From Luteibacter yeojuensis (lineage in GTDB: Bacteria; Pseudomonadota; Gammaproteobacteria; Xanthomonadales; Rhodanobacteraceae), in contig NZ_JZRB01000014.1 of assembly GCF_000964085.1 (NCBI RefSeq), positions 1 through 64,000 of the forward strand: a DNA stretch of 64,000 nucleotides, read 5' to 3'. Positions 1 through 64,000 of this stretch are shown here, piece by piece. The notes under the pieces are model-generated. The model did not search any database. It saw only the letters and a program-made list of their open reading frames with translations, and was not told where the DNA came from. Each line of letters opens with the position of its first letter. Within the stretch, counting starts at the first letter, position 1. The translations under genes and the position numbers were made by a program.

Positions 1-82
1 CGGGCCGTAGCGCCGCTTTCGCGACAACCGATGCACTGGGCGGCCCTCCGCTCATGTCGGCGCCAAGGGCCTGCCCACCCCC
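1..82 (-). repeat. Dispersed repeat, copy A (opposite orientation to copy B at 349-430)
   Basis: Read on the plus strand, bases 1-82 match the reverse complement of 349-430 at most positions. Shared blocks include CGGGCCGTAGC and CTCATGTCGGC. Copy A begins at the window edge and probably continues leftwards. No coding sequence is convincing here. Confidence 0.7.
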
Positions 83-348
83 GAGTCGCTACGCCCCGTT
101 TCGTGTGGCAAAAGCCAGTACGGCAGGGCGCCACGCTCGTCCAGCCCCGCCCTTGTGCACGCAGCGCACGGGGCGTTCGCGTTCGTGCGTGCGCGAGCCT
201 TAGACGGGTTGCTGTTACCTGGAAGGGCCTATGCCTGCGAGCACGCCTGGCAAGTGGTCAGCGCTGACCACAGCAGCGCCCCGACCCACCGTTCGTTGCA
301 CACCTCATCAGAAGTTGCTTGTGCCCCATGGAACCGGGCGATTGGAAT

Positions 349-430
349 CGGTGGCGGGTGGGCCCCTGGGGCCGACATGAGTGGAGGGCCGCGTAGCGCA
401 ACGTAGTAGCGAGAGCGGAGCTACGGCCCG
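349..430 (+). repeat. Dispersed repeat, copy B, inside a long imperfect inverted repeat
   Basis: Inverted partner of 1-82. Copy B lies in a larger foldable block: 349-370 pairs with 457-478 at 21 of 22 positions, and 438-456 is a hairpin with the perfect 7-bp stem GGTCCGC/GCGGACC. It resembles an intergenic repeat of REP/ERIC type, but I cannot name the family. Confidence 0.65.
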
Positions 431-773
431 GTCCGAAGGTCCGCGACTGGCGGACCCAGGGGCCCGCCCGCCACCGAATCGCGAAGTGCCACCAGCTAGA
501 GGCGGCGCATGCCGCTAGACCCATGCATTCGCATAAGCGAATGAACCGACGTTGAGGTGCGACACAGCGGCCGACCCCGGAAACGCGCGAAGGAACTTTT
601 CATCGGCGACGCCCCGCAAGTGTGCAAAAAGCGGCCTTGGCAACCTTTGATCTTCACAACTCCACTTTTCGTAAGTGCTTGTTGAACAAGGCGGAAAAGA
701 GGCAGGCCAAACGGCTTTTTGCATCGCAGCGTGACACGCCGCGGTAACAAGGTCTTAATTTGTCACCGGGGAA

Positions 774-804
774 TTAGATCGATCCAAGTTGAAAGCCAAC
801 TTGG
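774..804. promoter_or_regulatory. LacI-type operator candidate, distal, with a downstream hairpin
   Basis: TTAGATCGATCCAA (774-787) is a near-perfect 14-bp palindrome centred on CG, the usual form of LacI/GalR-family operators. The 17-mer TTAGATCGATCCAAGTT recurs exactly at 1025-1041. CCAAGTT (784-790) also pairs with AACTTGG (798-804). That a LacI-family sugar regulator binds here is inference from operator form and from the carbohydrate genes downstream. Confidence 0.55.
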
Positions 805-1024
805 AGGGGTGTGGGGGCCGGCCGGGGAAAGCACCGCCGGGCCTCGCAGGCCAACCATGGGGATGGGGAAGTCGCGACATGTATCCAGAATCTGTCCGTC
901 ATTTCATCGCACCGATCGTCGGCTCTTTCCGCGTGGCCGCAAGCCACGAACCTTTGCAGTAGCGCGTCCGATCGACCTGGAAGTTCCGTTGCCAACGGCC
1001 AGGGCGCTGTTGGTCGTCGCAAAT

Positions 1025-1041
1025 TTAGATCGATCCAAGTT
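1025..1041. promoter_or_regulatory. LacI-type operator candidate, proximal
   Basis: Exact second copy of TTAGATCGATCCAAGTT, 251 bp downstream of the first and about 120 bp before the receptor start codon. Two identical palindromic sites at this spacing fit repression by looping. No regulator gene for it is in the window. Confidence 0.55.
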
Positions 1042-1163
1042 CCAGGAGAGGAGGACGCGTGACGTAATAAATCGCGCTTCTTGCAACGGCGGTCATACGG
1101 GGGATCGCCGGGTTCCGGGGCCCGCGAGGGGGCCTTAAAAAATCATTGAGGGAGATGACACAG

Positions 1164-4100
1164 ATGAATCGTTCGACCCAGTTCTTCAAGCGCAAGCCAC
1201 TATGCGCAGCGCTTGCCACCGCGACCCTGTCGCTCGCGGGCGTCGTGGGCATGCCCACCGCCGCCTTCGCGCAGACCGCCGCGCCTGCCACCACCAACGC
1301 CCAGGCGACGCCGCAGGACACCAGCGACGCGGGTAACTCGCAGGCCGACAAGACCAAGCGCGCCCAGCGCCAGAAGAGCGGCGACCAGACGCCCATCAAC
1401 CTGGATACGGTGGTCGTCACGAGCTACCGCCAGTCGATCGACCAGAACGTGCAGGACAAGCGCGACGCGAACTCCATCGTCGAAGTGATCAACGCGCAGA
1501 ACATCGCGCAGTTCCCGGCGAAGAACATCGCCGACGCGCTGGCGCACGTGCCCGGCGTGGTCATCAGCCGTGAATCGGGCGAAGGCAAGACCGTCAGCAT
1601 CCGCGGCCTGGCCCCGGAACTCACCTACACCCAGTTGAACGGCAACTACGTTGCCTCGGCCGATACCTCGGCCGGCCTCACGCGTTCGTTCAACTACACC
1701 CTGTTCCCCGCCAACATGTTCTCGGACATCAAGCTCTACAAGAGCCTTGAGGCCCGCCTGGACGAAGGCGGCATCGGCGGCAACGTCGACCTGCGCACGC
1801 GCCGCCCGCTCGAGATGGCCGCCAACGAAGGCTTCGTCTCCGGCACGGCCGCCAGCTCCGATAACAGCAGCAAGACCGAACCCCAGGTCTCCGCGCTGTA
1901 TTCGTGGAAGAACAAGGACGAGACGTTCGGTTTCCTCGTCGGCGGCTCGTACCAGAAGCGCCAGGCGAAGACGTACCAGGCTGACGCGACCAGCTGGCAT
2001 TGGTGGTCGGACGATTGCAAGGACCACGACACCTGCACCCAGGCGCCGGTGGATGTCCACGGCAACCCGTACGGCCCTGCGATCAACAACAACATCGACC
2101 TGTGGGGCAATGGCGTGGTCGACCAGGCCGGCCGCCAGTACAACGGCTACTGGATGCCGCAGCAGTTCGCCACGAGCCAGAACGACCTGACCCTGAAGAC
2201 CAAGGGCGCCCAGGCGACGATGCAGTTCAAGCCGAGCGACCACTTCCTGCTGACGGGTAACTACTTCCGCTTCGAACGCCAGCAGACCCAGATCACCAAC
2301 ACGCTCGAGATCCCCGAGTGGGGCCTGCCGAACAACAGCAACTACGCCGACCAGAACGGCCGCCTGCTCGCACCGAACGGCCTCACGTTCGACAAGTCGG
2401 GCACGATCGTCACCGGCGCGAACTACGTGCTGCCGCCCGCCGGCGTCGGCTGTAACTCGCAGACCAACCCGGTCACTGGCGCGGCGCGCCAGGCGGTGGA
2501 TGTCTGCAACACGGAAATCCCCTGGCTCAACGGCAACTACTCCGTCGAGAAGGCCACGTCGCAGACCCTCAACCTTGAAGGTGAATGGGATACCGGTGGC
2601 GCGCTCAGCGGTACGTTCAACGTCGGCCGCACGTGGGCCAAGGGTGGCCCGTCGATCGAACTGGGCATGGCCGCCAAGCCGCGTAACTTCGTCAACGGCC
2701 AGTGGGTGAACGGCAGCAACGGTGCGTCGTGGACCACGACCGGCAATGGCAACACCGGCAAGCCGGGCATCAGCGCCGAGCAGGAAGTGCTGAACAACAT
2801 GCTCGCCGGCGCGGGCCAGGTCGACCTGGGTTCCACCGGTTCGAACATGGTCAACACCACGAACTCGCAGAACTTCGCGCAGGCCGACTTCACCTGGATG
2901 TTCGATAACGGCTGGCTGCAGTCGATCCAGTTCGGTGGCAAGTACACCGATGCCAACGCCGAACAGCAGAGCAACGAAGTGCGCTGGTACTGCAAGGGCA
3001 CGCAGTCGCAGTTCCAGACCTGCGATCCAAACGCCGGCCAGCTGCCCCCGGGCTTCCTGCTGCCGAACTACATCGACGGCGTGAACCACGCGTACGGCGA
3101 CGATATCTTCCCGGCGATCAACTTCCCGGCCTACTACAACCACCTGAACGACACGTACGACCGCGTCCTCTACAACAAGCCGCAGAACAAGTCGTCGATC
3201 GGCGAGAAGATCGCCGCGGCCTACGTGCAGGCCAACTTCGACACCGGCACGGTGCGCGGTAACGTCGGCGTCCGCTTCGTCACCACGAAGCAGGACCTCA
3301 CGGTCGCTAACCAGATCACCACCAACAACGCCACGTACTACCACGACGCGGCCGGCAACATCCTCATCTGCCCGGCCTCGGGCGTGAATGCGGGTGGTGG
3401 TGCGTGCGCCCCGGGCGATTTCCAGTACCTGCCGCGCGAAGTGTCGGTGGTCGAGAACTTCTCGAACTCGACGACGACCAAGCGCTACAACAAGTTCCTG
3501 CCGAGCTTCAACGTCGCGTGGACCATCGCCGACAGCTTCGTCCTGCGTGCCGCCGGCTCGCAGGCCCTGGCCCGCGCGAACTACACCGACCTGGCCCAGC
3601 TGGGCCAGCTGACCAACAACACGCAGGAGTACTACAACGACCGCAAGCAGTTCGGCGCACCCCTGCCGGGCTGGTACGGTTCCGGTGCCAACGCCGACCT
3701 GAAGCCGTTCACGGCCACGCAGTTCGACCTGGCCGGTGAGTGGTACTACGCACCGCACGGCGTGGTCGGCGTCGACCTGTTCAAGAAGAAGGTGAAGAAC
3801 TTCGTCGTCCCGGTCACCGTCAACAACATCAACGTCGATGTTGCCGGCACCCCGACGAACTTCCTGCAGTACAGCACCAACGCCAACGGCCGCTCCGGTA
3901 CGTCGAAGGGCGTGGAAATCTACGCGCAGCACACCTGGGACATGGGCTTCGGCTACATCGTCAACTACACGCTCAACAAGACCAACGAAACCGCGGTCTC
4001 GCTGGGCGATACACAGGTCGGCAAGGCCGAGCTGATCGGTAGCGCGAAGTACGCCGCCAACGTGTCGCTGTTCTATGAAAAGAACGGCCTGCTGCTGCGT

Positions 4101-4373
4101 GCCAGCGACAACTGGACCGGCCGCACCATGCAGGGCCTGGCCACCGGCCTGCCGATCTACGCGCAGCCGTACAAGCAGATCGACCTGAACGGTGACTATG
4201 AGTTCAACAAGCACTTCATGGTCACGGCCTCGATCATCAACTTCAACAAGGCACGCCCGCACACCTACCTCGGTGGCGATACCCGCGCACGCCTGGTCGA
4301 GCTGATGTACCCGGGCCGCCAGTACTACGTTGGCATCACCTACAAGTTCGGTGGCGACAGCGACAAGGAGTAA
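1164..4373 (+). CDS. TonB-dependent receptor (carbohydrate uptake)
   Basis: Outer-membrane receptor of about 1070 residues that would import an oligosaccharide using TonB energy. I chose ATG 1164 because GAGGGAG (1148-1154) sits nine bases upstream; ATG 1155 would touch it. The N-terminus is a signal peptide ending near AAFAQ. It is followed by a TonB box (DTVVVTS), a plug domain (NIADALAHVPGV, SIRGLAPE) and a long beta-barrel ending in GITYKFGGDSDKE. The oversized receptor followed by GH92 and GH2 genes points to mannose-containing glycans as substrate, which is inference. A strong terminator follows, so the hydrolases may be transcribed separately or by read-through. Confidence 0.93.
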   Translation: MNRSTQFFKRKPLCAALATATLSLAGVVGMPTAAFAQTAAPATTNAQATPQDTSDAGNSQADKTKRAQRQKSGDQTPINLDTVVVTSYRQSIDQNVQDKRDANSIVEVINAQNIAQFPAKNIADALAHVPGVVISRESGEGKTVSIRGLAPELTYTQLNGNYVASADTSAGLTRSFNYTLFPANMFSDIKLYKSLEARLDEGGIGGNVDLRTRRPLEMAANEGFVSGTAASSDNSSKTEPQVSALYSWKNKDETFGFLVGGSYQKRQAKTYQADATSWHWWSDDCKDHDTCTQAPVDVHGNPYGPAINNNIDLWGNGVVDQAGRQYNGYWMPQQFATSQNDLTLKTKGAQATMQFKPSDHFLLTGNYFRFERQQTQITNTLEIPEWGLPNNSNYADQNGRLLAPNGLTFDKSGTIVTGANYVLPPAGVGCNSQTNPVTGAARQAVDVCNTEIPWLNGNYSVEKATSQTLNLEGEWDTGGALSGTFNVGRTWAKGGPSIELGMAAKPRNFVNGQWVNGSNGASWTTTGNGNTGKPGISAEQEVLNNMLAGAGQVDLGSTGSNMVNTTNSQNFAQADFTWMFDNGWLQSIQFGGKYTDANAEQQSNEVRWYCKGTQSQFQTCDPNAGQLPPGFLLPNYIDGVNHAYGDDIFPAINFPAYYNHLNDTYDRVLYNKPQNKSSIGEKIAAAYVQANFDTGTVRGNVGVRFVTTKQDLTVANQITTNNATYYHDAAGNILICPASGVNAGGGACAPGDFQYLPREVSVVENFSNSTTTKRYNKFLPSFNVAWTIADSFVLRAAGSQALARANYTDLAQLGQLTNNTQEYYNDRKQFGAPLPGWYGSGANADLKPFTATQFDLAGEWYYAPHGVVGVDLFKKKVKNFVVPVTVNNINVDVAGTPTNFLQYSTNANGRSGTSKGVEIYAQHTWDMGFGYIVNYTLNKTNETAVSLGDTQVGKAELIGSAKYAANVSLFYEKNGLLLRASDNWTGRTMQGLATGLPIYAQPYKQIDLNGDYEFNKHFMVTASIINFNKARPHTYLGGDTRARLVELMYPGRQYYVGITYKFGGDSDKE

Positions 4374-4380
4374 CACTCGA

Positions 4381-4412
4381 GGGGCCGGGCAGATGGACTG
4401 CCCGGCCCCTTT
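4381..4412 (+). terminator. Rho-independent terminator after the receptor gene
   Basis: GGGGCCGGGCAG (4381-4392) pairs perfectly with CTGCCCGGCCCC (4398-4409) around a 5-nt loop and is followed by TTT. It begins seven bases after the receptor stop codon. Confidence 0.85.
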
Positions 4413-4454
4413 CCATTTCAACGGATGAATCCCCGCTCCGTCGAAGGAAAGCAC

Positions 4455-6821
4455 ATGACCATCCCCCCGGCTCGTCACACGCGCCGCGCGCTCTTCATCG
4501 CGCTATCGATGCTCACCCTGGGTGCCGCCGCTGCGGACCAGGCAAAGCACGCCAAATCCTCGCCGTCGACCGCACCGGTCGAAATCGCCAACCCGCTTGT
4601 CGGCACGGCACCGCTGGACAAGCAGGAACTGATCGGCAATGCGCCGCCGCCCGGTGAGCCCGTCTACACCGGCATGACCACGCCAGGCGCGAGCCTGCCG
4701 CAGAGCGCGACCGAAGCCGCGCCCGTCAACATCAACGCCGACCTCGGTTTCGCGACCGGCGTGCCCGTCGCCTACGACTACAACCGCCCCGCCATGATCG
4801 GCTTCAGCGGTGGTGGCTCCACGTACGGCGCGCGCGGCGCACCGATCGTGGCACCCATCGTCGGTGACTGGACCGTACCGCCCGATTACCTGACGTCGTA
4901 CTACGACAAGAAGACCGAAAAAGCCTCGCCGGGTTACTACGCCGTTGATCTCGCCACGTTCCACACCAAGGCGGAACTCACGGCGACGCAATGGACGAGC
5001 CTCATGCGGTTCACCTTCCCGCAGAGCCACCGCTCCAACGTCGTCATCAACCTGCGCCGCGCGGGCGGGGACGTGGAAGTGGTGGACGACCACACCGTGC
5101 GCGGCCAGGCTGCGAGCGGCAAGCGCGATCGCGATACCGATGGCCCGTACTTCGTCGCCGAGTTCTCGCGCCCGTTCACCAGCTTCGGCACGTTCCACAG
5201 CGAAGTGATGATGAAGGGCGAGGGCCTGGGCCGCGAAGACGTACAGGCCGGCCGCCGCAAGATCTCCGGCGACTATGCCGGCGCGTACCTCACCTTCGAC
5301 ACCAAGGCCGGCGAGCAGGTCGTCGTGCGCATCGCGCATGGCCACAGCGCCGAAGAAGCCGACCAGCGCCTGAAGGCCCAGGACAGCGACACCGACTTTG
5401 ACCGCGTGCATGCGAAGGCGCGCGAGAAGTGGGCCGAGCTATTCAGCCGCGTGCAGGTGGAAGGCGGCACGGCGAAGCAGCGCATGCTGTTCTACTCGAC
5501 GCTTTACCACTCGTTCGCCAGCCCACGCATGATCGCCCGCAAGGGTGAGCACTACACGGATTCGCAAGGCCAGGACAAGGTCGCGGATTACGACCACTAT
5601 GGCCCCGTGCCGTACTGGGATACCGGCCGCAACCAGATTGCGTTGCTGATGCTGATGCAGCCGACGGTGGTGCAGGACATCATGCGTTCCGAGCTCGACC
5701 GGGCGCGCGAACGCGGTTACATGAACACCTCGTTCCACGGCGACCATGCCGTGTTCATGTACGACGGTGCGTGGCAGCGTGGCATCGATTTCGATTACAA
5801 CGCCGCGTACGAGTACCTGCGCAAGAACGCCACCGACCCGAAGGGCCCGCGCGGTTACCTTGCCGAGTACGACAAGCAGGGCTGGATCTCCGACGAGATC
5901 CCCGACGGGAACCCGAGCCCGCCGCACGCCGGTGGGAAAGCAGGCGTGGCCACCACGCTGGAATACGCGTGGGACGACCATGCGCTGGCCGACTTCGCCC
6001 GCCGCCTGGGCAAGACCGACGACGCCGCGATGTTCGAGAAGCGCGCCGCCAACTACCGCAACGTGTTCGACCCTTCCGTGGGCTTCATGCGCGGCCGCAC
6101 GGCCGACGGCAAGTGGATCTCGCCGTTCGATCCGGGCGAGCCGTACTACAACTTCATGATGAAGGAAGGCTCGGGCTGGTCGACGCTGTGGCTGGTGCCG
6201 CACGACGTGCAGGGCCTGATGGACCTGCTAGGCGGCCGCGACAAGTTCAACGCCAAGCTCGATGCGTTCTTCTCCACGCCTTATGCGCCCAAGGGCATCT
6301 GCCGCGATTGCACGGGGCTTATCGGCCAGTACGTGCAGGGTAACCAGCCCGACCAGCAGGCGGCCTACCTGTATGCATGGAGCGGCGAGCCGTGGAAGAC
6401 GCAGGAACTCACCCGCCGCATCCTCGCCGAGATGTACGGCAGCGATAGCACGGGCTACGGCTACCCGGGCATGGATGACCAGGGCTCCACCTCGTCGTGG
6501 TATGTGCTCAGCGCCATGGGTTTCTACCCCGTCGACCCGTCGCGCCCCGAATACATCCTCGGCAGCCCGCTGTTCGATCGCGTGCGCCTGACGCTCGGCA
6601 ACGGCAAGGTGCTCGAGATCGTCGCGCGCAACAATTCGGACACGAACAAGTACATCCAGTCTGCGACCCTCAACGGCAAGCCCTGGACCAAGCCCTGGTT
6701 CAGCCACGCAGATGTCGTGAATGGCGCGACGCTGGTGCTCACGATGGGCCCGAAGCCCAACAAGACGTGGGGCAGCGATCCGCACGATGCACCGCCGTCG
6801 ATGACGACGGCCAAGAACTAA
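4455..6821 (+). CDS. Secreted GH92-family alpha-mannosidase-like glycoside hydrolase
   Basis: About 788 residues with a signal peptide (RRALFIALSMLTLGAAAA). Start ATG 4455 has AAGGA six bases upstream; the in-frame ATG at 4425 lacks a site. The C-terminal half has the GH92 signature SSWYVLSAMGFYPV followed by YILGSPLFD, and YDGAWQRG and GSGWSTLW lie in the catalytic barrel. GH92 enzymes are calcium-dependent exo-alpha-mannosidases. The usual catalytic block (NEDCGQMS type) appears here as GMDDQGSTSSW and the N-terminal domain is atypical, so this is a divergent subfamily and its specificity is uncertain. It lies between the receptor and a GH2 gene, which starts 11 bases after its stop. Confidence 0.85.
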   Translation: MTIPPARHTRRALFIALSMLTLGAAAADQAKHAKSSPSTAPVEIANPLVGTAPLDKQELIGNAPPPGEPVYTGMTTPGASLPQSATEAAPVNINADLGFATGVPVAYDYNRPAMIGFSGGGSTYGARGAPIVAPIVGDWTVPPDYLTSYYDKKTEKASPGYYAVDLATFHTKAELTATQWTSLMRFTFPQSHRSNVVINLRRAGGDVEVVDDHTVRGQAASGKRDRDTDGPYFVAEFSRPFTSFGTFHSEVMMKGEGLGREDVQAGRRKISGDYAGAYLTFDTKAGEQVVVRIAHGHSAEEADQRLKAQDSDTDFDRVHAKAREKWAELFSRVQVEGGTAKQRMLFYSTLYHSFASPRMIARKGEHYTDSQGQDKVADYDHYGPVPYWDTGRNQIALLMLMQPTVVQDIMRSELDRARERGYMNTSFHGDHAVFMYDGAWQRGIDFDYNAAYEYLRKNATDPKGPRGYLAEYDKQGWISDEIPDGNPSPPHAGGKAGVATTLEYAWDDHALADFARRLGKTDDAAMFEKRAANYRNVFDPSVGFMRGRTADGKWISPFDPGEPYYNFMMKEGSGWSTLWLVPHDVQGLMDLLGGRDKFNAKLDAFFSTPYAPKGICRDCTGLIGQYVQGNQPDQQAAYLYAWSGEPWKTQELTRRILAEMYGSDSTGYGYPGMDDQGSTSSWYVLSAMGFYPVDPSRPEYILGSPLFDRVRLTLGNGKVLEIVARNNSDTNKYIQSATLNGKPWTKPWFSHADVVNGATLVLTMGPKPNKTWGSDPHDAPPSMTTAKN

Positions 6822-6831
6822 GGACAAACGG

Positions 6832-8676
6832 ATGATGCGATACACCCTCCTCGCCGCCGCGCTCGCCCTGGGCGCCACGGCGACGGCCACCGCCGCCGAC
6901 CAGCCCGCCACGTGGAGCGGCAAGCCCGCCGTGCTGGCCACGCCCTGGACCACCAAGGTGGACCCGAAGAACGCGCTGCCCGAATACCCGCGCCCGCAGC
7001 TCGCGCGCCCCTCGGCGGCCCAGCCGCGCTGGATGAGCCTCAACGGGCTTTGGGAATTCGCCGGTGCCGACAAGGCCGCCGCGCCCACGTTCGGCAAGGC
7101 GCTCAGCGAAAAGGTGCTGGTGCCTTACCCGATCGAGTCCGTGCTCTCCGGCGTGCAGAAGCACAGCGACTACATGGTCTACCGGCGCATGGTGGATATC
7201 CCCGCTGACTACACGGCCAATGGCCAGCACGTGCGCCTCAACTTCGGCGCCGTGGCCGACGACGCCACCGTGTACGTCAACGGCAAGCAGGTGGCGAAGC
7301 ACCAGGGCAGCTACACCTCGTTCGGCGCGGACATCACCGCGGCGCTGAAGCCGCAGGGCCAGCAGGAAATCGTCGTGGCCGTGCATGCGCCGGTCGATGG
7401 CGAAAACATCATGGTGGGCAAGCAGCGCCTGAAGCCCGAGGGCATCTTCTACACCCCGGCCTCGGGTATCTGGCAATCGGTGTGGCTCGAGCCCGTGCCC
7501 GCCGCCAGCCTCGCCCAGCTCGAGTTCACGCCGGCGGCGTCGCTCGATGCCTTCACCGTCAACGCGAAGGTCGATGGCGCCGCCAAGGGCGGCACGCTGC
7601 ACGTCGTGGCGTATGCCGATGGCAAGCAGGTGGGCGAGGCCAACGGGCCGGTAGGCAAGCCGCTGCGCCTTGCCGTGCAGCAGCCGCACCTGTGGAGCCC
7701 CACCGACCCCTTCCTCTACACCTTCAAGGCCACCCTCGACCAGGGCGGCAAGAAGGATGAGGTGGAAAGCTACGCCGGCCTGCGCACCATCGCGATCAAG
7801 AAGGTGGGCAAGTTCAATCGCATCGTGCTCAACGGCAAGCCGACGTTCCTGCTCGCCACGCTAGACCAGGGCTACTGGCCCGACGGCATCCACACCGCGC
7901 CCACCGATGACGCGCTGAAGTTCGATATCCAGAAGACCAAGGATTTCGGCTTCAACACCATCCGCAAGCACATCAAGGTGGAGCCGGCACGCTGGTACTA
8001 CTGGGCCGACCGCATCGGCCTCATGGTGTGGCAGGACATGCCCGCCATGCCCAACGGCCACAACGACAAGATCAGCGAGGCCGACAAGGCGCGCTTCCGC
8101 AAGGATGTCACCGCCATCGTGCAGCAGCTGAAGGGCACCACGTCGATCATCGGCTGGATCCCCTTCAACGAAGGCTGGGGCCAGTGGAGCATCCCGGCCG
8201 CCGGCGAGCTCTCGACGCTGATCAAGAAGGTGGACCCGAGCCGCATCGTCAACGCGCGTAGCGGTTACAACTGCTGCGACACCAAGGGCGACGTGCATGC
8301 CGGCGACATCATCGACGTGCACGACTACCAGGGCCCCGGCCTGCCGAGCCCCGACGCCACCCGCGCCTCCATGGATGGCGAACATGGCGGCCTGACCCTG
8401 GGCGTGGCCGGCCACGTGTGGCCGAACACCGCCATCAACCCCTACGGCGACGTGAAGGACGCCGCGGCGCTCAACGCGGGCTACGTGGCCAACACCGCCG
8501 TGCTGCGCGACAAGGGCCCGGCCGTGGGCATGTCGGGCAGCGTCTATACGCAGATCACCGACGTGGAAGGCGAGCACAACGGCCTGTACACCTACGATCG
8601 CCAGGTCGAGAAGGTGGACGAAGCCAAGGTGAAGGCGATCAACGAGGCCACCATCAAGGCTTTCGAGACGCCGTAA
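6832..8676 (+). CDS. Secreted GH2-family glycoside hydrolase
   Basis: 614 residues with an N-terminal signal peptide (LLAAALALGATATATAA). The order is a sugar-binding jelly roll (VRLNFGAVADDATVYVNGK), an immunoglobulin-like domain (LAVQQPHLWSPTDPFLY) and a TIM barrel with KHIKVEPARWYYWADRIGLMVWQDMP and PFNEGWGQW. The glutamate of NEGWG is the likely acid/base residue. The subfamily is beta-galactosidase/beta-mannosidase-like; the substrate cannot be fixed from sequence. It follows the GH92 gene after 10 bases, so the two are almost certainly co-transcribed and probably act in sequence on a glycan imported by the receptor. Confidence 0.88.
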   Translation: MMRYTLLAAALALGATATATAADQPATWSGKPAVLATPWTTKVDPKNALPEYPRPQLARPSAAQPRWMSLNGLWEFAGADKAAAPTFGKALSEKVLVPYPIESVLSGVQKHSDYMVYRRMVDIPADYTANGQHVRLNFGAVADDATVYVNGKQVAKHQGSYTSFGADITAALKPQGQQEIVVAVHAPVDGENIMVGKQRLKPEGIFYTPASGIWQSVWLEPVPAASLAQLEFTPAASLDAFTVNAKVDGAAKGGTLHVVAYADGKQVGEANGPVGKPLRLAVQQPHLWSPTDPFLYTFKATLDQGGKKDEVESYAGLRTIAIKKVGKFNRIVLNGKPTFLLATLDQGYWPDGIHTAPTDDALKFDIQKTKDFGFNTIRKHIKVEPARWYYWADRIGLMVWQDMPAMPNGHNDKISEADKARFRKDVTAIVQQLKGTTSIIGWIPFNEGWGQWSIPAAGELSTLIKKVDPSRIVNARSGYNCCDTKGDVHAGDIIDVHDYQGPGLPSPDATRASMDGEHGGLTLGVAGHVWPNTAINPYGDVKDAAALNAGYVANTAVLRDKGPAVGMSGSVYTQITDVEGEHNGLYTYDRQVEKVDEAKVKAINEATIKAFETP

Positions 8677-8727
8677 GCGCTTCGGCAGGGATGGGCAGGG
8701 GTGTCGTAGCCCCTGAGACCGGATTGG

Positions 8728-8741
8728 CGTACATTTGTACG
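8728..8741. promoter_or_regulatory. Palindrome abutting the radical SAM start codon
   Basis: CGTACATTTGTACG has perfect 6-bp arms (CGTACA/TGTACG) around TT and ends one base before ATG 8743. It occupies the place of the ribosome-binding site and could be an operator that blocks transcription or translation. No known consensus was matched with confidence. Confidence 0.45.
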
Positions 8742-8742
8742 C

Positions 8743-9825
8743 ATGTCCGAACCCATCCCCATGACCCGCCTGCACAAAGGCCGCGGCGCCGCCTCCAACC
8801 CGGAGGGCCGCTTCGAATCCACGCGGTACCAGGCCGAGGACGATGGCTGGTACCGCGAGGATGACGACCGCCGCCCCGCCACCAGCGTTCGCGAGGAAAT
8901 CGCCCGCAGCGTCGTCTCGCGTAACGACTCGCCTGACATCGGCTTCGACCAGGCCATCAACCCCTACCGGGGCTGCGAGCACGGGTGCATTTACTGCTAC
9001 GCACGCCCCTCGCACGGCTACCTGAACCTATCGGCCGGCCTCGACTTCGAGACCAAGCTCTTCGCCAAGACCAACCTGGCCGACGTGTTGCGCGACGAGC
9101 TGGTGAAGAAGAACTACACCTGCAAGCCGATCAACATCGGCAGCAACACGGACCCCTACCAGCCGATCGAAAAGAAGTGGCGGCTCACCCGTGCCGCGCT
9201 GGCGCTGCTCAACGAGTGCCACCACCCTTGCACCATCGTCACCAAGAACGCGCTGATCGAACGCGACATCGACATCCTTGCGCCCATGGCCGAGCGGAAC
9301 CTGGTGCAGGTGTTCATCTCCATCAACTCGCTCGACAACAAGCTCGCCTCGAAGCTGGAGCCGCGTGCGTCGGCGCCGCATCGCCGGCTGCAGGCGGTGA
9401 AGGCATTGCGTGATGCCGGTATTCCCGTGGGCGTATTGGTTGCACCGATCATTCCTGCACTGAACGAGAAGGACGTGGAGGGGATCATCGAGCGTGCCGC
9501 GGCGGATGGGGCGAATTCGATTGGCTACACGTGCATCCGGCTGCCGCATGAGCTAAAGCAGCTGTTCCGGGAGTGGCTGGATATCCACTACCCCGACAAG
9601 GCGGCGCACATCATCAGCCTCATCCAGCAGATGAATGGTGGGAAGGACTACGACAGCAACTTCGCCACACGCATGCGGGGGCAGGGGATTTTCGCGGACA
9701 TTATCCGGAAGCGGGTGCAGGTGGCTTCAAGAAAGGCAGGGCTGCATCGGGCATGGGATACGGTGCTGGATACGTCGCGTTTCGTCCCGCCGCGGGTGCA
9801 TTCGCCACAAGGGGAGCTGTTCTAA
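8743..9825 (+). CDS. PA0069-family radical SAM protein, complete copy
   Basis: 360 residues. The cluster motif is C78-x3-C82-x2-C85 (GCEHGCIYCYARP), which binds a [4Fe-4S] cluster for S-adenosylmethionine cleavage. INIGSNTDPYQPIEKKW, CTIVTKNALIERD and LPHELKQLFREWLD are typical of the PA0069/SPL-like radical SAM family. The reaction is unknown. The gene is the left border of the accessory region: residues 82-360 are duplicated at 28416-29255 and shorter pieces of its 3' end recur at 9890, 16419, 22108 and 23287. Its own 3' half may have been supplied by an incoming element. It has no obvious ribosome-binding site because a palindrome occupies that position. Confidence 0.92.
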   Translation: MSEPIPMTRLHKGRGAASNPEGRFESTRYQAEDDGWYREDDDRRPATSVREEIARSVVSRNDSPDIGFDQAINPYRGCEHGCIYCYARPSHGYLNLSAGLDFETKLFAKTNLADVLRDELVKKNYTCKPINIGSNTDPYQPIEKKWRLTRAALALLNECHHPCTIVTKNALIERDIDILAPMAERNLVQVFISINSLDNKLASKLEPRASAPHRRLQAVKALRDAGIPVGVLVAPIIPALNEKDVEGIIERAAADGANSIGYTCIRLPHELKQLFREWLDIHYPDKAAHIISLIQQMNGGKDYDSNFATRMRGQGIFADIIRKRVQVASRKAGLHRAWDTVLDTSRFVPPRVHSPQGELF

Positions 9826-9848
9826 ATCTAAAGCTTACGGCTACAGCG

Positions 9849-9875
9849 AGCGTCTGCGGCTAGTAAGACGCTTTT
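9849..9875 (+). terminator. Rho-independent terminator after the radical SAM gene
   Basis: AGCGTCT (9849-9855) and AGACGCT (9866-9872) form a perfect 7-bp stem around a 10-nt loop and run into TTTT. It is 23 bases after the stop codon. Confidence 0.7.
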
Positions 9876-10087
9876 GCATATGCGCGCTTGGCTTCGCGCA
9901 AAGCCGGGCTGCATCGGGCTTGGGATACGCTGGCCACGTTCCAGATGATACAGCGCGGTGCGTTGCCCTTGCTCAAGGCCTTCGCCTCCGCACCCTTGCC
10001 CCAGAACGCAATCGCCACGTCGAGCGGTTGGTCGGACGCGAGCAGCTCTTTAACGGCCCGCGAATACCCATCCCCTGCCACGAACAT
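9860..10087 (-). pseudogene. N-terminal fragment of a phospholipase D-like protein, cut at scar 1
   Basis: Start ATG 10087 has an excellent AGGGAGG eight bases upstream. The product begins MFVAGDGYSRAVKELL and continues LDVAIAFWGKGAE, which resembles the first strand-helix of PLD-superfamily nuclease-like proteins found in defence islands. After about 48 residues the frame runs into the antisense of the radical SAM remnant (SQARCSPALREAKRA) and stops at 9860. The HxK catalytic motifs are therefore missing. This is a gene truncated by insertion or recombination at the hot spot; the family call rests on a short stretch. Confidence 0.55.
9890..9929 (+). repeat. Remnant of the radical SAM gene 3' end (hot-spot scar 1)
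   Basis: 40 bases match 29153-29192 of the truncated radical SAM copy at 37 positions, in the same orientation. They include the shared core GGGCTGCATCGG and continue to GGGATACG. The bases before it are unrelated, as expected for a right-hand junction. Confidence 0.75.
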
Positions 10088-10172
10088 CGACGTGCCCTCC
10101 CTATGCCACTCAGAAAATGAAATCACACCCGCCAGATCGCAGGCAATACCCCAATGCCTGGAGGCGCCGCGA

Positions 10173-10385
10173 TTAACGCGCCCCGCGCTTTGCGGGAAGA
10201 ATGCGCTCGATCAGGCGCTCCAGATCCGTCGCCTCACGGCGCATCAGGTTCTCGCCGCTGCACGCGGGGCAGGTGTCGAAATGCGTGACGCCTCGGAGAA
10301 GCATGTCTCCCGCCGGCATCGTGGTCGTCCGCCACTCGCAATCAAGGCACTCGAACGTCCAGCTATGCACCTTGCCCCATACCAT
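10173..10385 (-). CDS. Small zinc-ribbon protein
   Basis: 70 residues with two CxxC knuckles (CLDC near residue 14 and CPAC near residue 41), the layout of a single treble-clef or zinc-ribbon fold. Its ATG overlaps the stop codon of the upstream 32-codon ORF in a TGATG arrangement, so the two look translationally coupled. It has no recognised family. With only one ribbon and a charged C-terminal tail (DLERLIERILPAKRGAR) it might bind nucleic acid or a partner protein, which is speculation. Confidence 0.6.
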   Translation of the reverse strand: MVWGKVHSWTFECLDCEWRTTTMPAGDMLLRGVTHFDTCPACSGENLMRREATDLERLIERILPAKRGAR

Positions 10386-10483
10386 CACAGTGCATCCGTC
10401 GAATTATTGACGGACGACAGATAAGTGCACAGGCCGAAGAAGGCAAAGCCGTACACCACAGTGGCGCCGATAAACTTGAACAT
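10385..10483 (-). CDS. 32-residue single-pass membrane micro-protein
   Basis: The product starts MFKFIGATVVYGFAFFGLC and is mostly one hydrophobic helix with a short polar tail (SSVNNSTDAL). GGGAG lies seven bases before the ATG, and the stop codon overlaps the start of the zinc-ribbon gene, which argues strongly for translation. It is divergent from the WYL regulator across about 170 bp holding an inverted repeat. Small hydrophobic proteins next to defence genes may act as effectors or toxins; nothing here proves that. Confidence 0.55.
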   Translation of the reverse strand: MFKFIGATVVYGFAFFGLCTYLSSVNNSTDAL

Positions 10484-10576
10484 ATCAATACTCCCAAAAC
10501 GCAAATAAATTTCACGCCGCGTCGTGAAGCCGGGTCGGCATCCTTGCCGTGACAGGCGCTCCGTCCCATCCCATTT

Positions 10577-10615
10577 TGCATTTCGATGCGACATACTGCG
10601 TCGCACATCGATGCA
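10577..10615. promoter_or_regulatory. Inverted-repeat operator candidate for the WYL regulator
   Basis: The core TGCGAC (10587-10592) and GTCGCA (10600-10605) are perfect arms around 7 nt, and the symmetry extends outward to TGCAT...ATGCA over 39 bp. It lies 38 bp upstream of the WYL start, between the divergent genes. BrxR and CapW, WYL-domain repressors of defence operons, bind inverted repeats in equivalent places; applying that here is inference. Confidence 0.55.
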
Positions 10616-10652
10616 TCATGGAGAGCATCGAGAGCCTCAGGGGGCGATAGTT

Positions 10653-11654
10653 GTGAGTGCTGCCACAAAGGACACGGTCTGGCGCCAATGGAGTCTTTTG
10701 CGCCTCATGCCGCGCGCACCGACCTGGACCACGGCGTCCGAGTTGCGCAAGGCTTTGGCCAGACAGGGTATTGAAGTAAGCAGGCGAACCATCGAAAGGG
10801 ATCTTCAGGTCCTTTCGGGTCGTTTTCCCCTGCTCGCGGACGAATCCAGCAAGCCATTCGGCTGGTGCTGGGCGAGGGATGCGAACTTCCAGTTCACTCC
10901 AAGGCTGAGCGCATCCCAGGGCGTGGCACTTCTGCTTGCGCAGGCCCATCTGCGGACACTACTGCCGAGCTCCGTGCTAGCGGAACTCATTCCTCTGTTC
11001 GACCTGGCCGACCAGGAGCTTGCGCATGGCGACTGGAGTGACTGGCACCGACGCACCGCGGTCGTACCGACGTCACTGTCGTTGCTCCCTCCATCGATCG
11101 CGCCCGGGGTGCTGAACGATGTGCACGAGGCGCTGCTCTCGCGCCGCCAGCTGATGGCCTCCTATCGCTCCAAGGGCGCGACGGAGGCCCGCGAAACGAC
11201 GATTCATCCGCTTGGCCTGATCGTTCGCGGACCAGTGCAGTATCTCGTCTGCACGCTGTTCGACTACGGCGATATCCGCCAACTTGCACTGCACCGGCTG
11301 TCGGCTACGAAGGTCTCGCCTGAGCGCAGCGTGATGCCCGTCGGGTTCGATTTCACGGATTATGTCAGGCCGGCCATGAAGTACGAATCGGAAGGGCCTG
11401 TGCGCCTCGTTGCGCACTTCACGCCCGATGCCGCGGACCATCTCCGTGAGACAGCGCTCTCTAAAGATCAGCGCTTGGTGGACCTTGCTGGGACCGGGCG
11501 AATCGAGGTCACGGCCACCGTGGAACTGGACCAAACCCTTCGCTGGTGGCTCAAGGCATTCGGCAGCCGGGTCGAAGTGCGGGAGCCCGCGGCACTTCGC
11601 GAGGAGTTCGCAGCGGACCTGAGAGCCAGCCTCGCGCAGTACGACGCGGCCTGA
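10653..11654 (+). CDS. WYL-domain transcriptional regulator (BrxR/CapW-like)
   Basis: 333 residues from GTG 10653, chosen because GGGGGCG lies eight bases upstream; the longer frame adds an unlikely basic leader. An N-terminal winged helix-turn-helix (ELRKALARQGIEVSRRTIERDLQVLS) is followed by a WYL domain (TIHPLGLIVRGPVQYLVCTLF... LALHRLSATKVS) and a WCX-type C-terminal region ending ASLAQYDAA. Such proteins repress phage-defence operons and are thought to respond to a nucleic-acid or nucleotide ligand. It is about 40 bp upstream of, and probably co-transcribed with, the two dynamin-like GTPase genes, so it is likely their autoregulated repressor. Confidence 0.85.
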   Translation: MSAATKDTVWRQWSLLRLMPRAPTWTTASELRKALARQGIEVSRRTIERDLQVLSGRFPLLADESSKPFGWCWARDANFQFTPRLSASQGVALLLAQAHLRTLLPSSVLAELIPLFDLADQELAHGDWSDWHRRTAVVPTSLSLLPPSIAPGVLNDVHEALLSRRQLMASYRSKGATEARETTIHPLGLIVRGPVQYLVCTLFDYGDIRQLALHRLSATKVSPERSVMPVGFDFTDYVRPAMKYESEGPVRLVAHFTPDAADHLRETALSKDQRLVDLAGTGRIEVTATVELDQTLRWWLKAFGSRVEVREPAALREEFAADLRASLAQYDAA

Positions 11655-11695
11655 GTCTGCAACTGTCAACGAGCACTGAATATGACCAAGGAACG

Positions 11696-13924
11696 ATGGG
11701 CCAGATGACCACAGATGCTCTCAACGACGGCACGGTTGACCTGGCAGATACGATTTATCCGGCGATCCTTGCGCAGATCCACGGGCTGGTCGACACGGTC
11801 AGTCAGGAGACGACCGATGGAGCACTGGGCAAGAAGCAGGAAGCCGCAAAGGCCATGCTCGAGTCAATCGCGGGCAAGCTTACCGACGACGTCGAGTGGC
11901 TGCGCAAGCATTCCCGGACGAAGGATTTCACGCTCGCCTTCTATGGCGAGACAAACGCCGGCAAGTCTACCTTGATCGAGTGCCTCCGCATCCTCCTTGG
12001 AGAAAGAACGAAGAAGGAACAGCGCGCCGCATTCATGAAGCTGCAGCAGCAGCTCGGGCTGAGCGAATCGGACCTTCAGGAAGCGGAGGCGCGGGTAGAG
12101 GCAGCTCGGCTACAGCTCGACGAGGTTGCTGCCGAAGCGCTCGCCCAAACGGTGATCCACGCAGAGCAAGTCGCGGCGATCGACGAGCATATCGCCACGG
12201 CCCAGTCGGCGATCGATGCGCGAGCCAAGGCAGTCAGCTGGTTCGGGCGCATCATGCACCTGTTCCGTGAATGGCCCGAGGAGCGTGAACTGCGCGAACT
12301 GAAGGCGCGGCACACAGAGCTCCCATCTCGGCACAATGGGGTTATGCAGCGTCTTCGTGATCACGAGGCCGAAGCGCAGCTCGCACGCGAAAGTGCCTCG
12401 AAGTATCGCGACGCGGCATTGGGCAACCTGGCCGAACTCGCCGCTTTCGAGGATGGACAGATCATTGGCGATGGCAGGTCCGACTTCACCCGCAAGACCG
12501 GTGAATATACGTTCACGGCGGGCGACCAGACCTTCATTATGCTGGATGTTCCGGGCATCGAAGGTGACGAGGCCCGGGTCGGTGACGAGATCAATGAGGC
12601 GATGGCGTCAGCACATGCCGTCTTCTACGTTACCGCCAAGGCCGCGCCGCCGCAGACGGGAGAAACCGGGCGTCCTGGCACGCTTGAGAAGATCAAGGCC
12701 CACCTCGGCTACCAGACTGAGGTGTGGACTATCTTCAATAAGCGCGTGACTAACCCGATGGCGCTCAAGAAGACCGGACTGCTTACGGCCGACGATGAAG
12801 GGGGTCTTGCCGACCTCAACGCCAGGATGGTGGAGCAACTGGGCCGGAACTATCAGGGTGAGATAACCCTGAGTGCACTCCCAGCGTACCTCGCGGTGGC
12901 TGACTGCATTGTCCCGAGGTCCACGAACGCCAGCATCCGTGACAAGTTCCTGGGCGCGTTCTCCGCCCTGGAGCTTCTTGAAAAGTCAGGGATCGACTCA
13001 TTTCGGCGACGCGTGACCGGTGAGATGATCGCGGGCCAGGAGGAGAAAATCCGTCTGGCGAACATTCACAAGGTAGCTTCGACGCTCAGGGACGTAGGTA
13101 CTGAGATCGAACAGATGAACAAGGCAGAGTTCACTCCGTTAGCCGACGAGCTTGCCGCGAAAGCCAGGAACTCCGGAAGGCAGCTCGACATCGCAGTGAC
13201 TGGCCTGAAGAGCCGTCTTGAGAATCGTGGCGAGCAGGCGGTGCATGAGTTCGAGAATGAGGTCAGAAGGAAGATCTACAAGGTTATTGACCGCAACGTC
13301 AGCAACGACGCCTTCGAGGAATGCCTGCGCGAGATCTTGGCAGCCGAGCAGGGGGCCCTGCAGGAGAGGCTGCCGGTGAAGCTGGACGAGGAAGTGGTGC
13401 TCTTCCAGGAGCACGTTAAGACGGTTGTCGAACGGTTCGCGGAGCATGTTGGCGCGTTGCTCGCCAGCTACGAACACCTGCGCCGAGTGCGGACTGAGAG
13501 CACATTCTCGCTCAATGTGAACATCGACAATGGGATCAACTATTACGGAATACTCGGAAGCCTGGTGAGCGGTGGCCTGCTCATTTGGAATCCGGCTGGC
13601 TGGATCATTATGTCCATCAGCATCGCGTCGCTCGTAGCGAGTCTCATCAAGTCGGTATGGTCATTCTTCAATGACGACTATAAGAAGGGCCAGCAACGCA
13701 AAGCGGCTGACGAAAACCTGGCCAGTATCTGCGCTGAAATTCGCACTTCATTGAGGGCGAGCCTCAAGGAAGCGATGCCTGGTCTCGAAGAAAACGCCAG
13801 GATGATCCATGACCTACTTCAAGCGCCCGTGCGTCAGGCACGGCAGGTCGCCAGCGCGTTAGATAGCGCTAGGCTGTACCTCAAGCGCCTCTCTACTACC
13901 CTCGAAACCCAGGACGCTATCTGA
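11696..13924 (+). CDS. Dynamin-like GTPase, LeoBC-type component of an Eleos defence system
   Basis: About 742 residues from ATG 11696 (AAGGAA just upstream; ATG 11705 is an alternative). The GTPase motifs are G1 GETNAGKST (84-92), G3 DVPG (284-287) and FNKR for G4. A long predicted coiled coil lies between G1 and G3 (LQQQLGLSESDLQEAEARVEA), an unusual insertion. Near residues 615-657 is a hydrophobic paddle (YYGILGSLVSGGLLIW) suited to membrane insertion. Dynamin-like proteins remodel membranes, and LeoBC with LeoA forms the Eleos anti-phage system. The stop overlaps the next ATG (TGATG), implying coupled synthesis. Assignment rests on architecture and partner. Confidence 0.78.
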   Translation: MGQMTTDALNDGTVDLADTIYPAILAQIHGLVDTVSQETTDGALGKKQEAAKAMLESIAGKLTDDVEWLRKHSRTKDFTLAFYGETNAGKSTLIECLRILLGERTKKEQRAAFMKLQQQLGLSESDLQEAEARVEAARLQLDEVAAEALAQTVIHAEQVAAIDEHIATAQSAIDARAKAVSWFGRIMHLFREWPEERELRELKARHTELPSRHNGVMQRLRDHEAEAQLARESASKYRDAALGNLAELAAFEDGQIIGDGRSDFTRKTGEYTFTAGDQTFIMLDVPGIEGDEARVGDEINEAMASAHAVFYVTAKAAPPQTGETGRPGTLEKIKAHLGYQTEVWTIFNKRVTNPMALKKTGLLTADDEGGLADLNARMVEQLGRNYQGEITLSALPAYLAVADCIVPRSTNASIRDKFLGAFSALELLEKSGIDSFRRRVTGEMIAGQEEKIRLANIHKVASTLRDVGTEIEQMNKAEFTPLADELAAKARNSGRQLDIAVTGLKSRLENRGEQAVHEFENEVRRKIYKVIDRNVSNDAFEECLREILAAEQGALQERLPVKLDEEVVLFQEHVKTVVERFAEHVGALLASYEHLRRVRTESTFSLNVNIDNGINYYGILGSLVSGGLLIWNPAGWIIMSISIASLVASLIKSVWSFFNDDYKKGQQRKAADENLASICAEIRTSLRASLKEAMPGLEENARMIHDLLQAPVRQARQVASALDSARLYLKRLSTTLETQDAI

Positions 13925-15630
13925 TGGAGTCGACACTAGAACTGTTCCAGGCCAAACAGGCCCACGCCCTCGACCTGCTCGGCAAGCTCGAACAATTCAT
14001 CCGACAAGGGTCAGATCTTGGCGTGCCAATCGATCCCTCCCTTTCCGCCAAGCTGGACCATGCTAGCCAGACCCTCTCCGACAGCAAGCTGAAGATCGCA
14101 CTCATCGGCGGCTTTTCAGAGGGTAAGACGTCGATCGCGGCGGCGTGGATGGAGCGCTTGGACAAGGCCAGCATGCGCATCAGCCAGCAGGAGTCTTCCA
14201 ACGAGATCTCTGTCTACCAGGTCGAGGATGACCTGTTGTTGATCGATACGCCGGGGCTCTTCGGGTTCAAGGAGCGAAATGACGCCGATCTCCAGGCTGT
14301 CGAGAAGTACAAGGACATCACCCGGAAGTACGTGAGCGAAGCGCACCTGGTTTTGTACGTCATGAACTCGACGAATCCGATCAAGGAGAGCCACAGGGAC
14401 GAACTTCACTGGCTTTTCCGCACCCTTGATCTGCTTCCGCGAACGGTCTTCGTGCTGAGTCGATTCGATGAGGTTGCCGACGTCGAGGACGAGGGTAGCT
14501 ATCAGGAAAGCCTGAAGGTGAAGCGCGCGAACGTGCAGGATCGGCTCCGCGATGCGCTGGACATGAACGCCCAGGAGGTCGCCGACACGTGCATCGTAGC
14601 GGTCGCGGCCAACCCGTTTGACCTTGGTACCGAGCACTGGTTGGCGAACCTTGAGCAGTTCAAGTCGCTCTCGCATATCAGCAGCCTACAGGCCGCTACG
14701 CTGGCGAAGATAAAGGACAACGGCGGGGCCATGGTGCTCGTCGACCAGGCGCGGAAGAGTGTCATCCGGGATATCCTCCACAAGGAACTCCCGGTGGCCA
14801 AGGAGAATGACGACCGGCTGGGCGCTGAGCTGGAAAAGCTAAAGGACGGTCATCGAACGCTGACGAGTCAGCTGGCTGGCGCCGGTAGCCAGCTCTCTGA
14901 GGCACGCACGGCTTTGCGTGAATTCATTGTTCGCTACTTCTCGGATCTCATCCTCCGGACGCAGGGCCTGACACTCGAAACGTTCCCTGAGTTCTTTGAG
15001 CGTGAGATCGGTGCCGAAGGCATCATCGTCACGACCCGCCTTCAGAACGAATTCGACCGCCAGCTCAATGGGGTCGCGCAGGAGCTCGGGCGCATGCGGC
15101 TCAGCTTTGATTCCGAGGTCAGCTACTTCAACGACTCGGTGCTCAAGTTTGGCAAGCAGGGCGTCAATTACCTGGTGAAGGGCAACCTCATCAACAACAC
15201 CAGCATCCTCGCTGCGCGCGATGGCGTGGTCGGTATCGCGAAGACGCTTGGCATGGACTTGAGCAAGGCCCTGAAGTTCAAACCCTGGGGCGCGGTGAAT
15301 CTGGCAAAGGGCGTCAATGGTGCGCTAGCCGGTCTGGGGCTGGCCCTTGAGGCTTGGGATAGCTACGAGCGAATTCAACGCCAGAAGGAATTCGAGTCCG
15401 CGAAGGTCAAAATGGTTGGGAACTTCGAAGGCCAGCGCAAGGATCTTATGGAATTGGTCAATGACGACTATTTTATCGAGCGATTCTTCCCCGAGTACGC
15501 ACAACTTCAGGCCGGTATTGCTGAAGTGGCGGCAGCCATCGCCAGGCAGGAAGACTTGCGTCGTCAGTTCCACCAGTGGCGGGTAGCCGGCGAGTTTATC
15601 GAGGGCGAGTTTTCGGTCGTTGTTGGCTAA
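13924..15630 (+). CDS. leoA: LeoA-type dynamin-like GTPase of an Eleos defence system
   Basis: 568 residues, close to the length of E. coli LeoA. G1 is GGFSEGKTS (62-70), G3 is DTPG (108-111) and SRFDE (179-183) stands for G4. A helical stalk follows, and a weakly hydrophobic region (GVNGALAGLGLALEA) lies near residue 465 where a paddle would be. Its ATG overlaps the LeoBC stop, so the pair is made in step and likely co-assembles on membranes. LeoA was first linked to toxin secretion in enterotoxigenic E. coli; the pair has since been shown to protect against phage (Eleos). The role here is inferred from family and neighbourhood. Confidence 0.82.
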   Translation: MESTLELFQAKQAHALDLLGKLEQFIRQGSDLGVPIDPSLSAKLDHASQTLSDSKLKIALIGGFSEGKTSIAAAWMERLDKASMRISQQESSNEISVYQVEDDLLLIDTPGLFGFKERNDADLQAVEKYKDITRKYVSEAHLVLYVMNSTNPIKESHRDELHWLFRTLDLLPRTVFVLSRFDEVADVEDEGSYQESLKVKRANVQDRLRDALDMNAQEVADTCIVAVAANPFDLGTEHWLANLEQFKSLSHISSLQAATLAKIKDNGGAMVLVDQARKSVIRDILHKELPVAKENDDRLGAELEKLKDGHRTLTSQLAGAGSQLSEARTALREFIVRYFSDLILRTQGLTLETFPEFFEREIGAEGIIVTTRLQNEFDRQLNGVAQELGRMRLSFDSEVSYFNDSVLKFGKQGVNYLVKGNLINNTSILAARDGVVGIAKTLGMDLSKALKFKPWGAVNLAKGVNGALAGLGLALEAWDSYERIQRQKEFESAKVKMVGNFEGQRKDLMELVNDDYFIERFFPEYAQLQAGIAEVAAAIARQEDLRRQFHQWRVAGEFIEGEFSVVVG

Positions 15631-15951
15631 CGCCACCGGCTGACGCAACTGGTCCGCTACCGTACACCCCAACAGCGACAAAGACGCCTGCCGTGCGACG
15701 AAACGAAGCCCCGGGCACGGGGCCTCGTGCTACTAATCAAGGCCAAAGGCTTCGGAGCGGCACGATCGCGCTGGAAGGAAAGGCGTTATACGCGAACCTG
15801 ACGATAGCCCCTGATAAAACGGATGGCATCCCCGCACAGCCAGCGGACGATGCAACTTCATCTGATCCAAGCGTGCGGACACGCTGGGAAGGCGCTGCAT
15901 TGCTCGCAACTACAGCGGAGCTATGGCTTAGGAGGTGCGACCGGCCCTGCG
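15631..15951. other. Gap after leoA: a 101-bp repeat, then nothing recognised
   Basis: The first part holds the repeat at 15658-15758. From there to 15951 I see no supported gene; the short frames lack ribosome-binding sites and domain content. Confidence 0.55.
15658..15758 (+). repeat. 101-bp dispersed repeat, copy 1
   Basis: Matches 37040-37140 at about 94 of 101 positions in the same orientation. It contains a small GC-rich hairpin (CCCCGGGCACGGGG) and the shared tail CTACTAATCAAGGCCAA. Copy 1 is in the accessory region and copy 2 in the chromosome-like part, so it is a genomic repeat and not specific to the island. Confidence 0.85.
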
Positions 15952-16410
15952 TCACAGGCCGGTCAGGTGCCTGATGATGGTGGAAGCGACGGTGCCGAAC
16001 AGTTTGCCACCGAGCGTCCGCACGGTCGTGCTCATCCGCGACTCGATGTCACCCTCCGCGTAGTACAGGTTCGCGCCGGTCTTGTGCTTGAAATGCTCCG
16101 CCAGCCCATCGCGCTCGGCGCGGTAGGTGCCAGCCGGTAAGCCAGCTTCACGGAGCTCGATGTAGCGGAGCACCGCCTGGCTCGCAAAGAAGGCGCCCGA
16201 CACCTCGGTTGCTCGCTTCGGATTGCCATGCCAGTACACCATCACCCATCCGTCGTCATCAATCGGGTCGAGGTCAGGGTCGACGATGGGAGCGACCACC
16301 GTCCCGTCAATGAGAGATAGGGCGCAGGTGCGGCCGTCGACTTCTGTGTTTGTGTACAGCGGCAGAAGGTTGGCGACGAAACGGACGATGTCTTCGGATT
16401 TCTGGCTCAT
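15952..16410 (-). CDS. Hypothetical protein, 152 residues
   Basis: A soluble acidic protein with no family I recognise. The middle has an aromatic-rich block (DDDGWVMVYWHGNPKRATEV) and a segment like a conserved surface (TGANLYYAEGDIESRMSTTVRTLG). Codon use is normal for the region. The start lies just right of scar 2 and the gene reads leftwards towards leoA. I see no strong ribosome-binding site at ATG 16410, so the exact start is uncertain. Confidence 0.55.
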   Translation of the reverse strand: MSQKSEDIVRFVANLLPLYTNTEVDGRTCALSLIDGTVVAPIVDPDLDPIDDDGWVMVYWHGNPKRATEVSGAFFASQAVLRYIELREAGLPAGTYRAERDGLAEHFKHKTGANLYYAEGDIESRMSTTVRTLGGKLFGTVASTIIRHLTGL

Positions 16411-16418
16411 GGACTCAG

Positions 16419-16445
16419 ATGCATCCGCCGCAGGGAGAACTGTTC
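16419..16445 (+). repeat. Remnant of the extreme 3' end of the radical SAM gene (hot-spot scar 2)
   Basis: These 27 bases match 29226-29252 at 22 positions and still encode HPPQGELF in place of HSPQGELF, the C-terminus of the radical SAM protein. It is in the same orientation as the other remnants. AT-richer DNA begins directly after it. Confidence 0.6.
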
Positions 16446-16608
16446 AAAATAATAGGCACAAATCTCTACCTACTAGAAGAGGGAATCCGAAGCCAGCATC
16501 AGCTCAAATCGAACTACCAGATTGCCTGCCGAATTCTGACCAACGAGAACGAGTCTTGCGCACGTCTAATGAGCGCAAAAAATTAAAGCTTCAACGAGTA
16601 AACTTTGA

Positions 16609-16917
16609 TCACTTCTTCGGGCACTTCGAGTACAAGGCATCTCCATCGGTGCCGAGGAAGAGGCGGCCATCATCGAAGATGAAGCGCTCATATCCGGTAT
16701 ATCCACCGTACGCATTCTTGGCGTTGTAATCGCCACAAACGATGGGGTGCGGCTGGCCGTAGCTATCCTTGTTGGATAAACTAATCATGTCACGGAATTG
16801 AACAGAATCGGGATCCTTCATCTTCTCCAGGATCGCCTTTTTCGCATCGGCTTCGTAGTTTGCGCACCCAGCAAGGGTCAGAGCCGCAGACAAAAGCCAA
16901 ACATTTCGGATACTCAC
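16609..16917 (-). CDS. Small predicted lipoprotein
   Basis: 102 residues from GTG 16917, chosen because AGGA stands seven bases upstream. A short signal sequence ends in the lipobox LAGC, followed by NYEADAKKAILEKMKDPDSVQFRDM. The DPDSVQF(R) motif recurs in many small exported proteins of unknown function. Two further cysteines (IVCGDY and YSKCPKK) could form a disulphide. No operon partner is evident. Membership of the accessory region suggests cargo, not core function. Confidence 0.65.
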   Translation of the reverse strand: MSIRNVWLLSAALTLAGCANYEADAKKAILEKMKDPDSVQFRDMISLSNKDSYGQPHPIVCGDYNAKNAYGGYTGYERFIFDDGRLFLGTDGDALYSKCPKK

Positions 16918-17133
16918 GTTTCGTCCTGAAGTAGAGTTTCTGGGCAATCTGGCTAGATTCTGCAGTGCACCCCTGTTGATCTGCTCAACGGACCAACGCG
17001 AGCAGTGAGTTCGGGGCGTGCTGGGCGCATCGTATAGCCTGATATCCGGGTGCAGTCGTACCGTCCGGAGCAGACTATCGGCGGAAACGCACGAAACTTT
17101 AGGCGACCCTATTGCTCTAGGACGGCGCGATCG

Positions 17134-17451
17134 CTAGGAATTGCCGTCATGACGGATCATGAGGATGACGGAGTAACGGTGAAGTCTCGAACTCTGCAAT
17201 GCTCTATCAATGCATCGGAGGGCGTGAACGACCTCCTGATGCACGGGCCTGGACCAATGCTTGCACTCCGCTATGATTTTGTGCGGGATGTTATGCCCGG
17301 GGTTCTCAACGAAGACGTCGACTTCCTTAATACCACGTACCAGCGCGAGCTTATGCGGCGTACGAGCGGTGTAACCCATTTCGCGGAAGAGCGAGGCAAC
17401 CTGATCCTGGAGATCATGCCAATGCTTGATGTCTGAGTTCGGGATGAGCAT
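17134..17451 (-). pseudogene. N-terminal fragment of an Mrr-like restriction endonuclease
   Basis: 105 residues reading WHDLQDQVASLFREMGYTA, then VRGIKEVDVFVENPGHN and KIIAECKHWSRPV. The D...ExK pattern (VDV and AECK) is the PD-(D/E)xK catalytic core of Mrr-type or restriction-like endonucleases. The frame then loses the family pattern after the helix EVVHALR and stops at 17134, leaving out the rest of a normal protein. I call it a truncated or frameshifted gene. Confidence 0.55.
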
Positions 17452-17685
17452 GGAGGCCGGTCCTGTCCACTATTGCAGCGGGCTGCGCTTATTTAGTAGC
17501 AATATCGGTGCGGACGCAATGAGGACGCCCATGCCGTTAAGAGTGTCAACGTTCCGTCGGATCGATAGAATAATGACGCCGCCTTGCCGTATACCTCTGG
17601 ATGGGCCGAGGCATAATGCGCCGAGGACAAGGGGCGTTATAACAAATGATTTTCAGGCAGCCACGCTAAACGCTTAGGAAAAGCA

Positions 17686-18618
17686 ATGTTTATTACGAAT
17701 AAGGCGACACCTGAGGAGCTTCTCTCCGAATTTCTCCGCGGCCATGATGCTCCAGACATAGAAAGCGAATTCAGAGATCTCGCGCATAACAACGATCTGT
17801 GCCCTCAATTCACTGAGCGCGTCGATATGGTCCTTCAATCGTACGCGCGGCATCACACTTACGTCGACGACATTCAGGCCATGAACGATCAGGGTGTCGA
17901 TATCTTTTTCCGCTATCGGGCGGACGGCATGGAGTCTAAGAACGTCGGAATCCAGATTAAAAGCTACAAAGAGATCGAGGACTCTCTGAAAAAAGATCGC
18001 GAAGGCGAACCGCTTGAGTCGAAGCTCGCCTCACAATATCTCGATGCAAAGTCGAAGCATGGGGTCAAAATCTACTACATCTTTCTTTGTGGCGATGGAG
18101 CGCTCGTATCTCATGCCAACCTAGAGAGACGCATTAGAGCCAAATACTCCTCGATGGACGATGTCGTTGTGGTCGGGCCTAAAAAAGCATGGGCTTTCTA
18201 TTCTCTGCATGACTACGAAATCGCGGCACATTGTGCCTCAATCTTGTGCGATGGAGATTACGTTCTTCAACGAGCAAGGGAATCTCTCAACGACTTCAAG
18301 GCTTCTCAGCAACGTATGCTGATTGCGTGGGTTCTCTTGCAGCTCGAGGGCGAGAGATACGTCGATGTTGGTGAACTTCAGGACTACGGCGTGGGGTACG
18401 GTGCAGACGATGAGGAAGACGATGATCTTAGCGAAGATATGGCTAACCTGATTGATCGCCTTGAACGTTACGCCGATCTCGAATATCTGGACGGTGAGAC
18501 CTATAAAATCGACCCATCCGCTTTTCCAGAGCTGTGTGCGCTGTATTTTGACCTAAGAGTAAGGCACGGCATTAGTGGCGGTGGGGCCATTCGATACCTT
18601 CATAGCCTTCTCGTTTGA
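17686..18618 (+). CDS. Predicted PD-(D/E)xK-type nuclease of unknown family
   Basis: 310 residues; AGGA lies eight bases before ATG 17686. After a helical start, DDIQAMNDQGVDIFFRYR and NVGIQIKSYKEIEDS give the D...QxK pattern of restriction-endonuclease-like folds (D in GVDIFF; IQIKS as the second strand). Later YYIFLCGDG and VVVVGPKKAWAFY continue the alternating strands. The C-terminal half is helical and acidic (DDEEDDDLSEDMANL), possibly a regulatory or recognition domain. Base composition is lower in GC than the chromosome-like flanks. It looks like a stand-alone defence or restriction gene; no methylase partner is present. Confidence 0.6.
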   Translation: MFITNKATPEELLSEFLRGHDAPDIESEFRDLAHNNDLCPQFTERVDMVLQSYARHHTYVDDIQAMNDQGVDIFFRYRADGMESKNVGIQIKSYKEIEDSLKKDREGEPLESKLASQYLDAKSKHGVKIYYIFLCGDGALVSHANLERRIRAKYSSMDDVVVVGPKKAWAFYSLHDYEIAAHCASILCDGDYVLQRARESLNDFKASQQRMLIAWVLLQLEGERYVDVGELQDYGVGYGADDEEDDDLSEDMANLIDRLERYADLEYLDGETYKIDPSAFPELCALYFDLRVRHGISGGGAIRYLHSLLV

Positions 18619-18721
18619 CGTATCGATGAATACTCGCCGGCGGATGGCGCCACTGGCGAGGCGTCGATGCATGTACATCTTGGTTGCAAAGACTGTCGTT
18701 ATTCGAGCTGGCGTCATAGTA

Positions 18722-19198
18722 ATGCTGCCGCCGAGCGGTGAGTCAGGTTCGGGCCGATGCAGAATTAATAGCCTCGCGATAGGAGATCGGACGGGCTACA
18801 TCGCTTGCTTGCAGGATACCGCGGACGTAAATGGCGTGAACTTGATCGAGGAAGCAACGAAGGACTTTCATGGCATTCGTCCACGCTGCGTGCTGGTGCA
18901 CGTCTTCCGCGAGATCGCCCGGCACGCCGGAGCGACGTCGATGCTGAGGGTCAGCAACCTCGGACACTCTCTGAATTATCGGAAGGCGGCCGTAGTCACG
19001 GATTACGACCGTATGTGGTCGGAGTATGGCGGCCAGCCGGCTACCTTGAGCTGGTTCGATATACCTCTAGGTCGTGAGCCACGTGCGGACGTTGCAAGTA
19101 AGAAGCGATCTGCGCATCGTCGGCGCGAGGCGATGTACGCACTCCTCGGCGCGATGGGCAACTCGGCCGGTTCGAGCCCGGTGGCGCGTACCAGTTAA
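18722..19198 (+). pseudogene. C-terminal part of a VirK/YbjX (DUF535) family protein
   Basis: The frame carries the family's C-terminal pattern: SGRCRINSLAIGDRTGYIACLQ, ATKDFHGIRPRCVLVHVFREIAR, VSNLGHSLNYRKAAV and YDRMWSEYGGQP. Full-length members are about 300 residues, and the N-terminal half is not present upstream, where 17686-18618 ends. The open frame can be extended left to ATG 18626 but gains no family sequence. GC is high, unlike the nuclease gene before it, so this fragment probably came from a different source. Confidence 0.6.
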
Positions 19199-19300
19199 TC
19201 AGTGTCCTGCGGTCGGGGGTGGATGACGCTGGCCTATTGCGGAGTGCCTGGAAGAGCATCCGTCCGCCATGACGACGGGTAGCCGTGTATTGGGGCCTAT

Positions 19301-20893
19301 CTAGTGCGTATGGTTAGAAGCTACTTCTATCCCGGGCGTTTCATGCGTGCCTGAACTCTCGTCGGGCAGACGGAGCTGTGCGCCCTCTGCTTCGGTGCGC
19401 ACATGCTTGACGTTCCAGCTGAACGGGCATGCGCCGACGGCACCATCGGGCACGTGGAATCTCAGCGAGGTTGCGCATTCAGGATATTCGGTCAGGACGA
19501 CGAACGGCTTTGTTCCACTGAGTGGGCCGGCCGTTCCGAAGGACGTAGAGAGAAGGAACCTCTTGCCATCAACGGGTACTGCGTCAAGAAGCGGAAGCTT
19601 GGAGATGCTTCCAACGAAGAGCGCTTGCCTGCCCTTCGGGGTCGCCGGGTTCGAGCCTAGCCATGTGCCCGTGTATTCGTCGATTGCCTGAAGTGGCGGC
19701 AACTGTCCGTTAAGATCAACAACATATCGTTGGAGTTTGTCATGAGCTTCGGTGACGAATTTGCTGTGAGAAAAACAGCCGAGATCTCTCGCTGAGATGC
19801 AATGTGCGGTCTCCATGTTTTCTGGACCCACGCGCGTGGCTAACGCATCAGACGCAGACTGGATGATGACGTTGCCGCCTGTGTGAAGAAAGGCATTCGT
19901 GACATCCGCTTCGCTCCCTCCCTGCATCGCTACCGCGATGCCGCCTGCAGTTCCCGCCACGACGGCTTTTGAAAGAATCTCCTGAGCTGTTCCTGACGGC
20001 ATCGCGGCGGCCTGCGCCCCCACCTGGGAAGCGATACCTGTACTGATGCCGGCCTTCCAGGCTTGGTCGACATCACCGGTGGTCCGGTACGTGTACCAAG
20101 CCTCGAACGCTGCGACGCCGCCAGGTCCGCCGTACATTGCGGCAGCCTGCTGCGCGGCCTGGCGAATAAGCGCGCTCTCCTGCATGGCCTTGAACGAGTT
20201 GTCTTCGTTTGATCGTGCTCTATCGATGCTCGATGCGATAATCGCCTTGCCCACATCACCTTGTTTTAGGTAGTTTGCAGTCCGTTCGGCGTTTTTAACC
20301 TCGGCGGCCGCCTCGCGTTCCGCGTAACGCGCGCCTGCCTTCGCCGCGTCAACACCATCGCTGATTTTTCGTCTTACGTCATCGGCTTTGTAGTGCCAGG
20401 CCATCGCGTAATTTGAGACGTCCTTGCCGAAGGTGGCCGTGACCCGCTTATCGACGTTCTCGTCGATCGTCTCGGTGACATTCACGATTGCGCCAGAGCT
20501 ATCCTTCCATATGACGTTTGCCGAATTTGCGCCCGATTTAATGACCGTTATTCCGCTCTCGACTAGCCCTGCGCTAGTGGCTCCGGTGTTCCGAACGACG
20601 TCCCACATTGCCGTTTCGGCAAGATGAACTCCCGTTGCGGCGGCGTGTTGAATGTCATTCAATACCTGAATGGGATTCGGCAGGGCAGGTATCGGCGGCG
20701 GCGGCGGCGGCAACAAGCATAGAGGGCAAATAATTGGACCGATATTCCCTAGGTTGATTCTGCCTATGGCGCTACTGAAGTAGGCATGATCAAGGGATAT
20801 TCGGTCCGTAGACTGTCTTTCTTGCGCGTATGCCGCACCACAGGCTGCTAGCGCGAGCGCGGAAATTCCTGAAAGCGTGCTGCACTTATCCAT
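19301..20893 (-). CDS. Large secreted protein of unknown function, proline run and toxin-like glycine/alanine region
   Basis: 530 residues with a signal peptide (ALALAACGAAYA). A CPLC motif is followed by six consecutive prolines, then long alanine-rich helices (AGARYAEREAAAEVKNAERTANYL). The stretch AAMYGGPGGVAAFEAWYTY to GGIAVAMQGGSEADVTNAFL resembles the pre-toxin glycine/alanine segments of polymorphic toxins, but I cannot name a catalytic domain in the C-terminal third. No immunity gene is obvious; the neighbours are a small secreted protein and a membrane protein. It may be an exported effector or a surface protein. Confidence 0.6.
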   Translation of the reverse strand: MDKCSTLSGISALALAACGAAYAQERQSTDRISLDHAYFSSAIGRINLGNIGPIICPLCLLPPPPPPIPALPNPIQVLNDIQHAAATGVHLAETAMWDVVRNTGATSAGLVESGITVIKSGANSANVIWKDSSGAIVNVTETIDENVDKRVTATFGKDVSNYAMAWHYKADDVRRKISDGVDAAKAGARYAEREAAAEVKNAERTANYLKQGDVGKAIIASSIDRARSNEDNSFKAMQESALIRQAAQQAAAMYGGPGGVAAFEAWYTYRTTGDVDQAWKAGISTGIASQVGAQAAAMPSGTAQEILSKAVVAGTAGGIAVAMQGGSEADVTNAFLHTGGNVIIQSASDALATRVGPENMETAHCISARDLGCFSHSKFVTEAHDKLQRYVVDLNGQLPPLQAIDEYTGTWLGSNPATPKGRQALFVGSISKLPLLDAVPVDGKRFLLSTSFGTAGPLSGTKPFVVLTEYPECATSLRFHVPDGAVGACPFSWNVKHVRTEAEGAQLRLPDESSGTHETPGIEVASNHTH

Positions 20894-21105
20894 GGATGAG
20901 TCCTCATTCGGGAAGCTGCTAACGCCGCTTCGGACGCTTGCATGATGAGGTTTGCGTGGTATTGGAAATTCTGCCTACGCGCAAAGAGTGCTTTGATACG
21001 GTGTGTCTCATGGCTGAAACATAGGCCGCCGAAGTGGTTGGCAGCGGAGCATTCGCGGTGTAAAAGCCAGAAAACTAGGTTTTGCACGGAGGGTTGGTAA
21101 AAGCC

Positions 21106-21411
21106 ATGAATAAGTCTAAGAAGGCTTGTGTGGGCGCACTTCTTGCGACCGTCTCTCTTGGCGCCATTGCACAAGATTCCAGTACGGCAAGTGGAAAAGG
21201 TGTTTTTAAGAACAGCTGTCCGGCATCCCAGACAGCGTCATTCCACGTTTGCAACGGGACCGGAGCGAATCGCTTCGAACTCAAGCCAGGCGAGGATCAC
21301 CAGATGGATGTATCCGTTGGTGCGACGTACACCGTCATCTGTTCTGGGAGCGAAGCGCGTCTTGACGAGAAGTGCCCTCACGGAAAGCACTGGGTGCCTC
21401 TGGATAGATGA
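21106..21411 (+). CDS. Small secreted protein, 101 residues
   Basis: Begins MNKSKKACVGALLATVSLGAIAQ, a clear signal peptide. The mature part has four cysteines (NSCPAS, HVCNGT, VICSGS, EKCPHG), probably two disulphides. GGAGGG lies 12 bases before ATG 21106, somewhat far but the only good site. It is divergent from the 530-residue secreted protein across about 210 bp. No family was recognised. Confidence 0.6.
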   Translation: MNKSKKACVGALLATVSLGAIAQDSSTASGKGVFKNSCPASQTASFHVCNGTGANRFELKPGEDHQMDVSVGATYTVICSGSEARLDEKCPHGKHWVPLDR

Positions 21412-21446
21412 TCGCACGCTGTTCTAATTTGCCGGACAACACTTGC

Positions 21447-22061
21447 TCATGTGTGGTCGAGTCCGTTATTGCGAAATCGCCGCTTCAGCAAGTAGCTTGC
21501 GAGCGGGACCTCGAGAAAGTGCAGCTCGTTGATCACTTGAAGGCGCTGATAGATCGTGCGGATAGTTTCAGCGCGCTCGCCGCATTGATCGAGATGTTTT
21601 GCGTAGGGAGGTGCGAGCTGGTCAAAATCCGTGAACGCAGAGCGGTTAAAGTCCCAGGAGTAGTGCTTCGTCCCATCGTCGTTATCGGACACATGTGGCT
21701 GCCACCAAGGGACCTGAATCAATTCTCGGAGCGATTTGTAAGCATGGAGTAGGGAGTCAGTCTCCTGGCGCAGCCTCTCCCTCAACGGCCCGGTAAAACG
21801 CAGCCCGTTCTGATTCGCCCGCCGTTCCTCGATAAGACCAGAAAATCTGTTGAAGTCGTCGCTAGAAACCCTACGGAACGTATAGACACTTGATTCAAGC
21901 TCGATAATCATCTGTTCGGGAAGGATCTCGAAGACCCGGCGGATCCTTTCTTGATCCCGCTGGAATCGGCTTTCCAATATTGGCCGCAACGCTGCAAATA
22001 CGCCCGCCACCGAGCCGATCGTGAAGAAGACTTCCTTGATGTCAGACCAGGCCAGATTCAT
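21447..22061 (-). CDS. Membrane-anchored hypothetical protein, 204 residues
   Basis: An N-terminal hydrophobic segment (VFFTIGSVAGVFAALRPIL) is followed by a basic and helical cytoplasmic part (RFQRDQERIRRVFEILPEQM; YKSLRELIQVPWWQPHVSDND). This layout is common in small single-pass proteins of unknown function. It ends 36 bases from the end of the small secreted protein gene (convergent), and its start lies about 50 bases left of scar 3. Confidence 0.55.
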   Translation of the reverse strand: MNLAWSDIKEVFFTIGSVAGVFAALRPILESRFQRDQERIRRVFEILPEQMIIELESSVYTFRRVSSDDFNRFSGLIEERRANQNGLRFTGPLRERLRQETDSLLHAYKSLRELIQVPWWQPHVSDNDDGTKHYSWDFNRSAFTDFDQLAPPYAKHLDQCGERAETIRTIYQRLQVINELHFLEVPLASYLLKRRFRNNGLDHT

Positions 22062-22107
22062 TTAAACGCATATCCTTCAGTGAGTTAGAAAACCATGTAT
22101 TGACGTT

Positions 22108-22127
22108 GGCCGGGCTGCACCGCGCAT
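22108..22127 (+). repeat. Short remnant of the radical SAM gene core (hot-spot scar 3)
   Basis: GGCCGGGCTGCACCGCGCAT matches 29165-29184 at 18 of 20 positions, in the same orientation as the others, and lies between two genes. A perfect palindrome, GAATAGCTATTC (22132-22143), follows. At 20 bp the match could be chance, but the position and core sequence agree with scars 1 and 4. Confidence 0.45.
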
Positions 22128-22179
22128 TTCGGAATAGCTATTCTGACGCCGTATTATTTGTTGGTGGGCGATGCGGCCC

Positions 22180-23199
22180 TCAGGTGCGCATGTACCGAAC
22201 TTCTCTACGTTCTACGCAGTTGGAGTAGATCGCACCGTGCCCGGACGTATCTCGCAGATTCCGGAAGATGAAGGGGATGCCGAACATGGCGACGACAGCA
22301 TGCTTTTCATGCAGCACTGCGATGTGGAGGGCGTGCGTCGGCGAATTTGCGAGGTTCGCGACATGGTGTAGTAGCGATGTGCCCCGAGAGAAAGGCTCTG
22401 CATCGAACGCGTGCATCAGATCGTCAAAACCAGATCTGGTTGGAATCGTGCCGTCTCGCACCGAGCCCAGGAGGTCGCGGAAGTGCGTCGCACGCGCTGA
22501 TTCGACGAAGCTTTCGCGATCCTCTACCGCGGCGATCTCGAATGCGACCTTCGCGGCCTCCAAAAAGAGGCAGGGCATATCCACAGCTACCTGGCCTGCG
22601 ATCTCGCCGGTTGGCGTGGAATGACTCGGGGCATTCTTGTAGTTCTCGATCGCCTGGTCGATAGCCCGCCGCTGCTCTTGCGGCGACCAGCCGAGCGCAG
22701 CGCCTTGAGGGGACTTGAAGAATCGTTCGAATTTCGATCGAACAATAACGGGGATCTTGTCACGGTCGGACGCATCGATCAGAAATGAGCTGGCCAGCCC
22801 CCCTTCTGGGGTGATCGACACGTCTTTGATCTGCGGTATGACTCGCGGCTTGAAATCAGCGTCCAGTTTGACCTGCACGCTTCCGCTAGGTCCGGTGACG
22901 GTGTGCGGGCCCTCGAATGGCTGCGGGATGTTTCCACGTCGCCCTCCGAGCTTGTGCGCATTTCGTGCGACCTGGATAAAAGGTTGCTTCAAGTACGGGG
23001 CGTCGATGTGCCGGCCGAAGTGACGGTTGCATCGCTCACATAGGATGTTGGCCGTGAGAAGTCCTCCGGCACCATCGGCGAAGATATGCTCCTCGGTCAA
23101 GGGAGGTGGCGCCATGCACTGAATACACCGCGAGGCGACGTATGGTGGCCCCTGCAGTAGCAGGAAGGCGTCGTGGCTCGTGCTCGAAGAAGAATTCAT
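22180..23199 (-). CDS. HNH endonuclease-type protein
   Basis: 339 residues. Near residue 27 the HNH-like core reads CIQCMAPPPLTEEHIF, then ILCERCNRHFGRHIDAPYL: two CxxC zinc pairs around EH(I) with N and FG..ID, typical of HNH_5-like nucleases. The rest is not recognised and may hold a recognition or sensor domain. It is single, without methylase or helicase directly beside it. Its left end is 52 bases from scar 3 and its right end 88 bases from scar 4, so it could be the sole cargo of one insertion. Confidence 0.7.
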   Translation of the reverse strand: MNSSSSTSHDAFLLLQGPPYVASRCIQCMAPPPLTEEHIFADGAGGLLTANILCERCNRHFGRHIDAPYLKQPFIQVARNAHKLGGRRGNIPQPFEGPHTVTGPSGSVQVKLDADFKPRVIPQIKDVSITPEGGLASSFLIDASDRDKIPVIVRSKFERFFKSPQGAALGWSPQEQRRAIDQAIENYKNAPSHSTPTGEIAGQVAVDMPCLFLEAAKVAFEIAAVEDRESFVESARATHFRDLLGSVRDGTIPTRSGFDDLMHAFDAEPFSRGTSLLHHVANLANSPTHALHIAVLHEKHAVVAMFGIPFIFRNLRDTSGHGAIYSNCVERREVRYMRT

Positions 23200-23286
23200 G
23201 ATGGCTTTGCTGTAGGCGGTGGATGGAGGAGCTTCCGGCCCGCGCCCATGAGGGCACGCTCAGCCATGCACCGGGGTCGGCGTTGG

Positions 23287-23403
23287 GAATGGTGGGAAGG
23301 ATTACGAAAGCAACTTCGCCACGCGGATGCGGGGGCAGGGATCTTCGCGGAAATCATTCGGAAGCGGCTGCAGGTGGCTTCGCGCAAAGCGGGGCTGCAT
23401 CGG
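23287..23403 (+). repeat. 117-bp remnant of the radical SAM gene 3' part (hot-spot scar 4)
   Basis: Matches 9634-9750 of the intact gene closely, from GAATGGTGGGAAGGA through GGGCTGCATCGG, then diverges abruptly. One G is missing in a G-run relative to the intact gene, which shifts the frame, so this copy is decayed. A gene-left part that ends at the core is what a left-hand junction would look like. Confidence 0.8.
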
Positions 23404-23574
23404 TCAATGTTCCAGATAGATCGCCCGACCACTCCTCTTCAATCCCTCAATGAGCATTTGGACAACGAGGAAGATATGCTCGAATGCCTCGACCATAACA
23501 CTCAGGTCGGGCAAATTATCCGGCCGCGCGCCGTCGCAGCCGTCGACCCTCAGCCTATCCCACTATGACTTTTC

Positions 23575-25206
23575 CTAGTCGCTTATAGTCCAGTAAATTT
23601 CGCAATCCTGACCTACCCAGTCATTTGCGGCGGCCATGATCCGCCGCACACTATCAGCGCTCTCATCATCAAGTGAAGCCGCGGATAGCCCTGGTTGAAC
23701 GGCAAACACGACGAGCCGAAAGCTGATGGGATCGGTCGACTCGATCAGCCGAATGATGCTTTCGCGATCACTAACCAACACGGGAGAGTGCCCACCATTC
23801 CTTCTTTCTAACGTCCGCCTCTTGATGTGTTGAAGTAGGAACTCTTTGTCGAAAAACCGAGCGGACTTCACCGCTTGACCAGCTACCTCATAAACATCAT
23901 CGACTCGACCAGCTCCTGGCTTACCTCCTGCACCCTTGCAATGATGAAGCTCGACTACAAGTTGTTCATCGACGCTACGACCGACAATAAAATCAGCGGC
24001 CTCACCGCTTCGGTGGTCGTAGATCAAGAACGTAGGTCCCGAGGCGACAAGTATATCTTTCAGAAAGGGTTGAATTGAGACCAAACCTTCGGCCTTGGCT
24101 GGACCAAACTCGGTAGAAATGTCGCAGCCATCCCAAACACGTGGCCTCAACGATTCGGCGTTGAGGGAAATTGACGGAACCACTTCGTGAAGAGTGCCGT
24201 CAGCGAACGTGGCAAGATTCTTCGTGAAATAAGTAAGCGAGACATCATCGAGCCACTCGTCAATACCAATAAATTGATGATCATTGGCCTCGACAAGAAG
24301 ACGCAGTGGACTGTTCCCCATGATGCTGTACGACGGAGAAGCAGACGGGTCGTACCTAATTGATACTCGATGATTTTCGTCGGCGATATCAAACGAAAGG
24401 CTCGATTGATCATCTTCGACTTGAAACGAACGTATATCGCAATCCAGTATGTTGCTTGCGACAGACACATCTCCGTCCTGCCAACGGACCGATGGGGCGG
24501 TTTTATAAGCGTCTGGGCCCCAGTCGGCCATCACTGTATCTAGGGGTATCTGCTCCAGCGGCTCGCCGAGGCGCAAGCGATCAAGGCCCGACTTACCAAT
24601 CGAAACATGCTTGGCCGTAATTCTCGCATGAAGTTCGGAGACCCAATCAACTACCGACTTGATGGAGTTGCGTCCCGTCGACCAAACACGACCTCCGCCG
24701 CTCGCTCCAATCAATTCGGTTCGGCCAGCGCCGTTGACAGCCCTCCCGAAGAAATGACCAGGAGCATACTTGGCCCCCGTGGAATCGGAGATGGTTCTGT
24801 CAGTATTAGCACCAGCTGATATTCGGTACGACTCGGCCGAACGAATCGGTGAGGTGCTGCGCATACCGACGTTAAAGAATTCCTGATTGTTGAGTCCATT
24901 GAGGACCAGCCTCGCCACACGGAAGTTGATCTTGGATGCCGATCCCTCCAGATAGTGCTGGATTATCTCCCCATACGATCGTCCTGATCGCGACGTGGCT
25001 GTGATGAAGAAAAGTGAACTGTCGGGAAAGTAGCGGATGACAAAGCAGTCAAAGTTCACGGTACGAAGCTCATTGGTCGCATACCAATCAGGCGATCCGG
25101 TCGTGCGCGTAACTAGGATAGCGGTAAGCCTATCTTGGCTAATCCACGATCCAACTATCCGACCTTGGTTGATCAATGCGGGGGGATTCGTCAGGTAAGG
25201 CTCCAC
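23575..25206 (-). CDS. C-terminal nuclease-like part of the helicase system (separate gene or frameshifted second half)
   Basis: 543 residues from GTG 25206. The C-terminal third holds a PD-(D/E)xK-like core: ADFIVGRSVDEQLVVELHHCKG, with D on one strand and ExxxxK on the next, then GRVDDVYEVAGQAVKSARF. Upstream are mixed beta regions of unknown fold. The start overlaps the helicase stop by 16 bases in another frame. AGGG precedes the GTG, so it could be its own gene. However, translation in this frame stays protein-like upstream of the GTG (SLPFHAAIFRAS), and helicases of this type usually carry a long C-terminal domain, so a one-base frameshift in a single ~970-residue gene is at least as likely. 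Confidence 0.65.
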   Translation of the reverse strand: MEPYLTNPPALINQGRIVGSWISQDRLTAILVTRTTGSPDWYATNELRTVNFDCFVIRYFPDSSLFFITATSRSGRSYGEIIQHYLEGSASKINFRVARLVLNGLNNQEFFNVGMRSTSPIRSAESYRISAGANTDRTISDSTGAKYAPGHFFGRAVNGAGRTELIGASGGGRVWSTGRNSIKSVVDWVSELHARITAKHVSIGKSGLDRLRLGEPLEQIPLDTVMADWGPDAYKTAPSVRWQDGDVSVASNILDCDIRSFQVEDDQSSLSFDIADENHRVSIRYDPSASPSYSIMGNSPLRLLVEANDHQFIGIDEWLDDVSLTYFTKNLATFADGTLHEVVPSISLNAESLRPRVWDGCDISTEFGPAKAEGLVSIQPFLKDILVASGPTFLIYDHRSGEAADFIVGRSVDEQLVVELHHCKGAGGKPGAGRVDDVYEVAGQAVKSARFFDKEFLLQHIKRRTLERRNGGHSPVLVSDRESIIRLIESTDPISFRLVVFAVQPGLSAASLDDESADSVRRIMAAANDWVGQDCEIYWTISD

Positions 25207-26507
25207 AGATGCCCTGAAGATCGCTGCGTGAAATGGCAGCGAACGTTGTCCAGCGTCAGAAGGTCGACCACCGAGCCTGTGTCCGTGCTATCAAATCCTT
25301 CAGTAAACTCACGTTCGACCGCTGCCTTCGCCTGCTGGGCATCGGCAACATCGGCAAGAAGTACAGACCAATCGACGCCCTCGCGAAACAACTCACCGCT
25401 CTCGCTCTGAACGTGGCTAAACGGTGCTATAAACGTCGCGTCAGCGGTTTTTAGGTCGTTGGTACGGGCAAACCTGCCGATGAACTGCAGGGTGGGTACA
25501 AGAGATCTGTGTACCGCATGAAGTACGGCAATCTTAAATTTCGGAAAGTCGTATCCTTCACCGAACATGTCGACGCATACGACGCCATCAATGTCATTAG
25601 ATGCGAGACGCTGCTCGATCTTATCGATCTGGCGCCGCGACACCATGCTCGAAACAGCTTCAACCCTCAGTCCCTTTGCAACGTAGAGGTTGACCAGATC
25701 CTTCGCGTGAGCAACGGTGTTTGTACGGATAAGCATTCGGTGGTCAAAGCCAGCGTCGCGGTCTCGCCTGTATATCGCTTCTGCCTTAGTCGCCAATAGC
25801 TCATCTATTTCGGGTCTGTCAGCGCCCTCCGGAGTATCGATTGCATCGAAGGTAACCTTGCCAAATGCTCCCTCCGCCGCAGCTTTTCTAAGCGGATAGT
25901 GAAAGATGAGTTTGCCTGGAAGTCCGAGGCGGTCCCTCCTAAATGGAGTTGCAGATACGAGAACCTGGTTCGCATTCACATGCGAAAGTAGGGCTGCCCA
26001 TGTTGCCGCGGGTGAATGATGCCCCTCATCGACAAGTACAAGATCAAAGAAGCCTTCCGGCGGGGGTGAAACTCCGTCGTTTTCCGGGCTAACGACCTGC
26101 GGTGTAGCGATGACTACGTCAGCTCCCTCTAGAGCCACCCATGCCTCACGGTTTGCTGGCCGTGACTCAAGTAACGCTACTGTCGGAGGACGAAGGTCAC
26201 GATTGGCTAGAAGATCGAGCCGCTTTAGAACGTCCAAGTCCGAGAAGGTTTTGCCCATTTGCTTCCGTAGTGAAGCAGTTGGTACCACGACTAGGACGCG
26301 TTTCGGGCGAAGTAGAAAACACAGACCAACAAGTACGGCAGACTTACCGTAACCAGTCGGCAGCGAGACAATTGCACCCTCATCGCTGCTCGTGAAATGT
26401 GCGGCAGTGGCGTACAGCGCGGCGATCTGCCCAGGCCTTAAGCCCGCGTTGGGGCCTGAGGACGGGCGGATGACGAAGCAATCACCGTTTTCCTCGAAGT
26501 AGCTCAT
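25191..26507 (-). CDS. SF2 DEAD/DEAH-type helicase (probable defence helicase)
   Basis: 438 residues; AGGGAA is four bases before ATG 26507. Motif I is SLPTGYGKS (residues 48-56), motif II VDEGHH, motif III SATPFRRD, and motif VI QFIGRFART. RecA-like domain 2 includes MLIRTNTVAHAKDLVNLY and VCVDMFGEGYDFPKFK. The chain ends after LLTLDNVRCHFTQRSSGHLWSLT, which does not look like a natural terminus and overlaps the nuclease-like ORF. It would couple ATP hydrolysis to nucleic-acid translocation feeding the nuclease. The XRE/ImmA pair, a 42-codon ORF and a candidate RNA lie upstream. Confidence 0.78.
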   Translation of the reverse strand: MSYFEENGDCFVIRPSSGPNAGLRPGQIAALYATAAHFTSSDEGAIVSLPTGYGKSAVLVGLCFLLRPKRVLVVVPTASLRKQMGKTFSDLDVLKRLDLLANRDLRPPTVALLESRPANREAWVALEGADVVIATPQVVSPENDGVSPPPEGFFDLVLVDEGHHSPAATWAALLSHVNANQVLVSATPFRRDRLGLPGKLIFHYPLRKAAAEGAFGKVTFDAIDTPEGADRPEIDELLATKAEAIYRRDRDAGFDHRMLIRTNTVAHAKDLVNLYVAKGLRVEAVSSMVSRRQIDKIEQRLASNDIDGVVCVDMFGEGYDFPKFKIAVLHAVHRSLVPTLQFIGRFARTNDLKTADATFIAPFSHVQSESGELFREGVDWSVLLADVADAQQAKAAVEREFTEGFDSTDTGSVVDLLTLDNVRCHFTQRSSGHLWSLT

Positions 26508-26530
26508 GTTGTTCCCTCAATTGCGCGCAG

Positions 26531-26549
26531 GGCTCGGGAGTCCCGAGCC
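26531..26549. promoter_or_regulatory. Palindrome before the helicase gene
   Basis: GGCTCGGGAGTCCCGAGCC is fully symmetric about its central base. It lies 24 bases upstream of the helicase start, between the micro-ORF and the helicase, and may be an operator or an mRNA hairpin. Confidence 0.45.
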
Positions 26550-26577
26550 ACACATCTGACCGAGTCCCATAGGGAAG

Positions 26578-26608
26578 GACTGGGCGCGCTACCAATGCGC
26601 GCCCAGTC
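26578..26608 (-). terminator. Strong hairpin directly after the 42-residue ORF
   Basis: GACTGGGCGCGC and GCGCGCCCAGTC form a perfect 12-bp stem around a 7-nt loop, three bases past the ORF stop. There is no clear U-run on either side, so it may be an attenuator or RNA-processing hairpin and not a full terminator. Confidence 0.5.
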
Positions 26609-26610
26609 GA

Positions 26611-26739
26611 TTAGGCGAAGAGAACGTATTGGTGGGGGGCCGATCGCCAGTGCTGAATAACGTGTTCCCACTTACCGAAGCGGAAGCGAACGTAATTTCG
26701 CACGAAGACGATCTTAGGCCGCAAATGACTTGCGTCCAT
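26611..26739 (-). CDS. 42-residue basic micro-protein upstream of the helicase
   Basis: Product: MDASHLRPKIVFVRNYVRF and a further 23 residues ending QYVLFA. It is rich in arginine, aromatic residues and histidine, with no transmembrane segment. GGAG lies eight bases before the ATG, and a 12-bp hairpin follows the stop directly, both of which support a real gene. It is on the same strand as the helicase, 104 bases upstream. It might be a nucleic-acid-binding partner, a leader peptide or an antitoxin-like component; none of these is shown. Confidence 0.55.
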   Translation of the reverse strand: MDASHLRPKIVFVRNYVRFRFGKWEHVIQHWRSAPHQYVLFA

Positions 26740-26785
26740 CTCAATCACTCCAAATTTGTCTGGAGGAGATAGTTGCCCACGGATA

Positions 26786-26804
26786 TGAAAGTGCTACACT
26801 TTCA
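26786..26804. promoter_or_regulatory. Palindromic operator candidate overlapping a -10 box
   Basis: TGAAAGTG-CTA-CACTTTCA has perfect 8-bp arms. On the plus strand it contains TACACT (26795-26800), 16 bp after TTGCCC (26773-26778), a fair sigma-70 promoter directed at the candidate small RNA. It also lies upstream of the divergent 42-residue ORF, so one repressor could control both directions. Confidence 0.5.
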
Positions 26805-26806
26805 AG

Positions 26807-26895
26807 CGTCCTACCAAGACAGCCGTGGTCGGCAGAGGGACTCCTCACCACCATGCCAAAGCTTCTCAATGTTCGAGCATTGGGGAGCTTTTTTA
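26807..26895 (+). ncRNA. Candidate small RNA, about 90 nt, with its own terminator
   Basis: Downstream of the promoter-like TTGCCC/TACACT there is no open frame. About 90 bases later an imperfect hairpin (26858-26871 with 26878-26891, loop TTCGAG) runs into TTTTTT, an arrangement typical of an intrinsic terminator on the plus strand. The start site near 26807 is estimated from the -10 box. The hairpin could also serve the convergent ImmA gene from the other side, so the U-run direction is the main evidence for a plus-strand RNA. Confidence 0.4.
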
Positions 26896-27429
26896 TATGA
26901 AGCGTTCCCGCCTCAGTTCGTTGATCCGCACGGATGCAGCTTGTTCTGAAACAACGCACTCCGCGGCCAGGGTCCAAGGATCAGGAAATTTGCGGACAAC
27001 TTCGACTGGCATAAGGAACTCGCCGGCAAAGTTGTCCGCCTGCCACTCCGAGTCGCGAAACAGCGGAAGCTCACCGGACGGGCGCCGGGATCGCGCAAGT
27101 GGACATCCGTGAAGCACTAGGTGGCCAAGTTCATGGGCGGCGGTGAATCGGTCCCTGCCACGGTCGGTTCGTAGGCCATCGTAGACATCCTCACGAAGCC
27201 AGATCTCAGCTTTGTCGGGGAACGTCCAACCGTGATCATCTCCCATTTCGTCCAGGCCCTTCGAACCCAGATAGAAGTCAGGCCAAACCTTAGGGAGTTC
27301 GAGCTCGAGGTACTGATACAGCGGAAACGCCTTTTCGGGGTCGCACCGGAAGGAGTTTCGAAGGCCAGACGCGATGTCCCAGACCTGTCGCTTTGATAGG
27401 GGCGACACCTCGAATCCACGCCTACGCAT
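26893..27429 (-). CDS. ImmA/IrrE-type zinc metallopeptidase
   Basis: 178 residues from ATG 27429, which overlaps the XRE stop (ATGCGTAG) and has GAGGAG six bases upstream. The active site is HELGH (residues 99-103) in FTAAHELGHLVLH, with EWQADNFAGEFLMP supplying the third ligand. In ICEBs1 and in IrrE, such proteases cleave or antagonise a partner XRE repressor after a damage signal. The overlapping XRE gene is the obvious substrate. Together they would form a switch that releases the helicase operon to their left, which is inference. Confidence 0.85.
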   Translation of the reverse strand: MRRRGFEVSPLSKRQVWDIASGLRNSFRCDPEKAFPLYQYLELELPKVWPDFYLGSKGLDEMGDDHGWTFPDKAEIWLREDVYDGLRTDRGRDRFTAAHELGHLVLHGCPLARSRRPSGELPLFRDSEWQADNFAGEFLMPVEVVRKFPDPWTLAAECVVSEQAASVRINELRRERFI

Positions 27430-27793
27430 CTTTGTCTCCTCGGGGAGGGGCAATTTGCTTGAACAAGCTTTCGACCTCGCCCTCTGAAAGATTCTCGAAG
27501 CGCCGGGCGAACGCTACGGCGAGTTCGCGTGCCCGATCGCTTCCATTGGCAAGCGAAATCGTGACCTCCTTCGCCTGGCCGGCGGCTGCCTGCGCCAGTG
27601 ATGACTCTTCACTGGCAGTGAGCGACAGTCCGCGCGTCACCGCGTCAATAAACGAAGGCGGCACTGCTTTGCGCCCGGTTTCCACAGCCGAAACAAAGGC
27701 TGTGCTCACATTCGCCAGACCTGCCAGATCAGCCAGCGTCTTATCGCGGTCTATCCTCATCTTCCTGAGCAATTTTCCGAATGGACTTAACAT
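27422..27793 (-). CDS. XRE-family helix-turn-helix repressor
   Basis: 123 residues. The helix-turn-helix is LLRKMRIDRDKTLADLAGLANVSTAFVSAVETGRKAVP (given in shorter form: TLADLAGLANVS, then TAFVSAVETGRK). The tail is helical (RARELAVAFARRFENLSEGE). It is translationally coupled to the ImmA protease gene. A promoter with -35 TTGAGA and -10 TATACT lies upstream, with an inverted repeat over the -10 box, consistent with autorepression. No strong ribosome-binding site is visible at ATG 27793. Confidence 0.85.
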   Translation of the reverse strand: MLSPFGKLLRKMRIDRDKTLADLAGLANVSTAFVSAVETGRKAVPPSFIDAVTRGLSLTASEESSLAQAAAGQAKEVTISLANGSDRARELAVAFARRFENLSEGEVESLFKQIAPPRGDKDA

Positions 27794-27826
27794 GGGTGGC
27801 CGCCTGCGTTGGATACGTTCGAGGTC

Positions 27827-27854
27827 AGTATATACCTTATACTCGTTTTCTCAA
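27827..27854 (-). promoter_or_regulatory. Promoter and operator of the XRE-ImmA operon
   Basis: On the minus strand TTGAGA (27849-27854) and TATACT (27827-27832) are spaced by 16 bp. The -10 box is one arm of the inverted repeat AGTATA-N5-TATACT (27827-27843), so a bound repressor would cover the promoter. Confidence 0.6.
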
Positions 27855-28415
27855 CCAATGGGTATAATTTCAATCATGATGTGTTCGTTGTCAACAATTG
27901 ACACCACATCTAGTGTGAGGGCCGCTCCGGATCGAGGTGCTAGGCAAGAATTCTTTAGCACACTCAAAAAATGTTCATAACTAGTTGATTTGTAATAAAT
28001 ACTCCGCTGAATGGCATTTTGAAAGACTTTCAAAGGTACCTGAAAGCCAATATCTAAGGAATATTAAAATGCAATACAATCAATGTGTTAAGAAGGTGTG
28101 CATCGAGCTGCCGGAGTTCGAATCCGCCGTAGACTCGGCCTTCCGTCGCCACGAACAGGCAGTCTTCTAACTCCCCTGGCACTCAGATCAAGGATTGGGC
28201 AATCGACTCATACGAGAAACAAGTGCCGCTCTTTGGCATGCGGGGGCCGCATACCTTTCTGCAATTTTGGAGTACGAAAACAGGGGGGTGCCGGTTTGCC
28301 GGTCACGCACGAGGGGCTGTTCACTCGTAGCCTGAGCGATCACGCGATCTCGTTGATTTGTTCAGCGGGATAGTCCCCGAAAGTGAACACTTTCTAGATC
28401 GTCATAAAGTGCTGG
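27855..28415. other. AT-rich stretch without a supported gene, right end of the accessory region
   Basis: Several frames of about 60 codons exist on both strands, but none has a good start site or a recognisable domain. GC drops well below the flanks between 27850 and 28100. Possible, weak remnants of the radical SAM gene end occur near 28147-28170 and 28300-28320. The homology to the radical SAM gene begins sharply at 28416. Confidence 0.5.
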
Positions 28416-29255
28416 TGCGTCTATTGCTACGCCAGGCCCTCGCACGGCTACCTCAACCTCTCGGCCGGCCTCGACTTTGAAACGAAGCTCTTCGCCAAGA
28501 CCAACCTCGCCGACATCCTGCGCGATGAACTGGCGAAGAAGAACTACACCTGCAAGCCGATCAACATCGGCAGCAACACGGACCCCTACCAGCCGATCGA
28601 AAAGAAGTGGCGGCTCACCCGCGCGGCGCTGGGGCTGCTCAACGAGTGCAACCACCCGTGCACCATCGTCACCAAGAACGCGCTGATCGAGCGCGACATC
28701 GACATCCTCGCGCCCATGGCCGAGCAGAACCTGGTTCAGGTGTTCATCTCGATCAACTCGCTCGACAACAAGCTCGCTTCGAAGCTGGAGCCGCGCGCGT
28801 CGGCGCCGCATCGCAGGCTGCAGGCGGTGAAGGCGTTGCGTGATGCCGGCATTCCCGTGGGCGTGCTGGTTGCGCCGATCATTTCCGCGTTGAACGAGAA
28901 GGACGTGGAGGGAATCATCGAACGTGCCGCGGCCAATGGGGCGAACTCGATTGGCTACACATGCATCCGGTTGCCGCATGAGTTGAAGCAGCTGTTCCGG
29001 GAGTGGCTGGATATCCACTACCCCGACAAGGCCGCGCACATCATCAGCCTCATCCAGCAGATGAATGGTGGGAAGGATTACGACAGCAACTTCGCTACGC
29101 GCATGCGCGGGCAGGGGATTTTCGCGGACATTATCCGGAAGCGGGTGCAGGTGGCTTCGCGGAAGGCCGGGCTGCATCGGGCATGGGATACGGTGTTGGA
29201 CACGTCGAAGTTCGTGGCGCCGCGGGTGCATTCGCCGCAGGGGGAGTTGTTCTAG
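28416..29255 (+). pseudogene. 5'-truncated second copy of the PA0069-type radical SAM gene
   Basis: The frame is open from before 28416 to the stop and matches residues 82-360 of the copy at 8743-9825, about nine bases in ten being identical, including the C-terminus HSPQGELF. The first 81 residues, with the first cluster cysteine, are missing; homology starts exactly at C82 (CVYCYARPSHGY). There is no start codon or ribosome-binding site at the junction, so it is not expected to be functional. It forms the right border of the accessory region and was probably the original chromosomal 3' end. Confidence 0.9.
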
Positions 29256-29274
29256 ACGGTGCCGACGAGGTCAA

Positions 29275-29556
29275 TCATGCCTTCGACGGTGTCCTGGACC
29301 AGAAGCCAGTCGGAACGGCGGCCCCGATAGCAGCAGACACCAGGGCAATCTGGTTGCCGGCGTCACCCAGCAGGGCCAACCACCCATCACGCCCGCTGTA
29401 GTCCGGCATGAACACGCAAGCCGCAATGAGACCAGCGCTGATCAGCCAAGCCGCCCATGCACGCCACCTGCCAAAGTTGCGCAGAAGCAAAGCGATCGCC
29501 CAGGTCAGCATGGCGCCTGCAACGGCACCGGTAACAGCAAACCAGAAATAACCCAT
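29275..29556 (-). CDS. Small membrane protein, 93 residues
   Basis: Three hydrophobic segments (FAVTGAVAGAMLTWAIALLL; WAAWLISAGLIAACVFM; IALVSAAIGAAVPTGF) in a short chain. AGGAAA lies about five bases before ATG 29556. It lies directly outside the right border of the accessory region. No family was recognised. Confidence 0.6.
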   Translation of the reverse strand: MGYFWFAVTGAVAGAMLTWAIALLLRNFGRWRAWAAWLISAGLIAACVFMPDYSGRDGWLALLGDAGNQIALVSAAIGAAVPTGFWSRTPSKA

Positions 29557-29747
29557 CGTTGTTTCCTTGCCGACGATCCCTCGGCCGTCATGACGTTGAA
29601 TCTTATCCGCTTCGTTCTGGACATTGGCCGGGCACGGTTAACGCGAGTGGAGGTGTCCGACGCCCTAAGCGTTTCCTAAGAAAAGTCGATGCAAGAGTCA
29701 CTTACACGGCAATATCGCAAGAACTTGCCGTTGACCCTGTATCGATT

Positions 29748-29778
29748 TTGAGATTAATCTCAACGCGAATCATTCTCA
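29748..29778. promoter_or_regulatory. Fur-box-like operator
   Basis: TTGAGATTAATCTCAA (29748-29763) is a perfect 16-bp palindrome, followed by CGCGAATCATTCTCA, whose complement starts TGAGAATGATTC. Both resemble the TGAGAATNATTCTCA form of the Fur box. It ends 13 bases before the outer-membrane protein gene and overlaps a weak promoter (TTGACC, 17 bp, TTAATC). Confidence 0.7.
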
Positions 29779-29791
29779 CTTTGGGGCTTCC

Positions 29792-30748
29792 ATGAGCAGC
29801 TTTCTTGGCCGGAGCGCAGCGCTGGCGGTCGTCGCGTGTCTGGCGCTGGGCGCGGCTGGGTCGTGGGCACCACCCGCACGGGCTGGCGAGGCCATCTTTG
29901 GCTACGTCTACACCACCGATCTGCTGCCGAAGGGCAAGAGCGAGCTCGAGCAATGGGCCACGGACCGCAAGTCCCAGGCCTATGGCAGCTTCAACGCCTA
30001 CAACTTCAGCACCGAGTACGAATACGGCGTCACCGACAATTTCCAGATCGGTACCTACCTCAACTACACCTACGAGCAGGCAAACGGAAACAGCGTCCGC
30101 GGCAAGACCGAGGGCATCGACCTGTCGTACAAGCACGATCCGAACAAGCCATTCTCCGGCGCGCACGTGGATGGCGTTTCGATGGAGTTCCTCTATCGCG
30201 TGCTCAGCCCGTACAAGGACGGCATCGGCCTCGCGTTCTACGCCGAGCCGGAATACGGCCCGCGCGAACGCGGGCTCGAGCTGCGTGCCATCGTGCAGAA
30301 GAACCTGATGGACGATCGCCTCGTCCTGGCCGCCAACGTTTGGGTCGAGGCAGAGAAGGAGCGCGGCTCGAACCTGATCGATCCGTACGATACGGACCCC
30401 GAGCCGCCGACGCGCACCATGGATAAGGCCACCTATGCCGAGATCGACCTGGGTGGAAGTTACCGCTTCGCGTCGAACTGGTCGGCGGGGCTGGAAATCC
30501 GCAACCACAACGAATTCGGCGGCTGGACCCTGCTCCACCGCAACCAGGACCACACGGCGTTCTTCGCTGGCCCCAATGTGCATTACGCCGCACGGCGCTG
30601 GTACGCCACCTTGAGCGTGCTTCGGCAGATACATGCCATTACCTACAGTGAAGAGCAGGACCACCAGCGGCACGACGGGCTACTGTACGGCGATGAACAT
30701 ACCCGCTGGGACGGCATCCGCCTCAAGATTGGTTATTCCTTCGACTGA
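29792..30748 (+). CDS. Outer-membrane beta-barrel protein (DUF6662-like)
   Basis: 318 residues with a signal peptide (ALAVVACLALGAAGSWAPPARA). The mature protein begins GEAIFGYVYTTDLLPKGKSE and continues in alternating aromatic strands (FSTEYEYGVTDNFQIGTYLNY), ending in IRLKIGYSFD with a terminal aromatic strand, as barrels do. It leads a four-gene run with an FMN-binding protein, ApbE and a membrane cytochrome-like protein, under a Fur-type operator. That context suggests a surface role in iron acquisition or reduction; the DUF name is from recollection of similar clusters. Confidence 0.75.
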   Translation: MSSFLGRSAALAVVACLALGAAGSWAPPARAGEAIFGYVYTTDLLPKGKSELEQWATDRKSQAYGSFNAYNFSTEYEYGVTDNFQIGTYLNYTYEQANGNSVRGKTEGIDLSYKHDPNKPFSGAHVDGVSMEFLYRVLSPYKDGIGLAFYAEPEYGPRERGLELRAIVQKNLMDDRLVLAANVWVEAEKERGSNLIDPYDTDPEPPTRTMDKATYAEIDLGGSYRFASNWSAGLEIRNHNEFGGWTLLHRNQDHTAFFAGPNVHYAARRWYATLSVLRQIHAITYSEEQDHQRHDGLLYGDEHTRWDGIRLKIGYSFD

Positions 30749-30751
30749 GCC

Positions 30752-31282
30752 ATGCCCATGGACCATCGTTTCCTATTGCTTCCGGTCGCTGCCCTGGTCG
30801 CTGTCGCACCCGCGCAGGCCACGCAGTACCTGAGTGCCGACCAGGCGCGCGCATTGATCTTCCCGTCGCTGGCCATGACGGCGCAGGACATCACGCTCAC
30901 GCCCGAGCAGGCCAGGGCCGTGGAAAAGGCCTCTGGCGCATCGATCGTTTCGCCGTCGATGAAAGCGTGGCGTGCAACCACCGGCGAACTGTTCATCGTC
31001 GACGAAGTACTCGGCAAGCACGAGTACATCACCTATGCGGTGGGCTTCGATGCGAGTGGTGGCGTCAAGGGCCTGGAGATACTGACGTATAACGAAAGCT
31101 ACGGTGACCAGATCCGCAACCCGGCATGGCGTGCGCAGTTCACCGGTAAGCATGATGACGCGCCGCTGGTACTGGACAAGGATATCCAGAACATCTCGTC
31201 CGCGACGCTTTCGTGCAAGCACATCACCGAAGGCGTCCGCCGTCTGCTGGCCGTGCGGAAGGTCGCTCTTGGCCACGATTGA
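30752..31282 (+). CDS. Exported FMN-binding protein
   Basis: 176 residues with a signal peptide (FLLLPVAALVAVAPAQA). The FMN-binding domain has VKGLEILTYNESYGDQIRNPAW and ends with SSATLSCKHITEGVRRLL, matching the site where ApbE attaches FMN to a threonine (S[GS]ATxS pattern). It would shuttle electrons outside the cytoplasmic membrane. The ApbE gene overlaps its 3' end, so donor enzyme and acceptor protein are made together. Confidence 0.88.
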   Translation: MPMDHRFLLLPVAALVAVAPAQATQYLSADQARALIFPSLAMTAQDITLTPEQARAVEKASGASIVSPSMKAWRATTGELFIVDEVLGKHEYITYAVGFDASGGVKGLEILTYNESYGDQIRNPAWRAQFTGKHDDAPLVLDKDIQNISSATLSCKHITEGVRRLLAVRKVALGHD

Positions 31283-32135
31283 ACGTGCCCAGCCATGGCT
31301 GGGTACCGTGGTCGCCATCCGTGCCGATGGCGTGGAAGATGATGCCCTCGCCCACCACGCCATCTCCGCGGCGTTCGCGGAAGTGGCCACGGTGCACCGG
31401 CTGATGAGTTTCCATGCGCCGGATAGCGATGTGAGCCGCCTGAACCGCGACGCCGCGCGCCGGTGCGTGCCGGTAGACTGGCGCACGCGCGAGGTGCTGG
31501 CCATGGCGCAAACCATGCACCGCATGAGCGAAGGCGTGTTCGATATCGCGATCGGTGGCGTACTCGCGCACGCGGGTGCGCTGCCTTGCCCGGCGCCGGC
31601 TCGCGTCGACCTGGATGCCACGGCCGCCAGCATCGCGCTCGACGACAACGGTGTTCGTTTCCACGACGCGCTCTGGATCGACCTGGGTGGTATCGCGAAG
31701 GGTTACGCGGCCGACCGCGCTGCCGCCGTGCTCCAGCAACACGGCGTGCACCAGGGGCGTATTGATGCCGGTGGCGACCTGAGGTTGCTAGGCGCGGGCC
31801 CGCACCGCGTATACCTCGATGCGGGCGGCGACATCGGGCCCATGCAGGCCGCGCTCGACACGGGTGAGGGTGCCATCGCCACCAGCAGCAACGAGGCGGC
31901 CATCCGGGCACGTAACCCACTGCCTTGCGGCGTGCACAGGCATGGCCGAACGAAGGAGCACGCGGCGCCGGGCCGCACGGTGTCGGTGCTGGCAGACCAG
32001 GCCATGGTCGCCGATGCGCTCACCAAGGTCGTGATGGCCCTCGGTCCCTCGGCCGGCGCGGTGCTCGCCCTTGCTGGCGCCACGGCCTATCTACGTGAAA
32101 AAGGCACCTGGGCGAGTATCCGTGATGCGGCATGA
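31269..32135 (+). CDS. apbE: ApbE-family FAD:protein FMN transferase
   Basis: About 288 residues from TTG 31269 (GGAAGG six bases upstream), overlapping the FMN-binding gene by 14 bases. Typical ApbE features: WLGTVVAIRA, FHAPDSDVSRLNRDA, FDIAIGG, IDLGGIAKGYAADRAA, and DAGGDLRLLG. DQAMVADALTKVVMAL is the C-terminal magnesium-site motif. It lacks a clear signal peptide or lipobox, so its export, or action before export, is unclear. It would flavinylate the protein encoded just upstream. Confidence 0.87.
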   Translation: MATIERAQPWLGTVVAIRADGVEDDALAHHAISAAFAEVATVHRLMSFHAPDSDVSRLNRDAARRCVPVDWRTREVLAMAQTMHRMSEGVFDIAIGGVLAHAGALPCPAPARVDLDATAASIALDDNGVRFHDALWIDLGGIAKGYAADRAAAVLQQHGVHQGRIDAGGDLRLLGAGPHRVYLDAGGDIGPMQAALDTGEGAIATSSNEAAIRARNPLPCGVHRHGRTKEHAAPGRTVSVLADQAMVADALTKVVMALGPSAGAVLALAGATAYLREKGTWASIRDAA

Positions 32136-32619
32136 CCCGCCAAAGCGACGGCGCCATGGCCCCATCCGGCTCGCCAGTGGCCGCCGGCTCTTCACCTGGG
32201 CCGTGGGTTGGTCGCTGTTCGCAACGGGCGCCGCCTGGCTCGCCTGCCACTACTTCCTGCAGACGATGGGCCCGTTTGGCCCACGCCCCAGTCCCTGGGA
32301 ACCATGGTGGCTGCGTATCCACGCGGCCTTCGGCTTCATGGCGCTGTGGACCTTCGGCATGGTCTGGAGCGCGCACATCGCCAACGGCTGGGCAGCCGGC
32401 CACCGCCGCTGGTCGGGCGGCTTCGCCTTTGCCGTCATCGCTGGCCTGGTCATCACCGGGTACCTCACCTACTACCTCATCGACGATACCTGGCACGAAT
32501 GGGTGTCACTCATCCATTGGGTCGTCGGTCTTGCGCTGCCTGTCGTCGTGGTCACGCACGTCATGCGTGGCCGCAAGGCGCGACGCAAGCCGGTGCCGCC
32601 GCCTAGCGGGTATCCGTAG
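32125..32619 (+). CDS. Four-helix membrane protein, cytochrome b-like (DUF4405-type)
   Basis: 164 residues from ATG 32125, which overlaps the apbE stop. Four transmembrane helices carry paired histidines (HAAFGFMALWTFGMVWSAH; WHEWVSLIHWVVGLALP; VVVVTHVM), the spacing expected for haem or for a quinol-facing electron-transfer protein. It would pass electrons across the membrane to the flavinylated partner. It overlaps the 3' end of the convergent S10 peptidase gene by 17 bases. Confidence 0.7.
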   Translation: MRHDPPKRRRHGPIRLASGRRLFTWAVGWSLFATGAAWLACHYFLQTMGPFGPRPSPWEPWWLRIHAAFGFMALWTFGMVWSAHIANGWAAGHRRWSGGFAFAVIAGLVITGYLTYYLIDDTWHEWVSLIHWVVGLALPVVVVTHVMRGRKARRKPVPPPSGYP

Positions 32620-34156
32620 ACGCTGGGCCCGGGGCCTTCACGAATGCCCGAAGATCACCCGCGAGCTTCGCACGCTGCACCACGTCCTCCGCAATCCCGT
32701 GGCCGGCGGCATAGGCCTTCGCCGTCCAGCGCGAACGGTCGATATCCGCGTGGTCCAGCTGGTAGGTAGCGACGCCGAGCGGCGTGTTCGTATCGAAATA
32801 CCCGCCTGCCGTGAACAGGCGAAGGGAAGGATGGGCATGCATGGCGTCGACCAGCCAGGGCACGGTGTCGAGGGAATCCGTGGCATCGCCGGTTTCCTTC
32901 ACCGAATAGAACCAGCTACCCCTGTTGATCGCGAGATTGAGGTAGCGATATTCGCCGGCCGCCACGTAGTCCAGTGATTTCAGATAGCCCTCGAACGCGT
33001 GCTCCGGGCGCTTTCCCAACGTCATGGAGGGGTCGTTGTAGGGCGCAGGTAGCGCATCGAGGTCGGGGCCGCCGGTCTGGCGCGTATCCAGGCTGCCGGC
33101 GTGCTCGTTGGCTTTCCCGCCCAATAGCGCATGGGCGAACGCGTTGCGGTCGATGCGCAGGTGGGCTTTCTCCAGCGGCGCCGGCGAAATGCCCACCTGG
33201 GCACTCATGGCCTGCGCCACGGCATGCAGCCGTTCTGCCGAAAGGCTCGCCCCTTCGAGCAACGCCGAGGCGTACTCGGTGCGCGCGAACTGAACGGCCT
33301 GCGCATAGGCATCCTCCACGTTCGCAGCGGGCGCCTGGCGCAGGCCGCGAACGTAGGCACTCGCAGCCAGCGATGGCAGTAGGCCGATCGCCTGGATGTC
33401 GTCGTTCTCGCCCGTCTTCAGCACCAACGACAGGAGGATCACGCCATGGAGATGGAGGGCGTTGTGCTTCGCATCCGCGTGCAGGATGGCCACCGACCGC
33501 ATTGTCCCGTAGCTTTCGCCCATGAGGAACTGCGGCGACGTGGTGCGGCCATTATCCCGGAGCCATCGTTCAATCACGCTGCGGATGGACTCGGCATCCC
33601 CGGGCGTGTTCCAGGCCGGCGAGGCGTCGCGGCCGGCGAGGGGAAAACTGGCGCCCGTGCCCAGGGGATCGATGAACACCAGGTCGGACGCATCGAGCAG
33701 GCTATCGGGGTTATCGACGAAGGCACCCGTGGCCGCCTGGTACAGCTTGGGGCCCAGGCCCTCCATCTGCAGCGACCACGAGGATGACCCCGGCCCACCG
33801 TTATAGATGAAGGTGACCGGGCGCGACGCGTCGGGCTGTTTACCGGCGAGATAGGCTTCCGTGACCATCACGCCCATGGGCTCGCCGTCGTCGCCCGGTA
33901 CCGGCCATTCGCTCACGATGGCCTGGTAGGCCACGCGCTGGCCCGCGATGGTTGCGTGATGCCTTGTCACCACGGGTGGGCGTGCACCCAACGTGCGCGT
34001 CGCCGTCGGCGCGAATGCCTTGGCCGAAGCCGCCGCCGCCGTCACGTCGGGACGTGCCTGGGCCGCATGGCTCGCGCTGGCGCCGAGGGCGGCCAGCACA
34101 AGCGCCCCCGCCATGCTGCGCCACGTGGGCCGTCGTGGCGGCGGCATGGCGTTCAT
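32603..34156 (-). CDS. S10-family serine carboxypeptidase-like protein
   Basis: 517 residues with a signal peptide ending near ASHAA. Features of the S10 alpha/beta-hydrolase fold: FIYNGGPGSSSW (oxyanion region), GESYGTMR with the nucleophilic serine, YFDTNTPLG with the aspartate, and AAGHGIAE with the histidine. It would trim C-terminal residues from peptides in the periplasm or outside. Its start overlaps the stop of the S41-like gene (ATGA), so both come from one operon reading leftwards. Confidence 0.88.
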   Translation of the reverse strand: MNAMPPPRRPTWRSMAGALVLAALGASASHAAQARPDVTAAAASAKAFAPTATRTLGARPPVVTRHHATIAGQRVAYQAIVSEWPVPGDDGEPMGVMVTEAYLAGKQPDASRPVTFIYNGGPGSSSWSLQMEGLGPKLYQAATGAFVDNPDSLLDASDLVFIDPLGTGASFPLAGRDASPAWNTPGDAESIRSVIERWLRDNGRTTSPQFLMGESYGTMRSVAILHADAKHNALHLHGVILLSLVLKTGENDDIQAIGLLPSLAASAYVRGLRQAPAANVEDAYAQAVQFARTEYASALLEGASLSAERLHAVAQAMSAQVGISPAPLEKAHLRIDRNAFAHALLGGKANEHAGSLDTRQTGGPDLDALPAPYNDPSMTLGKRPEHAFEGYLKSLDYVAAGEYRYLNLAINRGSWFYSVKETGDATDSLDTVPWLVDAMHAHPSLRLFTAGGYFDTNTPLGVATYQLDHADIDRSRWTAKAYAAGHGIAEDVVQRAKLAGDLRAFVKAPGPASTDTR

Positions 34157-35616
34157 CGTGCTTCCTCGAAGGTCTTCCTGACCCAGGCTTTGACGGCCTC
34201 GGTGTCTTCGATATTGCCGTGATAGACAACGTCAGGAACATTCGGCTCGTTATCACCACGCTGCCGCCCATCCCGGGTCATCACTGGCACCGACACTTTT
34301 CCGTTACCGCTTGGCAGATCCGCACCCAGCGGCGTGCCGGTCCGGGAGTCGATGAACGTCTCGACACCGGCCTGCGTCACACCGGGAATCAGCTTCATCT
34401 CGTCGACCAGCCCGATGCACGCACTGCCACAGGCGTAACCCGTAAGCACGACGACCTTGGCATGCACGAGGCTTGGCGGGGCGCTTGCGGGCTTGGCGAT
34501 GTTCTCCTTGTTCGCCGAGCTGCGCAGCACACTCTCGTGACGCGCCACGGCACCGGCGAGCAGGCGGTTATCCGGGTCGAACGTCGTGCCATCGGGCGGC
34601 ATGGTGATGGGTTCAGGCTTGAAGGTTTCGGGCGGGCCACCAAACGCCTCGAGGATCTCAGGTGTCGCGCGGTAGACCGCGCTGATCCGCAGGCGTGCCC
34701 GCGCGTAATAGTCGGTATACGGTGCGCCGTACAAGCCGCGAAGAAACGCCATGAACCACTCATAGGGGCCACCGTGGTTGTTCCGCTCATCCACGACGAT
34801 GATCTTCTTCGAGCGTAGCGAAGGCAGCTGGGCAATCACCGAACGCAATGCGTCCACCTCGGCCGGCGTGTGGGGCATGATGTTCTGCAGCATGATCCAG
34901 GCACCGTCCTTGCCGAACGGCTCGATGCGGTCGATGAGCTCGGCATCGCCCATCAGCGCGGCCCGCTTCTGCGCAAACACAGTGCCATCGATGGGGGTCC
35001 ACTGCAGTTTGACGTCCTTGCCATCGATCGTGCACGACGAGGGGCGCTTGAAGAACGGGCTCTGCACATCGCGGAAGATGGACGACGCGAGGTTCCAGCG
35101 CGTGGACTCCAGCTTGGGAAGCGATGCTTCGTAGGGTGCGAGCTCATCCACCCAGGCGTTCAACGGCTTGCCGTCGCATGCGCTGATGACGAGGCCATCG
35201 GCGACCGTGCCATTCCCCGCCACGGTTCGATACTGGCCGCCTACGTAGATGGAAAGGAAGCCCGGCCACTGCAGGTTCTTCTGCACGAGGTTCAACGACA
35301 GGTAGACGTGCTCATCCTCGAACGTGGAAACGAAGTGATTCAGGGCATGTCGATAGCCAGAATAGCTCTGGATCCTGGGGATGTCGGACGCGGCGCGCGC
35401 CTGCGCGGTCTTCAGGAGCGCATCGAAGCGGGCAGGGTCGGGATAGACTGCGAGGATATGCTGCTTCTTCGCCCATTCGACGATGAACTGGATATCGGAC
35501 CGGGCCATGGCCTGCCATGGCCCGCCCTGCGATGGGCTCTCCTTCGGTTCAGCGGCGACCGCCGCCGTCGAAGCGCCCATCACCGCCAGCATGAGTAAAA
35601 CAAGATAACGTCGCAT
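34153..35616 (-). CDS. S41-like exported protease or related protein
   Basis: 487 residues with a signal peptide (LVLLMLAVMGASTAAVA). The fold is that of tail-specific proteases: a peptide-binding middle (WIMLQNIMPHTPAEVDALR), KKIIVVDERNNHGG as the first core strand, and VVVLTGYACGSACIGLVDEM where S41 enzymes place the serine. The usual SA(S/E) box is replaced by CGSACIG, so the serine is plausible but atypical. Operon with the S10 gene, with a 4-base overlap. It probably degrades peptides together with it. Confidence 0.7.
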   Translation of the reverse strand: MRRYLVLLMLAVMGASTAAVAAEPKESPSQGGPWQAMARSDIQFIVEWAKKQHILAVYPDPARFDALLKTAQARAASDIPRIQSYSGYRHALNHFVSTFEDEHVYLSLNLVQKNLQWPGFLSIYVGGQYRTVAGNGTVADGLVISACDGKPLNAWVDELAPYEASLPKLESTRWNLASSIFRDVQSPFFKRPSSCTIDGKDVKLQWTPIDGTVFAQKRAALMGDAELIDRIEPFGKDGAWIMLQNIMPHTPAEVDALRSVIAQLPSLRSKKIIVVDERNNHGGPYEWFMAFLRGLYGAPYTDYYARARLRISAVYRATPEILEAFGGPPETFKPEPITMPPDGTTFDPDNRLLAGAVARHESVLRSSANKENIAKPASAPPSLVHAKVVVLTGYACGSACIGLVDEMKLIPGVTQAGVETFIDSRTGTPLGADLPSGNGKVSVPVMTRDGRQRGDNEPNVPDVVYHGNIEDTEAVKAWVRKTFEEAR

Positions 35617-35773
35617 ACGTTGAAAGCCCCCTGAGCCGAACTATCGAGCACGCTAGGCTTTGCGTCGGCGCGAGCGAATCCATATTTTGCTTATAACCGC
35701 TCATACATCCGTTATGGAACCTTGAACCCGGCCAGTGTCGGGCGCGGTCGTGGCTGCGAGGGCGTATGAAGCG

Positions 35774-36718
35774 TCAACGCCTCACGGGGCTCGCCGCATC
35801 CATGGCCATGTCCGGGTCGTCCTCGAGCAGCCCGCTGATGTAGTCGATCAGCGCCCGCGTGCGGGGCGGCAGGCTACGCTTGGAGGGGTACACGACGTGG
35901 ATGGGGAAACGCCGCGTCGGGTAATCGGGCATGACATGCAGCAACCGGCCTGCCGCAAGGTCCTCCGCGACGAGCAGGTGCGATAGCAGCGCGATCCCTT
36001 GCCCCGCCAGCGCCGCGCGGTACACGGCCCCGGCGTTGTTCGAATGGATGCGCCCACTGACAGATATGGCCAGGTCCTGCCCCGCCACGTCGCCGGGCGC
36101 CGGTGGGGTGCTGAACCACCAGACGTTCTCCCGCCCCCACCGCTGGTAGAAGATGCAGTCGTGCTGCTCCAGGTCGCGGGGATGGGCCGGTGGCTGGTGC
36201 TGCTCGAGGTAGCCGGGCGACGCCACCAGGTACGCCTTCGTCTGGCCAATGGTGCGCGCCACCAGCGTGGAGTCTTCGAGGGGCCCGAGCCGGATCTCGC
36301 AATCCAGCCCCTCCTCGATCAGGTTGCTGACGCCGTCCCGGAGCACGAGATCCACCGAGATCCCCTCGTAGCTGGCCAGGAACGGTGCGAGGTGGCTGCT
36401 GAGGTACAGGCCCAGGGGCACGGGCAACGCGATACGGACGCGCCCGGCCGGCCGCCCGCGGCGCGCGCCCACGTTGAAGGGCAGGTCCTCCGCGTCGTCG
36501 ATCAGCCGCTGTGCGGGTAGCAGTAGCTCGCGCCCTTCTTCGGTAAGCGTCACCGCCTGTGTACTGCGATGGACAAGCCGTGCCCCGAGGTAGTCCTCCA
36601 GGGCGCTTACCTGCCGTGAGATGGCCGGCTGGGTGACGCCACGCTCCGTCGCGACGGCAGAGAACGAGCCAGTCTGCGCAACGCGAACAAAGGAACGAAG
36701 TGCAGCAATGAGGTCCAT
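35774..36718 (-). CDS. LysR-family regulator
   Basis: 314 residues. N-terminal helix-turn-helix (SFSAVATERGVTQPAISRQVSALE, residues about 18-41) and a C-terminal effector-binding domain (GRVRIALPVPLGLYLSSHLAP; DCEIRLGPLEDSTL). It is divergent from the broken RidA gene, 99 bases away, which it presumably once controlled. With that target deleted, its present target is uncertain. Confidence 0.9.
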   Translation of the reverse strand: MDLIAALRSFVRVAQTGSFSAVATERGVTQPAISRQVSALEDYLGARLVHRSTQAVTLTEEGRELLLPAQRLIDDAEDLPFNVGARRGRPAGRVRIALPVPLGLYLSSHLAPFLASYEGISVDLVLRDGVSNLIEEGLDCEIRLGPLEDSTLVARTIGQTKAYLVASPGYLEQHQPPAHPRDLEQHDCIFYQRWGRENVWWFSTPPAPGDVAGQDLAISVSGRIHSNNAGAVYRAALAGQGIALLSHLLVAEDLAAGRLLHVMPDYPTRRFPIHVVYPSKRSLPPRTRALIDYISGLLEDDPDMAMDAASPVRR

Positions 36719-36817
36719 GGACTCATCCCGTCGATGATCTCGTCGTTAACGACCGCGGTGCCCTACTTTGCCCGAAAACGATGAACGACCCGTAACGAAC
36801 CGCTCATACAAACCCGC

Positions 36818-37025
36818 ATGAAGACTATTACCACACGCAACGTTCCATGGCGGCGGGGCACGAGCTAGCGTCCCGCCATTGCATGCCTGGAGTACGTTCG
36901 ACTTCGACGGGCCAACGCGCACCACGGTGTCGGTGCAGCAGCTTTCCCATCCGCACCTGCTTATCGAGATCAAGGCGATCGCCTACCGGCCGGTGGTTTC
37001 GCCGGCGGTCGCGGAGAACGCCTAA
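36818..37025 (+). pseudogene. RidA-family gene with an internal deletion
   Basis: ATG 36818 starts [11 protein letters not shown], the usual N-terminus of a RidA-like protein. The frame then breaks after about 15 codons. From 36894 to 37025 the plus strand encodes the family's C-terminus ([18 protein letters not shown], then KAIAYRPVV) and a stop. About 80 residues between them are missing. RidA enzymes hydrolyse reactive enamine or imine intermediates. A 101-bp repeat begins 15 bases after the stop. Confidence 0.75.
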
Positions 37026-37039
37026 CGCGGCACCTCACT

Positions 37040-37140
37040 TACCGTACGCCCCACCAGCGACAAAGACGCCCGCCGCGCGACGAAACGAAGCCTCGGGCAC
37101 GGGGCCTCGTGCTACTAATCAAGGCCAATGACTTCGGAGC
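37040..37140 (+). repeat. 101-bp dispersed repeat, copy 2
   Basis: Partner of 15658-15758, about 94 of 101 positions identical. It lies between the RidA remnant and an SDR gene. Its last bases, TTCGGAGC, supply the GGAG that serves as ribosome-binding site for the SDR start at 37149. Confidence 0.85.
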
Positions 37141-37148
37141 TATTGGCC

Positions 37149-37916
37149 ATGACGAGCAATATGCGCAGGCGCGTCGCCCTGGTGACGGGTGGAAGCCGGG
37201 GGTTGGGTCGCGCCGAAGTGCTGGCGCTGGCAGCGCGGGGCATCGATTGCCTCTTTACGTACAGCGCCAGGCGGGATGAGGCGGAGAAGGTGGCCGCCGA
37301 GGCACGCGCGCCTGGGGTCGAGGTCCACGCCCTGCAACTCGACCAGGGCAACGTGCCCACGCTCGATGGCTTCGTCGACCGCGTAAAGGCCACCCTGGCT
37401 GGCATGGGCGTGGAGAGGATCGATTACCTGGTCAACAACGCGGGCATCTCGAACCACACGGCGTACGCGGAGGTGACGGAGGAGGAGCTTGACCGGCTGT
37501 ATGCCATCAACTTCAAGGGCGTCTTCTTCCTCACGCAGAAGTTGCTCCCGCTCATCAACGATGGGGGCCGCATCATCAACACGTCATCGGGGCTTGTTCG
37601 CTTCGTCTTCCCCGATCTCATCGCCTACGCCTCGAGCAAGGCCTCGCTCGAGACGTTTACGCGGTACCTTGCCCACGAGCTGGGGCCGCGCGGCATCACG
37701 GTCAACACGATCGCGCCCGGCGCCATGGGCACGGACTTCAACGGTGGCATGATCCGTGACAATGCTGGCTACCGTGAGCGTATCGCCGGGGTCACCGCCC
37801 TGGGCCGGCCTGGCGTGCCCGACGATATCGGCCCGATGGTGGCGTCGCTACTGGACGACAGCAACCGCTGGATCAACGCGCAGCGCATCGAGGTGTCAGG
37901 CGGCATGAAACTCTAG
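37149..37916 (+). CDS. Short-chain dehydrogenase/reductase
   Basis: 255 residues from ATG 37149, nine bases after GGAG; the longer frame starts inside the repeat. Cofactor motif GGSRGLGRAE, NNAG at the core, and the catalytic S...YxxxK (NTSSGLV, then YASSKAS). The C-terminus is RIEVSGGMKL, typical of FabG-like enzymes. The substrate is unknown. The S9 peptidase starts seven bases after its stop, so the two are co-transcribed. Confidence 0.88.
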   Translation: MTSNMRRRVALVTGGSRGLGRAEVLALAARGIDCLFTYSARRDEAEKVAAEARAPGVEVHALQLDQGNVPTLDGFVDRVKATLAGMGVERIDYLVNNAGISNHTAYAEVTEEELDRLYAINFKGVFFLTQKLLPLINDGGRIINTSSGLVRFVFPDLIAYASSKASLETFTRYLAHELGPRGITVNTIAPGAMGTDFNGGMIRDNAGYRERIAGVTALGRPGVPDDIGPMVASLLDDSNRWINAQRIEVSGGMKL

Positions 37917-37923
37917 GATCCCC

Positions 37924-39984
37924 ATGAAAATAGCCATACCGGCGCTTTCCCTTCTCGTGGCGACGATAGCCACCGCCGCGCCTGTCAACGTCTCGGGCTT
38001 TTTCCGGCTGGTCGATGCGGGCGATGTCTCGGTGAGCCCGGATGGCCAGTTCGTCGCGTACGTGCGGACCACCCCCGACGTGATGACGGATACGCGCAAG
38101 GAAAGCCTCTGGCTCATCGATACCCGCACGCATGCGGAGCGCATGGTCGCGGCGGGCGCTTCCACACCGCGATGGTCGCCGGCCGGTACGCGCCTTGCGT
38201 TCATTGCCCCGGATGCCAGCGGGCATGCCCAGGCCTTCACGCTTGCCCCGCCGGATACGCACGCCAACCAGGTAACCCACGTCGACCATGGCCCCGCATC
38301 GCTTGCGTGGTCGGCCGACGGGAAGACGCTGGCGTTCACGGCAAGCGTACCTGTGCAGGGGCCGCCCCCGGCGCCGCCGGCGATGCCACGGCCCGCGGGC
38401 GCCACGTGGGCCCCCGCGCTGAAAGTGATGGACTGGGGTAACTACATGGCGGACGGCGCCGGCTTCCTCGACCAGCAGGTAAGCGAGGTCTTCATCGTGC
38501 CAGCCGCGGGCGGCGATGCACGGCAAGTCACGCAGGGCGGGGCGCTGAACGTCAGCAACGTGCACTGGATGCCGGGTGGCAGCCAGCTGGTCGTGGAGGC
38601 GGCGCAGGTGATGCCTTCCGACGCCACCCGCAGCTATGCGCGCCTGTTCCGTGTCGATATCGCCACCGGGAAGGCCACGGCGCTGACCGCCGGCAAGGTG
38701 GATGACGCCGACGCGGCCGTGTCGCCGGACGGCAAGCACATCGCCTTCGTACGCATGGCGGACCGTGGCACCACGTTCGACTGGATGCGCCTGATGGTGA
38801 TGGACGCCGATGGCTCGAACGTGCGGCAGCTTGGCACCGGGCTGGATCGTGACCTCGGGGCACCGCGGTTCGCGCCCGACGGCCAGTCGCTGGTGGCCCG
38901 TTACGACGACCACGGCACGGGCCGGCTCGCCCGCGTGGGCATGGATGGCACGGTGACCACGCTGATCGACCGGATCGGCGCCGACGAATCGTCATCGGTC
39001 GCCACCGATGGAAGCATCGCGTTCCTCGACGCATCGCGCACGGCGCCGCCGAACGTGTGGATCAAGCCGGCGAACGGGCAGGCGTTGCAACTCACCCACC
39101 TCAACGATGCGCTCGTGGCGGGCATGGCCGTGGGCGCGATCCGCGAGTTGCCGGTGACATCGCGCGCCGACGGCAAGGCCGTGGGCACATGGATCGTCCT
39201 GCCGCCGGATTATAAGGCGGGCAAGCGTTACCCGATGATCCTGCTGCTCCACGGCGGGCCGCATGGCAGCGACGGCGACGCATGGGACATGGAACGGCAG
39301 CTCATGGCAGCGACCGGCTATGTCGTCGTCGACCCCAACTACCGTGGATCCACCTCGTACGGGAACGCGTTCGCCGCGGACGACGTGGCGCACGACTTCC
39401 CGGGCCGCGCCTACGACGACCTGATGAGCGCCGTGGATGCCGCCGTGCGCGAAGGCTATGCCGACCCCGCCCACCTGTTCATCACGGGCAGCTCGGCGGG
39501 CGGCGAGCTCACCGCGTGGACCATCGGCAACACCACGCGCTTTCGTGCCGCGGTCGCGGAGAAACCGGTCATCGACCTGGCCAGCAACGAACTCGCCACC
39601 GACCAGTACAAGGCATCAGGCGGTGTGCTGGGTGTCGCACCCTGGGCCGATCACGCGCTGTTCTGGAAGTACTCGGCGCTATCGCGCGTGGGTGAGGTGT
39701 CGACGCCCACCCTGGTGATGGTGGGTGACGAAGACCGGCGCACGCCGCTGACCCAGTCGCTGGAGTTCTACAACGCGCTGCGCTTGCGTGGCATACCCAG
39801 CCAGCTGGTGGTGGTGCCTGGCGCTAGCCACGAAAGCCTGCGCGCGCGGCCGTCGCAGCACGCGACGGAGTTCACGGTGACGATGGCATGGTTCGCCCGT
39901 TTCGGCGGCGCGGCCGTGCTTACTCCCCCTCAGGGAAGTCGGCCGTCTTCGACAGCCACGCCCACTGCTCGGCGTTCTTCTTGA
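37924..39984 (+). CDS. S9-family prolyl oligopeptidase-like peptidase
   Basis: 686 residues with a signal peptide (LSLLVATIATAAP). A seven-bladed beta-propeller (VSVSPDGQFVAYV; TPRWSPAGTRLAFI; SPDGKHIAFVRMAD) is followed by an alpha/beta-hydrolase domain with the nucleophile in GSSAGGELTAW, an aspartate in GDEDRRTPL and a histidine in GASHESL. It would cleave small peptides in the periplasm. The last 22 codons read into the convergent SDR gene. Confidence 0.9.
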   Translation: MKIAIPALSLLVATIATAAPVNVSGFFRLVDAGDVSVSPDGQFVAYVRTTPDVMTDTRKESLWLIDTRTHAERMVAAGASTPRWSPAGTRLAFIAPDASGHAQAFTLAPPDTHANQVTHVDHGPASLAWSADGKTLAFTASVPVQGPPPAPPAMPRPAGATWAPALKVMDWGNYMADGAGFLDQQVSEVFIVPAAGGDARQVTQGGALNVSNVHWMPGGSQLVVEAAQVMPSDATRSYARLFRVDIATGKATALTAGKVDDADAAVSPDGKHIAFVRMADRGTTFDWMRLMVMDADGSNVRQLGTGLDRDLGAPRFAPDGQSLVARYDDHGTGRLARVGMDGTVTTLIDRIGADESSSVATDGSIAFLDASRTAPPNVWIKPANGQALQLTHLNDALVAGMAVGAIRELPVTSRADGKAVGTWIVLPPDYKAGKRYPMILLLHGGPHGSDGDAWDMERQLMAATGYVVVDPNYRGSTSYGNAFAADDVAHDFPGRAYDDLMSAVDAAVREGYADPAHLFITGSSAGGELTAWTIGNTTRFRAAVAEKPVIDLASNELATDQYKASGGVLGVAPWADHALFWKYSALSRVGEVSTPTLVMVGDEDRRTPLTQSLEFYNALRLRGIPSQLVVVPGASHESLRARPSQHATEFTVTMAWFARFGGAAVLTPPQGSRPSSTATPTARRSS

Positions 39985-40768
39985 GCGTGCTGAAGCGCTC
40001 GCGCGCCACGTCGACGGCGGACGCGCCGAGCAGCAGCCGCAGCGGGGGCTCGGTGGCGTTTACGGCTTCGATGATCGCCTGCGCGGCGCGCGCCGGGTCG
40101 CCAGGCTGTTTCCCCGAACTTGCCTTGGTGGTCTCGCGACGCTTGCCGGCCGTCGGCGCGTAGTCGGCGATGACGCAGCCCGACTCGGCCATCGACGAGC
40201 CCGCCCACGCCGTGCGTAGCGCGCCTGGCTCGACGATCAGAACATGCAGGCCAAGCGGCGCGGCCTCGAGGGCGAGGGATTCGGACAGTGCCTCGATGGC
40301 GTATTTGGTGGCGTGGTAATAGCCGGTGGCCGGTAGCGCGAGCAGGCCACCCAGCGACGATATGTTGATGACGGTGCCAGCCTTGCGCTGGCGCATGGCA
40401 GGTAGCACGGCACGGAGCATGTTGACGACCGAGAACACATTGGTCTCGAACAGCTTGCGTACCTCGTCGTCGCTACCTTCTTCCACGGCGGCAAGGTAGC
40501 CGTAGCCCGCATTGTTGACCAGCACATCGACCTGGCCAAAGGCGGCTTCCGCTTCCCGCACGGCCGGCACGATGGCTGCGGCATCGGTGACGTCGAGGCG
40601 CAGCACGCGGACGCGATCGCCATGCTTTGCCTGCAGTGCCTCCAGCCGCCCTGGCTCGCGTGCGGTAAGGACGGCACGGTACCCGGCGTCCAGCACGGCG
40701 TTCGCCAGGGCCAGGCCAAGGCCGGATGAGCTGCCGGTGACAAGCCATACCGCGTTGGCATCAAGCAT
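39920..40768 (-). CDS. Short-chain dehydrogenase (oxidoreductase) with extended C-terminus
   Basis: 282 residues from ATG 40768, preceded by GAGGAAG. GSSSGLGLALA is the cofactor loop, NNAGYGYLAAVEE the core, and SSLGGL with YYHATKYAIE the active site. The tail (PPLRLLLGASAVDVARERF) is typical of the 'classical' SDRs annotated as oxidoreductases. It overlaps the S9 gene end to end. The longer upstream frame is not supported by a ribosome-binding site. Confidence 0.88.
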   Translation of the reverse strand: MLDANAVWLVTGSSSGLGLALANAVLDAGYRAVLTAREPGRLEALQAKHGDRVRVLRLDVTDAAAIVPAVREAEAAFGQVDVLVNNAGYGYLAAVEEGSDDEVRKLFETNVFSVVNMLRAVLPAMRQRKAGTVINISSLGGLLALPATGYYHATKYAIEALSESLALEAAPLGLHVLIVEPGALRTAWAGSSMAESGCVIADYAPTAGKRRETTKASSGKQPGDPARAAQAIIEAVNATEPPLRLLLGASAVDVARERFSTLKKNAEQWAWLSKTADFPEGE

Positions 40769-40950
40769 GGGCTTCCTCGGTTTCGTGGGGGTGGCATCCG
40801 AGGCTAGGGCACGGCGTGTTTGCCGCGTGCGCTGTTCGTCGCATCGAGGGAACCTTCGTCGCATAGCGTCGTGACCGGCGCGGGCACGGCTTGCCGCCGC
40901 CACGGCTTTCGTGCACGGTGCGTCGAACGCCCGTGCGAGGTGCCTGCCCG

Positions 40951-43900
40951 ATGACGACCCGCCACTGGCTCTGCATGCTGGCCGCTTTCGCCGCATCGTG
41001 CGTGGCGCACGCATCGCCAGCGCTCATCCGGTACCCGAACGTGCATGGCGGCAAGGTCGTCTTCGTCGCGCGCGATGCCCTCTGGGTGGCATCCACGCAA
41101 GGCGGAAAGGCGCAGGCCCTGGCGGACATGCCAGGCCCGCCATCGGCGCCGCGCTTCTCGCCCGATGGCCGTTACATCGCCTTCACCGCGCAGAACCGGG
41201 GCAACGAGGATGTCTACGTGGTGTCGAGCGCGGGCGGCCCAACCACGCGCCTCACATGGGCTGCCGATACCACTGCAACGCCGCCGCCATGGTGGGGGCC
41301 CAACAACCTCGTCGTGGGCTGGGCACCCGATTCCAGCGCCATTCTGTTCCTCTCTCGGAGCACGGCGTTCGCACGGAGCGAACCGGTGTTGATGAAGGTA
41401 CCGGTGGGTGGTGGCCTTCCCGTGCGTGTCGACCTGAACGACGCGGCGATGCTGTCGTACTCGCCCGATGGGCAGGCGATCGCCTATTCGCGAACCTTTG
41501 CGGCATACCGCCCCTGGAAGCGCTACGACGGTGGGCTGGCGCCGGATGTGTACGTGTACCGGTTCGCCAGCGGGCAGCGGCGGCAGCTGACGGACTGGAA
41601 GGGTACGGATGATTTCCCGATGTGGGTGGGCCAGCGCATCTTCTTCGTTTCCGATCGCGATGCCGGGCGCCGGGCCAACCTGTGGGTGATGGACGAAGAT
41701 GGGGGAAACGCCAGGGAGCTCACGCACTTCACCGACGGCGACATCGATTTCCCCAGCGTCGGGGACGGCACCATCGCGTTCCAGCAGGGCGGGGCGTTGT
41801 GGCTGATGGATACCGCGACGCTTGCCTTGCATGCCGTTCCCATCGGCGTGCCGGATGATGGGAAAAGCAGCACGCCGATCAGCATCGCGCTTGGCCCTTA
41901 CGTGCGCCCGGCCGACGTGACCGGTGCGGCTGACTATGCGCTGTCGCCCGACGGCCGCCGGGTGGCGTTCTCGGCGCTCGGCCGCATGGCGTGGGTCGAT
42001 GTCGACGGCAAGCCCGCGCTGCCCACGCGGCGTGCGGACAGCGACCGCGCGGACGAGGATCACCCCGCCTGGTCCCCCGACGGCACGGCGCTGGCCTTCG
42101 TCACCGACCGGTCCGGCGAGGAAGAAGTGGTGGTGCGGGCATGGGCGACGGGGAACGAGCGGGTGCTGACGCATACGGCGTCCGGCTATTACTACCGCCC
42201 CACGTGGTCGCCGGACGGCAAGCGGCTGCTTGTCGCCGATGCGGGGCACGGGTTGTGGTTGCTCGACGCCGGCGGTGGCGCGTCCTTGTGCGTGGCACGC
42301 GACCCCGCCGCCGAGATCAGGGATGCCGCCTTCTCGGCCGATGGCATGCTGGTGGCTTACAGCACGTTGCCGGCGAACCAACAGCGCGCCCTGCATGTGT
42401 ATGACACACGCACGCACGCGGACCACGTGGTTAGCTCGCCCATGGACAGTGACTGGTCGGGCCGGTTTTCGAGCGACGGCACGCGGCTCTACTTCCTTTC
42501 AAACCGCCACGCGCAACCGGTGCTCTCCGATCGCGAAACCGACATGGTGCCCATCCGTTCCACGGGCGTGTACGAAGCCCCGATCAAGGGCGGCGTGGTG
42601 CAGATGGACAAGGCCACGCCCCTGCCTTTTCCCGGCGGGGCCTATGCCCTCGAGGGCGAGCACGGCGGCGCCCTTTTCGTCTTCGCAAAGGCGACGACCC
42701 AGATCGAATCGAACGTGGAAGGCGAGCGCAACGTACTCCACGTTTTTGACCTGGCCACGCGCCAGGATCGCACCCTGGCCGAGGGCGCGGAGACGGTGGA
42801 TGTCGCCCCCGATGGGCGGCACATCGCCTGGTTCGCCGCTGGCACGTACCACGTATCGGGCACCGGCGAGGCCAGCGGCTGGACGGTGGACCTGGCCACC
42901 TTGCGGGGCGACGTCACCTGGCAACACGCATGGAAGGAAATGTTCGACAAGGCCTGGCGCCTGGAACGCGACATGTTCGAGGACAAGGCGCTCGACGGGG
43001 CGCCGTGGCGGCGCGTGCACGATGTGCTCGCGATGCGCCTGCCGGCACTGTCATCGCAAGCGGATTTCCATTACCTGCTTGGGCAGTTGCAGGGCGAGGT
43101 CGGCAGCTCGCACACCTACTATGGCGCCAGGCCCGCGCAGGCGCCGCGCGAGGCGGAGCCGCTGCTGGGCGCCGACCTTGCGCTCGACGGCTCGACGGGC
43201 CTGTATCGCATCGCGCGCATCCTGCAGGGTGACAACAGCCGCCCCGCGATCCGCAGCCCGCTGCAAGCGCCTGGTATCGATGCAACGGCGGGCGATTATG
43301 TGCTTGCGATCAACCACCAGCCGCTCAAGGCACCGCGGAACCCGCAGGAACTCCTCGCCGGCGCCACGGGGCCCGTGGTGCTATCGCTGGCGCCATCGCC
43401 CGCATCCGCACCCGTCGATGTCACCGTGGTGCCCCTCGAGAGTGAAGCGGCGCTGCGCCAGTACGATGCACTGGTGTCACGTCGACACCTCGTCGATTCC
43501 CTCAGCCACGGCACCATCGCCTACATCTACCTCACCAACATGGCCGAGGCGGGCACCCGCCAGTTCATCGACCAGTTCTACGCGCAGCAGGACAAGAAGG
43601 CGCTGCTGGTCGACGTGCGCTGGAACACGGGTGGCTTCACAAGCCAGCTGATGCTCGAACGCCTGCGCCGGCGGCCGGCCGGTGTGTTCGTGAACCGGCA
43701 GGGCGCCCAGGCCACGCTTCCCGACGGCCTGCTCGCGGGGCCCAAGCTGGTACTGGTGAACCATTACTCGGCCTCCGACGGCGACCAGTTCCCCTACTTC
43801 TTCCGCGAGGAAGGCGTTGGGAACGTGGTCGGCACGCGCACCTGGGGCGGCGTGCGGGGCATCCTGGGCGCGTGGCCGCTCATGGACCGAACGACCGTGA

Positions 43901-44091
43901 ACGTGCCCAAGGATGTACTCCTGTCCAACGACCACCGGCCGCTGATCGAAAACGAGGGCGTGCATCCCGACATCGAGGTGGATGACGATGCCACCGGTGA
44001 TCGCGACGCGCAGCTGGAGCGAGCGGTGCAGGCCCTGCTCAACGAGCCAGGATCGCCGCAAGCGCACGCAAAAGGCAGTCCGCCGCGTTGA
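40951..44091 (+). CDS. Tricorn-like S41 protease, exported
   Basis: 1046 residues from ATG 40951, with signal peptide LCMLAAFAASCVAHA; the longer frame has an implausible leader. The N-terminal two thirds form two beta-propellers (APRFSPDGRYIAFTAQN; HPAWSPDGTALAFVTDRS). A PDZ domain lies around GDYVLAINHQPL. The S41 core has VDVRWNTGGF and NHYSASDGDQFPYFF, with the serine in ASDGD as in tricorn. Tricorn proteases process peptides from larger complexes; bacterial exported forms are poorly characterised. The last 53 bases overlap the monooxygenase gene. Confidence 0.88.
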   Translation: MTTRHWLCMLAAFAASCVAHASPALIRYPNVHGGKVVFVARDALWVASTQGGKAQALADMPGPPSAPRFSPDGRYIAFTAQNRGNEDVYVVSSAGGPTTRLTWAADTTATPPPWWGPNNLVVGWAPDSSAILFLSRSTAFARSEPVLMKVPVGGGLPVRVDLNDAAMLSYSPDGQAIAYSRTFAAYRPWKRYDGGLAPDVYVYRFASGQRRQLTDWKGTDDFPMWVGQRIFFVSDRDAGRRANLWVMDEDGGNARELTHFTDGDIDFPSVGDGTIAFQQGGALWLMDTATLALHAVPIGVPDDGKSSTPISIALGPYVRPADVTGAADYALSPDGRRVAFSALGRMAWVDVDGKPALPTRRADSDRADEDHPAWSPDGTALAFVTDRSGEEEVVVRAWATGNERVLTHTASGYYYRPTWSPDGKRLLVADAGHGLWLLDAGGGASLCVARDPAAEIRDAAFSADGMLVAYSTLPANQQRALHVYDTRTHADHVVSSPMDSDWSGRFSSDGTRLYFLSNRHAQPVLSDRETDMVPIRSTGVYEAPIKGGVVQMDKATPLPFPGGAYALEGEHGGALFVFAKATTQIESNVEGERNVLHVFDLATRQDRTLAEGAETVDVAPDGRHIAWFAAGTYHVSGTGEASGWTVDLATLRGDVTWQHAWKEMFDKAWRLERDMFEDKALDGAPWRRVHDVLAMRLPALSSQADFHYLLGQLQGEVGSSHTYYGARPAQAPREAEPLLGADLALDGSTGLYRIARILQGDNSRPAIRSPLQAPGIDATAGDYVLAINHQPLKAPRNPQELLAGATGPVVLSLAPSPASAPVDVTVVPLESEAALRQYDALVSRRHLVDSLSHGTIAYIYLTNMAEAGTRQFIDQFYAQQDKKALLVDVRWNTGGFTSQLMLERLRRRPAGVFVNRQGAQATLPDGLLAGPKLVLVNHYSASDGDQFPYFFREEGVGNVVGTRTWGGVRGILGAWPLMDRTTVNVPKDVLLSNDHRPLIENEGVHPDIEVDDDATGDRDAQLERAVQALLNEPGSPQAHAKGSPPR

Positions 44092-45724
44092 GCGTACCCA
44101 GCGCGTGCGACCGCCAGCCAATGTAACCGTCGGGGCGAACGAGCAGGCAGCCGTCGTCGCGGATTTCGCGGCGCTCGGCCCACTCGAAGTACAGATCCTC
44201 CACCTCGCAGCCGGGGCCGATGGCGAAGGCCGGCACGTCGAGGCCCAGGCGTGCGGCGGCGATGCCTGCACCGGCGATCCACGCCGCGCCGCCTACGCCG
44301 GTGAGCACCGTGAAGCGCCCGCGGCCCACGAGGTCCAGCGTCGACAGCGCCTTGCCCTGGTGCTGCACCCACGCGTGCGGGACGCGCGCACCAGGGCGCG
44401 TCGTCGGCACGTGCTCCAGCTCGCGGTCGACATCATCGCCTTCCTCCATCGCTGGCGCGGATTCCGATTCAAGCACGGCAGCCGAGTGGTACACCTGGTT
44501 CAACTCGAAGCCACGCGCCCGGAACTCGTAGTGCTTCACCTTCATCACCTCGTGCAGTTCGCGCCTGCACGCGTGGCCCGTGTCGCCTGGCTCAGGCAGC
44601 GCGTTGACATCGAGCTCCACCAGCGGCCCGTACGACGCGAGGCTTTCGGTGGCCCGTTCGACCACGGCCCGCCCGATGGGCGCGCGCTCGGTGCTGTAGG
44701 TGTCCAGCAGGGCAGGGCCCGCCAGGCCGCAGAGCACCAGGTCGAGTTTCCACGCCAGGTTATAGGCATCCTGCACGGCTGTGTTCGACCCGAGGCCGTT
44801 GGATGGCACGTGCCGGTGCACGGCGTCGCCCATGCAGAACACGCGCCCTTGCTGGTAGACGGGCGACCACGCGGCGTTCATGGTCCACGGATCCACCCCG
44901 GTGATGTCGAGGTCGAGCCCGGGCAGGCCAAGGGCATCGCGCACCACGTGCGCCGCCTCGTCGGGTGACAGCGATGGCGTGGCGTGCCCGGGTGCATACC
45001 CCTTGATCATCATCCATGACGACCATGGCTTGATGCAGCGCAGGATCGACATGTCGTCGCCGAGCATGAAATACAGCACGCCGGGCCGGTGTGCCACGTA
45101 AGGGGCGAGGTCGGCATGGAACAATATGTTGAGGCTCGTGCCAATGTCGCCCGGCCCTTCGAACGGCAAGCCCAGCGCGGCAGCCACCGTGCTCCTGCCG
45201 CCGTCGGCACCGATGAGGTACCGCGCGCGCACGTCGACGGCCCCGGCGCCAAGGCGGTCGTGCAGATGCGCCGTGACCCCGTCCTCATCTTGCGTGAATG
45301 CGTCGAGCTGCGTGCCGAAACGCACGATCGCACCCTGCGCGATCGCCGCGCGGTACAGCAGCGGTTCGAACAAGTGTTGCGGCAGGTCCGCAAGCAGGCA
45401 CGGGCTGGCCGTGGCATTCGCCGCCGCGCTGGCATCCTCGCCCAGCCCCCGGATCCTTGCGTATTCCTCGCCAGCGAGCGAGCGCATGAACAGCGCGTCA
45501 GGCATCGTGGCGTACGGCGTGGCCAGCGCCAACGCCTCCGCTTCCAGCCCGAACTCGCGCAGGATCTCGAACGTGCGCTGGTTGGTCACGTGCGCGCGCG
45601 GCGTGGGCGAGAGCTGCCTGTGTTTCGTCACCGCCATGACCCGCACGCCGCGCCGCGCGAGGGCAAGCGCCGCGGTGAGCCCGGCGGGGCCGCAACCCGC
45701 GATGAGGACATCGGTCTCGATCAA
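44039..45724 (-). CDS. FAD-dependent aromatic-ring monooxygenase
   Basis: 561 residues from TTG 45724, which overlaps the GH5 stop (TTGA). Group A flavoprotein hydroxylase: GCGPAG near the N-terminus (FAD ADP binding), GADGGRSTV (DG motif), and GDAVHRHVPSNGLGSNTAVQ (FAD ribityl binding). The C-terminal thioredoxin-like domain is present (GRGRFTVLTGVGG). Such enzymes hydroxylate phenolic or polyketide substrates using NAD(P)H. The GH5 neighbour is functionally unrelated, so the operon link may be incidental. Confidence 0.88.
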   Translation of the reverse strand: MIETDVLIAGCGPAGLTAALALARRGVRVMAVTKHRQLSPTPRAHVTNQRTFEILREFGLEAEALALATPYATMPDALFMRSLAGEEYARIRGLGEDASAAANATASPCLLADLPQHLFEPLLYRAAIAQGAIVRFGTQLDAFTQDEDGVTAHLHDRLGAGAVDVRARYLIGADGGRSTVAAALGLPFEGPGDIGTSLNILFHADLAPYVAHRPGVLYFMLGDDMSILRCIKPWSSWMMIKGYAPGHATPSLSPDEAAHVVRDALGLPGLDLDITGVDPWTMNAAWSPVYQQGRVFCMGDAVHRHVPSNGLGSNTAVQDAYNLAWKLDLVLCGLAGPALLDTYSTERAPIGRAVVERATESLASYGPLVELDVNALPEPGDTGHACRRELHEVMKVKHYEFRARGFELNQVYHSAAVLESESAPAMEEGDDVDRELEHVPTTRPGARVPHAWVQHQGKALSTLDLVGRGRFTVLTGVGGAAWIAGAGIAAARLGLDVPAFAIGPGCEVEDLYFEWAERREIRDDGCLLVRPDGYIGWRSHALGTLNAADCLLRALAAILAR

Positions 45725-46758
45725 GGCGTGCCCGCCTGTGTGTAACGACGCTCAAGCATCTCCCCCGGGCCAAAGCCCGGGTCGCCGCACTGCTTGCCCT
45801 GGAAGGTCGACAGCGCCGGCGGAAACCCATGGAACATGGAGCCAAAGCGGGGGCCGGAAAAATCCCAGCCGTACGCCATGATGCCGATACCCCGCTGGTC
45901 GATGTAATCGAGGAACGCCTTGGCATACGCGGGCGTGCCACCGTCGCAATAGAACTTTGGCACCGGCGCCCATTCGGTCACGACGACGGGGTGCGTACGC
46001 GCGAAGTCGCCGAACTTCATGTCCCACGATGGCTCGGTCTGGCCGTCGCGATCGTGTGCGTACGGATGCGAGGCATAGACGACCTGCCGGAGCCTGTCGT
46101 TCAACTCGGGTGCACCGCTGAGCCGTTCGGCGACATTGAGCCCGTCGGCGACGATGACGTTCTCCGCGCCCTCCCCGCGCACCACGGCGATGGCCTGGTT
46201 CATCGCGTCGGCCCACAGCTGCCAGTTGAGTGCGGAGGCGCGTAGCTGCGGTTCATTGAGCAGCTCGTACATCACGCCCTTGTCGGTGCGGAATTCCGGG
46301 GCCATGGAGCGCCATACCGCCCGCGTATGCTCGTTCGGCAGGTTCGCCACGGTCTTTGGGTTCTCGCCGCTCTGCTCTTCGTCCTGCACGCTCAGCATTA
46401 CCACCAGCCCCGCCGCGCGCGCCGCGTGCACTGCATCGATCACCTGCGCGCGGAACCGCGGATCGAACAGCGGGCCACCTTGCTCGAGCCCCGGCTGCGA
46501 TACCTGCATGCGGACGGCGTCGATACCGTGCTTGCGCATGCTGGCGTAGTCGCTTGGCCGATAGTGCTGGTAGGCCTCGGCGAAGACGCCGGCCTGCGCG
46601 GCGGGCGGCGCGACGAAGGCGATTTGCACCACCCCATGCGGGGCCCATGGCCTGCCGTTGCGTAGCAGGTGGCCATCGCGCACTTCGACCTCGGCATGGG
46701 CCTGCAGGGCGGCAAGGGTGAGCGCGGCGGCGACGAGCGGGCGATACACAGGCGGCAT
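45721..46758 (-). CDS. Secreted GH5-family glycoside hydrolase
   Basis: 345 residues from ATG 46758, eight bases after GGAGG. Signal peptide LVAAALTLAALQAHA. The GH5 barrel includes IDAVRMQVSQPG, YELLNEPQ (acid/base glutamate in NEP), YASHPYAH and VVVTEWAPV (nucleophile glutamate in TEW). It is likely an endo-beta-glucanase or -mannanase. No carbohydrate-binding module is present. It is translationally coupled to the FAD monooxygenase downstream. Confidence 0.87.
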   Translation of the reverse strand: MPPVYRPLVAAALTLAALQAHAEVEVRDGHLLRNGRPWAPHGVVQIAFVAPPAAQAGVFAEAYQHYRPSDYASMRKHGIDAVRMQVSQPGLEQGGPLFDPRFRAQVIDAVHAARAAGLVVMLSVQDEEQSGENPKTVANLPNEHTRAVWRSMAPEFRTDKGVMYELLNEPQLRASALNWQLWADAMNQAIAVVRGEGAENVIVADGLNVAERLSGAPELNDRLRQVVYASHPYAHDRDGQTEPSWDMKFGDFARTHPVVVTEWAPVPKFYCDGGTPAYAKAFLDYIDQRGIGIMAYGWDFSGPRFGSMFHGFPPALSTFQGKQCGDPGFGPGEMLERRYTQAGTP

Positions 46759-46963
46759 AAAGGCATCCTCCATGGCCGCGACAGCGCGACCGTCACCCAC
46801 CACCCTAGCGTGGCCCGGGTGCCTGGCCATGTCCGCTCGTCGCAGGCGCGCGGCCTTCGTCGACAAGCGGCAGGAAGACGAAAAGGGTGGCGATGCGACG
46901 AAGCGCGCCCGTGCCGGCGCTGCGTGGCGCTAAGGTAGGCCAAGGTCTATCCTTCGGCTCATC

Positions 46964-47983
46964 ATGCCCCTGCCTGCCATCTACATTGCTGGCTTCTGGT
47001 TCGTCGTGGGGGCCATCAACCTGGTGCTCCTGTCGCTGGATGCGTTTCGCAAGGGGCCCTTCATCACCGATAGCCTGACCTCGCTATGCGGCTGCCTGCT
47101 CTCGTTCGGCCTGCTCTGGGTCACGCGCCACGTCGCCAGGCCACGGCGGCCCTGGCGCAACATGGCCCGTTGGGCCGCGGTGGTGGCCGCGGGAACCGCC
47201 TTGTGGGCCTTCGACTCACTGATGCAGGCATGGACGACCGGGCACCCGCCCTGGGGCCGGTGGCCGGATGACTGGTTCATGCCGTTGCGCATGAACTGGG
47301 TCTATTTCACTGCGCTGTATGCGTTGCAGATGGTGATCCTCGCCCTCGTGGAGTCGATCGACGCGCTGCGGACACGTGAACGCCAGCTGCTCGAAGCGCG
47401 CCTCGCGGCATTACGTTTCCAGCTCAATCCGCATTTCCTTTTCAACACGCTGAACGCCATCTCCACCCTCGTGGCGGAAGCCAGCGTCAGGGAAGCGGGT
47501 GAAATGATCGAGCGGCTTTCGCGTTTCCTCCGTGCTTCGCTCACCGGGGAGCCGACCGACCTGGTCAGCCTCTCGGCCGAACTGGACATGATCCATGCCT
47601 ACCTGGACATCGAAGCCATCCGCTTCGGCGACCGGCTGAATGTGCGTTACGCGTGCCAGGCGGGGCTGGCCGAAGCCCAGGTGCCAAGCTTCATCCTGCA
47701 GCCGCTGGTCGAGAACGCGGTGAAGTATGCCGTGGCGCCCGCGAAGCAGGCCGTCACCATCGCCATCGAAGCGAGCGCCGAGAACGAGAGCCTGATCCTC
47801 GTCGTCGAAGACGACGGGCGCCACGACCATGCGATGGCCGTGCCGGGCACCGGCGTCGGCTTGCGCAATGTGGCGGCCAGGCTCGATGCGCTGTATGGCC
47901 CTGCGGCACGGATGGAGGCGGTGCGCCGCGAGCGCGGGTTCACGGCGGTGATCCGCCTGCCACTGCAATGGAGTGCCACATGA
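46964..47983 (+). CDS. LytS-type sensor histidine kinase (first of two)
   Basis: 339 residues. Several N-terminal transmembrane helices, then the His_kinase domain ALRFQLNPHFLFNTLNAI, with the phospho-accepting histidine in NPHFLFN, and a HATPase domain (FILQPLVENAVKYAV; GTGVGLRNVAARL). It is paralogous to the kinase at 48728-49801 over the whole length. Its stop overlaps the ATG of the response regulator gene by four bases. The signal is unknown. Confidence 0.9.
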   Translation: MPLPAIYIAGFWFVVGAINLVLLSLDAFRKGPFITDSLTSLCGCLLSFGLLWVTRHVARPRRPWRNMARWAAVVAAGTALWAFDSLMQAWTTGHPPWGRWPDDWFMPLRMNWVYFTALYALQMVILALVESIDALRTRERQLLEARLAALRFQLNPHFLFNTLNAISTLVAEASVREAGEMIERLSRFLRASLTGEPTDLVSLSAELDMIHAYLDIEAIRFGDRLNVRYACQAGLAEAQVPSFILQPLVENAVKYAVAPAKQAVTIAIEASAENESLILVVEDDGRHDHAMAVPGTGVGLRNVAARLDALYGPAARMEAVRRERGFTAVIRLPLQWSAT

Positions 47984-48735
47984 CGGGCCAGGTGCTGCGG
48001 GTGCTGCTTGTGGACGACGAGCCGCTGGCGTTGCGCCGGCTCGGCATCGCGCTACGCGAATTCCCCGACCTCGACATCGTCGGCACGGCCAGGGATGGCG
48101 ACGCCGCCGTGGACGAAGCCTAGCGCCTGGGCCCCGACCTGGTCATACTCGACGTCGAGATGCCTGGCCGCGATGGCTTGTCCGTCGCCGATGCGTTCGC
48201 GCGGGATGACGGGCCCGACATCATCATCCTCTCCGCGTTCGATCGTTACGCCGCCGCGGCGTTCCAGGTCGAAGCCATCGATTACCTGCTCAAGCCGCTG
48301 CAGCCCGAGCGCCTGCGCCAGGCGATCGAGCGCGCGCGGCGCCGCCGCGCGGAGCGCGCCGCGTTCGTCGCCAGCACCACCGATGCCGCCAACGCGAACC
48401 CACGGCCCACGATCCACGTCCCCGGCCGGCATGGCGGCCGCGACGTGGCGCTGGCGGACATCATCTGGATCGAGGCGGCGCGCGACTACGTCGTCATCCA
48501 CACGGCCACGCGTTCGCACCTGCTGCGCGCGACCATGACGGAGATGCGGCGCCGGCTGCCTGACAGTTTCCTGCGCGTGCACCGTTCGTCCTTTGTTGCC
48601 CTGGGCGAAGTGCGCCGCTGGGGCGTGCCGTTGAAAGGCATCTACGGCCTCGTGCTGTCGGATGGCAGCGAGGTGCCCGTCGGGCCCAGCTACGTCCAGG
48701 AAACACGCGCGGCGCTGCGCTCGCTGGATGTCTGA
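47980..48735 (+). pseudogene. LytTR response regulator interrupted by an in-frame TAG
   Basis: From ATG 47980 the frame reads a receiver domain (VLLVDDEPLALRRLGIALRE) up to DAAVDEA, then TAG at 48121-48123. The same frame continues RLGPDLVILDVEMPGRDG, a perfect continuation holding the phospho-acceptor aspartate (in LDVEMPG), and then a LytTR DNA-binding domain (DIIWIEAARDYVVIHT; SFLRVHRSSFVAL). A CAG (Gln) to TAG change would explain it. Re-initiation at ATG 48160 would give a protein without the acceptor aspartate. Unless suppressed, the regulator cannot be phosphorylated. Confidence 0.85.
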
Positions 48736-49801
48736 GCCGCTCGTGACGATACCCGCTGCCATCCGACGGAACCGCCTGTCATTCGCGCCTGCGCTGCTTA
48801 TCACAGCGGTATGGGTCGCCGTCGGCGTCGTGAACCTCGGCCTTGCGTCGGTCGACGGGCTGCATTCCGTCCGCGCCATCGCCGGGAGCCTCACTTCGTT
48901 GTGCGGCATTCCCCTTTCCCTGGGCTTGTACGCGGCCATGCGCCGCGGCAAGGCCATGCCGCGCTGGGCTTCGCGAACACTGACCGTGGTGCTCGTGCCG
49001 CTCGCGGGCACGGTGCTGTGGATAGCGAACACCTCGTTCCAGGCCTGGGCAGGGGGGCATGCACCGGTAGGCCACCTGCCGACGGACTGGTTCATGCAGA
49101 CGCACATGAACTGGCTCTACTTCACCGCACTGGTGGTGTTGCAGGTCGCGGTCTCCGGGCTTTTTGATTCAAGCAACGCGCTTCGCGAGCGGGAACGCCA
49201 ACTCCACGAAGCCCGGCTATCGGCCTTGCGCCTGCAACTCAATCCGCATTTCCTGTTCAACACGCTGAACGCGATCGCCACCCTGGCGGCTGAATCGGGT
49301 GCCCGCGAGGCCGAGCAGATGATCACCCGCCTCGCCGCGTTCCTGCGTACATCGCTGGAAAGCGAACCGACCGAGCAGGTGCCTTTGTCCGTGGAGCTGG
49401 AGACGGTGCAGGCTTACCTCGCCGTCGAGGCGGTGCGCTACGGCGACAGGCTCGACGTTCGCTATGCGTGCGAAGCGGGGCTGACCGATGCGCTGGTGCC
49501 CAACTTCATCCTGCAGCCGCTGGTCGAGAACGCCCTCAAGTACGCCGTCGCGCCATCACTCGGCGTCGTGACGATCACGGTATCGGCGTCGTTCGTCGGT
49601 ACAACGCTTCTCGTCGCCATCGATGACAGCGGTTCGGGCCGCTCGCTGGCTGCATCGTCCGGAACCGGGCTTGGCCTGCGCAACGTCGCCGCGCGGCTGG
49701 AAGCGATGTACGGAGCCGATGCCAGCATCGACGCCGGCCCACGGGGCCGGGGGTACCGTGCCGCACTCCGCCTGCCCCTGCGGTGGCACGCCGGCGCGTA
49801 G
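48728..49801 (+). CDS. LytS-type sensor histidine kinase (second of two)
   Basis: 357 residues from ATG 48728, overlapping the regulator's stop (ATGTCTGA). Same plan as the first kinase: transmembrane region (ITAVWVAVGVVNLGLASV), then LRLQLNPHFLFNTLNAI and FILQPLVENALKYAV, ending GTGLGLRNVAARLEAMY. The tandem duplication around one regulator suggests two inputs to one output; with the regulator broken, the arrangement may be decaying. Confidence 0.9.
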   Translation: MSEPLVTIPAAIRRNRLSFAPALLITAVWVAVGVVNLGLASVDGLHSVRAIAGSLTSLCGIPLSLGLYAAMRRGKAMPRWASRTLTVVLVPLAGTVLWIANTSFQAWAGGHAPVGHLPTDWFMQTHMNWLYFTALVVLQVAVSGLFDSSNALRERERQLHEARLSALRLQLNPHFLFNTLNAIATLAAESGAREAEQMITRLAAFLRTSLESEPTEQVPLSVELETVQAYLAVEAVRYGDRLDVRYACEAGLTDALVPNFILQPLVENALKYAVAPSLGVVTITVSASFVGTTLLVAIDDSGSGRSLAASSGTGLGLRNVAARLEAMYGADASIDAGPRGRGYRAALRLPLRWHAGA

Positions 49802-49806
49802 CCCGA

Positions 49807-51030
49807 TCATCCTGCGCGTGTTGCTTCAATAGGCGAGATGCGGCTGGCGCGCACGGCGGGTGACAGCACCGCAGCCTGGCTCAACAGGAGCAGCACCACG
49901 GTGCCCACGGCGAGATAGCCCGCGGGCATGCGTTGACCTGCGAAGTGGACCTGTAGCCACGCGGCGAGCAGCCATGCCAACCCGCAGCCGACCAGGACGC
50001 CCCCCAGGCCGATGAGCAGGTTCTCGACGAGGAAGTAGGCGATGATGTCGCGCCGCGTGGCGCCGAGCGCACGGCGTACCCCGATCTGGCGACGGCGTTG
50101 GCCCACCCAGAAGCTCGACAGGCCGGCGATGCCCGCGCCCGTGATGGCGAGCAAGACCACCGATACCACGCTCATGAGGATGACCATGCCGCGATCGGCC
50201 CGGTAGGCCTGCCGCCGGATCGTCGAGAACGGTGCGACCGGGTCGCGGGTCAGCATCGTGCGCATCGGGTTCGCCAGCGCGAGTGCGTGGGTGATGCGGG
50301 CCATCACGTGCTGGTCCTCGCCAGGCTGCGCGCGGACAAGGTAGCTCTCGTTGCCGTTGTTCGTGATCTCGGGTAGCAGCAGGGAAAACTGGTTGCCGTC
50401 TTCGCCACGGGCATGGGTCCAGGGCACTTCCATGCGTTCAAGGATGCCGATCACGATGATCGGCCGGATCCGGTCGCTGAAGTACATCGCCTTGCCCAGC
50501 GCCGAGCCCTGCGGGAAGAGGCGGTCGGCCAGCGCCTGCGTCACGATGGCGACGCCCGGGTCGGGTAGCCGCCCGCGATCAACCTGCCCCACCTCGTTCG
50601 CGGTGAAGTTCCTCCCCGCTATCAGCTTCGCGCCCAGCACGCCGAGGGCGTGTTCGTCGCCGTAATACATGGCTGCGGTCGCCGCCGCCCGCCGGCTGTC
50701 CGGCGATGTCTGCACCGCGACAAGCGCCCCGCCGCCCCGCAACGGGAACGAGTTGGCGGCATACGCGTCGGCAACGCCGGGCAGCGAGCGCAGGGCCTGC
50801 ACATCGGTACGGATGAGCGGGACGTAGTCACTTATGTCGCCGACGAATTGCGTCCGTATGGCGATGAGGTGGTCCTCCGTCAGCCCGCTCGGTTCGCCAA
50901 GCCGCGTTAGATCCTGATGGATGATGAACAGTGCATTGCAGACGATGGCTAGCGTGAGGGCGATCTGCAGGCGGATCAGCACCACGCCCGCCTTGTGGCG
51001 GGATAGCGAGGCAAGGATCGGTCGAATCAT
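49807..51030 (-). CDS. FtsX/MacB-type ABC transporter permease, without its ATPase
   Basis: 407 residues from ATG 51030. One N-terminal transmembrane helix (LIRLQIALTLAIVCNALFII), a large periplasmic domain, and three C-terminal helices (MVILMSVVSVVLLAITGAGI; NLLIGLGGVLVGCGLAWLLA; LAVGTVVLLLLSQAAVLSP). VGQRRRQIGVRRALGATRRDI is the signature loop of the family. These permeases need a MacB/LolD-type ATPase; none is nearby. It is convergent with the second kinase gene, five bases apart. Confidence 0.85.
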   Translation of the reverse strand: MIRPILASLSRHKAGVVLIRLQIALTLAIVCNALFIIHQDLTRLGEPSGLTEDHLIAIRTQFVGDISDYVPLIRTDVQALRSLPGVADAYAANSFPLRGGGALVAVQTSPDSRRAAATAAMYYGDEHALGVLGAKLIAGRNFTANEVGQVDRGRLPDPGVAIVTQALADRLFPQGSALGKAMYFSDRIRPIIVIGILERMEVPWTHARGEDGNQFSLLLPEITNNGNESYLVRAQPGEDQHVMARITHALALANPMRTMLTRDPVAPFSTIRRQAYRADRGMVILMSVVSVVLLAITGAGIAGLSSFWVGQRRRQIGVRRALGATRRDIIAYFLVENLLIGLGGVLVGCGLAWLLAAWLQVHFAGQRMPAGYLAVGTVVLLLLSQAAVLSPAVRASRISPIEATRAG

Positions 51031-51243
51031 GGCACGCACGGGGGTAGTGGCCTGGACGAAGCCTAGCCACGCGGCACGCCCGGCTCGATGCCGTTGGTCG
51101 CAGCGATAAGTTCTTCGTCGAAGCGCCATGGCCGTGCGCGGCCGCGCATCCGACGAACACAGCCACGTTGCGACGAAACGTTGCCGCCGACGGCGCGCTT
51201 CGCGCGAAGGTGGTTGCCCCATCGCCGCTTTAGGACACCGACC

Positions 51244-51816
51244 TTGGAACTGACCGGAAGGATCAACGAGGTAGCCGTGCTTTACGCGGAGCTGCAGGCG
51301 CCCATCGTGCAGAGTGTCGCCACCGTGGCACCGGAAACGCTCACCCATGCTGTCGCCGTTTCGGTGGGCATGGCGCGCGAGCTGGGCATTCCACTCTTCG
51401 CATCGGCCGTGGAACTCGCACCGGGTGCACCCGTCGAATTGATCAGCGAACTCGAAGGCCACCTTGCTCACGTGCGGCGCACGCCGGGCATGCTCGACGA
51501 CCCAGGCATCGGCGACGCGGTGCGCGCCACGTCGAGGAAGATCCTCGCCATCGGTGGCGTGTCGTCCGAAATCGCCGTGCTGCACAGCGTCCTCGGTGCG
51601 CGCCGCCTCGGCTTCGAGGTCCACGTCCTGGTCGACTGTTGCGGCGGGCTGTCCGCGCGCACCGAGGGCGCCGCATTCGAGCAGATGCGGCAGGCGGGCG
51701 CGGTCATGTCCAGCGTTTCAAGCTTCTTCACGGCGCTCGCGCCCGCCATCGACGACGAGGTGGGGCGTGTTGTCTTTGCTGGCCTGGCGACGCTGTGGGG
51801 GTGGGGAACCACCTAA
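51244..51816 (+). CDS. Isochorismatase-like protein lacking the catalytic cysteine
   Basis: 190 residues from TTG 51244 (AGGA eight bases upstream). The fold pattern is that of cysteine hydrolases (SVATVAPETLTHAVAVSVGMARELGIPLFAS; KILAIGGVSSEIAVLHSVLGARRLGFEVHVLVDCCGG, shortened here by motif: GVSSEIAVL). Family enzymes have a DxQ aspartate and a cysteine in the T/SExCV position; here these read LYAELQ and SSEIAV. Both catalytic residues are therefore absent, unlike the intact homologue at 55522-56172. It may be a non-catalytic paralogue. Confidence 0.65.
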   Translation: MELTGRINEVAVLYAELQAPIVQSVATVAPETLTHAVAVSVGMARELGIPLFASAVELAPGAPVELISELEGHLAHVRRTPGMLDDPGIGDAVRATSRKILAIGGVSSEIAVLHSVLGARRLGFEVHVLVDCCGGLSARTEGAAFEQMRQAGAVMSSVSSFFTALAPAIDDEVGRVVFAGLATLWGWGTT

Positions 51817-51838
51817 CGGCGTTCGATGAATGCCATGT

Positions 51839-52207
51839 TTATCCGCCCTGCTGGTCAATGAAGACATGCAGTGTCTGGATCAGGCTAGCCTGAATGTGAG
51901 CAACGTCAAGCCCCGTGACGAGAGGGGTCGCACCTTCCACGCCACCGCGCCATTGCAACCGCCCCACGCCGTGGTGTCCGAGTCCTGGCCGCACGGGATG
52001 GAAGGCGAAGCCGGGTGGCATCTGGGCGAGAAGCTCCGTTACTGCCTGTGAGATGGCGGCGTGCCCCCTCGCTGAACGATCCGGCTCGTAGAGGACGGCA
52101 TCCTCGGCGTAGAGCTCGCGAATGGCGACTATGCGCATGGCGGCATCCCTCTCGCCAAACACGCGCGCCAGGTTTGCTCGCATGATCGCGTCATAGTCGA
52201 TGTGCAT
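51839..52207 (-). CDS. SnoaL/NTF2-like small protein
   Basis: 122 residues from ATG 52207, overlapping the upstream stop (TGATG). The NTF2-like cone fold is shown by MRANLARVFGERDAAMR, IRELYAEDAVLYEPDR and GHAAISQAVTELLAQMP. These proteins bind or isomerise small hydrophobic molecules. It is the last gene of the operon that starts at 56172. Confidence 0.75.
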   Translation of the reverse strand: MHIDYDAIMRANLARVFGERDAAMRIVAIRELYAEDAVLYEPDRSARGHAAISQAVTELLAQMPPGFAFHPVRPGLGHHGVGRLQWRGGVEGATPLVTGLDVAHIQASLIQTLHVFIDQQGG

Positions 52208-52929
52208 CACAGGTTCCCCTCGGCAGGATCGAACATCGCCGCCCCGCCACGCGTCGACGCCAGGGGCACTTCATCCTGCAACACATCCCAGTGCTCCACC
52301 AGCTGGCCATTCTCGACGCGAAATATGTCGACCACCACCTGTGGCGATGGCGCCCACCCGCGGATCCGGCCGTGGATCGCCACGAGGTCGCCTTCGGCCA
52401 CGACGAGGCCCGGCTCGTAATACACATCGCCCGAAAGGCCTGCGACGAGCGTACGCAGGGCATCACGCCCCTGCGGGATATTCGGGTTGTGTTGCACGTA
52501 GCCTGGCGCGTACAGCCGGTCCACGGCGGACGCATCGCGGCGCTGGAAAAGGGCCTCCATCGCCTCGACCACGAGCGCCTTGTTGCGCGCTGGCCGAGCG
52601 TCCGACATGCGATCAGGTTGCCGCGTGACAACGAGCTGCCCCTGCTGGCGAATGAATTCACCGCCGGCAAGCGTGGCAAACGAGTGCGCGATGCCCCGGT
52701 CGTAGTCATGGATGTTGGTGACGGTAGCACCGCTTTTCTCAACCCAGCTCAAGCCGAACACGCCGTTGCCGAGCGGCGCCACCTCAAGATCCACCGTTTC
52801 CGTTCGCGCGAACGGCCCCTCCGCAATCGTGAACGTGAGCTGCTTTTCCGAGTCGATGGCCAGCCTGACCGTGAACGCGGGGTAGGTGATTTCCATGGCG
52901 AGGCCGACAGGGAAGCGATCGGTTTTCAT
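52207..52929 (-). CDS. MoaF-like domain fused to an NTF2-like domain
   Basis: 240 residues. The first half (YPAFTVRLAIDSEKQLTFTIAE; VFGLSWVEKSGATVTNIHDYD) is a MoaF-like lipocalin-type beta domain. The second half (ALVVEAMEALFQRRDASAVD; YVQHNPNIPQGRDALRTLV; VENGQLVEHWDVLQDEVP) is an NTF2-like domain resembling SnoaL-type polyketide cyclase relatives. The fusion of two small-molecule-binding folds is uncommon. Its start overlaps the AraC-type gene stop, and its stop overlaps the SnoaL-like ATG. Confidence 0.75.
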   Translation of the reverse strand: MKTDRFPVGLAMEITYPAFTVRLAIDSEKQLTFTIAEGPFARTETVDLEVAPLGNGVFGLSWVEKSGATVTNIHDYDRGIAHSFATLAGGEFIRQQGQLVVTRQPDRMSDARPARNKALVVEAMEALFQRRDASAVDRLYAPGYVQHNPNIPQGRDALRTLVAGLSGDVYYEPGLVVAEGDLVAIHGRIRGWAPSPQVVVDIFRVENGQLVEHWDVLQDEVPLASTRGGAAMFDPAEGNL

Positions 52930-53309
52930 GCTGTTTCCTCAAGGTGGGTTGGGAAGAGGCGTTCCGAGGCCGCCTTGCGCCACATGCCGGGCGGCGCGTG
53001 GCATACCCGCCGGAACACCCGGGTAAAGTGGCTCTGGTCGCAGAAGCCACACTGGCTGGCGATGTCGGTGAGTGATGCCGATGTGGTTTCGAGCAAGCGC
53101 TGCGCATGAAGCACACGCCGCTGCAGGTGCCATCGCCGGGGCGACATGCCCATGCTGGCCTTGAACATCCGCGAGAAGTGCACCCGCGAGATGCCGCAGG
53201 CGCGGGCCGCGGCGAGGATGGCGGTGCCAGCAGGTAACTCCGGGTGCAACGCTTGCTGGGCGATCTGCAAGCGCCACGGCCCCAGCCCGCCTGGCCTGGC
53301 GCCGCTCAC
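52926..53309 (-). CDS. AraC-type DNA-binding protein, DNA-binding domain only
   Basis: 127 residues from GTG 53309, which overlaps the SDR stop (GTGA). Two helix-turn-helices are present (ILAAARACGISRVHFSRMFK; SLTDIASQCGFCDQSHFTRVFRR), but there is no ligand-binding N-terminal domain. Length and the clean overlap with the SDR gene suggest this is its natural form and not a fragment. It likely activates the operon it sits in or a nearby target. Confidence 0.82.
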   Translation of the reverse strand: MSGARPGGLGPWRLQIAQQALHPELPAGTAILAAARACGISRVHFSRMFKASMGMSPRRWHLQRRVLHAQRLLETTSASLTDIASQCGFCDQSHFTRVFRRVCHAPPGMWRKAASERLFPTHLEETA

Positions 53310-54049
53310 GCAATCGCGCCGCCGTCGGCGGTCAGCGTGGCACCGGTGATCATTGCCGCCGCCGGGCTGGCGAGGAACACCACCGCATGGGCGATATCGC
53401 GAGGTTCCGCGTAGCGCCCCAATGAGGTCAGCCCACGCTGGAAATCCGCCGCTTCACCGTCGGCGGGGTTCGCGTCCGTGTTCGTCGCACCTGGCTGGAC
53501 GAGATTGACGGTGATGCCGCTGGGTCCAAGCTCCCTCGAAAGCCCGCGGGTGAACGATGTCAAAGCCGCTTTCGACATGGCGTATGCCGTGATGCCGGGG
53601 AACGGAACCCGTTCGCCGAGCGCAGAGCCTATCGTGATGATGCGGCCGCCGCTGCCCAGATAGGGGATCGCTGCCTTCGCAAACAGCACGGGGGCACGCA
53701 CGTTCACGTCCATCAACCTTTGGTAGTCGTCGAGGTCGAGATCGGCGATAAGCCCGCCGAGGCCCACGGCCGCGCTGTTGACAAGGATGTCGAAGCCGCC
53801 GAAAGCGCCCACCACCTCGTCCACCGCGCGCGTGATCGCCGCCGGGTCGGCGCTATCCGCTTTGATGGCGACGCCCCTTCGCCCTTGCCGCTCGATCGCA
53901 CCCACGACGGCGTGTGCCTTGTCCGCCGCCGCCTGGTAAGTAAGCGCCACGTCGGCGCCGTTTTCTGCCAGGGCCAGGGCGATGGCGGCGCCTATGCCGC
54001 GGGAGCCGCCCGTCACCAATGCCCGCTTGCCATTGAGGTCAATCATCAT
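53306..54049 (-). CDS. Short-chain dehydrogenase/reductase
   Basis: 247 residues from ATG 54049 (or 54046). TGGSRGIGAAIA is the cofactor loop, NSAAVGL the core, ITIGSALGE with YAMSKAAL the active site, and GATLTADGGAIA the C-terminus. It is FabG-like, NADP-preferring by the loop. The substrate is unknown. It starts 17 bases after the alginate-export-type porin gene on the same strand. Confidence 0.88.
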   Translation of the reverse strand: MMIDLNGKRALVTGGSRGIGAAIALALAENGADVALTYQAAADKAHAVVGAIERQGRRGVAIKADSADPAAITRAVDEVVGAFGGFDILVNSAAVGLGGLIADLDLDDYQRLMDVNVRAPVLFAKAAIPYLGSGGRIITIGSALGERVPFPGITAYAMSKAALTSFTRGLSRELGPSGITVNLVQPGATNTDANPADGEAADFQRGLTSLGRYAEPRDIAHAVVFLASPAAAMITGATLTADGGAIA

Positions 54050-54066
54050 CGTCGTCTCGTTTGTCG

Positions 54067-55494
54067 TCAGAATCGAAAATTCGCCATGGCGGCGGCGACG
54101 CGCATCGTGCGCGAGGGGCCGGTTTCCCGGATAAACCGGCCCGGGAAGAACGCGCTCATGGACGTGGAAAGGTTGAGCTCGGCGGTCGCCTGCCACGCGA
54201 CGGCGAGTTCCAGCTGCGTGCCGATGAACCGCGCATCGCTTGCCTGGCCGCTGCGCACCAGCGCGCCCGGTATGTTGTAAAGGCCATCGCGCGTGCTGGC
54301 GCGCCAATAAGCAACGCCCGTCATCGACACGGCCACCGCTTCCGCGGGGTGCACCGTGATGGAAGGCTGGGCATGGATCAGGTTGCGCGGGCCCACCGGA
54401 GATTGCGCCGCGAAATACTTGCCGCGCGGGAACATGGGATTGAACGTGCCGAGCCGCTTGTCGCCTGGGTCGGCGTCGCCCGATATGTAGTCGGCGGTCA
54501 GGGCGACGATGGGTTGCAGGCGTGCCTGCATGAACCGGTGCCCTAGTTCACCACCGATGCCCCCGGCGGCAACACGCTTGCCGGCGAACGACCCACGTTG
54601 CAGCACGCCTTCGAGGTTCCAGTACTGCGTGCCCGTATCGCCGAACAGGCGCGCACCGACCGTATGCGCCAGTTCACGCCCCGCGCCCTGGTCAAATAAC
54701 GCATGCGTATCGCGGAACCCGAGGAAAAAGACGTCGAGCCCCGTGTTGCGCTCGCGGCCTACCCATCGTGTTCCGTAGATACCCCACACCGATCGTTGGT
54801 GCGATGTCGTGTCGTCGAAGGCGCCCCCGCGGGTATCCACCGGGCGCAGGTAGAAAGCGCGGAGCTGGCCGCCATCATCCGCAAGCGTCACGTCCGTACC
54901 GTCGAAGGCCTGCGGGATATTGGGCCCGTACCGCGTATCGATGAAGCGGCCCGCACCCAGCGAAACCAGCTTGCGCCCTACGGAGACCCGCGCCGTGGCG
55001 CCGCCGGCGACCTCGAATTCGACTTCGGCGAAGGCCTGGAGGATATCTGTCGCCGTCGTATCTACCGGTGTCCTGGCACGGCCCGTACCGCGGATCGCGG
55101 AAACGATGGGCTGCACGAAGACGCGCGCGCTGCCGACGTGCAGGTCGGCATAGGGCAGGAACCGATACCAGGTGTAATGGTCGTCGGGTGCGGCCCCCCA
55201 GTTGGCGTTCTTGTAGCCTTCGTAGCGTATGCGCAACTCGGCTCCGGTGGTCAGGTACGTGGAGCCATCCGTGGCCCACGGGATGTACTTGAATGGTTCG
55301 GTCCATCGTCCCGTGCGGTTGGCCTTCACTGCGAGGTTCGACCAGTCCTCCGGGTAGCGTTCGATCGTCAGCGTCGGCGCCTGCTGCACGTCGGTAAGCA
55401 CCTGCCCAGGCGCCGGTAACGGCATGGCCGCCGCCGCCACGAGCGTCATGCAGAGCGGCCATGCGCGGGAGGCGCGGAGGGCGACGGTGGCCAT
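54067..55494 (-). CDS. Alginate-export-family outer-membrane porin
   Basis: 475 residues with a signal peptide (LVAAAAMPLPAPGQ). The family pattern is NLAVKANRTGRWTEPFKYIPW, RIRYEGYKN, and DDHYTWYRFLPYADLHVG, with many amphipathic strands and a final VAAAMANFRF. AlgE-like porins pass anionic or aromatic solutes. The operon context (hydrolase, SDR, NTF2-like proteins) suggests uptake of a small organic substrate and not alginate. Confidence 0.82.
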   Translation of the reverse strand: MATVALRASRAWPLCMTLVAAAAMPLPAPGQVLTDVQQAPTLTIERYPEDWSNLAVKANRTGRWTEPFKYIPWATDGSTYLTTGAELRIRYEGYKNANWGAAPDDHYTWYRFLPYADLHVGSARVFVQPIVSAIRGTGRARTPVDTTATDILQAFAEVEFEVAGGATARVSVGRKLVSLGAGRFIDTRYGPNIPQAFDGTDVTLADDGGQLRAFYLRPVDTRGGAFDDTTSHQRSVWGIYGTRWVGRERNTGLDVFFLGFRDTHALFDQGAGRELAHTVGARLFGDTGTQYWNLEGVLQRGSFAGKRVAAGGIGGELGHRFMQARLQPIVALTADYISGDADPGDKRLGTFNPMFPRGKYFAAQSPVGPRNLIHAQPSITVHPAEAVAVSMTGVAYWRASTRDGLYNIPGALVRSGQASDARFIGTQLELAVAWQATAELNLSTSMSAFFPGRFIRETGPSRTMRVAAAMANFRF

Positions 55495-55521
55495 GACGGA
55501 AAGCCCGTCGCCCTAGCCCGA

Positions 55522-56172
55522 TCAGCGTCCCGCGGCCACCGGCGTATTGAGGAGCTGCTGCTCCCAGAAGTAGGCGATACCGCTACCGGCCGAATGCGGG
55601 CCGATGACCTTGTTCAACTTCTCGGCGGACTCGGCGCGCGCCCAGTCACGCTGCCATTCGGCGGCCACCGCTACCCAGGTCATCATGTTCGCGCCCGCGG
55701 CGATCATCCGCTGGATGCCCACCTGGTGTGCCTCGAGCGACGTACCACCCGATGCATCGGTCACCACGGTGACATCCCAGCCCTCGCCGAGGGCCTGGAT
55801 AGCCGGCATCGCCACGCAGATCTCGGTCCACAAGCCGGCGATGATGAGCTGCTTGCGCCCCGTCGCCTTCACGGCATCGACCACCGCCTTGTCTTCCCAC
55901 GTGTTGATGAACGTGCGATCGATCACCTTCTGGTCGGGGAACACGTCGGTGATCGACGGGAACAGCAGGCCACCGCGCGCCGCGATCACGCTGGTGAGGA
56001 TGGTGGGCACGTTGAACACCTTCGCGGCCTTGGCGAGGCCCGTGGTGTTGTTCACCACCATCTGCGGATCGTGGCTGTTCAAGTTGGCGAGTTGGTACGG
56101 CTGATGGTCGATCAGGACGAGCACCGAGTCGTCGGGGCGAAGCAGGGAGTCGAGGCCATTGCGAAACGTCAT
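55522..56172 (-). CDS. YcaC-like cysteine hydrolase (isochorismatase superfamily)
   Basis: 216 residues. The catalytic aspartate is in VLIDHQPY, and the cysteine in GLWTEICVAMPAI. NVPTILTSVIAARGG is typical of the YcaC group. The gene is 27 bases ahead of the porin gene and divergent from a LysR gene 110 bases away, so it opens a six-gene operon controlled by that LysR (inference from position). Substrates of this group are mostly unknown. Confidence 0.88.
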   Translation of the reverse strand: MTFRNGLDSLLRPDDSVLVLIDHQPYQLANLNSHDPQMVVNNTTGLAKAAKVFNVPTILTSVIAARGGLLFPSITDVFPDQKVIDRTFINTWEDKAVVDAVKATGRKQLIIAGLWTEICVAMPAIQALGEGWDVTVVTDASGGTSLEAHQVGIQRMIAAGANMMTWVAVAAEWQRDWARAESAEKLNKVIGPHSAGSGIAYFWEQQLLNTPVAAGR

Positions 56173-56282
56173 GTCGGTTCCTTTGCTGCCAATGTTGGAA
56201 AGGAGCGGGCATTATTGGCATCGCAAATTCTTGTTCGGTAGCCTCATTCCGGGCGCTACTGTGTTGCTCAACGGGGAACGCG

Positions 56283-57167
56283 ATGGATATTGAAGAACTG
56301 CGAACGTTCGTTGAAGTGGCCGATGCGGGTGGCGTCACGCAAGCGGCGCGCCGCCTCGGTGTATCGAAATCCATCGTCAGCCGGCGGCTGTCACGCCTCG
56401 AGGAAGAACTTGGCGTGCAGCTGCTGGCGCGCACGACGCGCGGTGCGGGCCTTACCGAGGCGGGGCTCACGTTTCGCGACCACGCCGACAGGGCGTGTGC
56501 GGAAATCGAACTGGCGAAGGAAACCATCCTGCCTTCCGGAGAACTGCGTGGGCGCCTGCGCATCGCCGCGCCGCTGTCGTTTGGGCCGACGCATTTCACA
56601 CCGATCCTTGCCGACCTTGCGAAGCAGAATCCGCAGCTCACCGTGCAGGTTTGCTACACCGATCGCTTCGTCGACATGATCGCGGAAGGTTTCGACTGCG
56701 CCATACGGGTGGGGAGGTTGCCGGATTCCAACCTGCTCGCGCGGCGCGTCGGCCCGATATACGCCACATGGGTTGCAAGCCCCGATTACATCGCACGGCA
56801 CGGCGCGCCGGAGACACCCGAAGAATTCGTGACACACGAGGCCGTCATGCAAGGCAACGAACCCTGGCCCATCATGGACGGGGACCAGGTCGTCATGATC
56901 AGGCCACAAGGGCGATTCAAGGCCGACAACGGCGTGGCCCTCGTCGCCGCGGCCGTTGCTGGCATGGGTATCGCGGGCGTGCCGGAGGATCTCGTCACGG
57001 AGCAGCTGAAGGCGGGAACGCTCGTTCCCGTCATGACGCGCTACCCACCACCCGAACTCGGCATCTACGTGCTGCGGCCACCAGGCCAGTACCCGGCGAG
57101 GAAAGTACGCGTGCTTACCGACATGCTGGTCGAGTGCTTCGGCCACGCGAAGTCGCGTGGCGCCTGA
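56283..57167 (+). CDS. LysR-family regulator
   Basis: 294 residues. Helix-turn-helix GGVTQAARRLGVSKSIVSRR (about residues 17-36) and a substrate-binding domain (GRLRIAAPLSFGPTHFTPIL; DCAIRVGRLPDSNLLARR), of the CrgA-like group. It is divergent from the hydrolase operon and 20 bases ahead of an alpha/beta hydrolase gene, so it probably controls both sides. Confidence 0.9.
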   Translation: MDIEELRTFVEVADAGGVTQAARRLGVSKSIVSRRLSRLEEELGVQLLARTTRGAGLTEAGLTFRDHADRACAEIELAKETILPSGELRGRLRIAAPLSFGPTHFTPILADLAKQNPQLTVQVCYTDRFVDMIAEGFDCAIRVGRLPDSNLLARRVGPIYATWVASPDYIARHGAPETPEEFVTHEAVMQGNEPWPIMDGDQVVMIRPQGRFKADNGVALVAAAVAGMGIAGVPEDLVTEQLKAGTLVPVMTRYPPPELGIYVLRPPGQYPARKVRVLTDMLVECFGHAKSRGA

Positions 57168-57187
57168 CCTGCAAGAGGAACGAATCG

Positions 57188-58141
57188 ATGTCGATCAAGA
57201 AACAACGCGTGACATTCACGAATGGCGATCAGCAGCTCGTGGGGCACTTGCGCCTTCCGCAAGCGTTCGACGACACGAAACGGTACCCGGCCATCGTGGT
57301 GGTTGGCCCAGGGAGCAGCGTGAAGGAGCAGGCAGGGGCTGTCTATGCCGGGAAGCTGGCCGAGCGCGGCTTTATCACGCTCGTTTTCGACCCGTCTTTC
57401 CAGGGCGAGAGCAGCGGTACGCCTCGCGACCTTGAAAGCCCGGCGGTTCGCATCGAGGACATACGGTGTGCCGTGGACTTCCTGGTGACATTGGCCTACG
57501 TCGACGATGAATCGATAGGGCTTCTCGGCATATGCGCGGGCGGTGGCTACGCCGTCAGCGCAGCGATGATAGAACGCCGCTTCAAGGCCGTCGGCACCGT
57601 TGTCGCAAACGACATCGGGGCAGCGTTTCGTCGCATGCAACCACAAGCGGGGGCCGTCGAGGCCATGCTCGGCGCTGTCGCGGCACAGCGCACGGCACGA
57701 TCCCGCGGCGAACCGGATGTGCACGCACCGTGGATTCCTGGGGTGGACGAGGCGAAGGCCATGGGTATCACCGATGCCAGTTTGCTGAACGCCATTGACT
57801 ACTACGCAACGCCTCGAGGCGGGCATGCCCACCGAACCAACCTGCGGCTCATGGTCAGCGATGCGTTACTGCTTGGGTTTGATGCCTTCCATCTCGTGGG
57901 CGAACTCCTTGTACAGCCGCTTCAGGTCATCGTCGGCGGCAAGCTTGGCACCACATTCTCGCACGAGGCGGGGAAGGCCTTGTGGGAACGCGCAAGGAAT
58001 CGCCGGGACTTCGTGGTCATCGAAGGCGCCGACCATTACGACCTCTACGACCGCCAGCCTTATGTTGACCAGGCCATGGCAAGCCTCGCCGCGTTGTATG
58101 ACGATGTTCTTTCGTCGCGCCGCGGTGAGGCTCATGGATAG
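57188..58141 (+). CDS. Alpha/beta hydrolase of the dienelactone-hydrolase/YcjY type
   Basis: 317 residues from ATG 57188. YPAIVVVGPGSSVKEQAG is the oxyanion side, LLGICAGGGYA carries the nucleophile as cysteine, as in dienelactone hydrolases, and VVIEGADHYDLYD the histidine. Its immediate LysR neighbour suggests a catabolic role. The gene ends inside the start of the epoxide hydrolase gene's 3' end (10-base convergent overlap). Confidence 0.82.
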   Translation: MSIKKQRVTFTNGDQQLVGHLRLPQAFDDTKRYPAIVVVGPGSSVKEQAGAVYAGKLAERGFITLVFDPSFQGESSGTPRDLESPAVRIEDIRCAVDFLVTLAYVDDESIGLLGICAGGGYAVSAAMIERRFKAVGTVVANDIGAAFRRMQPQAGAVEAMLGAVAAQRTARSRGEPDVHAPWIPGVDEAKAMGITDASLLNAIDYYATPRGGHAHRTNLRLMVSDALLLGFDAFHLVGELLVQPLQVIVGGKLGTTFSHEAGKALWERARNRRDFVVIEGADHYDLYDRQPYVDQAMASLAALYDDVLSSRRGEAHG

Positions 58142-59157
58142 CGAGGAGCCAGTTCCTTCTGACGAAGCCAGCTACGAAGAGCCCGGACAAGGTCGACCTT
58201 GCACTCCACCGGCAGCCAGTGCGCGCCGGTCAGATCGGTCACGGTCAAGTCGTCGCACGCCTCACGCATGGGATCACCCAGGCGGTTGCCGTTGATGCTG
58301 TTCATCGGATCGTAAACCCCATTCACGAACAGCACCGGCAACGTTAGCCGCCCGTGGTCCACGGCACGCTCGGCGTACGCGGTATTCGCATCGTCGTTGA
58401 CGTACCACGCGCATGGCGCGCGGAATCCTCGCGCTTCGAACGACTGCACCAGCACGTTGAAGTCATCCGCGGGCCACAGCGATGGGTCCGGTGCCGTGGG
58501 CGGTGCCTGGTGCGCATCGCCGAAGCGCCCGCCCTTGCGGGTGACACTCGCATTCGCGGCCGGCTCGGTCATGATGGCCGGGTTCGCGCGTCGGTAGATC
58601 GAGGCAAGCGATGAAGCCGTGTCGGCGTCCAGGTCCGCCACCGCCGAAGCGAAGTGCGTGTTGTAGTAACGGAAGTAGTCCCACTGCCCGTCGGGATACT
58701 GGTCCACCGGATAGATGGCCCGGTCCACCAGGGGCACAAGCGTGCGAAGCGTGTTTCCCAACGGAAAATACGGCACGGAAACGAACACGACGCCACGGCA
58801 GCGGCGCGGTTCATGCGATACCAGGGAGCCGACCACCACGCTGCCCCAGTCGTGGCCCACCCATACGGCGGGCGTGCCGCCAAGGTGGTCGTGCAACTCA
58901 ACCATGTCGGCCACGATCTGTTCCTGGGTGTAGGCGTCGACGGCCCCAGGTGCGGACGAGCCGCCGTAACCGCGCATGTCCGGCGCGACGCACCGCCACC
59001 CATCGGCGGCGAAGGCCTCGAGCTGCGCCCGCCAGATGAGTCCAAGCTCCGGCCAGCCATGCAGGAAGACCATCAGGGGCCCGTCCACGGGCCCAAGTTC
59101 CAGGTAGTGCGTCGTGTGGCGACGCGTGCTGTGCGTGAGCGAGGCAGGTGCAGTCAT
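58132..59157 (-). CDS. Epoxide-hydrolase-like alpha/beta hydrolase
   Basis: 341 residues. HGWPELGLIW is the oxyanion motif, GHDWGSVVV carries the nucleophilic aspartate, and GAHWLPVE the histidine. Cap-domain tyrosines expected in epoxide hydrolases are plausible in YFRYYNTHF. It might open epoxides or act as a haloalkane-type hydrolase. The next gene on the strand (DoxX-like) lies 28 bases upstream of its start. Confidence 0.85.
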   Translation of the reverse strand: MTAPASLTHSTRRHTTHYLELGPVDGPLMVFLHGWPELGLIWRAQLEAFAADGWRCVAPDMRGYGGSSAPGAVDAYTQEQIVADMVELHDHLGGTPAVWVGHDWGSVVVGSLVSHEPRRCRGVVFVSVPYFPLGNTLRTLVPLVDRAIYPVDQYPDGQWDYFRYYNTHFASAVADLDADTASSLASIYRRANPAIMTEPAANASVTRKGGRFGDAHQAPPTAPDPSLWPADDFNVLVQSFEARGFRAPCAWYVNDDANTAYAERAVDHGRLTLPVLFVNGVYDPMNSINGNRLGDPMREACDDLTVTDLTGAHWLPVECKVDLVRALRSWLRQKELAPRYP

Positions 59158-59185
59158 GCGCCTATCATGGTGCAGCTGGGTGTGA

Positions 59186-59572
59186 TCAGCGAGCGAACAG
59201 CAGCTCGCACGCCCGGGGCTTGCGCAGCAGCAGGCCCGCCCACGTCACCAAGCCCACGTAGACACCGAACAGCGTGTGCGTGAACCACGGGTTGCCCACG
59301 CGCAGGTTCACCGCGATGGCGCCGCCGAGGAAAGCCGACAGGGCGATGGCGCCGATCACCGAGGTCCTTGGCAGCAGGTAAAGGGCAAGGCAGGCCAGTT
59401 GCAGCACACCGAGGCCGCGGGCAAGCGCCGGGGTGGCCGTGAAGCCCAGCCCCTGCAGGGTGGTGATGACGGGCTCGATCGGCGGAAGCTTGATGGCGCC
59501 GTCCATCAGCCAGAACAGCACGGCCAGGGCGGTGAGGATACGGCCGGTCCAAAGGCGGGCGGGCGAGGGCAT
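59186..59572 (-). CDS. DoxX-like small membrane protein
   Basis: 128 residues with four hydrophobic helices (ILTALAVLFWLMDGAIKL; LGVLQLACLALYLLP; VIGAIALSAFLGGAIAVNL; VGLVTWAGLLLRK). The arrangement matches DoxX-like proteins of unknown function. It is divergent from the MFS gene across about 190 bp, and likely shares a transcript with the epoxide hydrolase gene. Confidence 0.8.
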   Translation of the reverse strand: MPSPARLWTGRILTALAVLFWLMDGAIKLPPIEPVITTLQGLGFTATPALARGLGVLQLACLALYLLPRTSVIGAIALSAFLGGAIAVNLRVGNPWFTHTLFGVYVGLVTWAGLLLRKPRACELLFAR

Positions 59573-59760
59573 GGGTGTTCTCCGGTGGGGTGTCTGTCCC
59601 TACGTCGAACGACGGAACCCCGGATCGACAATGCCGCCCTCCCTTGCAAGAGGCGGGCGATTCTCCCACTTCCGGCAAGAGTCATTCCCCCGTTCCCCCG
59701 TTTATCCGCAAGGATGCCACCGCCAGAATAGGCACCAGAGAACCTTTCTGGAGCCATATC

Positions 59761-60963
59761 GTGACCTCATCCACCGCCCCGGCCACGCGGAGCGCCACGC
59801 TCCCGCTGATCGCCCTGGCCATCGGCGCCTTCGGCATTGGCACCACCGAATTCGCGCCGATGGGCATGCTGCCCACCATCGCCGAAGGCATCGGCGTCTC
59901 GATCCCGACGGCCGGCCTGCTCGTGTCCGCCTACGCGGGCGGCGTGCTCGTGGGGGCGCCGATCATGACCCTGTTGCTGGCACGCTGGCCGCGGCGCAAG
60001 GCCCTGATGGTGCTGATGAGCCTCTTCGTCATCGGCAACGTGCTCTCGGCGCTGGCGCCGAACTACGTGAGCCTGGTGGCGGCGCGCCTCGTCACCAGCC
60101 TCAACCACGGTGCGTTCTTCGGCCTGGGTTCGCTCATGGCGGCGAGCCTGGTGCCGCGCGAGAAGCAGGCCAGTGCCATGGCCACGATGTTCATGGGCCT
60201 GACACTGGCGAATGTCGGCGGCGTGCCGGCCGCCACGTGGCTGGGCCAGGCCATCGGCTGGCGTGAGTCGTTCGGCGTCATCTCGCTGCTTGGCGTGCTG
60301 GCGATCGCAGCCATCGCGTGGGCGTTGCCGCGCGGCGCGGCAGGTGATGCGCCCGACATCAAGGCCGAGCTGCGCGTGCTGGCCAGCGCACCGGTGCTTA
60401 CCGGTATCGCCGCCACCGTGCTCGGTGCGGGCGCCATGTTCGTGCTGTACACGTACATCACCCCGTTCCTTGGCGCGATCACCCATGCGGGCCCGGGCTT
60501 CGTCACCCTCAGCCTCGTGCTGGTCGGCATCGGGTTCACCATCGGCAATGCGCTCGGCGGCAAGCTCGCGGACCGTTCCGTGGTCGGTGCCCTCGTCACG
60601 CTGCTGCTCGTCCTCGCGCTGACCATGCTTGCCATGCCGTGGCTTGCCACGACCGCGGTGGGCGCGGCGATCGGCCTTACGGTGTGGGGCGCGGCGTCGT
60701 TCGCCATCGTGCCGCCAATGCAGATGCAGGTGATGCGCGCCGCGGCAGGTGCACCCGGCCTGGCCTCGTCGGTCAACGTCGGCGCGTTCAACCTGGGCAA
60801 CGCGCTGGGCGCCGCGCTGGGTGGTGCGGTGCTGGGCACGGGCATGGGCTATGCGAGCCTGCCGGTGGCTGGCGCCATCCTCGCGGGGCTTTCGCTGGCG
60901 GTGGTCCTCGGCCGCACCGTGGTGGTTCGCAACCGGCCGGCTGTCGCGGCGGAATGCGTCTAG
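59761..60963 (+). CDS. MFS exporter, AraJ/Bcr-like
   Basis: 400 residues from GTG 59761; the longer frame to 59575 is not hydrophobic. Twelve transmembrane helices; FGIGTTEFAPMGMLPTIAE at the start and RWPRRKALMVLMSLF in the first cytoplasmic loop are typical of the arabinose-efflux group. These pump sugars or drugs out of the cell. No regulator is adjacent on the same strand. Confidence 0.88.
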   Translation: MTSSTAPATRSATLPLIALAIGAFGIGTTEFAPMGMLPTIAEGIGVSIPTAGLLVSAYAGGVLVGAPIMTLLLARWPRRKALMVLMSLFVIGNVLSALAPNYVSLVAARLVTSLNHGAFFGLGSLMAASLVPREKQASAMATMFMGLTLANVGGVPAATWLGQAIGWRESFGVISLLGVLAIAAIAWALPRGAAGDAPDIKAELRVLASAPVLTGIAATVLGAGAMFVLYTYITPFLGAITHAGPGFVTLSLVLVGIGFTIGNALGGKLADRSVVGALVTLLLVLALTMLAMPWLATTAVGAAIGLTVWGAASFAIVPPMQMQVMRAAAGAPGLASSVNVGAFNLGNALGAALGGAVLGTGMGYASLPVAGAILAGLSLAVVLGRTVVVRNRPAVAAECV

Positions 60964-60991
60964 CCCGCTAGCAGCGTTACGGCACGTCTAT

Positions 60992-61031
60992 ACTCCCGGG
61001 ACCGCCGCCCCCCACGCGGCTGCCCGGGAGT
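60992..61031 (+). promoter_or_regulatory. Hairpin covering the ribosome-binding site of the DHFR-like gene
   Basis: ACTCCCGGG (60992-61000) pairs perfectly with CCCGGGAGT (61023-61031). The second arm contains GGGAG, the likely Shine-Dalgarno of ATG 61036, so the folded form would hide it. Whether the fold is used for control is unknown. Confidence 0.4.
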
Positions 61032-61035
61032 CTCC

Positions 61036-61680
61036 ATGTCGAAGGTGCGCATCGCAGGGTTCAACGTCTCGATGGACGGCTACGCCGCCGGCCCGAACCA
61101 GAGCCTCGACAACCCGCTGGGCGAGAACGGCCCGAGCATCTTCCAGTGGTTTTTCCCCACGCGCATGTTCCACGAGATGGTCGGCAAGGAGGGCGGCGAG
61201 ACAGGGCCCGACAACGACTTCGCGTACCGCGCGATGGATGGCTTCGGCGCCTTTATCCTCGGCCGCAACATGTTCGGTCCCATCCGCGGCGAGTGGCCCG
61301 ACGATGCATGGAAGGGCTGGTGGGGCGATAACCCGCCATACCACGCGCCCACGTTCGTCCTGACGCACCACCCGCGCGAATCCATAGAGATGGAAGGCGG
61401 CACGGTGTTCCATTTCGTCACGGGCGGCATCGAGGAAGCGCTGCAGCGTGCCCGCCAGGCGGCCGGCGGCAAGGACATCAAGATCGGTGGCGGCGTCGCC
61501 ACGGCACGCCAATACATCGAGGCCGGCCACGTCGATGAAATGCACCTGGCCATCGCACCCGTCGTCATGGGGCAGGGCGAGCCGCTATTCGCTGGTCTCG
61601 ACCTGCGTGCCATGGGTTACAAGACCATCGAGCACGTGCCGACGGCACGTGCCACGCACGTGGTGCTGGCGCGCGGGTAA
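61036..61680 (+). CDS. Dihydrofolate-reductase-like (RibD C-terminal) protein
   Basis: 214 residues: VRIAGFNVSMDGYAAGPNQS, GAFILGRNMFGPIRGEWPDD, TFVLTHHPRESIEMEGGTVFHFV and IKIGGGVATARQYIEAG. This is the YwjB/YyaP group of DHFR-fold reductases, whose substrates are unsettled. GGGAG precedes the ATG by five bases within a hairpin. Confidence 0.85.
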   Translation: MSKVRIAGFNVSMDGYAAGPNQSLDNPLGENGPSIFQWFFPTRMFHEMVGKEGGETGPDNDFAYRAMDGFGAFILGRNMFGPIRGEWPDDAWKGWWGDNPPYHAPTFVLTHHPRESIEMEGGTVFHFVTGGIEEALQRARQAAGGKDIKIGGGVATARQYIEAGHVDEMHLAIAPVVMGQGEPLFAGLDLRAMGYKTIEHVPTARATHVVLARG

Positions 61681-61743
61681 CTCGTCAGCTGTCTGCCCGC
61701 GGCCTGCCTGGCCGCGAGCAAACGCTGCATCTGGTGCGGACCG

Positions 61744-62244
61744 TTACGCCTTCGCGGCGAGCAACGTATCCAGCTGCGCGAACTGCTCGGGCAGGCCTTC
61801 CGCCGAGCCGGCAATCGCATCTTCGAGTGCTGCCTCGTTGGGGTAGAGCTCGTGCAGCGTGAGGAAGGTCTTCCCATCGCGCTCTTCGAACGTCACCGTT
61901 GTGACTGCCCCATCGGGGCTCTCTTCGTTCGTCCAGACCAGGCGCTTGTTCGGCGTCACTTCCTGATAGGTACCGAAGAAGGCCATCGGCTCGCCCGATG
62001 CCGGGTGCTTGAACACCAGGCGGTACGTACCGCCCGTGCGGATATCCATGTCACACGACAGCAGCGTGAGGCCAGCGGATGCCGGCACCCACCAGCTCTT
62101 GAACAGATCGGGCGTGCTCCACGCTTCGAAGACGAGGTGCACGGGGGCATTGAAGGTACGCCTTACGATCAGCTCGCGGTCGGACATGCGTTCCACGACG
62201 GTGGAAAGGCGCGTTGCGGCGCTATCTGCGTTTTCTGTGGCCAT
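61744..62244 (-). CDS. SRPBCC (AHSA1-like) domain protein
   Basis: 166 residues: RELIVRRTFNAPVHLVFEAW, PDLFKSWWVPASAG, SCDMDIRTGGTYRLVF and TLTLHELYPNEAALEDAI-type tail. The START-like fold binds hydrophobic ligands. The gene overlaps the ArsR-type gene by 23 bases; ArsR/SRPBCC pairs of this kind are common and co-regulated. Confidence 0.85.
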   Translation of the reverse strand: MATENADSAATRLSTVVERMSDRELIVRRTFNAPVHLVFEAWSTPDLFKSWWVPASAGLTLLSCDMDIRTGGTYRLVFKHPASGEPMAFFGTYQEVTPNKRLVWTNEESPDGAVTTVTFEERDGKTFLTLHELYPNEAALEDAIAGSAEGLPEQFAQLDTLLAAKA

Positions 62245-62584
62245 CTGTCTTCTCCTGGGTTTTCAGCTTCTCGACGATCTTGTCCAGCGCGTCGAAGCGT
62301 GCGCTCCACAGCTGGCGGTGTGATTCGATCCACGCGGCTTCTTCTTCCAGCCGGCGTGGGCCCAGCTTGCAGGTACGCACGCGCCCCACCTTCTCGGTGA
62401 CCACGAGCCCGGCCTGCTCAAGCACGCTGACGTGCTTTTTCATGCCCGTGAGGGTCATCTGGAACCGCTCGGCGAGGTCGCTGATGGAAGCCTGCGAACC
62501 ACCAAGCTGCTCCAGCACGCCCCGCCGGGTGACATCGGAGAGTGCCGCGAACGTGAGATCGAGGCGGTCTTGATACTGAACCAT
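62222..62584 (-). CDS. ArsR-family transcriptional regulator
   Basis: 120 residues from ATG 62584. LTFAALSDVTRRGVLEQLGG and SISDLAERFQMTLTGMKKHVSVLEQAG form the winged helix-turn-helix, followed by GLVVTEKVGRVRTCKL. No metal-binding cysteines are seen, so it is probably a non-metal member paired with the SRPBCC gene downstream. Confidence 0.87.
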   Translation of the reverse strand: MVQYQDRLDLTFAALSDVTRRGVLEQLGGSQASISDLAERFQMTLTGMKKHVSVLEQAGLVVTEKVGRVRTCKLGPRRLEEEAAWIESHRQLWSARFDALDKIVEKLKTQEKTDGHRKRR

Positions 62585-62677
62585 GTGGTTCACTGTATGG
62601 CCGCGCCGCGGGATTTGCAAGTGGCTTCGTGGCACAGGCACGTGTAGGGTTCGCCAAGGTATCCCAGGGAGCTTCCC

Positions 62678-64000
62678 GTGTCGGCACGAAAGCGCGTCCT
62701 CGCCTTGATGTTGCTCGCATGCGTCGCACCGGCCATCGCTGCCGACCAACGGCCTCCCGTCGACAAGGTGGCGGAGGCCAGGCGCATCGGGGCGTACTAC
62801 CAGCACCGATACGGCTTCAACGGCGAGATCGTCCTGGCCCATGGCGACGCGATCCTCAGCGACGAGACCTACGGCCTGGCGCACATAGAGCTACCCGTGG
62901 CGCTGACGCCCGGCATGCGCTTCGCCATCGGCTCTTTCACGAAGCAGTTCACTGCTGCCGCGATACTTTGGCTGCAGGACCACGGCAAGCTCCGTGTGAC
63001 CGACCGGATCGCCGGGTTCCTTCCCAAGCCGTTGCCCGCCACCTGGGCCAACATCACCATCGAGCAGCTCCTCGTGCACTCGTCGGGCATTCCGGATGAC
63101 GTCCTCATGGACGACTACCCACAGTTCCGCATCGATCCGCACTCGCCGGAAGAACTCATCCGCGCCGTGCAGGACAAGCCGTTGAAGTTCGCGCCTGGCA
63201 GCCGGTACGACTACACCAACATCGAGTACGTCATCCTGGGCGCCATCGTGGAAAAGGCGGGTGGTGAATCCTGGGCCGAATTCATCAAAGGCCATTTCCT
63301 CAATCCCCTCCACCTGCAGGACACGGGCATCGGTGGAACGCCACAGGTCATCGAGCGGCATGTATCGGGGTACGTGACCTCGCATGGCGCCTTGACGAAG
63401 GCTGTCACCGCAGACCCTTCCGTCCTTGGCGCTGCCGGCAGCATGTATTCCACGGGCGCCGACCTCGCCCGGTGGGTCGCCGCGCTGCAAGGTGGCAAGG
63501 TGCTGCATGCGGCCACCCTGAAAGCCATGGATACGCCGCGGATCGAAACGGCCGGCTACGGTGCCTTCATCGAGACGCTCAGTGGCGCACCTGTCATCGG
63601 CCACGGCGGTGACCTGCCCGGGTTCCATACACAGGTCTATTTCTTTCCAGGCAGCGGCGACACGGTGGTCGTGCTCAGCAACATCTCGCGTTCCCGGCCG
63701 CTGGAATCGCCAGGCACGTACGGTGTGACCAACGAGCTGCTCGAACTGGAGGCCGACCCGAACGGCATCCGCCCGTCGACGGGGCGAGTGGCATCCGTCG
63801 AGCGGGCGTCACTCGACGCCCTGGGTGGAACCTATGCCATGGAGGGGTCGAGCACGTCGCTAGGCATCACCACCGACGGGGATGGCCTTGTGCTGGCAAC
63901 GCCTGGGCAGCCGCCGGTTCACCTGAAGCCTGAGACGAAGGACAAGTTCTATGCGGCGGAGCAAAACATGGAGGTGGAGTTCGGCGAGGGCACGATGACC
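62678..64000 (+). CDS. Beta-lactamase-fold serine hydrolase (S12), cut by the window edge
   Basis: Starts at GTG 62678 (AGGGAG seven bases upstream) and stays open to the end of the window, at least 441 residues. Signal peptide LALMLLACVAPAIAA. Catalytic SxxK is SFTKQFTAAA, YxN is YTNIEYVI, and the third motif region is GHGGDLPGF. These are D-alanyl-D-alanine carboxypeptidase/esterase-like enzymes, not necessarily antibiotic-degrading. The C-terminal part beyond 63900 is incomplete here. Confidence 0.88.
   Translation, partial: MSARKRVLALMLLACVAPAIAADQRPPVDKVAEARRIGAYYQHRYGFNGEIVLAHGDAILSDETYGLAHIELPVALTPGMRFAIGSFTKQFTAAAILWLQDHGKLRVTDRIAGFLPKPLPATWANITIEQLLVHSSGIPDDVLMDDYPQFRIDPHSPEELIRAVQDKPLKFAPGSRYDYTNIEYVILGAIVEKAGGESWAEFIKGHFLNPLHLQDTGIGGTPQVIERHVSGYVTSHGALTKAVTADPSVLGAAGSMYSTGADLARWVAALQGGKVLHAATLKAMDTPRIETAGYGAFIETLSGAPVIGHGGDLPGFHTQVYFFPGSGDTVVVLSNISRSRPLESPGTYGVTNELLELEADPNGIRPSTGRVASVERASLDALGGTYAMEGSSTSLGITTDGDGLVLATPGQPPVHLKPETKDKFYAAEQNMEVEFGEGTMT

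Follow-up and report, generated by a model that had tools for sequence, protein, structure and literature searches.

A frame-broken helicase-nuclease gene beside a phage-type repressor-protease switch: probable independent neighbours in a Luteibacter yeojuensis island

Two adjoining open reading frames in an island of the Luteibacter yeojuensis genome, one encoding a helicase and the other a probable nuclease, are by sequence comparison a single gene, split through a change of reading frame. The window analysed is a stretch of 64,000 nucleotides (contig NZ_JZRB01000014.1, positions 1 to 64,000). On the same strand, upstream of the split gene, lie genes for an XRE repressor and an ImmA metallopeptidase, followed by a micro-ORF; on sequence grounds, these three form a phage-type switch resembling CapH/CapP. 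A preliminary description had read the whole set as an undescribed defence cassette. Its parts are real and their coordinates hold, but it counted one gene too many. The region instead probably holds two independent island pieces: the broken helicase-nuclease gene (26507-23575) and the phage-type switch (27793-26611). In order of coordinate, the features are:

23287..23406, plus strand: fragment of the 3' end of a radical-SAM gene, the left limit of the cargo block
23575..25206, minus strand: 3' half of the helicase-nuclease gene (543 aa), with the middle region and the C-terminal PD-(D/E)XK-like nuclease
About 24138-23578, minus strand: nuclease region, with GEAAD from 24006, HHCK from 23946, and an invariant-Q region at 23886-23863
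25191..26507, minus strand: 5' half of the same gene, a RadD-like SF2 helicase (ResIII, 1.3e-20)
25230..25293, minus strand: stretch where homology switches from frame -3 to -2, breaking the frame (7 of 7 intact relatives, tblastn)
26531..26549, no strand: perfect inverted repeat of 9 bp, 24 nt upstream of the helicase start (repeat scan)
26578..26608, no strand: perfect 12-bp inverted repeat between micro-ORF and helicase (repeat scan)
26611..26748, minus strand: basic micro-ORF of the phrog_21154 family (PHROG, 2.8e-10)
26858..26891, plus strand, opposite to the genes: terminator-like hairpin of 15 pairs with a T-run, in the leader 3' of ImmA
26893..27453, minus strand: CapP-like ImmA/IrrE (M78) metallopeptidase, 186 aa (Peptidase_M78 PF06114, 1.3e-9; PADLOC capP, 1e-15)
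27422..27793, minus strand: CapH-like XRE/HTH repressor, 123 aa (HTH_31 PF13560, 5.7e-10; PADLOC capH, 4.6e-8)
27827..27854, minus strand: promoter-like site over an AT-rich inverted repeat, before XRE (promoter scan)
28414..29254, plus strand: second, 5'-truncated copy of the radical-SAM gene, the right island border

Comparison of seven intact relatives with the window by tblastn locates the break. A first piece of homology runs in frame -3 from 26501-26513 to 25269-25293, and a second in frame -2 from 25230-25275 to 23578-23581; the gap between the two pieces in the query is 1 to 22 residues. The helicase ORF, of 438 codons, is 52-63% identical to these relatives up to 25269-25293, and its last 20-30 residues form a short out-of-frame tail without homology. 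The second piece starts 24-69 nt upstream of GTG 25206, the earliest start codon available to the 543-aa ORF; this GTG falls inside the helicase ORF, and the two frames overlap by about 97 nt. Homology upstream of this GTG, together with a helicase tail that lacks homology, points to a recent frame change rather than two old genes. Both parts occupy one 1008-aa frame in G125, the first close relative found (63% and 52% identity). The SF2 helicase of the preliminary description stands and its nuclease is plausible, but tblastn joins the two as one broken gene. The locus illustrates a common trap, in which the two halves of a frameshifted gene are mistaken for separate members of a new cassette.

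Other genomes were scanned, with alignment of the 543-aa part, and 190 relatives were confirmed among 356 pattern-matched stretches; the best 80 were kept. By record title these 80 (of 190) come from Pseudomonadota, Bacillota, Planctomycetota, Acidobacteriota, and other groups. In 68 of these best 80, both window ORFs are matched by one open frame of at least 900 aa, with frames taken from stop to stop and true starts lying later. The other 12 are varied. One locus is cut by its contig end (L043), and another, near a contig end, has both parts in 860 aa (L086). Five match the C-terminal part only (L071, L072, L084, L090, and L103; L084 with an internal stop). The remaining five (L062, L067, L079, L088, and L099) retain both parts, broken by stops or frame changes, the latter near residue 129 of L025 (the naturally intact gene of Paraburkholderia silvatlantica) in L067 and near 264-269 in L088. 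A frame change at the window's place occurs in none of the 12.

Because the window's frame is interrupted between the helicase and the middle region, the full-length protein probably is not produced from this copy, which is probably dead. Three other accounts of the break bear on this conclusion. The apparent frame change may be a sequencing or assembly error in an intact gene: the assembly is a draft of 144 contigs and the remainder of the gene is undecayed. This is unlikely, since other copies of the gene also show frame changes or stops, and a non-systematic look through the list of ORFs from 6000 to 36000 noticed no second adjoining pair of half-genes. The overlap of about 97 nt could also let programmed ribosomal frameshifting join the halves, but it contains no in-phase X XXY YYZ heptamer, even by a looser criterion, and 68 of the best 80 (of 190) relatives need no such device; this account is scarcely credible.

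A further account keeps both products, as translationally coupled helicase and nuclease subunits under a DNA-damage-inducible XRE-ImmA switch. Both halves are open (438 and 543 codons) with catalytic positions kept, the split falls between helicase and middle region, the strand order is the same, and the GTG of the 3' ORF lies within the 5' ORF after a purine-rich stretch, so that coupled synthesis of two chains is conceivable. The homology upstream of this GTG and the tail without homology are, however, what a recent frame change would leave; no kept relative lacking the 900-aa frame shifts frame here; and the micro-ORF and two inverted repeats separate the switch from the helicase, with the putative operator present in a single copy. 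Coupled subunits are therefore doubtful, to about the same degree as a sequencing error, and the break is better read as a recent lesion in one gene.

The intact gene encodes a protein of about 980 aa. A RadD/ResIII-like helicase comes first, then a middle region about 350 aa long, and last a PD-(D/E)XK-like nuclease at the C-terminus. Pfam models matching the helicase ORF are ResIII, DEAD, Helicase_C, and SWI2_SNF2, with no DinG-type model. Among 40 relatives, 33 match NCBIfam RadD and 30 match PADLOC typeIV_DinG at 0.001, the latter covering residues 24-94 in the one member tabulated. The window helicase itself differs from the RadD (YejH) repair helicase, scoring 39.6 bits against an NCBIfam cut-off of 720. 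To our knowledge, RadD has no nuclease. Structural comparison of the helicase returned FANCM, Mfd, and RIG-I rows with tied Z. For the 543-aa ORF, profile searches of Pfam, NCBIfam, and PHROG found nothing, and PADLOC gave one weak match (Csm6, 0.0032, residues 60-116). Its model has a pLDDT of 90.4 and a weak structural match; residues D405 and H422-x-K424 are invariant in 54 of 54 alignment rows. The C-terminal domain probably adopts a PD-(D/E)XK-like nuclease fold. The Shedu nuclease domain (8ti9) is listed among the closest known systems. Elsewhere in the same genome (G000:C55:102784-103269), a further short stretch matches the nuclease end, with 28% identity over residues 357-515 in a 350-aa frame.

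The nearest described analogue is Hna of Sinorhizobium meliloti, which PMC13381803 presents as a widely distributed single protein with an N-terminal SF2 helicase and a C-terminal PD-(D/E)XK nuclease, 845 aa long, with a DinG-like helicase of the ExoDinG kind and nuclease residues P-D...E-x-K that were mutated. PMC12445080 calls Hna horizontally transferred. Hna is described as a 3'-5' ssDNA exonuclease that ATP restrains and phage SSB triggers. The relatives share its plan of an SF2 helicase followed by a probable nuclease in one protein (68 of the best 80 among 190), with the window copy frame-broken. The family is nevertheless set apart from Hna, as described, by its length of about 980 aa, its RadD/ResIII-like helicase, and its middle region, and by H-x-K where Hna has E-x-K (all 54 rows). 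Hachiman (HamAB) also uses a helicase and a nuclease together against phage, according to PMC10925250 and PMC12278908. There, however, the HamA nuclease and HamB helicase are separate proteins, in contrast to the family's one frame (68 of the best 80 among 190). HamB gave weak helicase matches only, in 11 of 40 relatives at 0.001, and no PADLOC match of HamA to the 543-aa ORF was found.

The family is thus broad, combining a RadD-like helicase and a probable nuclease in one protein. It has no name in NCBIfam, in PADLOC 2023 (generic helicase matches only), or, for the C-terminal part, in Pfam. To that extent the preliminary description was right that no named system fits. By their domains and neighbourhoods, and by analogy with Hna and Hachiman, intact relatives are most likely anti-phage effectors, in which the helicase would track or sense invading or damaged DNA and the nuclease would degrade DNA. 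In the window's copy, the change of frame would interrupt that protein. The helicase-nuclease family is what merits following, in an intact relative.

The repressor-protease switch already recognized in the preliminary description is present: the end of the XRE gene overlaps the ImmA ORF, and ImmA carries the motif HELGH (from 27135). CapH+CapP is described in PMC13373217 as a DNA-damage-responsive repressor and M78 protease upstream of an immune operon; such pairs are termed ssDNA-activated regulators there and, with CapW/BrxR, are said to govern neighbouring BREX, Pycsar, CBASS, and DISARM operons. The window resembles this arrangement in the overlap of an HTH repressor gene with an M78 protease gene bearing HExxH. 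The switch lies upstream of the helicase on the same strand, but a micro-ORF, a leader, and two inverted repeats intervene, and there is no second operator-like copy. The switch's nearest fetched relatives, moreover, are in viral contigs. By family, the M78 protease would presumably cleave the XRE repressor on DNA damage. Release of an effector by repressor proteolysis, put forward earlier as a plausible new design, is the general design that the same source (PMC13373217) already describes for CapH+CapP. The AT-rich inverted repeat before XRE might be an auto-operator, which is a guess; no second copy within 3 mismatches occurs in the window. The promoter scan that marked this site found 1 site versus 2.9 expected, no more than chance.

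The ImmA has 18 relatives in IMG/VR viral contigs (best 46%), and its nearest fetched relatives are viral. Conceivably, then, the XRE-ImmA-micro-ORF set is a module left by a decayed prophage or some other element, with no tie to defence; besides those viral relatives, 23406-28414 holds no other ORF longer than 195 aa. Set against this are the open XRE and ImmA genes, with HELGH kept, and the CapH+CapP pairs known upstream of immune operons (PMC13373217). This origin is a serious possibility, somewhat short of even, and is compatible with two independent island pieces.

The micro-ORF was correctly reported as a basic ORF of 42 residues, the length from an in-frame ATG (45 aa from GTG). In three IMG/VR contigs (L105, L107, and L111) it lies a few hundred bases downstream of an ImmA relative, beside XRE-ImmA. 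Among 299 genomes of the order, relatives of the micro-ORF turn up in 16, one of them the window's own (loci L124-L138); in the short loci fetched around them in the other 15 genomes, no ImmA or XRE relatives were found. The window and the three viral contigs share a leader of about 150 nt (26752-26895) from ImmA to micro-ORF. Folding of the window leader against shuffles gave z -3.99 on the plus strand and -2.40 on the minus strand; for three leaders folded, z was -3.99, -4.74, and -1.75 on the opposite strand and -2.40, -3.73, and -0.37 on the gene strand. The terminator scan found 12 terminator-like sites versus 5.1 (sd 2.3) in shuffles. The leader looks like a small RNA on the plus strand ending in a terminator-like hairpin; its alignment comprises four sequences, two nearly alike, too few for a covariation claim. 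Downstream, both palindromes reported before the helicase are perfect (26578-26608 and 26531-26549). The 9-bp repeat is absent before eight close relatives of the helicase, one of which, L013, has a different inverted repeat.

Whether switch and helicase belong together was assessed at 91 helicase loci: the best 80 of the 190 relatives and 11 others (L014 and L104 being the same place). Searches for micro-ORF and ImmA covered open frames of at least 30 aa within the fetched flanks; on that basis the micro-ORF occurs at 0 of 91. Searched with an ImmA-family profile over the whole of their fetched stretches, 6 of 91 loci contained M78 proteins (L054, L069, L070, L071, L087, and L102). At 2 of 91, the helicase is preceded on its own strand by an XRE gene and a separate ImmA gene. 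In L102, where a 171-aa ORF comes before the helicase, ImmA is 43.8% identical to the window's over 73 residues; in L069, it has no meaningful similarity to the window's. L071 has a fused XRE-ImmA protein ahead of its C-terminal remnant. In this sample the proposed co-conserved cassette therefore falls, the helicase occurring without XRE-ImmA in nearly all loci, which is the outcome that the preliminary description had named as refuting it; these three loci allow that some link may exist.

When 609 neighbour ORFs from 69 loci were clustered, the largest family covered 5 loci, all one close group; by eye, type I methylase-like and transposase-like neighbours recur in 3-4 loci. Defence models (AriA, capP, GajA, GajB, PtuA, and type II restriction enzymes) match 2-3 each of 97 neighbours of relatives (97 of 202 listed, from loci among 51 of the 68), low counts in which one AAA protein may match several models. 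Most likely, XRE-ImmA and helicase-nuclease form a chance neighbourhood in a defence island, not a conserved system. Read-through could conceivably bring the helicase under the switch's control. Far bolder, and very improbable, is a split two-subunit helicase-nuclease effector with overlapping genes, released by a phage-derived CapH/CapP-like switch together with the micro-protein and the opposite-strand RNA; if true, a phage regulatory module would have been recruited to control an anti-phage effector.

The insertion site of the island is the radical-SAM gene, so named from PF04055 (2.2e-6, just below the Pfam cut-off). The island begins inside its intact copy (8743-9825), and the truncated copy at the right border is 92% identical to 8984-9824. 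All five ORFs (XRE, ImmA, micro-ORF, helicase, and the 543-aa ORF) lie on the minus strand between the radical-SAM fragment and this truncated copy. Of 23 genomes in the genus, four carry a second copy that starts at gene nt 242-244: the window's (8984 / 28414), G194, G289, and G287. In three of these, about 20 kb separate it from the full copy. A precise attachment site within the gene, used recurrently, is likely. The neighbouring cargo block contains an HNH_5 endonuclease gene (22180-23199; PF14279, 8.5e-8). Elsewhere in the same island, 10524-15630 may be a further defence unit: by eye, a WYL-type-regulator-like ORF there precedes two dynamin-like GTPase ORFs.
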